Below are positions 1 through 39,632 of a stretch of DNA of 39,632 nucleotides, one piece after another. The notes beneath the pieces were generated by a model. The model did no database searches. It was given only the letters and a program-made list of their open reading frames with translations, and was not told the origin of the DNA. Numbering within the stretch: position 1 is the first letter of the stretch; each line of letters begins with the position of its first letter. This stretch comes from Acidobacteriota bacterium (GTDB lineage: Bacteria; Acidobacteriota; Terriglobia; Acidiferrales; 2-02-FULL-67-57): contig JACQTJ010000042.1 in assembly GCA_016210855.1 (NCBI GenBank), positions 1-39,632 on the forward strand, read 5' to 3'. Made by a program: the position numbers and the translations under genes.

Positions 1-508
1 AGACGTGGTCGGGCAGTTCCAGCCTGAGCTCGATTCCAGTGAGCACAATGCGGGAGACCACGCCCGACATCAGGATGCCGGCCAGCAGGCTTGCCACCAC
101 GATGAAGAGCAGGTTGTTGCCGGTATTGAGCGCCGCCAGGGCGATGATGAGTGTCCCCACCACGTAAAACACGCCCTCCCGGGTCAGCTTGTAGTCCACC
201 TGATAGAAGAGCCAGCGCAGCGGTGTGCCCCGCGCCATGGCCGGGACCAGCTTCACCGTGACGTAGCCGGTGATGATGAGTCCCACCAGGCTGAAGAACC
301 AGCCGGTGACGATCATCTCCCAGTCGCGCCGGGCAAAGCCGCGGTCGCGCAGCGCCGAGCCGTTCAGCACCAGCACCAGGGCAATCAGCAGCCAGAAGAG
401 GGCCAAAAAGAAATTCCGCGCCCCGGTCCAGTCGCGCTCGTCCATCCGCTTGACGTAGGTTTCCAAGGCGGGGTGGAAGCGGGCGAGTCTCAGGGCCAGT
501 TCGCGCAT
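1..508 (-). CDS. DUF58 domain membrane protein, N-terminal part (cut by window edge)
   Basis: The reverse strand is open from an ATG at 508 to the left edge, giving 169 residues with no stop. The start lies 11 bases after the moxR stop codon, so the two genes are very probably one operon. Hydrophobic segments are at about residues 33-50, 66-86, 113-127 and 132-152. The stretch around 128-150 (LNTGNNLLF, then a run ending SGVVSR) is the usual N-terminal signature of DUF58 proteins. MoxR ATPases and DUF58 proteins commonly occur side by side; the ATPase is thought to act as a chaperone for complexes that contain the DUF58 and von Willebrand-type partners. The DUF58 domain proper would lie outside the window, so the family call rests on the membrane segments and on the neighbour. 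Confidence 0.8.
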   Translation of the reverse strand, partial: MRELALRLARFHPALETYVKRMDERDWTGARNFFLALFWLLIALVLVLNGSALRDRGFARRDWEMIVTGWFFSLVGLIITGYVTVKLVPAMARGTPLRWLFYQVDYKLTREGVFYVVGTLIIALAALNTGNNLLFIVVASLLAGILMSGVVSRIVLTGIELRLELPDHV

Positions 509-519
509 AGCCGCCGCCC

Positions 520-1473
520 CTAGAGCGGGACTTCCGTCGAGTCCAGGATCTCCTGCAGGATGGCTTCTGCCTGCTCGGCCTTGCGCAGAGTGGAGGCGTA
601 GCGCGTGCTCACCACCACCCGGTGGGCGAAGACCGGAATCACCAGCCGCTTGAAGTCGTCGGGCACGCAGTAGCCGCGGCCTTCGAGGAAGGCCAGAGCC
701 TGCGCGGCCCGGTGGAGCATCATGGAGCCGCGGGGGCTGACGCCCAGGCTCAGGTGCTCGCTGGCCCGGGTGCGGTTGACCATGGTGAGCGCATAGTCAA
801 GCAGGGCTTCGTCCACCCGCACCTGCCGGACCTGCTCCTGGAAGCCCAGCACTTCGTCGGCCGGCAACAGCGGCCGCAATCGCTCCAGCGCCTGCTGGGG
901 GTCGTTCTCCGTGCGCAGGATTTCTTTTTCGCTCGCGGCTTCCGGATAGCCCATCCGTACCCGCAGCAGGAAGCGGTCGAGCTGCGACTCGGGCAGTGGA
1001 TAGGTGCCGTGGTGTTCGATGGGGTTCTGGGTGGCCAGCACCAGGAAGGGCTGGGGCAGGGGATAGGTGTGGTTGTCCACTGTCACCTGGTGCTCGTTCA
1101 TGGCCTCGAGCAGCGCCGACTGCGTCTTCGGGGTGGTGCGGTTGATTTCGTCGGCGAGGACGACGTTGGCAAACACCGGCCCATGCTTGAACTGGAAGCT
1201 CTGTTCGCGCTGGTTGTAGACGGAGATGCCAATGACGTCGCTCGGGAGCAGGTCCGAGGTGAACTGGATGCGCTGGAACGTGCAGTTGAAGCAGCGGGCC
1301 AGAGCCCGGGCCAGCATGGTCTTGCCGACACCGGGGACATCCTCGATCAGCAGATGGCCGCGGGCGAACAGGCCGACCAGGGCCAGCTTGATGACGTCGT
1401 CCTTGCCCTTGATGACCGTGGCGATGGCCCGCTGCAGCTCGGCCAGCTGGGCCCCGGTTTGGGTATGGTCCAT
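520..1473 (-). CDS. MoxR family AAA+ ATPase
   Basis: A 317-residue cytoplasmic ATPase of usual MoxR length. Walker A is GVGKT at residues 48-52, Walker B is LADE at 106-109 followed by INR, sensor 1 is ATQNP at 147-151, and the LPESQLDRF segment at 160-168 is the hallmark MoxR arginine region. The C-terminal part is the AAA lid domain. The ATG at 1473 is preceded by AGGGG a few bases upstream. MoxR ATPases act as chaperone-like remodelers for the assembly of membrane or secreted complexes, usually encoded with DUF58 and VWA proteins; the DUF58 gene follows immediately here. The actual client cannot be told from the window. Confidence 0.93.
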   Translation of the reverse strand: MDHTQTGAQLAELQRAIATVIKGKDDVIKLALVGLFARGHLLIEDVPGVGKTMLARALARCFNCTFQRIQFTSDLLPSDVIGISVYNQREQSFQFKHGPVFANVVLADEINRTTPKTQSALLEAMNEHQVTVDNHTYPLPQPFLVLATQNPIEHHGTYPLPESQLDRFLLRVRMGYPEAASEKEILRTENDPQQALERLRPLLPADEVLGFQEQVRQVRVDEALLDYALTMVNRTRASEHLSLGVSPRGSMMLHRAAQALAFLEGRGYCVPDDFKRLVIPVFAHRVVVSTRYASTLRKAEQAEAILQEILDSTEVPL

Positions 1474-1479
1474 GGCCCC

Positions 1480-1509
1480 TTGTCGGCTCCGCCCTTGCTC
1501 GCTTAGAAT
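1480..1509 (+). promoter_or_regulatory. Candidate sigma70 promoter for tRNA-Val
   Basis: TTGTCG at 1480-1485 and TAGAAT at 1504-1509 are separated by 18 bases; they match the -35 and -10 consensus at 4 of 6 and 5 of 6 positions. Transcription would begin near 1516, about 15 bases before the mature tRNA 5' end. It overlaps the upstream region of the divergent moxR gene. Confidence 0.45.
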
Positions 1510-1638
1510 CGTCGTCGAGCTTTGGAACGTGGGCGCTTAGCTCAGCGGTGGAGCGCTCCCCTCACACGGGAGAGGTCGTAGGTTCGAATCCTACAGCGCC
1601 CACCACCTGCCTTGCCCCTCTGCTTCGCTACGATTCTA
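1504..1638. repeat. 9-bp inverted repeat bracketing the tRNA gene
   Basis: TAGAATCGT at 1504-1512 is repeated in inverse orientation as ACGATTCTA at 1630-1638. With one inserted base the match extends to GCTTAGAATCGT against GCTAGAATCGT (1501-1512 and 1630-1640). The left copy contains the candidate -10 box. The arms enclose the complete tRNA; the function, if any, is unknown and chance similarity cannot be excluded. Confidence 0.3.
1531..1605 (+). tRNA. tRNA-Val (anticodon CAC)
   Basis: A complete cloverleaf can be drawn. The acceptor stem GGGCGCT (1531-1537) pairs fully with AGCGCCC (1595-1601). The anticodon stem CTCCC/GGGAG encloses the loop CTCACAC with anticodon CAC at 1563-1565. The T stem GTAGG/CCTAC encloses TTCGAAT. 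The 3' CCA (1603-1605) is encoded in the DNA. It reads the GTG valine codon, which is frequent in this high-GC sequence. Confidence 0.97.
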
Positions 1639-1714
1639 GCGGAAAACCTTCGCCCGTGAAACCCTTTGTGCCGCTGTTCCTTCGACGCCAGGATCTCTGT
1701 GCTACCATCGCTCG

Positions 1715-2761
1715 GTGCGCACCGCGATCCTGGGTTTCGCCCAAGTCGGCAAGACATCCCTCTTTCGAATCCTCTGCGGGCCGCATGTGCATGCGGAAGC
1801 CTATGGCGCTCACGTAGGGGTCGGGCAGATGCGGGACCCACGCTTGGAGGCGCTGGCCAAGCTGTACCACCCTAAGAAACTCACCTACGCTTATCTGGAG
1901 TTCCTCGACGCCCCGGCGCTTATGAGCGAGCCCGAAAAAGACGCGGCGGTCTTCGGCCTGGTCCGCGGGGCCGAGGCCTTCGCCCACGTGGTGCGGCTGT
2001 TCGGGGAAGACGCCAACCCCGGCCGGGACATCGCCCAGCTCGAAACCGAATTTCTGGTCACGGATCTCGACACCGTTACGAAACGCCTGGAGAAACTCGC
2101 CCGCGACCTCAAAAAAGCTGCCGCGGCAGAGCTCGAACACGAGCACGCCGTGCTCGAGAAAGCCCGCTCGGCTCTCGCCGCCGAGACTCCCTTGCGCGGC
2201 GTCGAGCTCGGTCCCGAAGACCAGCGCCTGCTGCGCGGCTTCATGCTGCTCAGCGCCAAGCCGCTGCTGCTGGTGCTGAACGCCGGGGACGAGGATGCCC
2301 CTGCCATCGAGGGCGTTCCGGAGAAGTACGGCGTGGCTGGCTCCGCCCGCCGGCCCCGCGTCGCCCTCACCGAAATCTGCGGGAAAATCGAGACCGAGCT
2401 GGCCGAGCTTGACCCCGGCGAAGCCGCCGACTTCCTGGCGAGCTACGGGTTGAAGGAGTCGGCCCGCGACCGCGTCCTGCATACCGCCTACGGCTTGCTC
2501 GGCTTCATCACTTTCTTCACGGTCAGCGAGCCTGAGTGCCGCGCTTGGACGGTGCCCCGCGGCACGCTGGCCCTCGAGGCCGCCGGGATGGTACATTCCG
2601 ACTTTGCCCGCCGCTTCATCAAGGCGGAAGTGATTCCCTGGCGAGAGCTCGTCGAGTGCGGCAGCCTGGCCGCCGCCCGCGAGCGCGGCCGGGTGCGGCT
2701 GGAAGGGAAGGACTACCGGGTGGCCGATGGCGACGTCCTCTACATCCGCCACACAGCCTGA
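1715..2761 (+). CDS. Divergent YchF/OLA1-like P-loop NTPase with DUF933 (TGS-like) domain
   Basis: A 348-residue protein starting at GTG 1715. The N-terminus has an intact P-loop (GFAQVGKT, residues 7-14). Residues about 40-56 (DPRLEALAKLYHPKK) and the C-terminal 70 residues (VHSDFARRFIKAEVI, then RLEGKDYRVADGDV) match the YchF architecture, in which the C-terminal domain is DUF933/TGS-like. Canonical YchF is about 363 residues and ribosome-associated. Here the switch I segment (the family's YPF-T-I-PN region) and the switch II DxxG motif with the glycine-rich stretch after it are missing or replaced: the protein reads LEFLDAPAL where DIAGL is expected. The middle holds a helical coiled-coil-like insert (about 125-160). 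It is therefore probably a paralogue rather than YchF itself; nucleotide turnover is uncertain. It stands 7 bases before the ZIP gene. Confidence 0.82.
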   Translation: MRTAILGFAQVGKTSLFRILCGPHVHAEAYGAHVGVGQMRDPRLEALAKLYHPKKLTYAYLEFLDAPALMSEPEKDAAVFGLVRGAEAFAHVVRLFGEDANPGRDIAQLETEFLVTDLDTVTKRLEKLARDLKKAAAAELEHEHAVLEKARSALAAETPLRGVELGPEDQRLLRGFMLLSAKPLLLVLNAGDEDAPAIEGVPEKYGVAGSARRPRVALTEICGKIETELAELDPGEAADFLASYGLKESARDRVLHTAYGLLGFITFFTVSEPECRAWTVPRGTLALEAAGMVHSDFARRFIKAEVIPWRELVECGSLAAARERGRVRLEGKDYRVADGDVLYIRHTA

Positions 2762-2767
2762 GATCGG

Positions 2768-3496
2768 ATGAACAACGTCGCCCTCAGTTTCCTGCTCGGT
2801 TTGACCGCTGGCATCGCCAACGTGTTCGGTGGCTTGCTCGTTGTCCGCCGGCACTGGAAGCGCGAGGTACTGAAATACTTCGTGGCCCTGGGGTCAGGCT
2901 TCATGCTGGCCACAGCGCTCCTGGAGATGGTGCCGGAGAGCCAGCAATTGGTGGGAGAGTGGGCTCTGGGGCTGGTGCTGCTCGGCTACCTGCTCGTCCA
3001 TTTCTTTGAGCACACCATCGTGCCCCACCTGCACTTCGGAGAGGAAACCCACCCCGAGGAATTCGCCGAGACCGGTGCCGGGTACGCGGCCATCTTCGGC
3101 ATGCTCATCCATGCTTTCTTCGATGGGGCGGCCATCGCCTCCGGCTTCATCGTCTCCACGTGGTTGGGCGTGGTTGTTTTCCTCGCCGTGTTCCTCCACA
3201 AAGTTCCCGATGGCTTCACCGTGGCCTCGGTGGTGATGGCGAGCGGACAAGGCTCCCGCAAGGCCATGGGGGCGACGGTGCTGATGGGGGTGGCGACGCT
3301 CGGAGGACTCGCCGCCATGTGGCTCCTGCGCTCTCAGGTGGCCTACGGGCTGTCGCTCGCGGCCGGGGCCACCCTCTACGTGGCCGCCTCCGACCTGATG
3401 CCGGAGGTCAACCGCGAGCCCGGCATCCTGATGGCCGTCTGGGTCTTCATCGGGGTGGCGCTGATGCTCGCCCTGCGGTTCCTCTCCCCCCTGTGA
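2768..3496 (+). CDS. ZIP family divalent metal transporter
   Basis: A 242-residue integral membrane protein with about eight hydrophobic segments and very short loops, the usual size of bacterial ZIP proteins. The two metal-binding transmembrane motifs are visible: HAFFDGAAIASG in the fourth segment and HKVPDGFTVASVV in the fifth, with the polar residues H, D and P that line the metal path. A short histidine-containing loop (HLHFGEETH) precedes the fourth segment. ZIP proteins move zinc, iron or manganese into the cytoplasm; the metal cannot be told from sequence. The gene begins 6 bases after the YchF-like gene and probably shares its transcript. Confidence 0.92.
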   Translation: MNNVALSFLLGLTAGIANVFGGLLVVRRHWKREVLKYFVALGSGFMLATALLEMVPESQQLVGEWALGLVLLGYLLVHFFEHTIVPHLHFGEETHPEEFAETGAGYAAIFGMLIHAFFDGAAIASGFIVSTWLGVVVFLAVFLHKVPDGFTVASVVMASGQGSRKAMGATVLMGVATLGGLAAMWLLRSQVAYGLSLAAGATLYVAASDLMPEVNREPGILMAVWVFIGVALMLALRFLSPL

Positions 3497-3553
3497 GCGC
3501 AAGATGGCGCAACCTCTGGGCCGAAATCGGGTTAGATAGGAACGGAGCCACGC

Positions 3554-4135
3554 GTGGCCACGAGCGACAAGGACTGGATGCTCCGGCTCCAGGGCGGCGA
3601 CACGCTTGCGTTCAATGTGTTGGTGGAGAAGTACCGCGCCCCGGTCATCCACTTCCTCTACCGCATCGTGCACGAGACGGCCCTGGCCGAGGAGCTGGCC
3701 CAGGAGGTCTTCCTCCGCGTCTACCGGGCGCGGACGAGCTATCGGCCCCGAGCCAAGTTCACGACCTGGCTGTTCCGCATCGCCACCAACGTCGCCTTGA
3801 ACGCCCTGCGCGACGGCCGGATGCGCCGGGCCCGGGAGACCTCGCTCGAGGGCAGGGAAGAGACCACCGGCGCCCCGGTGGAGGTGGCGGACCCAGAAGG
3901 GAGCGTGGAGCAGAAGATGCTTGAGGCCGAACGCCGCGCCCAGATTCGCCAGGCGGTCGAAGCCCTGCCCGAAAAGCAGCGCCTGGCCGTACTCTTGCAC
4001 AAGTACCAGGAGCTCGACTACGCCGAAATCGCCGAGATTCTCGACTGCTCGGAGAGCGCCCTGAAGTCGCTGCTCTTCCGGGCCTACGAAACTTTGCGCG
4101 TCCGGCTGAGACCCCTGTTGGGAGCACGAGCATGA
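3554..4135 (+). CDS. ECF-type RNA polymerase sigma factor
   Basis: A 193-residue sigma factor with only regions 2 and 4. Region 2 covers about residues 22-88 and includes the -10 recognition part (KFTTWLFRIATNVALNALR); region 4 covers about 130-185 with a helix-turn-helix at 154-178 (YAEIAEILDCSESALKSLLF). The linker is short and charged. The start is GTG at 3554. It overlaps the next gene by four bases (ATGA), and that gene encodes a zinc-finger anti-sigma factor, so this is a classical ECF sigma/anti-sigma pair. It directs RNA polymerase to a small regulon, usually including its own promoter; no auto-promoter could be identified with confidence in the 57 bases upstream. Confidence 0.95.
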   Translation: MATSDKDWMLRLQGGDTLAFNVLVEKYRAPVIHFLYRIVHETALAEELAQEVFLRVYRARTSYRPRAKFTTWLFRIATNVALNALRDGRMRRARETSLEGREETTGAPVEVADPEGSVEQKMLEAERRAQIRQAVEALPEKQRLAVLLHKYQELDYAEIAEILDCSESALKSLLFRAYETLRVRLRPLLGARA

Positions 4136-4650
4136 GCGAACACCTGCGGGAAGAGGAGTTCATTCCCTATCTCGACGCCCGCTTGAGCGACACCGAGCGG
4201 CGGCGGCTCGACCTGCACTTGGCCGACTGCGCCGCCTGCCGGGCCCGCCGCGACGAGTTGCGAGCGCTGCTGGGCGTGCTCGGCGAATGGGAAGCTGTCG
4301 AGCCCTCACCCGGTTTCGACGCCGCCTTGCAGGCGCGCCTGGAAGAAGAAGCGCAGCGGCCCGTCTGGTTCGGCCTGCGCCCGGCCTACGCTGTCGCCCT
4401 GGCCGGGGCGGTTGTGGCCGTGATTGGACTCCTGCTCTGGCGGTCGGTGCCGCCCACGACGGGTCCGCCGCCGGTGGCGCAGACGCCGCCGGAGGTCGTC
4501 GAGCCGGCGCCGGGTGGGGAAACGCCGGGGCTCCAAGCGGGCGACGAACTCGCGGCTCTGGACAACCCGGTGCTGCTCGAGAATTACGAATTGCTCGAAG
4601 AATTCGACATCTTGTTTGAGCCTGCGGGGAAGGAAGAGAAGAAGCTGTGA
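4132..4650 (+). CDS. Membrane-anchored zinc-finger anti-sigma factor
   Basis: A 172-residue protein. The N-terminus carries the anti-sigma zinc-finger core H29-x3-C33-x2-C36 that binds ECF sigma factors in the cytoplasm. One transmembrane helix is at about 85-104, followed by a Pro/Thr-rich and then acidic periplasmic part. Its ATG (4132) lies inside the sigma gene's stop region (ATGA), giving translational coupling and probably equal dosage. It presumably holds the sigma factor at the membrane until an envelope signal releases it; the signal is not evident from sequence. Confidence 0.9.
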   Translation: MSEHLREEEFIPYLDARLSDTERRRLDLHLADCAACRARRDELRALLGVLGEWEAVEPSPGFDAALQARLEEEAQRPVWFGLRPAYAVALAGAVVAVIGLLLWRSVPPTTGPPPVAQTPPEVVEPAPGGETPGLQAGDELAALDNPVLLENYELLEEFDILFEPAGKEEKKL

Positions 4651-5501
4651 CGTCGAGACTGAAAAACCTGCTGGCGCTTGCGGGGCTGGCTCTTGCAATC
4701 GCAGCCGGGGATGCGCGAGCACAGGCCCCTGCGCCGCCGCCCGAGCAGCCCCAGGTGCGGCCTCCGGGACTGCGCGGCCGCGGACCGGGCGGGCCAGACC
4801 GGCCGCTGCGCGCGCTATTCTTGCGGGTGGCGCCGCTTTCGCCGGAAGAGCAGCAGCGCGCGCTCGAGACCGACGAATTGTTTCAGCAGCTGCCCCCGAT
4901 GGCCCGGGAGCGCTTCCGCCGGCGGCTGGAAGAGTTCAACTCCCGGCCGCCGGAGCGGCGCCAGCAGATGCTCGAGCGCTGGGGGTCGGCCGCCCAGAGG
5001 CAGGATGCGCAGGTGCTCTTCCTGCGTCTTGCGCCCCTGCCGCCCGAAGAGCAGGGGACGGCGCTCGACGCTGACGCGGCATTCCAGAAGATGCCGCCGC
5101 AGATGCAAGAGCGATTCCGCTTCCACCTGGAAGAGTTCAACAGCCGCCCGCCGGAGGAGCGGGAGCGAATGCTCGAACGCTTCCGGCGCTTCGCTGAGCT
5201 CTCCCCCGAAGAACAGCGCGAAGTCCGCCGCCGTGCCCGGCTCTTCGCCCAAATGAGCCCCCAGCAGCGCGACCAGGCTCATCGCATCTTCCAGGCCTGG
5301 CAGCAGCTCCCGGCCGATCGCCGCCAGGTTTTGATGGAGCGCCTGCGCCAGTTGCAGGCGGCCACGCCGGAAGAGCGGCGGGGTCTCCCCGAGAATCCGA
5401 GCTTCCTTGCTCCGCTAGCCGAGAACGAGCGCCAGGTGCTGCGAGGGCTGTGGGAATTGCGCCAGCAATTACCCGAAGCCCGGCCTTCCCGGCCGCGCTA
5501 G
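4647..5501 (+). CDS. Secreted DUF3106-like protein with internal duplication
   Basis: A 284-residue protein with an N-terminal signal peptide (hydrophobic core about 8-20, likely cleavage after ARA-QA near 26), a Pro/Gly-rich linker to about 52, and then a very charged helical Arg/Glu/Gln-rich region. The motif LSPEEQ...FQQLPP...RFRRRLEEFNSRPPERR occurs twice at an offset of 67 residues (58-112 and 125-179), followed by further weaker PEEQ/R-rich units. This fits the DUF3106 family, whose function is not known. The start GTG 4647 overlaps the anti-sigma stop (GTGA), making it the third member of a coupled sigma/anti-sigma operon; a periplasmic sensor or accessory role resembling CpxP/Spy-type helical proteins is possible but is inference. 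Confidence 0.75.
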   Translation: MTSRLKNLLALAGLALAIAAGDARAQAPAPPPEQPQVRPPGLRGRGPGGPDRPLRALFLRVAPLSPEEQQRALETDELFQQLPPMARERFRRRLEEFNSRPPERRQQMLERWGSAAQRQDAQVLFLRLAPLPPEEQGTALDADAAFQKMPPQMQERFRFHLEEFNSRPPEERERMLERFRRFAELSPEEQREVRRRARLFAQMSPQQRDQAHRIFQAWQQLPADRRQVLMERLRQLQAATPEERRGLPENPSFLAPLAENERQVLRGLWELRQQLPEARPSRPR

Positions 5502-5620
5502 CCCGACGCGACCACAACATCTTGGACAAGAAGTAGCGTTGCCCCCTCCCCTAGCCCAATTGCTTGGGGAAGGGAAGGTTTCCCGCCCTACATCCGCCTG
5601 AATTCTCCTCAACTTTCCTC

Positions 5621-5649
5621 TTGACAAGGCTGGGGGCCAGGGGTAGAAA
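5621..5649 (+). promoter_or_regulatory. Sigma70-type promoter of the dcw cluster
   Basis: TTGACA at 5621-5626 is a perfect -35 box; TAGAAA at 5644-5649 is a 4-of-6 -10 box, with the optimal 17-base spacer. Transcription should start near 5656, leaving a leader of about 140 bases before mraZ. The 293-base gap from the DUF3106 gene to mraZ holds this promoter, the box array described next, and a small CCCAA/TTGGG hairpin (5555-5568) that lacks a T tract and is at best a weak end signal for the preceding operon. Confidence 0.7.
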
Positions 5650-5695
5650 GTGGCCAAAAGTGGGAGGCAGTGGTCTCCCGGGTGGGTGCAGTGGT
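5647..5695 (+). promoter_or_regulatory. Candidate MraZ operator: phased AGTGG boxes
   Basis: AGTGG recurs at 5649, 5659 and 5669, exactly 10 bases apart; the first two are embedded in AAAGTGG (5647 and 5657). Two further GTGG boxes follow at 5682 (GTGGG) and 5690 (AGTGG), off the 10-base phase. MraZ proteins are known to bind direct repeats of GTGGG/AAAGTG type, one helical turn apart, in front of mraZ. The array starts at the -10 box and covers the start site, so bound MraZ would block or alter initiation. Autoregulation of the dcw cluster is inferred. Confidence 0.65.
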
Positions 5696-5794
5696 GGCTC
5701 TACCCCGCCCAGCTTGACCCCAGGGTAGCAAGACAGGTTGTTAGAGGCGGCCGGCCCGAAATGAACGGGCTGGCGGCTAGGGGTGGGAGCGGAC

Positions 5795-6235
5795 ATGCTC
5801 CGGGGAAGCTACGCCGCGCGCGTAGACGAGAAGGGCCGGCTGAAGATTCCGGCCGCCTTTCTGGCTCCGCTGCGAGAGAACTACAGCGGCCAATTCTTCG
5901 TCACCAGCCTGACCGGTCAGTTTGCCCGCATCTATCCGCTCGAGGAATGGAACCAAATCGAGGAGCGGCTGGCCCGGGTTAGCTCCACCAACCGCGCCAA
6001 GAAGAAGTTCCTGAACCTGGTCAACTACTACGGCCAGGTGGTTTCGATGGACAAGCAGGGGCGGGTGCTGATTCCGGCGGTGCTGCGGGAGTCGGCGGCC
6101 ATGAAAGGAGAGGTGGCGGTGCTGGGCTCGCTCACCTACCTCGACGTTTGGAACAACCAGCGCTTCCTCGAGGAGATTCGCAAGAACCCGATTACCCAGG
6201 ACGACGAAAAGACTCTGGATGACTTGGGCGTGTAG
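5795..6235 (+). CDS. mraZ: Transcriptional regulator MraZ
   Basis: A 146-residue protein with two SpoVT/AbrB-like DNA-binding repeats, each with the MraZ motif DxxxR: DEKGRL near the N-terminus and DKQGRV in the second half. It is the usual first gene of dcw clusters and forms a ring-shaped oligomer that binds repeats in its own promoter. The ATG at 5795 is chosen because the family starts M-(F/L)-RG and GGGAG lies five bases upstream; an in-frame GTG at 5783 would add four residues. The stop overlaps the rsmH start by one base. Confidence 0.95.
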   Translation: MLRGSYAARVDEKGRLKIPAAFLAPLRENYSGQFFVTSLTGQFARIYPLEEWNQIEERLARVSSTNRAKKKFLNLVNYYGQVVSMDKQGRVLIPAVLRESAAMKGEVAVLGSLTYLDVWNNQRFLEEIRKNPITQDDEKTLDDLGV

Positions 6236-7119
6236 TGGCGCGATGGCATACACCGGTCATGGTCGAGGAGGTGCTCGAATGGCTGGACCTCAACCCCGAG
6301 GGCCTCTACGTGGATGCCACGGTTGGGACCGGCGGCCACGCCGCGGCGATCCTCGCCCGGCTGACGACGGGCCGATTGATTGGACTGGATAAGGATCCCA
6401 TGGCTTTGAGTATCGCTCAGGAGCGTTTGCGCGAGTTCCAACCCCGACTCCAACTCGTGCGCTCCAGCTATGCCCACCTCCCCGACGTGCTTGAGCAGCT
6501 GGGCGCCAGCCCGGTGGACGGCCTCCTGGCCGACCTGGGCGTCTCCACGCTCCAGCTCGACGCTCCTGAGCGAGGATTTTCTTTTCAGGCGGCGGGGCCG
6601 CTCGATATGCGCATGGACCCCGACAGCCCAGTGACAGCGGACGACTGGGTCAACCGGGCCCGCGAGCAAGACTTGGCCGAACTGCTCGCCCGCTGCGGCG
6701 ATGAGCGCCACGCCAAAAAGATTGCCAGGGCCATCGTGCGATCCCGCCCTCTGCGGGACACGCTCCACCTGGCACAAGTAGTGACGGGGACCCGGAAGCC
6801 TAAGGGAAGGCAGAAACTGCATCCCGCAACAAGAACGTTTCTGGCGCTGCGGATTGCGGTGAATCGAGAACAGGAGGAACTCGAGCAGTTTCTTCTCCGG
6901 GTCCCCGTCGCTTTGAAATCCGGCGGGCGGGTGGTCATCCTCAGCTACCACTCGCTCGAAGACCGCCTGGTGAAGCACACCTTTCGGGAGCAGGCCGCCG
7001 CCGGCACCTTGCGGGTGCTGACCCGAAAAGTGGTGCGGCCGCGCCCCGAGGAAGTGGCTGCCAATCCCCGCGCCCGGAGCGCCCGCTTGCGGGCGGCCGA
7101 GAAGCAGGGGATGGAATGA
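6235..7119 (+). CDS. rsmH: 16S rRNA (cytosine-1402-N4)-methyltransferase RsmH
   Basis: A 294-residue methyltransferase of the RsmH/MraW family. It starts HTPVMVEEVLEWL, with the S-adenosylmethionine site GTGGHA at 31-36. DLGVSTLQLD followed by ERGFSF and DMRMD forms the family signature, and SYHSLEDRLVK near the end is also conserved. It methylates N4 of C1402 in the decoding centre of 16S rRNA. Its place between mraZ and ftsL is the standard dcw order. The GTG start at 6235 overlaps the mraZ stop TAG by one base. Confidence 0.96.
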   Translation: MARWHTPVMVEEVLEWLDLNPEGLYVDATVGTGGHAAAILARLTTGRLIGLDKDPMALSIAQERLREFQPRLQLVRSSYAHLPDVLEQLGASPVDGLLADLGVSTLQLDAPERGFSFQAAGPLDMRMDPDSPVTADDWVNRAREQDLAELLARCGDERHAKKIARAIVRSRPLRDTLHLAQVVTGTRKPKGRQKLHPATRTFLALRIAVNREQEELEQFLLRVPVALKSGGRVVILSYHSLEDRLVKHTFREQAAAGTLRVLTRKVVRPRPEEVAANPRARSARLRAAEKQGME

Positions 7120-7129
7120 AGGGAAGAGA

Positions 7130-7552
7130 ATGGGCTCTCCGGTTCAGGTCTATTGGCTGAAGCGCATTGACAATTCACGCCTGGTGCGCCAGCGCCACCC
7201 GGGTGCTGTCCGCGAGGGCGTCGCCCTGCTGGGCGCCGCCCTAGTCTGTGGGGCCGTCATCCTGCTCTGCGCCTGGCTGCACTTCCGTTTCATTCACAAC
7301 GGCTACCGGCTCGAGGAGCTCCAGGCCCGCCACGAGCAGGTGCTCGACTGGAACCGCACCTTGCGCCTGGAGCAGGCCGCCCTGCTCGACCCGATGCGCA
7401 TTGACCAGCTGGCCCGGACCCGCCTCGGGCTGCAGGCTCCCGCGGCCGGCCAGCTCGTGCCGTTGGGTTCGGTGGAGGTTGCGGCTCCGGTTCCGGTGCT
7501 GGCCCGGGCCAAGCCGGAGCGGGCGCCGACGCGGGTTTCGGTTGCGGATTGA
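7130..7552 (+). CDS. ftsL: FtsL-like cell division protein
   Basis: A 140-residue bitopic membrane protein: a basic cytoplasmic head (1-28), one transmembrane helix (29-52), then a periplasmic coiled coil (about 59-85) and the segment DPMRIDQLARTRLGL, which is the conserved end of the FtsL/DivIC coiled-coil fold. A Pro/Ala-rich tail follows. FtsL forms a trimeric complex with FtsB and FtsQ that activates FtsW-FtsI. FtsL sequences are poorly conserved; the call rests on topology and on position between rsmH and ftsI. The start ATG 7130 has AAGAG upstream. Confidence 0.85.
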   Translation: MGSPVQVYWLKRIDNSRLVRQRHPGAVREGVALLGAALVCGAVILLCAWLHFRFIHNGYRLEELQARHEQVLDWNRTLRLEQAALLDPMRIDQLARTRLGLQAPAAGQLVPLGSVEVAAPVPVLARAKPERAPTRVSVAD

Positions 7553-7621
7553 TACCAGTAGCGACACGGGGACTCATACTCTTCTTGGTGGTCGCAGGAA
7601 GACCGGCTCGAAGGGCACCGT

Positions 7622-7639
7622 GGGGCTCGCTGGAGCCCC
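7622..7639 (+). other. GC-rich hairpin in the ftsL-ftsI gap
   Basis: A perfect 7-bp stem GGGGCTC/GAGCCCC with loop GCTG sits inside the 150-base gap between ftsL and ftsI, the longest internal gap of the otherwise packed cluster. No T tract follows, so it is not a typical intrinsic terminator. It may be a processing or stability element; nothing else was recognised in the gap except the ftsI ribosome binding site region (GAGG at 7693-7696). Confidence 0.35.
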
Positions 7640-7702
7640 CGGCTGGATTCATAAGGAGTGGGTTTACAAAAACTTCTCCGTTCAGGTGGACCTGAGGATT
7701 GA

Positions 7703-9802
7703 ATGCGACCAGCCCCGGCGGCTTCGCGCACGCGCCTAGTTTTTCTCGCCGCCGTCACCTGCCTCTGGCTGGGCCTGATTCTGGTTCGTTTGGTGGACCT
7801 GCAGGTGGTCCGCCATCCCGAGCTCGCCCGGCGCGCTCAGCGTCAGCAGCAGCGCACCCTGGAAATCACCCCCCAGCGCGGGGTTCTCTACGACCGCAAC
7901 GGCCGTGAACTCGCCGTCAGCATCGGCGTGGATTCAGTCTTCGCCGTCCCCTCTGAGGTGACCGACCCGGCGCTGGCCGCCCGGCTGCTTGCGCCCGTCC
8001 TCAATCTCGAGCCCACAGTTCTGGAAGACCGCCTTCGCTCGGAGCGCTCCTTTGTCTGGGTACAGCGCAAGCTCGACGCCGCGACTGCCGCCCGGGTCCG
8101 GGCTTTGAACCTAGCTGGCATCTACTCCCAGCGCGAGCACAAGCGTTTCTACCCGAAGCGCCAGCTCGCCGCCCACGTGCTCGGCTTCGTGGGGCTGGAC
8201 GAGCAGGGCCTGGGCGGGATCGAGTATTCGCTCGATGAACTCATCCGCGGCCGCCCCCGTCGCCTCATCATCACCGCCGACGGTCGTCGGCGCCGGTTCG
8301 AGCGCAGCGACCAGGTGGCGCGCGAGGGCTCGAGCGTCGTCCTCACCCTAGACGAGAACATCCAGTACATTGCCGAACGGGAGCTCGCCGCCGTCATCGC
8401 CCGCACCCGCGCGGCGAGCGGCACCCTCATCGTCGCCGACCCCCGGACGGGCGAAATCCTTGCCTTGGCCAACTACCCGAGCTTCAACCCCAATGAGCCT
8501 ACCGCTCTCCCCGCCGACTGGCGCATCAACCGCGCCATCACCCTGGCCTACGAGCCCGGCTCCACTTTCAAGGTCGTAACCGTAGCCGCCGCCCTCGCGG
8601 AAGGCCTCACCCGCCCTCAGGAGGTGGTTGACTGCCAGCAGGGCAGCATCGTGCTGGCCGGCCACCGCATCCGCGACCACAAGCCCTTCGGGCCGCTCTC
8701 GGTCCGCCAGGTGATCTATGAGTCGAGTGACGTCGGGGCCATCAAGCTGGCCCTGCGCGTGGGCGACGACAAGATGTCCGAGCACATCCGCCGCTGGCGC
8801 TTCGGCCGCCCGACGGGTGTGGAACTGCCCGCCGAAAGCCCCGGCCTGCTGCGCCCGGCCTCGCGCTGGTCGCGCATTTCGATTGGTGCCATCGCCATGG
8901 GACAGGAGGTGGCGGTCACCCCGCTCCAGCTCACCGCCGCTATCTCCGCCATCGCCAACGGGGGCGTCTGGGTTCAACCGCGGGTAGTGCGCGAGATTCT
9001 TCGGGGAAACCAGAGAGAATCGCTGCCGTCCTCCCCCTCCGAGCGCATCATACCTGTGGGTGTGGCTGAGGAGCTCCGCAGGATGCTGGCGGGGGTGGTG
9101 GCGCAGGGCACGGGCCGGGAGGCCCAGCCGGCCGGCTACTCCGCCGCCGGCAAGACCGGGACCGCCGAAAAGATTGACGCCTCCGGGACCTATTCCCGGA
9201 CCGACTTCATCGCCTCCTTTGTGGGCTTCGCGCCCATCCACGACCCGGCCGTGACCGTGGTCGTGGTGCTTGATTCGCCTCGCGGGCCGCTCTACCACGG
9301 CGGGGAAGTAGCCGCCCCGGTCTTCCGGGCAGTGACCGAGCGGGTGCTCGCCTACCTGAACGTCCCTCGGGACCTGCCCGTTGCCCCTGACCGGTCCCGG
9401 CTGCGCGCCGAGCGCGCCGCTGTCCAAGACTTCCAGCCGGGACGTTTCGAGCCTGCCTCTTGGCTGGAGGAGGACATGAAACCTGTGCCGGCCTTGGCCC
9501 GCCGCGCAGCGAGCCGGGAAGAAGAATCAGCTGCTGCCACCTTTGCCTCCCACCGGACGAGCCTGCGGGCCGGCAGCATCGTGCTCATGAACGGTGACTC
9601 GGTGGCCGTGCCCGATTTGGCCGGGCTGTCCTTGCGGGAGGCGGTGGAAAGGTGTGCGCGGCTGGGGCTGGAGCCGGTCCTCGCCGGAAGCGGCGTCGCC
9701 GTGGCTCAGAGCCCGGCCCCGGGAACCCGCCTGCCCCGCGGCAGCCGAGTCTGGGTGGAGTTCCGGGCGGCCCTGCCGGCCGCGCTCACCCGGCCGATGT
9801 GA
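7703..9802 (+). CDS. ftsI: Peptidoglycan transpeptidase FtsI (class B PBP) with C-terminal PASTA domain
   Basis: A 699-residue class B penicillin-binding protein with a short cytoplasmic head, a transmembrane anchor at about 12-31, a dimerisation/pedestal domain (about 55-200) and a transpeptidase domain (about 235-555). The active-site motifs are STFK with nucleophile S287 and K290, SSD at 341-343 (commonly SxN), and KTG at 484-486. A single PASTA domain (about 634-687, VPDLAGLSLREAVERC) closes the protein after a charged linker. It cross-links septal peptidoglycan with FtsW as glycosyltransferase partner. The PASTA domain makes it resemble SpoVD/PBP2x-type proteins more than the E. coli FtsI. 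Confidence 0.95.
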   Translation: MRPAPAASRTRLVFLAAVTCLWLGLILVRLVDLQVVRHPELARRAQRQQQRTLEITPQRGVLYDRNGRELAVSIGVDSVFAVPSEVTDPALAARLLAPVLNLEPTVLEDRLRSERSFVWVQRKLDAATAARVRALNLAGIYSQREHKRFYPKRQLAAHVLGFVGLDEQGLGGIEYSLDELIRGRPRRLIITADGRRRRFERSDQVAREGSSVVLTLDENIQYIAERELAAVIARTRAASGTLIVADPRTGEILALANYPSFNPNEPTALPADWRINRAITLAYEPGSTFKVVTVAAALAEGLTRPQEVVDCQQGSIVLAGHRIRDHKPFGPLSVRQVIYESSDVGAIKLALRVGDDKMSEHIRRWRFGRPTGVELPAESPGLLRPASRWSRISIGAIAMGQEVAVTPLQLTAAISAIANGGVWVQPRVVREILRGNQRESLPSSPSERIIPVGVAEELRRMLAGVVAQGTGREAQPAGYSAAGKTGTAEKIDASGTYSRTDFIASFVGFAPIHDPAVTVVVVLDSPRGPLYHGGEVAAPVFRAVTERVLAYLNVPRDLPVAPDRSRLRAERAAVQDFQPGRFEPASWLEEDMKPVPALARRAASREEESAAATFASHRTSLRAGSIVLMNGDSVAVPDLAGLSLREAVERCARLGLEPVLAGSGVAVAQSPAPGTRLPRGSRVWVEFRAALPAALTRPM

Positions 9803-9830
9803 ATTGAGGTAGACTGGAAGGTTTTCGGGG

Positions 9831-11333
9831 ATGGAGTTGGGCAAGCTACTCGAGGGGCTGGAGACGCTGGGGGTCTCAGGCTCCCTCAGCGTTGAGGTCA
9901 GCGGCGTCTGCTACGACTCCCGCCAGGTGCGGCCTGGGGACCTGTTTGTGGCCATCCCCGGGGAAAAGCTCGACGGCGAGAACTTCATCCCCCAGGCGGT
10001 TGGCGCCGGCGCTGCTGCTGTTCTGAGCGAACGCCCGCCCAAACCCCAGGTGCGGGCCACCTGGGTGCAAATGCGCTCCGCTCGAAAGGCGCTGGCCCAG
10101 GCGGCGGCCAACTTCTACGGTCACCCCGCCCGGGCGGTCAAGCTCATCGGCGTCACGGGCACCAACGGTAAGACCACTACCACCTACCTCCTCGAATCCA
10201 TTCTGCAGGCGGCCGGCCAGCGGGCGGGTCTGTTCGGCACAGTCGAATACCGCACCGCTGCCGGGGCGGTGACGGCGCTGAACACCACGCCGGAGTCAGC
10301 CGACTTGCAGCGCTTGCTGGCGGAGCTGCGCCAGGCCGGTGTGGGCTGGGCGGTGATGGAAGTCTCTTCCCACGGACTGGCCCTCGACCGCGTTTACGCC
10401 TGCCCGTTCGAAGCTGCCGTCTTTACGAACCTCGCCCGCGACCACCTCGACTTCCACCAGACCATGGACAACTACTTCGAGGCCAAAAAGAAGCTCTTTC
10501 TCGGCTGCGGAGCCGAGCCCCCCGCCGTTTGCGTCCTGAACGCCGACGAGCCTCGCACCGCCGAGCTTCAACCCCTCTGCCGCGGCCGGGTGGTCCTCTT
10601 CGGCCTGAAGGCGAACGCCAAGCTGGTGACCGCCCGGCGGCCGCAGATCAGCTTCTCCGGCAGCGAGTTTACCCTGCAAACCCCGGCCGGCAGTGTCCCC
10701 ATCCAGTCGCCGCTCGTCGGCCGCTCGAACCTCGCGAACCTGCTGGCGGCGGCGGCCACCGCCTTCGGGCTGGGCCTGCCGCTTGAGACCATCGCCCGGG
10801 GCCTCCGCGGCCTCGAGCGCGTGCCCGGCCGCTTCGAGCGCATTGATGCTGGCCAGCCCTTTGCCGTCGTGGTCGACTTCGCCCACACTGACCTGGCCTT
10901 TACCAACCTGCTCGAAACCGCCCGCGAACTCGCCCACGGCCGGGTCCTTATCGTCTTCGGCAGCGGCGGTGACCGCGACCGCAGCAAGCGGCCCCTGATG
11001 GGCGAAATCGCCGGCCGGCTGGCCGACCAGGTCATCCTCACCACCGACAACCCCCGCTCGGAGGACCCGGTGCGCATCATCAACGACATCGTGGTGGGAG
11101 TGCAGAAGGCCGGGGGCAGCTACCTCATCGACGTGGACCGCGAGCGCGCCTTCGAGAAGGCCTTCGAGATGGCCCGCGAGGGCGACATCGTGCTGCTGGC
11201 CGGCAAGGGCCACCAGAATACCCAGGTCTATCGCGACCGGGTCGAGCCCTGGAGCGACGCTGAGGTGGCGCGGCGGCTGCTCGCCCGCCGCGGCTTCGTC
11301 CGCGCGGAAGCGGCCGGCTCGAACGCCCGCTAG
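9831..11333 (+). CDS. murE: UDP-MurNAc-tripeptide synthetase MurE (meso-DAP type)
   Basis: A 500-residue Mur ligase. The N-terminal UDP-binding domain is followed by the ATP site GVTGTNGKTT at 108-117, the EAKKKLF segment near 220 that holds the carbamylated lysine, and the C-terminal domain. The motif DNPR at 406-409 is the diagnostic signature for adding meso-diaminopimelate rather than lysine. It adds the third residue to UDP-MurNAc-L-Ala-D-Glu in the cytoplasm. The substrate motif supports a DAP-type, Gram-negative-like wall. Starts 28 bases after ftsI. Confidence 0.96.
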   Translation: MELGKLLEGLETLGVSGSLSVEVSGVCYDSRQVRPGDLFVAIPGEKLDGENFIPQAVGAGAAAVLSERPPKPQVRATWVQMRSARKALAQAAANFYGHPARAVKLIGVTGTNGKTTTTYLLESILQAAGQRAGLFGTVEYRTAAGAVTALNTTPESADLQRLLAELRQAGVGWAVMEVSSHGLALDRVYACPFEAAVFTNLARDHLDFHQTMDNYFEAKKKLFLGCGAEPPAVCVLNADEPRTAELQPLCRGRVVLFGLKANAKLVTARRPQISFSGSEFTLQTPAGSVPIQSPLVGRSNLANLLAAAATAFGLGLPLETIARGLRGLERVPGRFERIDAGQPFAVVVDFAHTDLAFTNLLETARELAHGRVLIVFGSGGDRDRSKRPLMGEIAGRLADQVILTTDNPRSEDPVRIINDIVVGVQKAGGSYLIDVDRERAFEKAFEMAREGDIVLLAGKGHQNTQVYRDRVEPWSDAEVARRLLARRGFVRAEAAGSNAR

Positions 11334-11357
11334 GAGAGGGAAGGAGACCGAGCCTCG

Positions 11358-12788
11358 ATGCAGTGGACCTTCGGAAGGTTGAGCGACGCTCTGCGGGTGG
11401 CCGCCTCCTTCGCCCTCACCCACAAGACCATCTCCGGCTTCTCCATCGACTCTCGCACCATCCGCCCCGGCGAGGCTTTCATTGCCATCAAAGGCCCGCG
11501 CCACGACGGCCACGACTTCGTGCAGGAGGTCTTGAAGCGGGGCGCGGTGGCCGCCATTGTCAGCGAAGAGCGCCGGATGACCTATCCGAGCGAAATCCAC
11601 AAGCACCTGGTGGGCGTGCTCGACACCTTCGAGGCCCTGCAGCAGCTGGCCCGCTTCGCCCGCCGCTCCTGGGGCCGGGTGGTGATCGGGGTCACCGGGA
11701 GCACCGGCAAGACCACCACCAAAGATTTGCTGGCCGCGCTGCTTTCGACGCGGCACCAGGTGTTGAAGTCTGAGGGCAACCTGAACAACGAGTACGGTCT
11801 GCCGCTCACCTTGCTGCGTCTCCAGGCGGGGCATGAAGTGGCGGTGCTGGAGATGGCGATGGCCCACAAGGGTGAGCTTGCCAAGCTCTGCTCCGTCGCC
11901 GCCCCCAACATCGGCCTGGTCACGAACGTCGCTCCGGTGCACCTTGAATTCTTCCAATCGGTCGAGGAGATTGCCGAAGCCAAGCGAGAGCTCATCCACA
12001 ACCTGGCTCCGCCCGCCATCGCCGTCTTGAACGCCGACGACCCTCAGGTCAAAGGCTTCGGTGAAGGCTTCAGCGGCAAGGTGCTGCACTTCGGAATGGA
12101 GAAGGCCGCTGAGGCGCGCGTCGAGCAGATCGCCGACCACGGTTGCGCCGGCAGCGAGTTCGACTTGGTGTTCGGGCCCAAGCGGGCCCGCGTTCACCTG
12201 CCGCTTCCCGGCCGCCCCCACATCGCGAACGCCCTGGCCGCCTTTGCGGTGGCCAGCCTCTTCAAGATTGAGCCGGCCGATGCTGCCGCTGTCTTCGCCC
12301 GGTTCCAGCCGGCGCCGATGCGAGGTGAATTGGTCCGCTTTGCTCCCGGCTTCACGGTTGTAAACGATGCCTACAACTCAAACCCGCGCGCCCTGGCGGC
12401 CATGGCCGACGCTCTCAGCCGCACCCCCGATGCCCATCGCCGGCTGCTGGTGGCGGGCGAGATGAAAGAGCTCGGCCCGACCTCGGCGGACTTGCATCGT
12501 CAGGCGGGCGAACGGATTGCCGCCTTGGGCAACATTGACTTCCTCGCTGGAGTGGCCGGCGACGCCCGCTACATCGTCGAGGGCGCGGTGGCCGCTCGGA
12601 TGGCGGCCGACCGCGCCCGCTTCTTCGAGGCCAAGGAGACCGCCGCGGACTGGCTTGCCGGGACCGTGCAGGCGGGCGATTGGGTCCTGCTCAAGGCCTC
12701 GCGCGGGGTGGCCCTGGAAACGGTGCTGGAGGCGCTGCGGGCCCGCTTCGCTGCGGAATCAGCCCCGGCGGCGGCGGGCAGGGAGTAG
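11358..12788 (+). CDS. murF: UDP-MurNAc-tripeptide-D-Ala-D-Ala ligase MurF
   Basis: A 476-residue Mur ligase with the P-loop GVTGSTGKTT at 111-120, the downstream segment SEGNLNNEYGLPLTLL typical of MurF, and the C-terminal motif NDAYNSNPRA. It adds D-Ala-D-Ala to the tripeptide precursor. No ddl gene for making D-Ala-D-Ala lies in this cluster, so it must be elsewhere. The ATG at 11358 is preceded by GAGAGGGAAGGAG (about 11334-11346), a strong if somewhat distant ribosome site. Confidence 0.96.
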   Translation: MQWTFGRLSDALRVAASFALTHKTISGFSIDSRTIRPGEAFIAIKGPRHDGHDFVQEVLKRGAVAAIVSEERRMTYPSEIHKHLVGVLDTFEALQQLARFARRSWGRVVIGVTGSTGKTTTKDLLAALLSTRHQVLKSEGNLNNEYGLPLTLLRLQAGHEVAVLEMAMAHKGELAKLCSVAAPNIGLVTNVAPVHLEFFQSVEEIAEAKRELIHNLAPPAIAVLNADDPQVKGFGEGFSGKVLHFGMEKAAEARVEQIADHGCAGSEFDLVFGPKRARVHLPLPGRPHIANALAAFAVASLFKIEPADAAAVFARFQPAPMRGELVRFAPGFTVVNDAYNSNPRALAAMADALSRTPDAHRRLLVAGEMKELGPTSADLHRQAGERIAALGNIDFLAGVAGDARYIVEGAVAARMAADRARFFEAKETAADWLAGTVQAGDWVLLKASRGVALETVLEALRARFAAESAPAAAGRE

Positions 12789-12791
12789 GCC

Positions 12792-13919
12792 GTGCTCTAC
12801 CACATCCTCTACGAATGGCTGCAACCCTACTACAGCCCGCTCAATGTCTTCCGCTACATCACCGTCCGCACCGCCTTCGCCAGCCTGACGGCGTTGTTGC
12901 TGATGTTGCTGCTCGGCCCCTGGCTCATCCGTCGCCTGCGAGAGTTCCAGATCGGCCAGTTCGTTCGCGAAGAAGTTCCCGCCCACCAGCCCAAGGCCGG
13001 CACGCCCACCATGGGCGGGCTGCTGATCCTCATTGCCATCGTGATCCCGGCGCTGTTGTGGACAAACCTGACCAGCCCTTTCCTGTGGCTGGCGCTCTTC
13101 AGCTTAGTGGCGTACGGGGCCATCGGCTTTGCCGATGACTACACCAAAGTAGTCGAGCGGCGCAGCCTGGGATTGCGCGCCCGCACCAAGTTCTCCCTCC
13201 AGGTGCTGACCGCCGTCGCCATCGCCGTCGTGTTGCTCTCGCTTCGCGACGGCCTCTATTCCACGGAGATTCTCTTTCCGTTCTTCAAGAAGCTGCGCCC
13301 CGACCTGGTCATCGACTCTCTGATGAATGGTTGGTACCTCTACCCGGTGGCGGCGTTGCCTTTTGTGGTCTTCATCACCCTGGTGCTGGTGGGGTCCTCG
13401 AATGCGGTCAACCTCACGGACGGGCTCGACGGCCTCGCCATCGGCTGCGTGGCCATCGCCTCCGCGGCCCTGACCGCCCTGACCTACATCTCCGGCCACG
13501 CCCGCTTCGCCGGATACCTTGACCTCTCCAAGATGCCCCAGGTGGCCGAGCTCACCGTTTTCTGCGGGGCCATGACCGGCGCCGGCCTCGGCTTCCTGTG
13601 GTACAACGCCCACCCCGCCGAGATCTTCATGGGCGACGTGGGCTCGCTCGCCCTGGGCGGCGCCCTGGCCACGGTGGCGGTCATCATCAAGCAGGAAATC
13701 CTGCTCTTCTTCATCGGCGGCATCTTCGTCATCGAGGCCCTGTCGGTGATCCTTCAGGTGGCCTCCTTCAGGCTGCGCGGGGAGCGCATCTTCCGTATGG
13801 CCCCGCTCCACCACCACTTCGAGCTCATCGGCTGGACGGAGTCGAAGATCATCATCCGGTTCTGGATTGCCGCCCTGGTGTTCGCGCTGTTTTCGCTGAG
13901 TACGCTGAAGCTGCGGTGA
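12792..13919 (+). CDS. mraY: Phospho-MurNAc-pentapeptide transferase MraY
   Basis: A 375-residue polytopic membrane enzyme with about ten transmembrane helices. The conserved cytoplasmic loops are visible: KAGTPTMGG, FADDYTKV with the aspartate pair, NLTDGLDGLAIG, GDVGSLALGG, and the histidine motif APLHHHFE near the C-terminus. It transfers phospho-MurNAc-pentapeptide to undecaprenyl phosphate to make lipid I. The start is GTG 12792, three bases after the murF stop. Confidence 0.97.
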   Translation: MLYHILYEWLQPYYSPLNVFRYITVRTAFASLTALLLMLLLGPWLIRRLREFQIGQFVREEVPAHQPKAGTPTMGGLLILIAIVIPALLWTNLTSPFLWLALFSLVAYGAIGFADDYTKVVERRSLGLRARTKFSLQVLTAVAIAVVLLSLRDGLYSTEILFPFFKKLRPDLVIDSLMNGWYLYPVAALPFVVFITLVLVGSSNAVNLTDGLDGLAIGCVAIASAALTALTYISGHARFAGYLDLSKMPQVAELTVFCGAMTGAGLGFLWYNAHPAEIFMGDVGSLALGGALATVAVIIKQEILLFFIGGIFVIEALSVILQVASFRLRGERIFRMAPLHHHFELIGWTESKIIIRFWIAALVFALFSLSTLKLR

Positions 13920-13926
13920 GAGGACG

Positions 13927-15291
13927 ATGGAGCTAAAGGACCAACGCGCGCTCGTGGTCGGCTTGGCCCGCACCGGTGCAGCCACGGCTCGGTTCCTCGC
14001 CGCCCGCGGCGCCCGGGTAACGGTGAGCGAGCTGCGCCCCGAATCGACGGTCGCGGCCGATGCCGCTGCCTTGCGCGCCCTGGGAGTCAGGGTGAGCTGC
14101 GGCGGCCACGAGGAAGCGGACTTTCTCGCCACCGACCTGATTGTTCTCAGCCCCGGCGTCCCGCTGACGCTGCCGGCGCTCCTGCGGGCGCGAGAGAAGG
14201 GAATCGAAATCATCAGCGAGCTCGAGCTGGCCTGGCGCTTCCTGCGCGGCACGGTGGTGGCCGTCACCGGCTCGAACGGCAAGACGACCACCACGGCTCT
14301 GCTCGGCAAGCTCTTTGCCCACGCTGGCCGGCGCGTGCAGGTGGGCGGCAACATCGGCACCCCGCTCATCAGCCTGGTCGACACCGCCCGGGACGACACC
14401 GTCAACCTGGTCGAGGTGAGTAGCTTCCAGCTCGAAGCCATCACCAGCTTCCGGCCCCGGGTGGCCGCCCTGCTCAACCTCACCCCAGACCACCTCGACC
14501 GCCACGCCACGATGAGCGATTACGTGGCCGCCAAGGCGCGCCTCTTCGGCTACCAGCAGAAGGAAGACTTTGCCATCTTCAACGCCGACGACAGCTACGC
14601 GTCGCAGCTGGCTCCCGAAGTGCGCGCCCAGCGCTTCTGGTTCAGCCGCCAGCGGCGTCTCGACGTGGGGACGTTCCTCGAGAACGGCTGGATTGTCTAC
14701 GCCGACGCGGCCGCCCGGGAGCGCGTGCTCACCCGCGACGACGTTCGCTTGAAGGGTGAGCACAACTTGGAGAACGTCCTGGCAGCGGTCTGCGCGGCGC
14801 GGCTGCTTGCCGTCCCGGCCGAAAACATCCGCGCTGCGGTGGCGACCTTCGAGGGCGTGGAGCACCGCTTAGAGTTCGTCACCGAAATCAACGGCGTCTC
14901 CTACTACAACGACTCCAAGGCCACCAACGTGGATGCCGCCTTGAAGGCCATCCATGCCTTTCCCGGCGGGCTGATCGTCATCCTGGGCGGCAAGGACAAG
15001 GGCGGCGACTTCCGGCCCTTGCGTGACGCCCTGCGGCAGCGGGCCCGGCACGTGCTGCTGATTGGGGCGGCCCGGGAAAAGATGGCCGCGCAGCTGGCCG
15101 ACGGCTTCCCGACCGAAATGGTCGAGACTTTGGGGGAAGCGGTCCAGCGCGCCGCCGCCCTGGCCGTGCCCGGGGACGTAGTTCTGCTGGCGCCCGCCTG
15201 CGCCAGCTTCGACCAGTTCGAGAACTACGAGCACCGCGGCCGCGTCTTCAAGGAAGAAGTCCAGCGGCTGGCGGGGAAGCGAGCGTCCTAG
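13927..15291 (+). CDS. murD: UDP-MurNAc-L-alanine:D-glutamate ligase MurD
   Basis: A 454-residue Mur ligase with the N-terminal Rossmann motif VVGLARTGAA (10-19), the P-loop VTGSNGKTTTT at 113-123, the NLTPDHLDRH segment and the C-terminal YYNDSKATN plus GGKDKGGDF motifs characteristic of MurD. It adds D-glutamate, the second residue of the stem peptide. It lies seven bases after mraY and one base before the ftsW start codon. Confidence 0.96.
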   Translation: MELKDQRALVVGLARTGAATARFLAARGARVTVSELRPESTVAADAAALRALGVRVSCGGHEEADFLATDLIVLSPGVPLTLPALLRAREKGIEIISELELAWRFLRGTVVAVTGSNGKTTTTALLGKLFAHAGRRVQVGGNIGTPLISLVDTARDDTVNLVEVSSFQLEAITSFRPRVAALLNLTPDHLDRHATMSDYVAAKARLFGYQQKEDFAIFNADDSYASQLAPEVRAQRFWFSRQRRLDVGTFLENGWIVYADAAARERVLTRDDVRLKGEHNLENVLAAVCAARLLAVPAENIRAAVATFEGVEHRLEFVTEINGVSYYNDSKATNVDAALKAIHAFPGGLIVILGGKDKGGDFRPLRDALRQRARHVLLIGAAREKMAAQLADGFPTEMVETLGEAVQRAAALAVPGDVVLLAPACASFDQFENYEHRGRVFKEEVQRLAGKRAS

Positions 15292-15292
15292 A

Positions 15293-16384
15293 ATGGCCAA
15301 ACACTACCGTCCCGACCGCGTGCTCTTCGGCGCCACCGTGGTCTTGTTGCTTGTCGGGGTGGTGATGGTCTTCAGCGCCTCGGCCATGTACGCCACGGAG
15401 CTGTCCGGGCGGCCGGCGATGTTCCTGGTTCGGCAGCTCGTCTGGCTTTCCCTCGGGCTGGCCGGACTGTTTCTGGTCTTGCAGCTTGACTTCCACCGTC
15501 TGGCCCAGCCCGCCCTGGTCTTCCCGGCTCTCTTCGTGGTGGTGGCTCTGCTCGTCGCCGTGCTGTTCCTCGACCCGTCGCGCAGCACCCACCGCTGGGT
15601 CCGGTGGGGACCGCTCTCGCTTCAGCCCTCGGAGCTCGCCAAGCTCGTGCTGATTCTCTTCCTGGCCTATTTCCTGCAGCGCCGCCGGCACGCCGTGAAC
15701 GACGTTCCCGGCACGCTCTTGCCCGCCGCTGGCATCACTGCTGTGCTGGTGGGCCTAGTGGTGGTCGAGCCGGACTTGGGCACGGCGGCCGTGTTGAGCT
15801 TGATTGCTGGGGCCATGTTCTTTGTCGCAGGTATGCGGATTCGCTACCTCGCCTATCTGGCCCTGGCTGCCCTCCCGGCCGCGTATCTGCTCATCGTGCG
15901 CGTGCCCTACCGCTTGGTCCGCATCCGCGCCTTCCTCGACCCGGCCTCCGACCCCCAGGGTAGCGGCTTCCAGATGATTCAGTCGCTGCTGGCCGTGGGC
16001 TCGGGTGGGATCGCTGGCGTCGGTCTGATGGACGGCAAGCAGAAGCTCTTCTACCTGCCTGAGGCCCACACCGACTTCATCTTTGCGGTGGTGGGCGAGG
16101 AGCTGGGGTTGATTGGCGCTACGCTGGTGGTGGGCCTGTTCGCCGTGTTTTTCTGGCGCAGCCTGCGGATCGCCCTGCGCGCGCCGGACAACTTGGCGCG
16201 GCTGCTGGCCGTGGGGGTAACCGCCATGGTGATCGGGCAGGCCCTCATCAACCTGAGCGTGGTGCTCGGGCTGCTTCCCACCAAGGGCATTCCGCTGCCG
16301 TTTATCAGCTACGGCGGCAGCAGCCTGCTGGTGATGCTCCTGGGCGTTGGGTTGTTGTTGAACATCAGCCAATATGCCGACTGA
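15293..16384 (+). CDS. ftsW: SEDS peptidoglycan glycosyltransferase FtsW
   Basis: A 363-residue membrane protein with about ten hydrophobic segments. The SEDS family motifs are present: the WVRWGPLSLQPSELAKL segment, the extracellular loop segment GSGGIAGVGLMDGKQK, and GLLPTKGIPLPFISYGGSS near the C-terminus. FtsW polymerises lipid II at the septum with FtsI as partner. Position between murD and murG assigns it as FtsW rather than RodA. The ATG at 15293 begins two bases after the murD stop. Confidence 0.95.
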   Translation: MAKHYRPDRVLFGATVVLLLVGVVMVFSASAMYATELSGRPAMFLVRQLVWLSLGLAGLFLVLQLDFHRLAQPALVFPALFVVVALLVAVLFLDPSRSTHRWVRWGPLSLQPSELAKLVLILFLAYFLQRRRHAVNDVPGTLLPAAGITAVLVGLVVVEPDLGTAAVLSLIAGAMFFVAGMRIRYLAYLALAALPAAYLLIVRVPYRLVRIRAFLDPASDPQGSGFQMIQSLLAVGSGGIAGVGLMDGKQKLFYLPEAHTDFIFAVVGEELGLIGATLVVGLFAVFFWRSLRIALRAPDNLARLLAVGVTAMVIGQALINLSVVLGLLPTKGIPLPFISYGGSSLLVMLLGVGLLLNISQYAD

Positions 16385-16387
16385 CGG

Positions 16388-17464
16388 ATGGAGGCAATGA
16401 AGGTGATGATGGCGGGTGGAGGCACGGGCGGCCACGTTTTCCCGGCGCTGGCCGTGGCCGCTGAACTGCGCCGCCGTCACCCCACGAGCGAGCTGCTGTT
16501 CGTGGGGACGGAGGACGGCATTGAGGCCAAGGTTGTGCCCACGGCCGGCTATCGGTTGCGTACGCTGCCCATCGCCGGCTTCAAGGGCGTGAGCGGGGGC
16601 GGCAAGCTCCGCAGCCTCGCCCTGTTGCCGCGGAGCCTCTGGGGCAGCGTTCGCCTGCTCCGCGAATTCCGGCCCAAAGTCGTCTTCGGCGTGGGAGGCT
16701 ACGCCTCCGGCCCGGCGATGTTCGCCGCCGCGCTCGGCGGCTGGCCGACGGTGCTCTTCGAAGCCAACGCCGAGCCCGGCCTCGCCAACCGGCTACTCGG
16801 TCCGCTGGTGACCCGCGCTGCGGTCACTTACGAAGAGACCGTTTCGCGGTTCGGAACCAAAGCTGTCCGCACCGGCAGCCCGGTGCGGGAGGAGTTCTTC
16901 CGCGTGCCTGCGAAGGAGCACCACCCCCCCTTCACCCTGCTCATCTTCGGCGGCAGCCGCGGGGCGTTGGCCATCAATCAGGCGGTGGTGGATGCGCTCG
17001 ACCGCTGGCGCGCCGGCCGCCATTCGCTCCGCTTCATCCACCAGACCGGAGAGCGCGACTATGAGGCGGTGCGCACCGCTTACGCCCGCCGGGGAATCAA
17101 TGCCGACGTCCGGCCCTTCATCGCCGATATGCCCGCGTGCATGGCCCAGGCCAACCTGGTGATCTGCCGCGCCGGGGCGAGCACCGTGGCGGAGCTTTCC
17201 GCCGCCGGCCGCGCCGCCATCCTGGTTCCGTTCCCACACGCCACCGACCAGCACCAACTCCGCAACGCTGCAGCTATGGTGTCGGCAGGAGCCGCTCGTC
17301 TGCTCGAGCAGAGCTCGCTCAGCGGTGAGCGGCTGGCGGAGGAAGTTTTTGCGCTCTTTGATGCTCCCCGGTGCCTGGGCGAGATGGAAGCGGCGGGGCG
17401 GCGGCTGGCGGTGCCGGACGCTGCCGCCCGTATCGCCGACCTGATCGAGAGTGTGGCCCGATGA
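16388..17464 (+). CDS. murG: Lipid II synthase MurG (UDP-GlcNAc transferase)
   Basis: A 358-residue GT28 glycosyltransferase. The N-terminal motif GGGTGGHVFPALAVA, the second glycine-rich loop FGGSRGALAIN, and the donor-binding segment ICRAGASTVAELSAAGRAA followed by PFPHATDQHQ are all intact. It adds GlcNAc to lipid I on the inner face of the membrane. An ATG nine bases downstream (16397) is an equally plausible start. The stop overlaps the murC ATG (ATGA). Confidence 0.96.
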   Translation: MEAMKVMMAGGGTGGHVFPALAVAAELRRRHPTSELLFVGTEDGIEAKVVPTAGYRLRTLPIAGFKGVSGGGKLRSLALLPRSLWGSVRLLREFRPKVVFGVGGYASGPAMFAAALGGWPTVLFEANAEPGLANRLLGPLVTRAAVTYEETVSRFGTKAVRTGSPVREEFFRVPAKEHHPPFTLLIFGGSRGALAINQAVVDALDRWRAGRHSLRFIHQTGERDYEAVRTAYARRGINADVRPFIADMPACMAQANLVICRAGASTVAELSAAGRAAILVPFPHATDQHQLRNAAAMVSAGAARLLEQSSLSGERLAEEVFALFDAPRCLGEMEAAGRRLAVPDAAARIADLIESVAR

Positions 17465-18873
17465 CGCCGACCCGTCTCAACTACCCGCCCCGCCAGCATG
17501 TCCACTTCGTGGGCATCGGCGGCATCGGCATGAGCGGCATCGCCGAGGTGCTGCTGAATTTGGGCTACACCGTGTCCGGCTCCGACTTGCACCGCTCGCC
17601 CGTCACCGAGCGCCTGGCCTCGCTGGGGGCGCGCTTCTATGAAGGCCACCGGGTCGAGAATATCGGGGATGCCCAGGTGGTAGTGACTTCGACCGCGATC
17701 CCGGCCGAGAACCCCGAAGTGCAGGAGGCGCACCGGCGAAAGATCGCCGTCATCCCCCGGGCGGAGATGCTCGCCGAACTGATGCGCCTGAAGTACGGGA
17801 TCGCGGTGGCCGGCGCCCACGGCAAGACCACCACCACGTCGATTATCGCCAGCGTGCTGGCCAGCGCCCGGCTCGACCCGACCTTTGTGGTGGGGGGGCG
17901 CGTGAATCAGGCCGGCACCAACGCCCGCCTGGGGAAGAGTGAGTTCATCGTGGTCGAGGCCGACGAGAGCGACCGCAGCTTCCTGCTGCTCGCCCCAGTC
18001 ATCGCCGTGGTCACAAACATCGACCGCGAGCACCTGGACCATTACGCGAACCTCGAAGAGATCCAAGACGCCTTCGTCGCCTTCCTCAACAAAGTGCCCT
18101 TCTATGGGGCATGCATCCTGTGCGCTGACGACCCCAACGTCCGCGCCATCATCCCGCGCCTCAAGCGCCGCGTCATCACCTACGGCACCACAGAAATCGC
18201 TGACCTCGTGGCCACCGACATCAAGCTGCGCGGCTGGAAGAGCGCGTTCCGGGTGCGGGCCGGGGCGGACGACCTCGGCCGCTTCCGCCTGCCGCTCGCC
18301 GGCCTCCACAACGTCCGCAACGCGCTCGCCACGCTCGCGGTGGGGCGGGAGCTGAACGTGCCCATGGAGCGCCTGCGGCGCGGCCTGGGGAAGTTCACCG
18401 GGGTGGGCCGTCGCTTCGAGGTCAAGGCCACGGCCGGCGGCGTTACCCTGATTGACGACTACGGCCACCACCCGGCGGAGATCCGGGCCACGCTCGAGGC
18501 TGCCCGCGGTTGCCGCTTCAAGCGCCTGGTGGTTTTCTTCCAGCCGCACCGCTACACCCGCACCCAACATTGCTGGGATGAATTCTTGCACTGCTTCGAC
18601 GCCGCTGACGTCTTGGTGCTCACCGAGATCTACGCGGCGAGTGAGAAGCCCATCGAAAGCATCACCGGGCGCGCCCTGGCCGACGCCATCGCCGCCGCCG
18701 GGCACCGCCACATCGAGTTCTATGCCCAGATGCCGGAGGCGATGGAGGCCGTCCTGCGCCAGCTGCAGCCTGGCGACGCCCTGGTGACGCTGGGCGCCGG
18801 CAGCATTTGGAAGGCGGCCGAAGAGTTGGCCCAGCGCCTGCCCGCGGCTCTGGGGGTGACCAATGCGGGTTGA
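17461..18873 (+). CDS. murC: UDP-MurNAc:L-alanine ligase MurC
   Basis: A 470-residue Mur ligase with the Rossmann motif GIGGIGMSG at 18-26 and the P-loop GAHGKTTTT at 118-126, the VEADESDRSFL segment and the C-terminal DDYGHHPAEI and QPHRYTRT motifs typical of MurC. It adds L-alanine to UDP-MurNAc, the first step of stem-peptide synthesis. The ATG at 17461 is chosen because homology begins there and it overlaps the murG stop; upstream in-frame codons would extend into murG. Its end overlaps murB by 11 bases. Confidence 0.96.
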   Translation: MTPTRLNYPPRQHVHFVGIGGIGMSGIAEVLLNLGYTVSGSDLHRSPVTERLASLGARFYEGHRVENIGDAQVVVTSTAIPAENPEVQEAHRRKIAVIPRAEMLAELMRLKYGIAVAGAHGKTTTTSIIASVLASARLDPTFVVGGRVNQAGTNARLGKSEFIVVEADESDRSFLLLAPVIAVVTNIDREHLDHYANLEEIQDAFVAFLNKVPFYGACILCADDPNVRAIIPRLKRRVITYGTTEIADLVATDIKLRGWKSAFRVRAGADDLGRFRLPLAGLHNVRNALATLAVGRELNVPMERLRRGLGKFTGVGRRFEVKATAGGVTLIDDYGHHPAEIRATLEAARGCRFKRLVVFFQPHRYTRTQHCWDEFLHCFDAADVLVLTEIYAASEKPIESITGRALADAIAAAGHRHIEFYAQMPEAMEAVLRQLQPGDALVTLGAGSIWKAAEELAQRLPAALGVTNAG

Positions 18874-19771
18874 GAACCCGAGAGTCCTGGCCGCGTTCAC
18901 CGATCTGGGCGTCGAGCACTGCCCGGGGGAGCGGCTGGCCGACTGGACCTCGCTCGGGGTCGGCGGCCCTACCGACATCCTGGTGATTCATGAGCCGCGC
19001 CACATGCCTGAGCTCGTCCGTCTGCTCGACGCCGAGGGCCTGCCGCGGCGCTTCCTCGGCGGCGGCAGTAATCTGCTCGTGCGCGAAGGCGAGTTGCGCT
19101 GGGTGCTTCTGCATCTCTCCGACAAAGAAGCTCGTCCCAAGTTTCATGGCAACTGCGTCCGGGTAGCGGCCGCGGCGGACCTGGGCCGCACGGTGACGGA
19201 GTGTGCCAAGCACAACCTGGGCGGGGTCGAAGGCCTGATCGGGGTGCCGGGTTCAGTGGGCGGCGCCCTGCGGATGAACGCCGGCGCCTACGGCATCGAG
19301 ATCAGCCACTTCGTCAAGAGCGTGGAGCTCTACCGGGCAGCCACCCGCACCATCGAGACCCTGCCTTCCGCGGCCATCGGCTTCCACTACCGCCACACCT
19401 CCTTCGCTGCGGGCGACATCATGATCAGCGCCGAGCTGGAGCTTCCGGAGAAGCCCTACGAGGAGATCCGCGCCGCCATCAAGGTGTGCAACGAGAAGCG
19501 CCGGGCCTCGCAACCGCTCAACGAGAAGAGCGCCGGCTGCATCTTCAAGAACCCGCCCGGTGCCTCGGCGGGGAAGATGATTGACGAGCTGGGCCTGAAG
19601 GGGCATCGCCTCGGCGGCGCCGTGGTCTCCGAACGCCACGCCAATTTTTTCGTCAACCGGTTCCAGGCCACCGCGGAGGACCTGCTGGGCCTGATTGGCT
19701 TCGTGCGCGAGCGCGTTCGCCAGGCCTTTGGCTACAACCTGGAGGAGGAAGTCATTGTCTGGGCCGATTAG
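18863..19771 (+). CDS. murB: UDP-N-acetylenolpyruvoylglucosamine reductase MurB
   Basis: A 302-residue FAD-dependent reductase. The FAD-binding half contains LGGGSNLLV and GLIGVPGSVGGALRMNAGAYG. The C-terminal half has SAGCIFKNPPG, where the proton-donor position that is serine in E. coli MurB appears to be cysteine. The length and lack of the long C-terminal insertion suggest a type II enzyme. It reduces UDP-GlcNAc-enolpyruvate to UDP-MurNAc with NADPH. Translation is probably coupled to murC by the 11-base overlap. Confidence 0.95.
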   Translation: MRVENPRVLAAFTDLGVEHCPGERLADWTSLGVGGPTDILVIHEPRHMPELVRLLDAEGLPRRFLGGGSNLLVREGELRWVLLHLSDKEARPKFHGNCVRVAAAADLGRTVTECAKHNLGGVEGLIGVPGSVGGALRMNAGAYGIEISHFVKSVELYRAATRTIETLPSAAIGFHYRHTSFAAGDIMISAELELPEKPYEEIRAAIKVCNEKRRASQPLNEKSAGCIFKNPPGASAGKMIDELGLKGHRLGGAVVSERHANFFVNRFQATAEDLLGLIGFVRERVRQAFGYNLEEEVIVWAD

Positions 19772-20651
19772 GGTAACGGGCGGCAACGGCAAAGCTGCCG
19801 GGGCCGACTGGGACGCGGACGACGCGGCTCGCTTCCGCCGCCCCCGCCAACCGGTGGAGGTCCGCCGTCGCGCCTCCTGGCGACAGGGGCTCAGGGTGGC
19901 CGCGCGGGTGTTCGTGGGGACGGTAACGGTCGCCACCGTGGGCGGGGGGGGCTTCGCGGTCCATCGCTTCGCCACCGCGGGGACGCTGTTCCGGGTGGCG
20001 GATCTCGAGAAAGTGGAAGTGGAAGGAGCCGAGCACGTCCCGGCAGCGGCGGTCCGGGAGCGGTTTGTTGCCGACGTGGGGGAAAGCATCTTCAGCGTGC
20101 CGCTTGGCGCCCGCCGCGAGAGTGTGCAGGAAATCGCCTGGGTGGAGGCGGCCACAGTGCAGCGGCTGCTGCCGAACCGCCTCCGGGTACATATCCGCGA
20201 GCGCATCCCGGTGGCATTTCTCCGCCAGGGCGCCGGGCTGGCGCTCGTCGATGCGAACGGAGTGGTCCTGCCTGCGCCGGAGGGCAGCTCCTATGATTTT
20301 CCTGTGCTGAGCGGGCTGCCGGAGACGCTTTCTCCGGATGAGCGCCGCATTCGGATGCAGCTTTATCTCTCCTTCTTGGCCGACCTCGACCGCGAGGGAA
20401 AGGACTACAGCGCCCGCTTCTCGGAGGTTGAGTTGAGCGACCCCGACGACGTGCGCGCCACGGTCAGCGAAGCCGACGGCAGCGTCTGGCTCCACTTCGG
20501 TCACGACCGCTACCAGGAGAAGTTCGAGACCTATCTCCAACACCGCTCCCTCTGGCAGCAGAGCGGGGAAACGGTGCGCTCCGTGGACTTGCGCTATCGC
20601 GGCCAAATCGTCTTGAATCCGGATGGTGCCCCGGGGACAACACCCCGATGA
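19755..20651 (+). CDS. ftsQ: Cell division protein FtsQ
   Basis: A 298-residue bitopic protein: basic cytoplasmic tail (1-47), transmembrane helix about 48-68, POTRA domain about 78-148 (FRVADLEKVEVEGAEHV, then AWVEAATVQRLLPNRLRVHI), and the FtsQ/DivIB beta domain after it. It is part of the FtsQLB complex. I chose the TTG at 19755 because GGAGGAGG (19741-19748) stands six bases upstream; the first 17 bases overlap the murB end. A TTG at 19695 in the same frame would only add residues encoded inside murB. Confidence 0.9.
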   Translation: MSGPIRVTGGNGKAAGADWDADDAARFRRPRQPVEVRRRASWRQGLRVAARVFVGTVTVATVGGGGFAVHRFATAGTLFRVADLEKVEVEGAEHVPAAAVRERFVADVGESIFSVPLGARRESVQEIAWVEAATVQRLLPNRLRVHIRERIPVAFLRQGAGLALVDANGVVLPAPEGSSYDFPVLSGLPETLSPDERRIRMQLYLSFLADLDREGKDYSARFSEVELSDPDDVRATVSEADGSVWLHFGHDRYQEKFETYLQHRSLWQQSGETVRSVDLRYRGQIVLNPDGAPGTTPR

Positions 20652-21871
20652 AGACGCGCGAGCGACAACTCGCAGCTCTGGATCTTGGCAGCAACAAGGT
20701 GGCGGCGCTCATCTGCGAGGCGGGCGAGAACGGACGCATTGACCTGCGCGGGGCCGGCATCGCCGAGTCGAAGGGCTTCCGCAAGGACACCCTGGTTCAT
20801 CTCGACGCCGCCGTGGGGGCCATTCGCCAGGCCGTAGAAGCGGCCGAGAAGGTGGCGGGACTGCCGGTCGAGAGCGTGGTGGTGGGGGTAGCAGGCAGGC
20901 ACATCCGCAGCCTCAACAGCCGCGGCGGCATCACCCTGGGGACTCGGCCCCGCGAGGTGATGGGCGAAGACATCCGCCGGGCCATCGAGGCCGCCCGGGC
21001 GGTGTCGCTGCCGCCCGAGCAGGAGCTGATGCATGTGCTCCCGCAGGAGTTCCTCCTCGACCAGCAGAGCGGCATCCGCGACCCGCTGGGTCTGCTGGGT
21101 CGCCGCCTGGAGGTGAACGTCCATCTGGTGGCCGGCGCCGCTGCGCCCACGCAGAACCTGATTGCCGCGGTCAACCGGGCCGGCATCATCGTGCAGGACA
21201 CGGTGCTCGAGCCGCTGGCCGCCGCCGAGGCCTGTCTGACGCCGGACGAGCGCGAGCTGGGCGCAGTGCTTGTCGACATCGGAGCAGGCAGCACCAACTG
21301 GATTGTCTTCCAGCAAGGAGCGCCGCACGACAGCGGCCTGGTGCCGGTGGGCGGTGAGCACTTCACCCAGGACATCGCCATCGGCCTGAGCACGCCGCTT
21401 TGGGAAGCAGAGCGCATCAAGCGCGGCTACGGCTGCGCCTGGCTGCGGGGCCTGGGGCAGGATACCCTGTTCGAAGTGGCGAGCGTCGGCGAGCGGCCGC
21501 CGCGGCTGGCTTCGCGCCGGACGTTGTGCGAAATCGTTGAGCCCCGGGCCGCGGAGTGGGTGGCGCTGCTGCGCGAGGCCCTGGAGCGCCCGTACGGCCC
21601 CACGGCCGGCGTCGTGCTCACCGGCGGGGGGGCGCAGCTGGAGGGCTTGGTGGACCTAACCGCGCAGGAGTTCCAGGTGCCGGTGCGGATCGGGCTGCCG
21701 AAGGGGCTGGCGGGCGCGAGCAGCACGCTCTCGAATCCCGCCTGCGCCACCGTGGCCGGGTTGGTGCTGCACGCCAACCGGCTCCGCCTGGCGCGCAGTC
21801 GGCCGCATGGCCGGCTGGGGCCCCTCTTGCGGAACTTTTTTACCGGCCGGGCTTGGGCAGCCGGGGTCTGA
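20648..21871 (+). CDS. ftsA: Cell division protein FtsA
   Basis: A 407-residue actin-fold ATPase. The N-terminal phosphate motif [13 protein letters not shown] (about 9-21), the second phosphate motif [13 protein letters not shown] and the adenosine motif [14 protein letters not shown] are present, with the SHS2/1C subdomain between the first two. The C-terminal segment [12 protein letters not shown] is hydrophobic and basic, as expected of the membrane-targeting helix that tethers FtsZ filaments. ATG 20648 overlaps the ftsQ stop (ATGA). Confidence 0.96.
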
Positions 21872-21899
21872 CAATCCAACTCGGGAGGCGAACGCGAGG

Positions 21900-23063
21900 A
21901 TGAGTCCAAGAACCAACGGCAGAGTCGGAGCAAAGGGCAGCAACAGCGAAGCGGCCAGCGTGGCCTGCATCAAGGTGCTGGGTGTGGGCGGCGGGGGCGG
22001 CAACGCCGTCAACCGGATGATTCGCGCTCGCGTGAAGGGGGTGGAGTTCATCGCCGCCAACACGGATTTGCAGGCGCTCAAACAGTCGAAGGCCTCTTTG
22101 AAGCTCCAGCTCGGCGCCAAGCTCACCAAGGGCCTGGGGGCCGGGGCAAACCCGGACATCGGCCGGCAGGCGGCGCTCGAAGACACCGAAAAGCTGGTCG
22201 AGGCCCTGGAGGGCGCCGACATGGTGTTCATCACCGCGGGGTTGGGCGGCGGCACGGGAACCGGCGCCGCGCCCGTTATCGCCCGGCTGGCGCTTGAGCT
22301 CGGCGCGCTGACCGTGGCGGTGGTCACTAAGCCGTTCGCCTTCGAAGGCAAGCGGCGGATGCTGCAGGCGGAACAGGGGCTGGCGGAGCTCATTGCCTGC
22401 GTGGACACGCTCATCGCCATCCCCAACCAGCGCCTGCTGGATGCGGTCGAGCCCGGCACCAGCTTTTTCGAGGCCTTCCGCGTCGCCGACGACATCCTCC
22501 GCCAGGGCGTGCAGGGCATCACCGACATCATCGCCATCCCCGGCGTCATCAACCGCGACTTTGCTGACGTCACCACCATCATGAAGGGCACGGGCTACGC
22601 AGTGATGGGGACCGGCGTGGCCTCGGGCCCGAACCGCGCCACCGAGGCGGCCCGGCGCGCCATCGCCAGCCCGCTGCTGGAAGAAGGCTCGGTCGAGGGC
22701 GCTCGCGGCGTACTCATCAACATCACTGGCTCCGCCAACCTGGGCTTGCACGAGGTGCAGGAGGCTTCGGCGCTGGTGCAGAAGGTGGCGCACGAAGACG
22801 CCAACATCATCTTCGGCGCCGTCTACGACAAAGCCCTGAAGGATGGGGTGAAGATCACCGTCATCGCCACCGGTTTCAAGGACAACCGGCCACGGACGAT
22901 GGCCCGGCCGGCCGCGCAAGACCGCCTCCCGCAGCCTGGGGTGCGTCCCCTGGTGAAGGCGAATGGCGGGGCGAGGGAAGCCCCCGCTCATCTGCTTGCG
23001 CCCGACCGCACCGACCTGGACGTTCCGGCCTTCGTGCGCAAGCGCTGGGGGGCCGGGCGCTGA
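21900..23063 (+). CDS. ftsZ: Cell division GTPase FtsZ
   Basis: A 387-residue tubulin-fold GTPase that forms the Z ring. The GTP-binding core begins at [15 protein letters not shown] (26-40), with the tubulin signature GGGTGTG at 116-122 and the T7 synergy loop NRDFAD at 218-223. A short linker (about 330-370) leads to the C-terminal peptide [13 protein letters not shown] (372-384), which binds FtsA and other partners. The start ATG 21900 follows GGGAGG at 21883-21888; an earlier in-frame codon would add 31 residues overlapping ftsA without family support. Confidence 0.97.
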
Positions 23064-23070
23064 GTATGCC

Positions 23071-23478
23071 GTGGCCACCCTGAGGTTGCCGCAGCGCCTC
23101 TATCAGACTCTGCTCGAGGAGGCGCGGCGCAACCTGCCCAACGAATGCTGTGGCCTTCTGGCCGGGCACGGCCTCGAGGTGGAGCGGATCTTCCGCGCCC
23201 GCAGCGCCCTGGCTTCACCCACCGCGTATGAAATCCGGCCCCGGGAGCTATTTGAGATCTTTCGCACCCTGCGGGCGCAGAAACTCGAACTGGTGGGCAT
23301 TTACCACTCGCACCCCACCGGGGACAACGCCCCGTCGGCCCGCGACCGTGAGCGCGCCTACTATCCCGACGCCGCCTATCTCATCGTGTCCCCGCGCCAG
23401 GACGCCCCCCAGCCGGTGCGGGCCTTCTTTATCCGAGAAGGCGGCGTCCGCGAGCTGCCGGTAGAGGTAGTGGCCTAG
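23071..23478 (+). CDS. M67-type JAMM/MPN metallopeptidase
   Basis: A 135-residue single-domain JAB/MPN protein. The JAMM zinc site is complete: E25 in NECCGLL, H79-x-H81 in YHSHP, S89 and D92 (HSHP-x6-S-x2-D). Bacterial members of this group remove C-terminal extensions from sulfur-carrier proteins or act on similar beta-grasp tails; neither a carrier nor an E1-like gene is visible here. The GTG at 23071 lies seven bases after the ftsZ stop and starts at the beginning of homology. It is the last gene of the dcw transcript and converges with the minus-strand glycosyltransferase. Confidence 0.88.
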   Translation: MATLRLPQRLYQTLLEEARRNLPNECCGLLAGHGLEVERIFRARSALASPTAYEIRPRELFEIFRTLRAQKLELVGIYHSHPTGDNAPSARDRERAYYPDAAYLIVSPRQDAPQPVRAFFIREGGVRELPVEVVA

Positions 23479-23542
23479 CCCTGTTCCCACTCCCCCAGCG
23501 GTGGCCTGGACCGGCAAGTGTCGAGCCCGAGTTGAAACGGGG

Positions 23543-24670
23543 CTAGGGCCGGGCGGCTTCCCGGTAGACTTCGAGCACGCGGCGGACCGACTCTTCCCAG
23601 GAGAAGCGCCGCACCTGCTGGCGGCCGCGCTCGACGAGCTGTTTGCGCAGGGGTTCGTCGAGCAGCACCTGGCGGATGCCGCGGCTCAGCTCGAAGACGT
23701 TTTCCGGGTTGACGAACCAGGCCGCTTCCCCGAGCACCTCGAGCAGGGCGGCAGCGTTCGAGCTCACCACCGGCGTCCCCTGCGCCATGGCTTCGAGCGG
23801 CGGCAGGCCGAACCCTTCGTGGAGGGAGGGAAACGCAAAGACCGCAGCGCGGGCGTAGAAGACGCTCAGCGTCTGCGGGTCCACAAATCCCAGGAAACGC
23901 ACGTCCTGCTGGGTGCGGCTCTGGATCACCGCCCGGCGCAGCTGGGGGTGCTGAGAGAGAGCTTCGCCGATGATGATCAGCTTCAGGTCGGCGTAGTGCG
24001 GGTGCCCGCGCAGCTGGTCTTTGACCAACGCAAAGGCCTCAATCAAGCGGGGCAGGTTCTTGTGCGGCTTGACGTTGCCGGCGTAGAGCACGTAGGGGCT
24101 CGCGACCGAGTACCGTCCCAGGGTGCGCTGCACCTCCTCCGGCGTGGGGGTGCGCTCCAGGCGGGCATCGAGGGCGTTGTAGACCACTTCGATCCTGTCC
24201 GCGGGGAGGCCGAAGATACGCTGCAGATCGCGTCGCGTAGCCTGCGAGACGCTCAGGATGCGGCGGGCGCGCAGCAGGCCGAGCCGGACCCGCTGGAAGC
24301 GAAGCAGGTCGGCGAGCGAGCTGCCGTCGCTCAGCCAGTCTTGGAAGTCAGCGGTGTCGTGCACGGTTACGACGTGGCGGCAGGGAAGCACCCAGGGAGT
24401 AATCAGGTAGGGGCTGTGGTAAACCTGAACTTTCTGCCGGCGCAGCGCCCAGCCCAGCCGCAGGTCGTGCCGGGCCCCGGTGCCCCCGCGGTCGAACTCG
24501 AGCAGCGCGAAGTTCTGCGGCAGTGAGCCGAGCTCGGTCCAGTCCGCCGAAGTGCCGAGCAGGGCGTAGGAAGTCTCGAGGTCGAGCCGGGCGAGGGTGT
24601 TGACCAGGTTGCGGGTGTAGGTGCCGGGGCCGTAGTCGCGCACCCGGCGGATGTCAATCGCCACCTTCAT
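23543..24670 (-). CDS. GT4-family glycosyltransferase
   Basis: A 375-residue GT-B glycosyltransferase. It starts MKVAIDIRRV followed by the glycine loop DYGPGTYTRNL; the donor-binding half contains YAGNVKPHKNL and the retaining E-x7-E motif in LHEGFGLPPLEAMAQGTPVV. The family includes mannosyl- and other hexosyltransferases of polysaccharide and lipopolysaccharide assembly; the sugar is unknown. The ATG at 24670 is used because upstream in-frame sequence runs into glyA and lacks homology. It is the last gene of the pgm-ftsB-rpiB-glyA-GT run, 35 bases after glyA. Confidence 0.9.
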   Translation of the reverse strand: MKVAIDIRRVRDYGPGTYTRNLVNTLARLDLETSYALLGTSADWTELGSLPQNFALLEFDRGGTGARHDLRLGWALRRQKVQVYHSPYLITPWVLPCRHVVTVHDTADFQDWLSDGSSLADLLRFQRVRLGLLRARRILSVSQATRRDLQRIFGLPADRIEVVYNALDARLERTPTPEEVQRTLGRYSVASPYVLYAGNVKPHKNLPRLIEAFALVKDQLRGHPHYADLKLIIIGEALSQHPQLRRAVIQSRTQQDVRFLGFVDPQTLSVFYARAAVFAFPSLHEGFGLPPLEAMAQGTPVVSSNAAALLEVLGEAAWFVNPENVFELSRGIRQVLLDEPLRKQLVERGRQQVRRFSWEESVRRVLEVYREAARP

Positions 24671-24705
24671 CCGTCTCTCCGAGGCACCGAGCGGCGGCCA
24701 GAGGC

Positions 24706-26007
24706 CTAGCCGGCGCGCAGGGCGGCTTCGACTTCGGCGAGGCGCGAAGTGTAGAGCGGGAACTGCGAGGTCAGCTCGCCCACCTGGCTGCGGATGCGGT
24801 GGTTGAGGGCCTCGTCGCCCAGGTGCTCGAGGGCATCGGCGATCCAGTGGCCGATGCGCTCCATCTCGGCCTCTTTCATTCCCCGGGTGGTCAGAGCCGG
24901 AGTACCGATGCGGATGCCGCTGGCCTTGAGTGGAGGCAGCGCGTCGAAGGGAATGGCGTTCTTGTTGACGGTAATGCCGGCCTTTTCGAGCCAGGCCTCG
25001 GCGTCGCGGCCCATGATGCCGCGCTGGTAGACGTCTACGAGCAGCAGGTGTGTGTCCGTGCCGCCCGAGACAATGCGGAAGCCGCGGCTCGCCAGCGTCT
25101 CGGCCAGCCGCCGGGCGTTGGCGACGATCTGCTGCTGGTAGGCCTTGAAGTCCGGCTGCAGGGCCTCCCTCAGGCACACGGCTTTGGCGGCGATGACGTG
25201 CACGAGCGGGCCGCCCTGCTCGCCGGGAAAAACCACCTTATCGAGGGCCTTGGCAAACTCCTCCCGGCAGAGAATCAGCCCGCTGCGCGGTCCGCGCAGC
25301 GTCTTGTGAGTGGTGGTGGTGACGAAATGAGCGTGCGGCACCGGGTTCGGGTGGATCCCGGCGGCCACCAGCCCAGCGATGTGTGCCATGTCCATCATGA
25401 ATGGGCAGCCGACCGACTGCGCAATCGCCGCCATCCGCTCGAAGTCAATGAGGCGCGGGTAGGCGCTGGCCCCGGCGACCACCAGCTTGGGCTGGTGTTC
25501 CCGGGCGAGGCGCTCGACCTCGTCGTAGTCAATCGTCTCCGTGTCCCGGCGCACCCCGTAGGGGATGAACTTGTAGTGCTTACCGGAAAAGTTCAGCGGG
25601 TGGCCGTGGCTCAGGTGGCCGCCGTGGGTGAGGTTCATACCCAAGACCGGGTTGCCTTCTTGGAGGACGGTCTCGTAGACCGCGATGTTCGCCTGGGTGC
25701 CGGAGTGGGGCTGGACGTTGGCGTGCTCCGCCCCGAAAAGCTTCTTCGCCCGCTCCCGGGCCAGGCTTTCCACCACATCCACGAACTCACAGCCACCGTA
25801 ATAGCGGCGCCCCGGGTAGCCTTCGGCGTACTTGTTCGTGAAGACGGAGCCGGTGGCCTCGAGGACGGCTTCGCTGGTGAAATTCTCCGAGGCGATGAGC
25901 TCCAGGGTGTCGGCCTGCCGACGGGTTTCGCGGTAGATGGCCTCGTAGACTTCGGGGTCGACCTCTTTCAGGGGGCGGTTCAGACGGGCTGAGGCCGAGG
26001 CGCTCAT
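24706..26007 (-). CDS. glyA: Serine hydroxymethyltransferase
   Basis: A 433-residue PLP enzyme of normal SHMT length. [14 protein letters not shown], the PHSGTQAN segment at 100-107 and the cofactor lysine K235 in [12 protein letters not shown] are all present. It converts serine and tetrahydrofolate to glycine and 5,10-methylene-tetrahydrofolate, the main one-carbon source. The ATG at 26007 overlaps the rpiB stop (ATGA on the minus strand), so translation is likely coupled. Confidence 0.97.
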
Positions 26008-26483
26008 TTGCTCGGAGCCACCGCGGCCGGCCGCTCCATCGAATTGATCTTGTCGATGCGGCGCTGGTGGCGCCCGCCGCCGAACTTCCCCTTCAACCAC
26101 TCTTCCACGATAGCCAGGGCGTGGTCGGCATCCACCACCCGCGCCCCCACGCACAGCACGTTGGCGTCGGTGTGCTCGGCGGCCATGCGGGCCGTGTAGG
26201 TGTCGTTGCAGGTGGCGGCCCGAATGCCCTGGGTCTTGTTGGCGGCGATGGCCATCCCCAGGCCCGTTCCGCAAACCAGGATGCCGCGGTCGCTTTCGGC
26301 CTGGGCCACGCTCTGCGCGACCAGCCTGGCGTAGTCGGGGTAGTCCACCGACTCTTCGGAATGGGTGCCGAAATCAATTACCTCGAAGCCTTTCTTTTGC
26401 AGCAGCTCTTTGATGCGGTCCTTCACCAGATAGCCGGCGTGGTCAGCGCCCAGGGCGATGCGGCGGGTAGCTTTGTCCACCAT
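26004..26483 (-). CDS. rpiB: Ribose-5-phosphate isomerase B
   Basis: A 159-residue RpiB/LacAB family isomerase. [10 protein letters not shown] near the start, YPDYA at 48-52, the catalytic cysteine C71 in [14 protein letters not shown], and [14 protein letters not shown] are conserved. It interconverts ribose 5-phosphate and ribulose 5-phosphate. The ATG at 26483 is supported by AAAGGAGAGG about seven bases upstream on the minus strand. The C-terminal tail (about 150-159) is Ala/Pro-rich. About 100 bases separate it from the upstream ftsB-like gene. Confidence 0.94.
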
Positions 26484-26586
26484 GGCGGGCCTCTCCTTTA
26501 CGATTCTCCCACAATCACTCCCCGCCTTCAAGCTGACTGGGGCCCCGCAGCGGAGTCCAGAGCATCCGCAGCAGGGGCTTGGGGGT

Positions 26587-26934
26587 TTACGGTTTTTTGG
26601 CTTCGCTGGAGTTTGTCTGGGAGTCGGGCTTGGGCGGCAGGGTGATGACCTTCTCGCCGGGGCGCGCCATCTTCAGCTGCTCGCGGGCGACTCGCTCAAT
26701 CGCGCCCGGGTCTTTCTTCAGGGCTTCGATCTCTTCGGCTAGCCGGCGGTTTTCCTGCTCCAGGCGCCCGATTTCTTTCTGCAGCTCCTCAAGCGTCCGC
26801 TGCTGCTGGCGCAAGGCCAGGTAGCCGTGCTCCCCGAAGACGGTGTGCACCACCAGGGCGAGCAGGCCCAAGGCCAGCAGGCCAAGCAGCAGCCGGCGCC
26901 AGGGCGACGGGGAGGAGACGGGTACCGGACTCAT
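26587..26934 (-). CDS. ftsB: FtsB/DivIC septum formation initiator protein
   Basis: A 115-residue bitopic protein: short basic N-terminus, transmembrane helix about 14-33, a strong leucine/glutamate coiled coil (about 42-74), then DPGAIERVAREQLKMARPGEKVI, the conserved end of the FtsB/DivIC family. It would form the FtsQLB complex with the FtsL and FtsQ encoded in the dcw cluster. Its ATG overlaps the stop of the phosphoglucomutase gene (26931-26934), so it is expressed with central-metabolism genes rather than with the dcw cluster. The lysine-rich tail is not conserved in the family. Confidence 0.88.
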   Translation of the reverse strand: MSPVPVSSPSPWRRLLLGLLALGLLALVVHTVFGEHGYLALRQQQRTLEELQKEIGRLEQENRRLAEEIEALKKDPGAIERVAREQLKMARPGEKVITLPPKPDSQTNSSEAKKP

Positions 26935-28346
26935 TCCAGAACGAACTTCTTGGCGGCCTCGACCAGAGCGGCGGTGTCCTTCTCAGAGTGGCTCTCGCAG
27001 TAGCAGCGCACCACCGGCTCAGTGCCCGACAGCCGCATCAGCACCCAGGAGTCGTCGTCGAACAACAGCTTCAAGCCGTCGGTGCGGTTCACCCCGGCCA
27101 CCCGCCGGCCATTGAAGTTTTTGGGATCGCGCCGGATGCGTTCTGCCAGCCGGTCGCGGATGGCGGCATCGAGGTGCAGGTTGACCCGGACCGGATAGTA
27201 GGCGCCAACCTTGCGGAACAGAGCCTCGAGCTGCTCGAGGAGCGAGGCCTGCCGCCGCCCCACCATCTCCGCCACCAGCAGGCAGGCCAGGATGCCGTCC
27301 TTCTCGGGCACGTGGCCGTAAATGCTTAGTCCGGCGCTTTCTTCGCCGCCGATGATGATCTTGTCCTGCTGGATGAGCTCACCGATGTACTTGAAGCCCA
27401 CCGGGGTTTCGTGAACCGTGGCCTTGTGGTGGCGGGCCACGGCGTCCACCAGGTGGGTGGTGGCCACGCTGCGGGCGACCCCGCGGGGCCAGTGGGGGCG
27501 CGTCTCCAGCAGGTAGTCGAAGAGCAGGGCTACGATGTGGTTGGCGGAGACGAAGCGGCCGTCGCGGTCGAGCATGCCAAAGCGGTCGGCGTCGCCGTCG
27601 GTTGAAAGTCCAAGATGCGCGCCCCGGGCGGCCATCGCCTGGCGCAAGTCGGCGAGGATGTGCTCGGCCGGCTCGGGCGCGTGCCCGCCAAAGAGCACGT
27701 CGCGGTAGGCGTGAATGGCGTGGACTTCGATGCCGTGCCCGGTCAGGAATCGGTCCACGTAGCCGGCGCCGGTGCCGTAGAGCGGGTCGTAGACCACCTT
27801 CAGGCCGGCGCGCTTGATTTCGTCCACCACAATCTTTTCGCCCAACATGTCCAGGTAAGACGGGCGCGGGTCGATCTCTTCATGGCCGCGGGCTTCGCCG
27901 GGGCGGGCCGGGGAGTCCTGGCGCTCCAGGTATTTCGCCGCCAGCTGCTCGAGCTGGCGGGTGACTTCGGGCAGAGCCGGGGCGCCGTCGGGGGTGGAGA
28001 ACTTCAGGCCGTTGTACTCGGGCGGGTTGTGGCTGGCGGTGAAGTTGATGCCCCCGTCGGTTTTGCGCCGCCGGATTTCATAGGCAATGGTGGGGGTGGG
28101 GGTGGGCTGTTTGCAGAGAAAACAGTGCACCCCGCGCCGGGAAAGCACCTCCACGGCGGTGCGGGCGAATTCGTCCGAGAAGAAGCGGGTGTCATAGCCC
28201 ACAAGCACCCGCGGGTTGCGCGGGTTCTGCCGGCACACGTAGTCGCCGATGGCGGCCACGGCGGCACGGACGTTGTCGAAAGTGAAATCCTCGGCAATGA
28301 TGCCGCGCCAGCCGGAGGTGCCGAAACGAATCTGCTTGTGGGCCAT
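26931..28346 (-). CDS. Phosphoglucomutase/phosphomannomutase family protein
   Basis: A 471-residue alpha-D-phosphohexomutase with all four domains: GTSGWRG at 9-15, the phosphoserine loop TASHNPP with S105, the metal loop STDGDADRFG with D250, D252 and D254, the sugar-binding GGEESAG at 333-339, and the phosphate-binding RLSGTEP at 438-444. Substrate preference (glucose, mannose or glucosamine phosphate) cannot be fixed by eye. The ATG at 28346 is chosen because homology begins there. It heads the minus-strand run pgm-ftsB-rpiB-glyA-GT. Confidence 0.93.
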   Translation of the reverse strand: MAHKQIRFGTSGWRGIIAEDFTFDNVRAAVAAIGDYVCRQNPRNPRVLVGYDTRFFSDEFARTAVEVLSRRGVHCFLCKQPTPTPTIAYEIRRRKTDGGINFTASHNPPEYNGLKFSTPDGAPALPEVTRQLEQLAAKYLERQDSPARPGEARGHEEIDPRPSYLDMLGEKIVVDEIKRAGLKVVYDPLYGTGAGYVDRFLTGHGIEVHAIHAYRDVLFGGHAPEPAEHILADLRQAMAARGAHLGLSTDGDADRFGMLDRDGRFVSANHIVALLFDYLLETRPHWPRGVARSVATTHLVDAVARHHKATVHETPVGFKYIGELIQQDKIIIGGEESAGLSIYGHVPEKDGILACLLVAEMVGRRQASLLEQLEALFRKVGAYYPVRVNLHLDAAIRDRLAERIRRDPKNFNGRRVAGVNRTDGLKLLFDDDSWVLMRLSGTEPVVRCYCESHSEKDTAALVEAAKKFVLE

Positions 28347-28355
28347 TTGCCGCGT

Positions 28356-28384
28356 ATTGTATCGTGGGGGCCGGGCGGGGGCAA
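28356..28384 (-). promoter_or_regulatory. Candidate promoter for the phosphohexomutase operon
   Basis: On the minus strand TTGCCC (28384-28379) and TACAAT (28361-28356) are 17 bases apart, matching the sigma70 boxes at 4 and 5 of 6 positions. The start site would fall only a few bases before the ATG at 28346, implying a very short or leaderless transcript. It lies in the 61-base divergent gap to cutA. Confidence 0.45.
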
Positions 28385-28407
28385 AGGGGTCGGACGGTGG
28401 TGAAGGC

Positions 28408-28788
28408 ATGACCGACAAGGTGGTGGTGTTCGTCACCTGCGGGTCGGCACCGGAGGCGGAGCGGATTGCGCGGGCGCTGGTCGAAGAGCGCTTGGCCGCC
28501 TGTGTTAATATCTCTAGCCCCATCCGCTCCGTGTACCGTTGGGAAGGCAAGTTGAACGACGAGCCGGAGGTGTTGCTGGTGATCAAGACGGCGCGGGCGC
28601 TCTTCGATCGGGTGCGACGCGCGGTGGAGAAGCTGCACAGCTACCAGGTTCCGGAAGTCATCTGCCTGCCGGTGATTGATGGCGCTCCCAACTACCTGAA
28701 TTGGCTGAGCAGCGCCGTGGCCACGGGGGCGGCCGTGACCCTTCCGCCCAAGTCACCGAAGGCCAAGCCCACCCGGCGCAAGCGATAG
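28408..28788 (+). CDS. cutA: Divalent-cation tolerance protein CutA
   Basis: A 126-residue CutA1 protein with VFVTCGSAPEAERIARALVEERLAACVNI at the start, SVYRWEGKLNDEPEVLLVIKT in the middle and HSYQVPEVICLPV...NYLNWL at the end, all hallmark segments of the trimeric CutA fold. A basic tail (KAKPTRRKR) is extra. CutA is linked to copper and other divalent-cation tolerance, though its molecular role remains unsettled. The ATG at 28408 follows GGTGGTGAAGG. It is followed 11 bases later by corA. Confidence 0.93.
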   Translation: MTDKVVVFVTCGSAPEAERIARALVEERLAACVNISSPIRSVYRWEGKLNDEPEVLLVIKTARALFDRVRRAVEKLHSYQVPEVICLPVIDGAPNYLNWLSSAVATGAAVTLPPKSPKAKPTRRKR

Positions 28789-28799
28789 GACGGCAGCGG

Positions 28800-29771
28800 A
28801 TGGAGCCACCCGCCCAAATCAAACCCGCCGAAGTCAAGCCACCGGAAACCAAGCCGGTGGCCGCCGACCTGGCCGGGCTCCTCATCCACCAGAGCCCCCA
28901 TCTGCGCTGGTACCACCTGGAGGAGCCGGAGTCGCCCCTGCTGGAGCGCCTGGGGCAGGAGCTCGGCTTCCACGAGCTCGAGATCGAAGACTGTCGCCAC
29001 CAGCGGCACACCTCGAAGCTCGAAGAGTACGAGAGCCACATCTTCGTGATCGCCAACACCCTGCACTTCGTGCCGGAGACCCTAGGGGTATGGTTCGGCG
29101 AACTTGGCATCTTCGTGGGACCGGACTTCATCGTCACCGTGCATGTAGGGCCCACCCGCTCGGTCAACGAACGCCTGCCCCGAATCAAATCGATCCCCAA
29201 GTTGCAGCGGCCCGACCGGGTGCTTTATGAGCTGCTCGACAGCATGGTGGACCGCTACTTGCCCGTGCTCGACCAGATCGGCGACCGCATCGACCAGATC
29301 GAAGACGAAATCCGCCAGAGCCCCACGACGAAGGTGCTGGAAGAGATCTTTGCCCTGCGGCGCGGCTTGACCGAGTTCCGCCGCACGGTGGGCAGTATGC
29401 GGGAGATGGTGAACGCCTTTATGCGCCTGCGAGCCCCCTACTTCCGCGCTGATATGTCCGCCTACTGGCGCGACCTCTACGACCACGTCATCCGCGCCCT
29501 GAACATGCTTGAGAACCACCGCGAGTTGCTGGCGAGCGTGCTCGAAGTCTATCTGAGCTCCGTCGCCAACCGCACCAACGAGATCATGAAGGTGCTCACC
29601 GTTTGGGCCACCATCGCTTTGCCGCTCGTGGTCATCACCGGCTACTTTGGAATGAACTTCGAGGATCTGCCTTTGCTACAGTCGTGGCAAGGGATGCTCC
29701 TGACCACTCTGTTGCTTGTGGCCCTGCCCGTGGGCATGCTGGCCTTCTTCCACAAGCGCGGCTGGCTGTAG
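28800..29771 (+). CDS. corA: CorA family magnesium/divalent cation transporter
   Basis: A 323-residue protein. A Pro/Glu/Lys-rich N-terminal tail (1-25) precedes the cytoplasmic alpha/beta domain and long stalk helix. Two C-terminal transmembrane helices flank the selectivity motif GMN at 284-286 (YFGMNF), and the protein ends with a basic residue cluster. CorA forms pentameric Mg2+ (also Co2+/Ni2+) channels. It is probably cotranscribed with cutA, making a small divalent-metal unit. The ATG at 28800 follows the cutA stop by 11 bases. Confidence 0.94.
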   Translation: MEPPAQIKPAEVKPPETKPVAADLAGLLIHQSPHLRWYHLEEPESPLLERLGQELGFHELEIEDCRHQRHTSKLEEYESHIFVIANTLHFVPETLGVWFGELGIFVGPDFIVTVHVGPTRSVNERLPRIKSIPKLQRPDRVLYELLDSMVDRYLPVLDQIGDRIDQIEDEIRQSPTTKVLEEIFALRRGLTEFRRTVGSMREMVNAFMRLRAPYFRADMSAYWRDLYDHVIRALNMLENHRELLASVLEVYLSSVANRTNEIMKVLTVWATIALPLVVITGYFGMNFEDLPLLQSWQGMLLTTLLLVALPVGMLAFFHKRGWL

Positions 29772-29796
29772 AGAAGCCGAAAACCGACGGGCACCG

Positions 29797-30936
29797 CTAG
29801 ACGTGGGAGAGGGCGCGGTCGAGGTCGGCGATCAGGTCTTCGACGTCTTCGATGCCGACCGAGAGGCGCACCAGGCCGTCGGTGATGCCGATCTTCAGCC
29901 GTTCTTCGGGCGGCACGGAAGAGTGGGTCATGGTGGCCGGGTGGGAGATGAGGGTTTCGACCCCGCCCAGGCTTTCGCCGAGCGAGCAGAGCTTGACCTG
30001 GCGCAGCAGGCGCTCGGCCGACTCCCGTGACCCCAGCTCGAAGGAGAGCATCGCCCCGAAGCCCTTCATCTGTTTCGTCCCCAGCTCGTGCTGCGGGTGG
30101 GACTTGAGGCCGGGGTAGAAGACCCGCTTCACCTTGGGGTGTGGTTCGAGGAACCCGGCGATGGCCTGGCCGTTCTGGCAGTGCTGCTCCATGCGCACCG
30201 CCAGGGTCTTGACCCCGCGCAGCACCAGCCAGCAGTCGAACGGCCCGAGAATCGCCCCGGCGGATTTCTGGATGAAGTACAGCCGGTCGTAGTCCTCCTG
30301 CCGGGTGAGGATGACGGCGCCGCCGATGGAGTCGCTGTGGCCGTTCAGGAACTTGGTGGTGGAGTGCACCACCATATCGGCCCCGAACTCCAGAGGCCGC
30401 TGCAGGTAGGGGCTCATGAAGGTGTTGTCCACGACGAGAGGGACACGGCGGGCGCGGGCCAGCTGGCTCATCTCCCCGAGGTCGCTGATGGCCAGGGTGG
30501 GGTTGGTGGGGGTTTCGATGTAGAGGAGGCGCGTGTTCTTCTTGATCGCCTTCTCCACGTTCTCGACGCAGGTGGTGTCGATGAAGCTGAATTCCAGGCC
30601 GAAGTGGCTGAGGACTTTGGTGAAGAGGCGGTAGACACCGCCGTAGACGGCGTGAGAGCAGATGACGTGGTCGCCGCTCTGGAGGAGGGTTATGACCGCG
30701 TTGATGGCGGCCATCCCCGAGGCGAAGGCCAGGGCGTGCCTGCCGCCTTCGAGCCGGGCCAGGTTGCGCTCCAGAGCAGAGCGCGTCGGGTTGCTGGCGC
30801 GGGCGTACTCGTAACCCTTGTGCTTGCCCAGTTCCTCCTGCACGTAGGTGGAGGTCTGGTAGATGGGGGCGACGACGGCCCCGGTAGTCGGGTCGGGTTC
30901 CTGCCCGACGTGAATGGCATCGGTGGCGAAGCCCAT
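29797..30936 (-). CDS. Cystathionine gamma-synthase/gamma-lyase family PLP enzyme
   Basis: A 379-residue Cys/Met metabolism PLP enzyme. The N-terminal segment ends in [10 protein letters not shown], followed by [11 protein letters not shown], which contributes phosphate-binding residues from the neighbouring subunit. IETPTNPTL and [20 protein letters not shown] precede the cofactor lysine K195 in [12 protein letters not shown]. The C-terminal [21 protein letters not shown] is conserved in gamma-synthases and gamma-lyases. It acts in trans-sulfuration between cysteine, homocysteine and cystathionine; synthase and lyase activities cannot be separated by motif here. An AGAGGAGG site lies about 11 bases upstream of the ATG. 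No SAM-riboswitch-like fold was found in its short leader. Confidence 0.93.
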
Positions 30937-31078
30937 CGCGACGCGTCCTCCTCTGGAGCCCGGCTTTTGTGGTGGTGAGGCCCCGTGCTAAGATGGTGCG
31001 GGACGAGCTAAACTAGCACGGTGGCGGCGCTCCTGTCCAAGCCCTTGAATGGATGAGGACGGCGTTCGAGACGGTTCG

Positions 31079-32002
31079 ATGACGGCTGGCCGGATGATTC
31101 GGGCCTGGGTTCTTCTGCTGGCGGGGCTCTGCCTGCCCGGCGGCGTCGAGGCCCAGAAGCACAAGGACGTCGAGAATATCGGCCGGCGCGACATCAACAA
31201 GGGCTCCTGGAATCTGTATTCCCTGGAGAAGGAAATCGAGATCGGCCGGCAACTGGCCGCCCAGGTGGAGGCCAGCTCGCACCTGCTGCGCGACTCCCGA
31301 GTGGACGGCTATGTGAACGACCTGGTGCAGAATCTGGTCCGCCACTCCGACGCTCGGGTTCCGTTCACCGTCAAGGTGATTGATTCTGACGACTTCAATG
31401 CCTTTGCGCTGCCGGGTGGGTTCCTCTACGTCCATACCGGGCTGATCCTCGAAGCCCAGACCGAGGCGGAACTGGCCGGGGTGCTGGCTCACGAGATCGC
31501 CCACGTCACCGCCCGCCACGCCACCAAGCAGGCCAGTAAGGCCACCTTGTTCCAGTGGCTGAGCCTGCCGCTGATCTTCGTGGGCGGGCCGGTCGGCTAC
31601 GGTATCCAGCAGGCGGTGGGGTTGGCGGTGCCGCTCTCCTTCCTGAAGTTCCAGCGCGGCGCTGAGCGCGAGGCCGACTTCCTGGGCTTGCAGTACGCCT
31701 ACCACGCCGGTTACGACCCGGTGGCCCTGGTGGACTTCCTCGAGCGGCTGAAGGACAAGGACAAGGAGGGCCGGCTGGCCAAGCTCTTCTCTACGCATCC
31801 CATGACCAAGGACCGCATCCGGCGAGCCCAGAAGGGGATTGCCGAGGCCCTGCCGTCGCGGGAGGAATACGTGGTCTCCACCTCCCAATTTGAGCGGGTC
31901 AGGGGCTACCTGCTCCGGCTTCAGCAGGCCAGCCAAATCTATGAGCCCCAGGCGGTCCCGGGCCCGCAGCTGCGCCGACGCACCCAGGAACTGGACGAAT
32001 GA
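31079..32002 (+). CDS. M48 family zinc metalloprotease (BepA/LoiP-like)
   Basis: A 307-residue secreted protease. Signal peptide: hydrophobic core about 8-20, cleavage likely after VEA near 25. The zinc motif HEIAH is at 138-142 and the third ligand is probably E198 in EREADFLG. An LPGGFLYVHTGLI segment stands just before the site, as in other periplasmic M48 proteins that handle outer-membrane protein quality. The start is uncertain: ATG 31049 would add 10 residues before the signal peptide and ATG 31094 would shorten it by five; 31079 gives the best signal-peptide shape. Its stop overlaps the next ATG (ATGA). Confidence 0.9.
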   Translation: MTAGRMIRAWVLLLAGLCLPGGVEAQKHKDVENIGRRDINKGSWNLYSLEKEIEIGRQLAAQVEASSHLLRDSRVDGYVNDLVQNLVRHSDARVPFTVKVIDSDDFNAFALPGGFLYVHTGLILEAQTEAELAGVLAHEIAHVTARHATKQASKATLFQWLSLPLIFVGGPVGYGIQQAVGLAVPLSFLKFQRGAEREADFLGLQYAYHAGYDPVALVDFLERLKDKDKEGRLAKLFSTHPMTKDRIRRAQKGIAEALPSREEYVVSTSQFERVRGYLLRLQQASQIYEPQAVPGPQLRRRTQELDE

Positions 32003-32394
32003 AAATGAAGAGGAGGCTGGAATGGTGCTGGGCGGCGGTAGGGGTGGGGGCGGTGTTGCTGGGGGCGTTCAGCCCTCCCCTGGCCCCCGCGGAGGAAGAA
32101 AAGCAGGTCCGTTTGGAGGTGGAAATCACTGCTGAAGAGACCGGCCAGCCCATCGAGAACGCCACCGTGTACGTCAAGTACAAGCAGGAGCGCTTCTTGC
32201 GTAAGGACAAGGAGCGCTCCTGGAGTGCCAAGACCGATTCAGAGGGCAAGGCCGCCTTCCCCCCGCTGCCCGAAGGGGAAGTGCTCGTCCAGGTCGTGGT
32301 CAAGGGGTGGAAACCCTACGGGCGTTTCCACTACCTGCGCGCTCCCAAGCATGTCCTGGAGATCAAACTCAAGCCGCCGAAGAAATGGTATTGA
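31999..32394 (+). CDS. Small secreted carboxypeptidase-regulatory-like domain protein
   Basis: A 131-residue protein: basic N-terminus and hydrophobic signal core (about 11-25, cleavage likely after APA near 31), then one beta-sandwich domain. The pattern ITAEETGQPIENATVYVK, KTDSEGKAAFPPLPEGEVLVQVVVKGW is that of carboxypeptidase-regulatory/prealbumin-like folds, which usually mediate binding rather than catalysis. The ATG overlaps the M48 protease stop, so the two are probably made together and exported together; partnership is inference. Confidence 0.72.
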   Translation: MKMKRRLEWCWAAVGVGAVLLGAFSPPLAPAEEEKQVRLEVEITAEETGQPIENATVYVKYKQERFLRKDKERSWSAKTDSEGKAAFPPLPEGEVLVQVVVKGWKPYGRFHYLRAPKHVLEIKLKPPKKWY

Positions 32395-32571
32395 TGTGTG
32401 CGATTTCCGGCTGACCGTAGCGCAATTCTTTGGCCAAAACCGCCTCTGGCGGTCCGTTCCGCGCGCTAAAATTTCTTGCCACCCCGCTTGTTGCTGCATT
32501 TTTGTGCAAAGCCAAGAAACGATTTGTTACGCCACCGTTTAAGCCGAACCCCGCCGGGCTTTTCCACAATC

Positions 32572-32593
32572 TTTTCAACACATTTGTTGAAAA
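32572..32593. terminator. Palindrome between convergent genes, possible bidirectional terminator
   Basis: TTTTCAACA (32572-32580) and TGTTGAAAA (32585-32593) form a perfect 9-bp palindrome with a CATT loop, in the 244-base gap between convergent genes. The A and T runs fall on either side, so it reads the same on both strands. The stem is AT-rich and weak. A second possible stem AAGCC/GGCTT (32541-32545 and 32557-32561) followed by TTT and a CCGCC/GGCGG hairpin at 32440-32452 lie in the same gap, which is visibly AT-richer than the genes around it. No gene was recognised there. Confidence 0.4.
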
Positions 32594-32638
32594 AATCTCC
32601 GATACCGAGAAAAGATTCTTCCCGCCGGCGTGTTCGAA

Positions 32639-33697
32639 TCAGGGAGTGACTGTCGCCCGCACGGCTTCTTCGGCGGTGAAGTGGATGACCTGCGGGTAAT
32701 CGGCCCCGAGCAGCCTTTCCAGGCGTTCCGTATTCATCAGGTACGAGCCGGCGAAGTACGGAAAGGCTTCGGGAGGGACGGGCGAGAGCCCCACCCCCCA
32801 GAAAAACCGGTAGAGAAGTCCTACCAGCGAATAGGAGGGTAGGCGCAGGAGGGGCAAGCCGCACAGCCGGGCCAGGTCGTCGCCGGTGACCGGGGCCCCG
32901 CGGCCCTGCGCATTCAAAACCACCAGCTTTCCCGGCTCGAAGTGGTGGCAGAGCCAGGCCATAAGGCGGGCCGCGTCGTCGATGTGCATGAATTGGTAGT
33001 GCCCACGGTATTTTTCTCCCCTGGGAAGAAGGAGGGGCAGCCGCCACCGGCGTCGCTGCACCCAGCGGCCAAGCCAGGTGCGGTCGCTGGGGCGGCCCCG
33101 CAGGGCCCGGACGATGAAGTTGTCCACCCCGGGGCCGAGGAAGATGTGGCCCCGTACGACGTAAACGGCACAGCCGTTCAACCGGGTGTGGCGCGCCCGA
33201 CACATTTCGTCGGTTTCTTTCTTATGCAGGGCATAGGTGTAGGTGTGGGGCTCCTGGGGGTAGTCTTCGCGAACAGGATACGGGAGCAGGGGCCCGTAAC
33301 TGGTGACGCTTGAGAGGTAGAGGAAGAAGTCCACTTGGCGGTCGCGGCGGTTGACCCGCTCGACCGCCTCCAGCAGGTGCCGCGTGCCCCGCACGTTGAT
33401 CTCCCATTGGCGCTGCCGAGCCATGGCCCCGGTGCGGGCTGGGTCGAGCACGAAGGCCAGATGGATTACTTGACGCACCTGGGCGTCCCGGATGAGACCC
33501 TCCAGCACCGCCGGGGCGTCCCCTTGAGAGATATCAAGGGGGCAGAACTGCACCTGGGGATGGTCCAGCTGGGGCGGGAACAGGTCCACGCCCACGAGGA
33601 GGTGTTCCTTCAGGTGGGGTGCCAGGCGCTGGCCGAGGTTGCCGGAAAGCCCGGTGACAAGAAGCGGTGGGCGCGGGGTGGCAGCCAGGGGGTTCAC
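32639..33697 (-). CDS. Extended SDR / NAD-dependent epimerase-dehydratase family protein
   Basis: A 352-residue Rossmann-fold protein. The dinucleotide loop GLSGNLG is at 16-22, the aspartate that would bind the adenine ribose follows in VGVDLF, the substrate serine lies in LSSVTSYG (128-135), and the catalytic pair Y155-x3-K159 is in YALHKKE. The C-terminal substrate domain is divergent. Sugar-nucleotide epimerases and reductases share this fold; the substrate is unknown. Unlike most SDR genes of sugar pathways it has no sugar-gene neighbours here and appears monocistronic. Its start region lies next to the AT-richer element beginning near 33782. Confidence 0.82.
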   Translation of the reverse strand: MNPLAATPRPPLLVTGLSGNLGQRLAPHLKEHLLVGVDLFPPQLDHPQVQFCPLDISQGDAPAVLEGLIRDAQVRQVIHLAFVLDPARTGAMARQRQWEINVRGTRHLLEAVERVNRRDRQVDFFLYLSSVTSYGPLLPYPVREDYPQEPHTYTYALHKKETDEMCRARHTRLNGCAVYVVRGHIFLGPGVDNFIVRALRGRPSDRTWLGRWVQRRRWRLPLLLPRGEKYRGHYQFMHIDDAARLMAWLCHHFEPGKLVVLNAQGRGAPVTGDDLARLCGLPLLRLPSYSLVGLLYRFFWGVGLSPVPPEAFPYFAGSYLMNTERLERLLGADYPQVIHFTAEEAVRATVTP

Positions 33698-33773
33698 ACC
33701 GCCTCATCTTAGTCTTCAAGGGGCGGAAACACCACCACCGCGCTGGCGCGGATGCTGTGGTTATGGCGCTACC

Positions 33774-33781
33774 GGCTCGCG
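33774..33781. repeat. Left copy of an 8-bp direct repeat (possible target duplication)
   Basis: GGCTCGCG here is repeated exactly at 34588-34595. The two copies stand immediately outside the inverted ends of the AT-richer element. The direct match in fact extends to 14 bases (CTACCGGCTCGCGG at 33769-33782 and 34583-34596), partly because both copies are preceded by CTACC. Confidence 0.6.
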
Positions 33782-33886
33782 GGTAGTGGCTCATCTTGAG
33801 ATCAATCGCCAACCTGCGAGCTCTTACGAACTTGTTGCAAGCGGCAGTCCCGTTGTAGTATCAAATGCAGCCAGCAGAGGTGCAGT

Positions 33887-34168
33887 ATGCCCGAAGGAAT
33901 CACAAACCCGAAAGCAATCGCTGAGGAAGGCGAAAGAATCTATCTTGAAAGCTACAAGGCAGAGTACGAGAAAAAGTATGCTGGCAAGTTTGTAGCGATT
34001 GACATAAACACAAAAGAGGCGTTCTTGGACGATTATGCTGAAGGCGCGCTTGAAAAAGCGAAAGCCAAGTCACCACACGGCCTTTTTCATCTGATTAGGG
34101 TCGGTTCTCCTGGCGCGTTCCGCGTGAGCTATTCCTCTGATGCCAACTTGGACTGGATTTTTCAATAA
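33887..34168 (+). CDS. Small DUF5678-like protein of unknown function
   Basis: A 93-residue acidic/basic mixed protein without signal peptide or membrane segment. The first 30 residues look helical (EEGERIYLESYKAEYEKKY); then comes YAGKFVAIDINTKEAF, DDYAEGALEKAKAKSP and FHLIRVGSPGAF, which resembles the small beta-alpha-beta proteins annotated DUF5678 (GKWVAI...ALE-A...RV). Function unknown. AGAGG stands six bases before the ATG. The gene is AT-richer than the chromosome around it, lies inside the candidate element, and overlaps the next gene by 29 bases, suggesting coupled expression. A weak promoter-like pair (TTGCAA at 33835 and TAGTAT at 33856) has a poor 15-base spacing. Confidence 0.7.
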   Translation: MPEGITNPKAIAEEGERIYLESYKAEYEKKYAGKFVAIDINTKEAFLDDYAEGALEKAKAKSPHGLFHLIRVGSPGAFRVSYSSDANLDWIFQ

Positions 34169-34553
34169 CGCAGGAACACCCATATTGAAAATATCGGTTG
34201 GCGGAGTCTTTCCCCAGCTACGCCAAGATTTTGAGGCTGTGATCGACACAGGCTACACAGGTTTCTTGTCCATGCCCCTTGTCAGCGCATTCCCTCTAGG
34301 GCTGCTACTCTACGGAACAACTGGAGTAACACTCGCTGACGGTTCTACTTCTTACCGCCTTACAGGTTGGGGGCATGTAAGAGTCGGGGAGGAAGATCAG
34401 ACAGGCGTAATCATCCTTGAGCCTTCCGCTACAGACCTGCTAATTGGTACAGAACTGCTCAGGAAATTTCGCAAACGACTTGTCGTTTCGCACGAATCTG
34501 GCAGCGTGGCGCTGGAAGACGAACCTCCACAAAGAACCTCATTTAGCGATTGA
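34140..34553 (+). CDS. Retropepsin-like (clan AA) aspartic protease
   Basis: A 137-residue single-domain protein. VIDTGYTGFLSMP (34-46) is the DTG active-site loop with D36; LADGS at 65-69 is in the flap region and DLLIGTELL (99-107) is the hydrophobic-hydrophobic-glycine motif that closes the fold. Such single-domain proteases work as dimers. It has no signal peptide, so it is probably cytoplasmic. The first 12 residues overlap the previous gene in another frame; a TTG at 34185 is a possible later start. Clan AA proteases of this size with a small upstream partner recur in several bacterial phyla, but their substrate is unknown to me. Confidence 0.82.
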   Translation: MPTWTGFFNNAGTPILKISVGGVFPQLRQDFEAVIDTGYTGFLSMPLVSAFPLGLLLYGTTGVTLADGSTSYRLTGWGHVRVGEEDQTGVIILEPSATDLLIGTELLRKFRKRLVVSHESGSVALEDEPPQRTSFSD

Positions 34554-34587
34554 TCCTGCCCCGCAAACTCCAGAATGAGTCACTACC

Positions 34588-34595
34588 GGCTCGCG
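34588..34595. repeat. Right copy of the 8-bp direct repeat
   Basis: GGCTCGCG, identical to 33774-33781, lies directly after the right inverted end. Nine bases further on begins the -35 box of the rplM promoter, so the element sits immediately upstream of the ribosomal protein operon. Confidence 0.6.
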
Positions 34596-34603
34596 GCGGG
34601 TCG

Positions 34604-34632
34604 TTGACAAATCGGAGCGGCTCCAGTAAACT
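34604..34632 (+). promoter_or_regulatory. Sigma70-type promoter of the rplM operon
   Basis: A perfect -35 box TTGACA (34604-34609) and TAAACT (34627-34632, 4 of 6) are separated by 17 bases. Transcription should start at about 34638-34640, leaving a leader of fewer than 30 bases before the rplM ATG. Confidence 0.7.
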
Positions 34633-34637
34633 TGCAC

Positions 34638-34664
34638 GTTTGCGGCAGCGTCCGCAAACTTTTT
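34638..34664 (+). promoter_or_regulatory. Terminator-like hairpin directly before rplM
   Basis: GTTTGCGG (34638-34645) pairs perfectly with CCGCAAAC (34652-34659) across the loop CAGCGT, followed by TTTTT at 34660-34664. The rplM ATG begins at 34667. The structure has the form of an intrinsic terminator but begins at the expected transcription start and fills the whole leader, leaving no Shine-Dalgarno sequence. It may be an attenuator or an autoregulatory L13 binding leader, or the end signal of the preceding gene pair. Confidence 0.6.
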
Positions 34665-34666
34665 GT

Positions 34667-35113
34667 ATGAGCACCTACTATCCCAAGGGCAAAGACCGGG
34701 CTGGGTTGGCGGCGAGGCACTGGTATGTGGTGGACGCGCGCGGCCAGGTGCTGGGTCGGCTGGCAACCCGGGTGGCGCGCCTGCTGATGGGCAAGCAGAA
34801 GGCCACCTACACGCCGGCCGTGGACGCCGGGGACCACGTGGTGGTGGTCAACGCGCGCGGCATCCGCCTCACCGGGAAGAAGCTCGACCAGAAGTTCTAC
34901 CGCTGGCACACCGGCTACCCCGGCGGGTTGAAAGAAGTGAAGGCGCGGCACATGTACGAGCAGAAGCCGGAGCGGATGGTGCGGGAAGCGATCCTGGGGA
35001 TGCTGCCCAAGAACAAGCTGCACGGCCGGCGGGCGCGGCGCCTGCGGGTCTACCCCGACGGAAGCCACCCGCACGTGGCCCAACAGCCCCAGCCCCTGCA
35101 GGTGGAGGCCTAA
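34667..35113 (+). CDS. rplM: 50S ribosomal protein L13
   Basis: A 148-residue L13 of normal length: RHWYVVDARGQVLGRLATRVARLLMGK near the N-terminus, HTGYPGGLKE in the middle and AILGMLPKNKLHGRR plus HPHVAQQPQPL at the end. It is an early assembly protein of the large subunit. The ATG at 34667 is fixed by homology (STYYPKG); no Shine-Dalgarno precedes it because a hairpin and a T run fill the leader. Six bases separate it from rpsI, the usual L13-S9 pair. Confidence 0.97.
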   Translation: MSTYYPKGKDRAGLAARHWYVVDARGQVLGRLATRVARLLMGKQKATYTPAVDAGDHVVVVNARGIRLTGKKLDQKFYRWHTGYPGGLKEVKARHMYEQKPERMVREAILGMLPKNKLHGRRARRLRVYPDGSHPHVAQQPQPLQVEA

Positions 35114-35119
35114 GAAACC

Positions 35120-35590
<471 letters not shown>

Positions 35591-35606
35591 GAGGAACAAG
35601 GGAACG

Positions 35607-36560
<954 letters not shown>

Positions 36561-36583
36561 GTGAGGGTGACAGGTTTTCCGCT

Positions 36584-36615
36584 GGCCGACCCGTACGGGC
36601 CGGCCTCTTTTTTTT
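36584..36615 (+). terminator. Rho-independent terminator between rpsB and tsf
   Basis: GGCCG-A-CCC (36584-36592) pairs with GGG-C-CGGCC (36597-36605) across the loop GTAC, with one A/C mismatch. T-C-T8 follows (36606-36615). It is the strongest terminator shape in the window. Since tsf starts only 21 bases later on the same strand without a recognisable promoter between, it probably acts as an attenuator that lowers tsf relative to rpsB. Confidence 0.85.
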
Positions 36616-36636
36616 CCCCCCCGCACAGGAGACCCT

Positions 36637-37320
36637 GTGACTCCCGTGACTCCTGAGACCAATTCCGCTCCGGATCAGAAAGCAGCCACCAGCGCGCAGC
36701 AGGTGAAACTGCTGCGGGAGCAGACCGGGGCGGGGTGGATGGATTGCAAGGCGGCCCTGGAGGCCTGTGGAGGCGACGTCGAGCAGGCGGTGGCCTGGCT
36801 GCGGAAGAAGGGGATGGCCAGCGCGCAGCGGAAGGCGGGCCGCACCACCCGGGAGGGCTCGGTGGCCAGCTACATCCACGCCGGCAGCAAGATTGGGGTG
36901 GTGGTGGAAGTCAACTGCGAGACCGATTTTGTGGCCCGCACCGACGAATTCAAGCAGTTGGTGCACGACTTGGCGATGCACATCGCGGCCGCCGAGCCGC
37001 GCTTCATCCGCCGGGAAGAGGTGATCCCGCAGCTGCTGGCCCAAGAGCGGGAAATCTACCGCGAACAGGCCCGGGCCTCCGGCAAGCCGGACAAGGTGGT
37101 CGAGAAGATCGTCGAGGGCAAGCTCGAAAAATTCTATGAAGAGACCTGCCTGTACGAGCAGCACTTCATCAAGGACGACAAAATGACCATCAAGGAATTG
37201 ATTGACGCGGTGATCGCCCGGGTGGGCGAGAATATCGCCGTGCGGCGCTTTGCCCGCTTCAAGGTGGGCGAGACCACCCTGCTGGCTGAGGCCCAGGCCG
37301 CCGCCGAGCAGGACAGTTGA
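36637..37320 (+). CDS. tsf: Elongation factor Ts
   Basis: A 227-residue EF-Ts. After a 20-residue variable head comes the UBA-like N-terminal domain ([35 protein letters not shown]), then the EF-Tu-contacting TDFVA motif at 96-100 and a core domain. It is shorter than E. coli EF-Ts (283 residues), as in bacteria with a single core subdomain. The start GTG 36637 has AGGAGA seven bases upstream. It catalyses GDP release from EF-Tu. Confidence 0.96.
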
Positions 37321-37322
37321 CC

Positions 37323-38042
37323 ATGGCCTACACCGCCGTCTTCAAGCGCGTCCTCCTCAAGCTGAGCGGCGAGGCGTTTATGGGGACGCAGGGCTTCGGC
37401 ATCCACGACGAGACCCTGGCGCAGATAGCCCGCGAGATCAAGGACGTCCACGATCTGGGCGTGCAGATCGGCATCATCGTCGGTGGCGGGAACATTTTTC
37501 GGGGCCGCACCTCGGCGGCTCGGGGGGTGGAGCGGGTCACGGCGGACCACATGGGGATGCTGGCTACCGTCATCAACGCCCTGGCCTTGCAGAACGCTCT
37601 GGAACGAGTTGAGGTGGTGACCCGGCTGATGACCGCCATCGAGATGCAGCAGCTGGCCGAGCCGTTCATCCGCCGCCGGGCCATCCGGCACCTGGAGAAG
37701 GGGCGAGTGGTCATCTTCGCCGGCGGCACCGGCAACCCGTACTTCTCCACCGACACGGCGGCGGCCCTGCGGGCCATGGAGATCGGCGCGGAGGTGATCC
37801 TCAAGGCCACCAAGGTGGACGGCATCTACGACGCCGACCCCAAGACGGTCTCGACCGCCAAGATGTACGACCGCATCTCCTACCTGGACGTGCTTTCCAA
37901 GTCGCTGGCGGTGATGGACTCGACCGCCATCTCACTCTGCAAGGACAACAACCTGCCCATCCTGGTCTTCAACCTCACCCACGCCGGAAACATCAAACGG
38001 GTGGTACTGGGCGAAAAGATCGGGTCGCTCGTCTCTGCGTAG
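37323..38042 (+). CDS. pyrH: UMP kinase
   Basis: A 239-residue amino-acid-kinase-fold enzyme of usual PyrH length. [13 protein letters not shown] at the start, [30 protein letters not shown] and [13 protein letters not shown] are all conserved. It phosphorylates UMP to UDP. The ATG at 37323 is chosen; a TTG at 37317 overlapping the tsf stop would add two residues. The order tsf-pyrH-frr is widely conserved. Confidence 0.96.
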
Positions 38043-38044
38043 GT

Positions 38045-38617
38045 ATGCAGCCGCCTGGCAGTGTCAAAGAGGCCCTGGCTCTGACCCGCACCCGCATGGA
38101 GAAGACTGTCGAGGATTTCCGGCGGGAGCTCGGGCACCTGCGCACGGGCCGGGCGTCGGTGACGCTGCTGGAAGACGTCAAGGTGGACTACTACGGGACG
38201 TCCACGCCGGTCAACCAGCTGGCCAAGCTCGCCACCCCCGAGCCCACCCTGATCGTGGTGCAGCCCTTTGACCCCTCCATCACCCAGGCCATCGAGAAGG
38301 CCATCCGCTCGGCCGAGCTGGGCCTGAACCCGGCGAGCGACGGCAAGGTGATCCGCGTCCCCATCCCGCCGCTGACCGAGGAGCGGCGCAAGGAGTTGGT
38401 CAAGCACCTGCACACGGTGCTGGAGAACCACAAGACCGCGGCCCGCAACATCCGCCGCGACTCCAAGGAAGCCATCGAAGCCTTCTTCCGGGACAAGAAG
38501 ATCAGCGAGGACGACAAGCACCACGCCATCACCGAGCTCGACAAACTCACCCACGACTATGCCGAAAAACTCGACTCCCTCTCCAAAGCCAAAGAGAAGG
38601 AAATCCTGGAAATCTGA
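38045..38617 (+). CDS. frr: Ribosome recycling factor
   Basis: A 190-residue RRF of usual length: MEKTVEDFRRELGHLRTGRAS near the N-terminus, VDYYGTSTPVNQLAKL and VVQPFDPS in the middle, RIPP-type IPPLTEERRKELVK, and the long C-terminal helix pair rich in charged residues. With EF-G it splits post-termination ribosomes. It starts two bases after pyrH and is the last gene of the ribosomal operon; the 80 bases that follow up to the convergent gene show no clear terminator. Confidence 0.96.
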   Translation: MQPPGSVKEALALTRTRMEKTVEDFRRELGHLRTGRASVTLLEDVKVDYYGTSTPVNQLAKLATPEPTLIVVQPFDPSITQAIEKAIRSAELGLNPASDGKVIRVPIPPLTEERRKELVKHLHTVLENHKTAARNIRRDSKEAIEAFFRDKKISEDDKHHAITELDKLTHDYAEKLDSLSKAKEKEILEI

Positions 38618-38697
38618 GCGGCGGGCGAGGTTTACGAAACAGCGCAGGCTAACAAGTGTTGGCTCTGGAATGTGTGATGACAACCCCCCCTGACCGA

Positions 38698-39632
38698 CTA
38701 CCCCGGAGGCGTCCTCTTCTTCGCAAGCCGTTTCTGCATAACAGCTTCAAGCCATTCGTACCTCGACTCCATATCCAAGTGAATACGTTCCGTGGCTTCA
38801 CAAAGGTCTAGCAGTGTTTCCACTCTCTTGTAGGTCGCAGCGAATCCCCTAAATCGCCCTCCCACCTCTTCCCAACAATAAGGTGGTGCCTCGCTACTGA
38901 ACAGCTCGGTAGCGGTTAGCACTAGGACAGGGTTGAGCCAGCGATCCGCCCGCCAGTGGCGGCGCCCCCTCGTTGCTAGGCTGCGTATTCGCCTTTTCTC
39001 TGCTCGTGTGAGTTCTGTCTTGAGGGTACAGAACGCCAGCACCGCACCTGGAAACTGCCTAGCGACCGACCTCAAGCGGGCAACGTCTTGGTCATCGAAA
39101 GAGTCAAATGTCTTACACTCGCCAAGGATGAGATATGGGCGAGAGTCGAACCATCTCGTGGACCTCCAGAATATCCCAAAGTCGAGCTCTGCACTTGCAC
39201 CTTGTCTCAGTTGTAGCATGAATGAAGGCACGGCAGTTCCCGTCGAATGCATCCGGTGGTTGTCCAAGAAAAAGCGCAAGGCTAGTGCAACACAGTATGC
39301 TCCGTGAGCGTAGTTCTTTATGCTGAACGGCCCCGTAGTCCGAAAATACCACGGGCTGGGCGGAGGATTGTCAGACGGGAATTTGAATACCGAAAGACAC
39401 TTATCGCATCGGAGCTCATCACGCAGCTCTCCCAATCCATACCATGTTCTCTGTTGACAGGCGGGGCACTGTGCTTCAACGCCAAGGCGTAAGATGCCTC
39501 TCCTAGTCAGCGTCTGCAGATGTGTAGTGGCCATTGCCCGCCGTTGCGGCGGGTAGATGTCGCCTATCCTTTGACTTAGCTCACCGAAAGGAACCGTGCT
39601 CCCCTGAGCCATTCTCTCAAGGAGCTTTAGGA
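38698..39632 (-). CDS. Zinc-ribbon protein with PD-(D/E)XK nuclease-like domain, N-terminus outside window
   Basis: The frame is open to the right edge: before the first internal ATG (39612) it continues LKLLER without a stop, so the visible 311 codons are probably only the C-terminal part. Numbered from that ATG, a helical/winged-helix-like segment (about 1-45) precedes a zinc ribbon with C49-x2-C52 and C69-x2-C72. Then come WYFRTTGPFS and YAHGAYCVALAL. A core with E142-x-D144 followed by E165-x-K167 (ILGECKTF) has the shape of a PD-(D/E)XK endonuclease active site. I do not recognise the family by name. Base composition is lower in G+C (for example 31 of 60 at 39061-39120) than in the ribosomal genes next to it, suggesting acquisition. 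Confidence 0.6.
   Translation of the reverse strand, partial: LKLLERMAQGSTVPFGELSQRIGDIYPPQRRAMATTHLQTLTRRGILRLGVEAQCPACQQRTWYGLGELRDELRCDKCLSVFKFPSDNPPPSPWYFRTTGPFSIKNYAHGAYCVALALRFFLDNHRMHSTGTAVPSFMLQLRQGASAELDFGIFWRSTRWFDSRPYLILGECKTFDSFDDQDVARLRSVARQFPGAVLAFCTLKTELTRAEKRRIRSLATRGRRHWRADRWLNPVLVLTATELFSSEAPPYCWEEVGGRFRGFAATYKRVETLLDLCEATERIHLDMESRYEWLEAVMQKRLAKKRTPPG

Follow-up and report, generated by a model that had tools for sequence, protein, structure and literature searches.

The 806-bp interval 33782-34587 of the window (by which is meant the whole 39.6-kb stretch of acidobacterial DNA analysed, 39,632 nucleotides) is in all likelihood a mobile insertion cassette (MIC), a transposon that is non-autonomous and belongs to an IS1-like family. 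Mobile insertion cassettes carry passenger genes, and the passengers here are a small gene and, overlapping it, the gene for a retropepsin-like protease. The assignment follows from the ends that the interval shares with that family, from sister elements, and from relatives that are likewise free of a transposase. An initial annotation, made from the sequence of the window, had proposed a non-autonomous element moving a gene pair rather than an empty MITE, and both the sister elements and the transposase-bearing relatives considered below support that proposal.

As that annotation had it, the two ends are inverted copies identical at 12 of 13 positions and directly outside both stands an exact 8-bp duplication, GGCTCGCG (Table 1). 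Nowhere else in the 39.6 kb does an exact 8-bp flanking repeat occur together with inverted ends alike at 12 or more of 13 bases. The interval is also AT-richer than its surroundings, as claimed (GC about 0.48-0.54 within and 0.65-0.70 outside), and the small-protein and protease genes are indeed its only content; beyond these two cargo ORFs no transposase was found in it. What did not hold was a similarity of the ends continuing some 20 bases inward, the two being alike only weakly past 13 bp (15 of 25 overall); each does resemble the family consensus further inward. The direct repeat may be taken to be 14 bp long, CTACCGGCTCGCGG, because CTACC, with which the right inverted repeat finishes, also precedes the first duplication. 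All the other delimited family elements have a duplication of 8 bp, and the exact 8 bp here matches the length for the parental IS elements. That CTACC, at 33769-33773, abuts the target duplication on its left and is a mirror of the element end; it is there either by chance or through insertion next to an older end. An additional, subterminal, inverted pair may be a chance occurrence.

Table 1. Positions in the window of the element, its cargo genes and the adjoining promoter
Feature	Position	Strand	Remarks
Target-site duplication, left copy	33774..33781	.	GGCTCGCG
Left terminal inverted repeat	33782..33794	+	GGTAGTGGCTCAT; matches consensus of 20 family elements
Subterminal inverted repeat	33800..33812	+	GATCAATCGCCAA; 12/13 with 34543-34555
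Gene for 93-aa small protein	33887..34168	+	Pfam DUF5678 at E 0.0055, below cut-off
Gene for 137-aa retropepsin-like clan AA aspartic protease	34140..34553	+	IDTG motif, residues 35-38
Subterminal repeat partner	34543..34555	-	12/13 with 33800-33812
Right terminal inverted repeat	34575..34587	-	GGTAGTGACTCAT on minus strand
Target-site duplication, right copy	34588..34595	.	GGCTCGCG
Host rplM promoter-like site, TTGACA-17-TAAACT	34604..34632	+	Intact just outside element; conserved in relatives

Where might a transposase for such ends be found? A transposase profile search of the genome to which the window belongs (87% complete) gave no intact gene, the sole trace being a relic of about 25 codons on contig C7 (L092 1504-1578), beside a tRNA-Ser gene, and in the closest relatives there are fragments only. 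Use of a 98-aa fragment from G001, a genome of the same genus, as query turned up relatives, from the same order, whose transposases are full-length. The initial annotation had advised a search of relatives for an autonomous element with the same ends, and transposase-bearing elements of that description do exist: IS1-like elements of related Acidobacteriota have the same ends (consensus GGTAGTGGCTCAGTTTGA), 8-bp duplications, and a single-ORF DDE transposase accompanied by cargo. A first scan delimited ten with full-length transposases and exact 8-bp duplications (L098, L099, L100, L101, L103, L104, L105, L106, L113 and L114), the shuffled control giving zero, and looser settings added L109 (exact duplication) and L102 (7 of 8 bases). 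These 12 are 1.85-3.8 kb in length versus about 0.9 kb for the transposase gene, and none is bare; since they were drawn from the about twenty transposase matches most similar to the G001 fragment, the cargo-bearing share is that of a sample and not a census. The first 13 bases of the window element's right end are identical to both ends of one of them, L100 4982-7283, and its left end agrees at 12 of 13; the ends of L100 and L113 read GGTAGTGACTCATTTTGA, in which the first 13 bases are those of that right end. With the end pattern GGTAGTGNSTCANTTTG, 88 sites were present among the matches listed, in 33 of 61 relatives, and with the reversed pattern as control there were 0 sites among 61 relatives. 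The IS1-like family is common in this order of Acidobacteriota.

The transposase of the delimited parents is a single open frame of about 270-320 aa, in which the D, D and E residues are invariant. PF03400 was matched above its cut-off by three of the four transposases tested, and NF033558 with E values of 5e-16 to 2e-19, though at 59-71 bits, which is below the cut-off of 100. As to what the parents carry, an XRE-HTH/peptidase protein matching PADLOC PD-lambda-2_B is encoded in L098 (2688-4163, E 6e-47) and in L105 (3227-4390, E 8e-43), and PD-lambda-2 has been described as toxin-antitoxin-like (PMC9519451). SocA/Panacea proteins are cargo in L105 and L106, and in the latter a P63C protein is beside the transposase. 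A gene of about 175 aa adjoins the PD-lambda-2_B-like gene in both L098 and L105. A protein of 70-100 aa with the motif KGGxARAxxLxxxxRxxIAxxAAxARW is encoded just inside one end of L098, L099, L101, L103, L105 and L182, with a similar motif in L106 and L175; the two examples tested had no Pfam match, and the protein may serve the transposon as an accessory factor.

The gene pair itself is scarce, being present in 12 of 399 genomes of the class and in 2 of 95 of the order, where the other genome is G001 and the locus a different one. (In a scan of genome contigs a single-protein query yielded 0 loci, and a two-row alignment five.) In G001 the pair, 54-55% identical to that of the window, is inside a 1543-bp element with ends GGTAGTGTCCTAAgTCGTGTGG and an exact duplication, AGAAGGAC, which keeps a 98-aa C-terminal transposase fragment. 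In another family of the phylum the same two genes make up the cargo of an 833-bp transposase-free element (L118), with ends GGTAGTGG that are only 10 of 13 alike and a duplication, CGACTTCG/CGACTCCG, matching at 7 of 8 bases with one mismatch. At three loci from other families of the class (L195, L199 and L200) a C-terminal remnant of the transposase lies directly upstream of the pair on the same strand, and L200 retains the far end, GGTAGTGTCTCA. By the evidence from the window, G001, L118, L195, L199 and L200 the pair is therefore linked to the IS1-like family in six genomes. A search for other copies, also advised in the initial annotation, has thus found the same pair inside such elements, and with it further transposase-free cassettes and MITEs.

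Did the window element travel as a cassette, or did a complete transposase-plus-cargo element insert and only then lose its transposase where it stood, so that a transposase-free form never moved? The latter is possible, though we lean against it. The G001 copy, with 98 transposase residues kept, is just such a deletion derivative; one-ended relics with 3′ fragments of the transposase gene are present in the same genome (L139 and L140), and the remnants beside the pair in L195, L199 and L200 are of like import. However, no transposase remnant was found within the window element, the profile search having matched contig C7 only, the L118 copy is similarly compact at a different place in another family, and duplications also flank several cassettes that have other cargo and no transposase: L172, of 673 bp with one 203-aa ORF, has an exact one, and L182, of 1323 bp with two ORFs and again from G001, has one of 7 of 8 bases. 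MITEs with the same ends (L043, L185 and L180) all have exact duplications, and one of them, of 204 bp, is in the window's own genome (L043 1501-1704, contig C85; ends GGTAGTGGGTCAT..., duplication CCTTTCTT). By eye, the genes between which it lies are for a trypsin-like protease and a DMT-type transporter. In L173, L174 and L175 facing GGTAGTG ends are 569-838 bp apart with no flanking duplication, and between them are one or two ORFs, by eye for RibD/DHFR-like and GIY-YIG-like proteins.

To return to the mobile insertion cassette, its ancestor was most likely a transposase-plus-cargo element from which an internal deletion removed the transposase. The transposase of a related full-length element would then have acted in trans on the GGTAGTGnCTCA ends, and DDE-type transposition with an 8-bp stagger would have placed the cassette just upstream of the -35 of the rplM operon, duplicating 8 bp and bringing in, as cargo, a conserved two-gene unit whose small-protein gene overlaps that for the retropepsin-like protease. 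That deletion derivatives arise in this family is shown by the G001 remnant, and the compact L118 copy favours loss of the transposase before insertion. Both the mobilisation in trans and this order of events are what we infer from the comparisons. Counting against the cassette reading are the mere relic of a transposase in its own genome, the empty site not recovered to the base, the imperfect ends and duplication of L118, and the copies of the pair away from IS ends.

Some copies of the pair (L120, L121, L124, L125, L193 and L194) have no recognisable IS ends or link, and in L124 a tRNA-Leu gene lies some 250 bp away from it. Could the pair then have been moved by something else, an integron cassette, a Xer/pdif module or a tRNA-targeting integrase, with the transposon-like ends incidental? 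We consider this very improbable, as the boundaries in the window, in G001 and in L118 are GGTAGTG ends with duplications. Those other copies do mean, therefore, that the IS family is not the sole home of the pair, which also travels or persists by other means. That the pair is a fixed host operon, with inverted and direct repeats around it by chance, has next to no probability: the inverted ends are short at 13 bp and its own genome has no further copy of the whole element, but such a structure was seen in 0 of 40 random (first-order Markov) sequences, the ends match those of a transposon family having its own transposase, nearly all relatives are without the pair, and two other genomes have it inside elements with the same ends, so that chance repeats were rejected.

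What of the site of insertion? The -35 of the rplM promoter is at 34604. In G002, which is of the same genus, the epimerase and rplM neighbours are present, separated by an unrelated 655-aa ORF, and there is no pair. Its alignment with the rplM promoter begins at 34597, adjoining the duplication, and that of G004 begins at 34600, which fits insertion just upstream of the promoter. The comparison with an empty site that the initial annotation had advised was successful on this side only; across the insertion point the G002 DNA is diverged, with another gene in it, and a base-exact empty site was not recoverable from the relatives compared. The rplM locus of G001 was not found in its assembly. 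Two observations had been named as contrary to insertion, the pair in this place without the inverted ends, and an empty site without a single copy of the repeat, and neither was seen. Upstream of the epimerase gene in G002 (L035 8064-8093) is GGTAGGGGCCCTAATCTATGACACTACC, a pair of end-like sequences that face and directly adjoin each other; the intergenic region is the same as that of the window element, and this is perhaps the scar of an element.

The protease of the pair matches TIGR03698 (clan_AA_DTGF) with 35.5 bits (E 9.5e-9), short of the curated cut-off of 57.35, and its IDTG is invariant across 10 homologues. Its AlphaFold model (pLDDT 86.8) has as best Foldseek matches HTLV-1 protease (7e-5) and Rickettsia APRc (1e-4), and with a D-T/S-G catalytic loop and a predicted retropepsin fold the 137-aa protein has the characteristics of a retropepsin-like protease. 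The model of the small protein (pLDDT 76.8) gave no significant fold match. Its gene is directly upstream of the protease gene in the homologous loci examined, with the exception of L128, where tblastn did not call it and yet a similar ORF is present; in the window the two genes overlap by 29 nt and are probably translationally coupled. PADLOC had no family match for either protein, PHROGs gave nothing useful for the pair, and no instance was found in phages, plasmids or viral contigs, the viral scan being with one short pattern. Our guess, from gene layout, patchy distribution and the company of the IS family, is that the pair is a selfish or stress/defence module whose small protein regulates the protease or is processed by it; the idea of a toxin-antitoxin system is likewise a guess, drawn solely from layout and company.

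MICs, in which IS ends surround transposase-free DNA presumed to be mobilised by a cognate transposase (PMC3129680), and IS elements with passenger genes, termed transporter IS or tIS (PMC3129680, PMC7986276), are established kinds, MIC231 of Bacillus cereus (IS231, IS4 family; PMC2266710) being an example of the former. Like a MIC, the window element has inverted ends in common with transposase-bearing IS elements, passenger genes and no transposase, but its ends are IS1-like with 8-bp duplications and not those of IS231, its cargo is a retropepsin and a small protein, and its mobility is inferred. The parents L098-L106, L109, L113 and L114 resemble tIS in that the same ends enclose one transposase together with cargo; the window element differs in being without the transposase. 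It differs from MITEs, which have no coding capacity, by its two conserved genes. With the IS1 family the parents share short inverted ends, and their DDE transposase matches PF03400, above cut-off in three of four, and NF033558, below cut-off. Typical IS1 members join two overlapping ORFs by frameshifting. IS1 members have been described with two overlapping ORFs (ISCaa4, PMC3196728), whereas the transposase of the delimited parents is a single ORF scoring below the NCBI IS1 cut-off. Small compact gene pairs are known as transposon cargo from the toxin-antitoxin systems of Tn3-family transposons (PMC7157771), though there the transposon family is another one, and for the pair in the window a toxin or antitoxin role is putative. 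Bacterial single-domain retropepsins are also known, of the COG5550 type (PMC2642776) and as Rickettsia APRc (PDB 5c9b, PMC4140852); the window protease has the DTG motif and predicted fold in common with them, but is cargo-borne, has a small gene upstream and is of low identity to the solved structures. Within the literature searched, what is new is an IS1-like vehicle, cargo carried so regularly by its delimited members, and a retropepsin pair as recurrent cargo; no description of cargo-bearing IS1-like elements of such a kind was met there, a search of this sort being no proof of absence.

If the reading as a cassette is right, a very small transposase-free unit would move an intact and conserved two-gene protease module. 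In the family from which it comes, cargo was present in all delimited members whose transposase is full-length, some of it toxin-antitoxin- or defence-like (PD-lambda-2_B-like, SocA/Panacea). A broader view, rather unlikely as it stands, is of an Acidobacteriota IS1-like lineage in which cargo is the rule and is spread with and without the transposase. Such a lineage would deliver small toxin-antitoxin- or defence-like modules, and the retropepsin pair, carried by it repeatedly, would be a selfish or defence module of a new, protease-based sort. Both the movement of the cargo cassettes in trans and the possibility that the retropepsin pair acts as an addiction or defence module are now directly testable.
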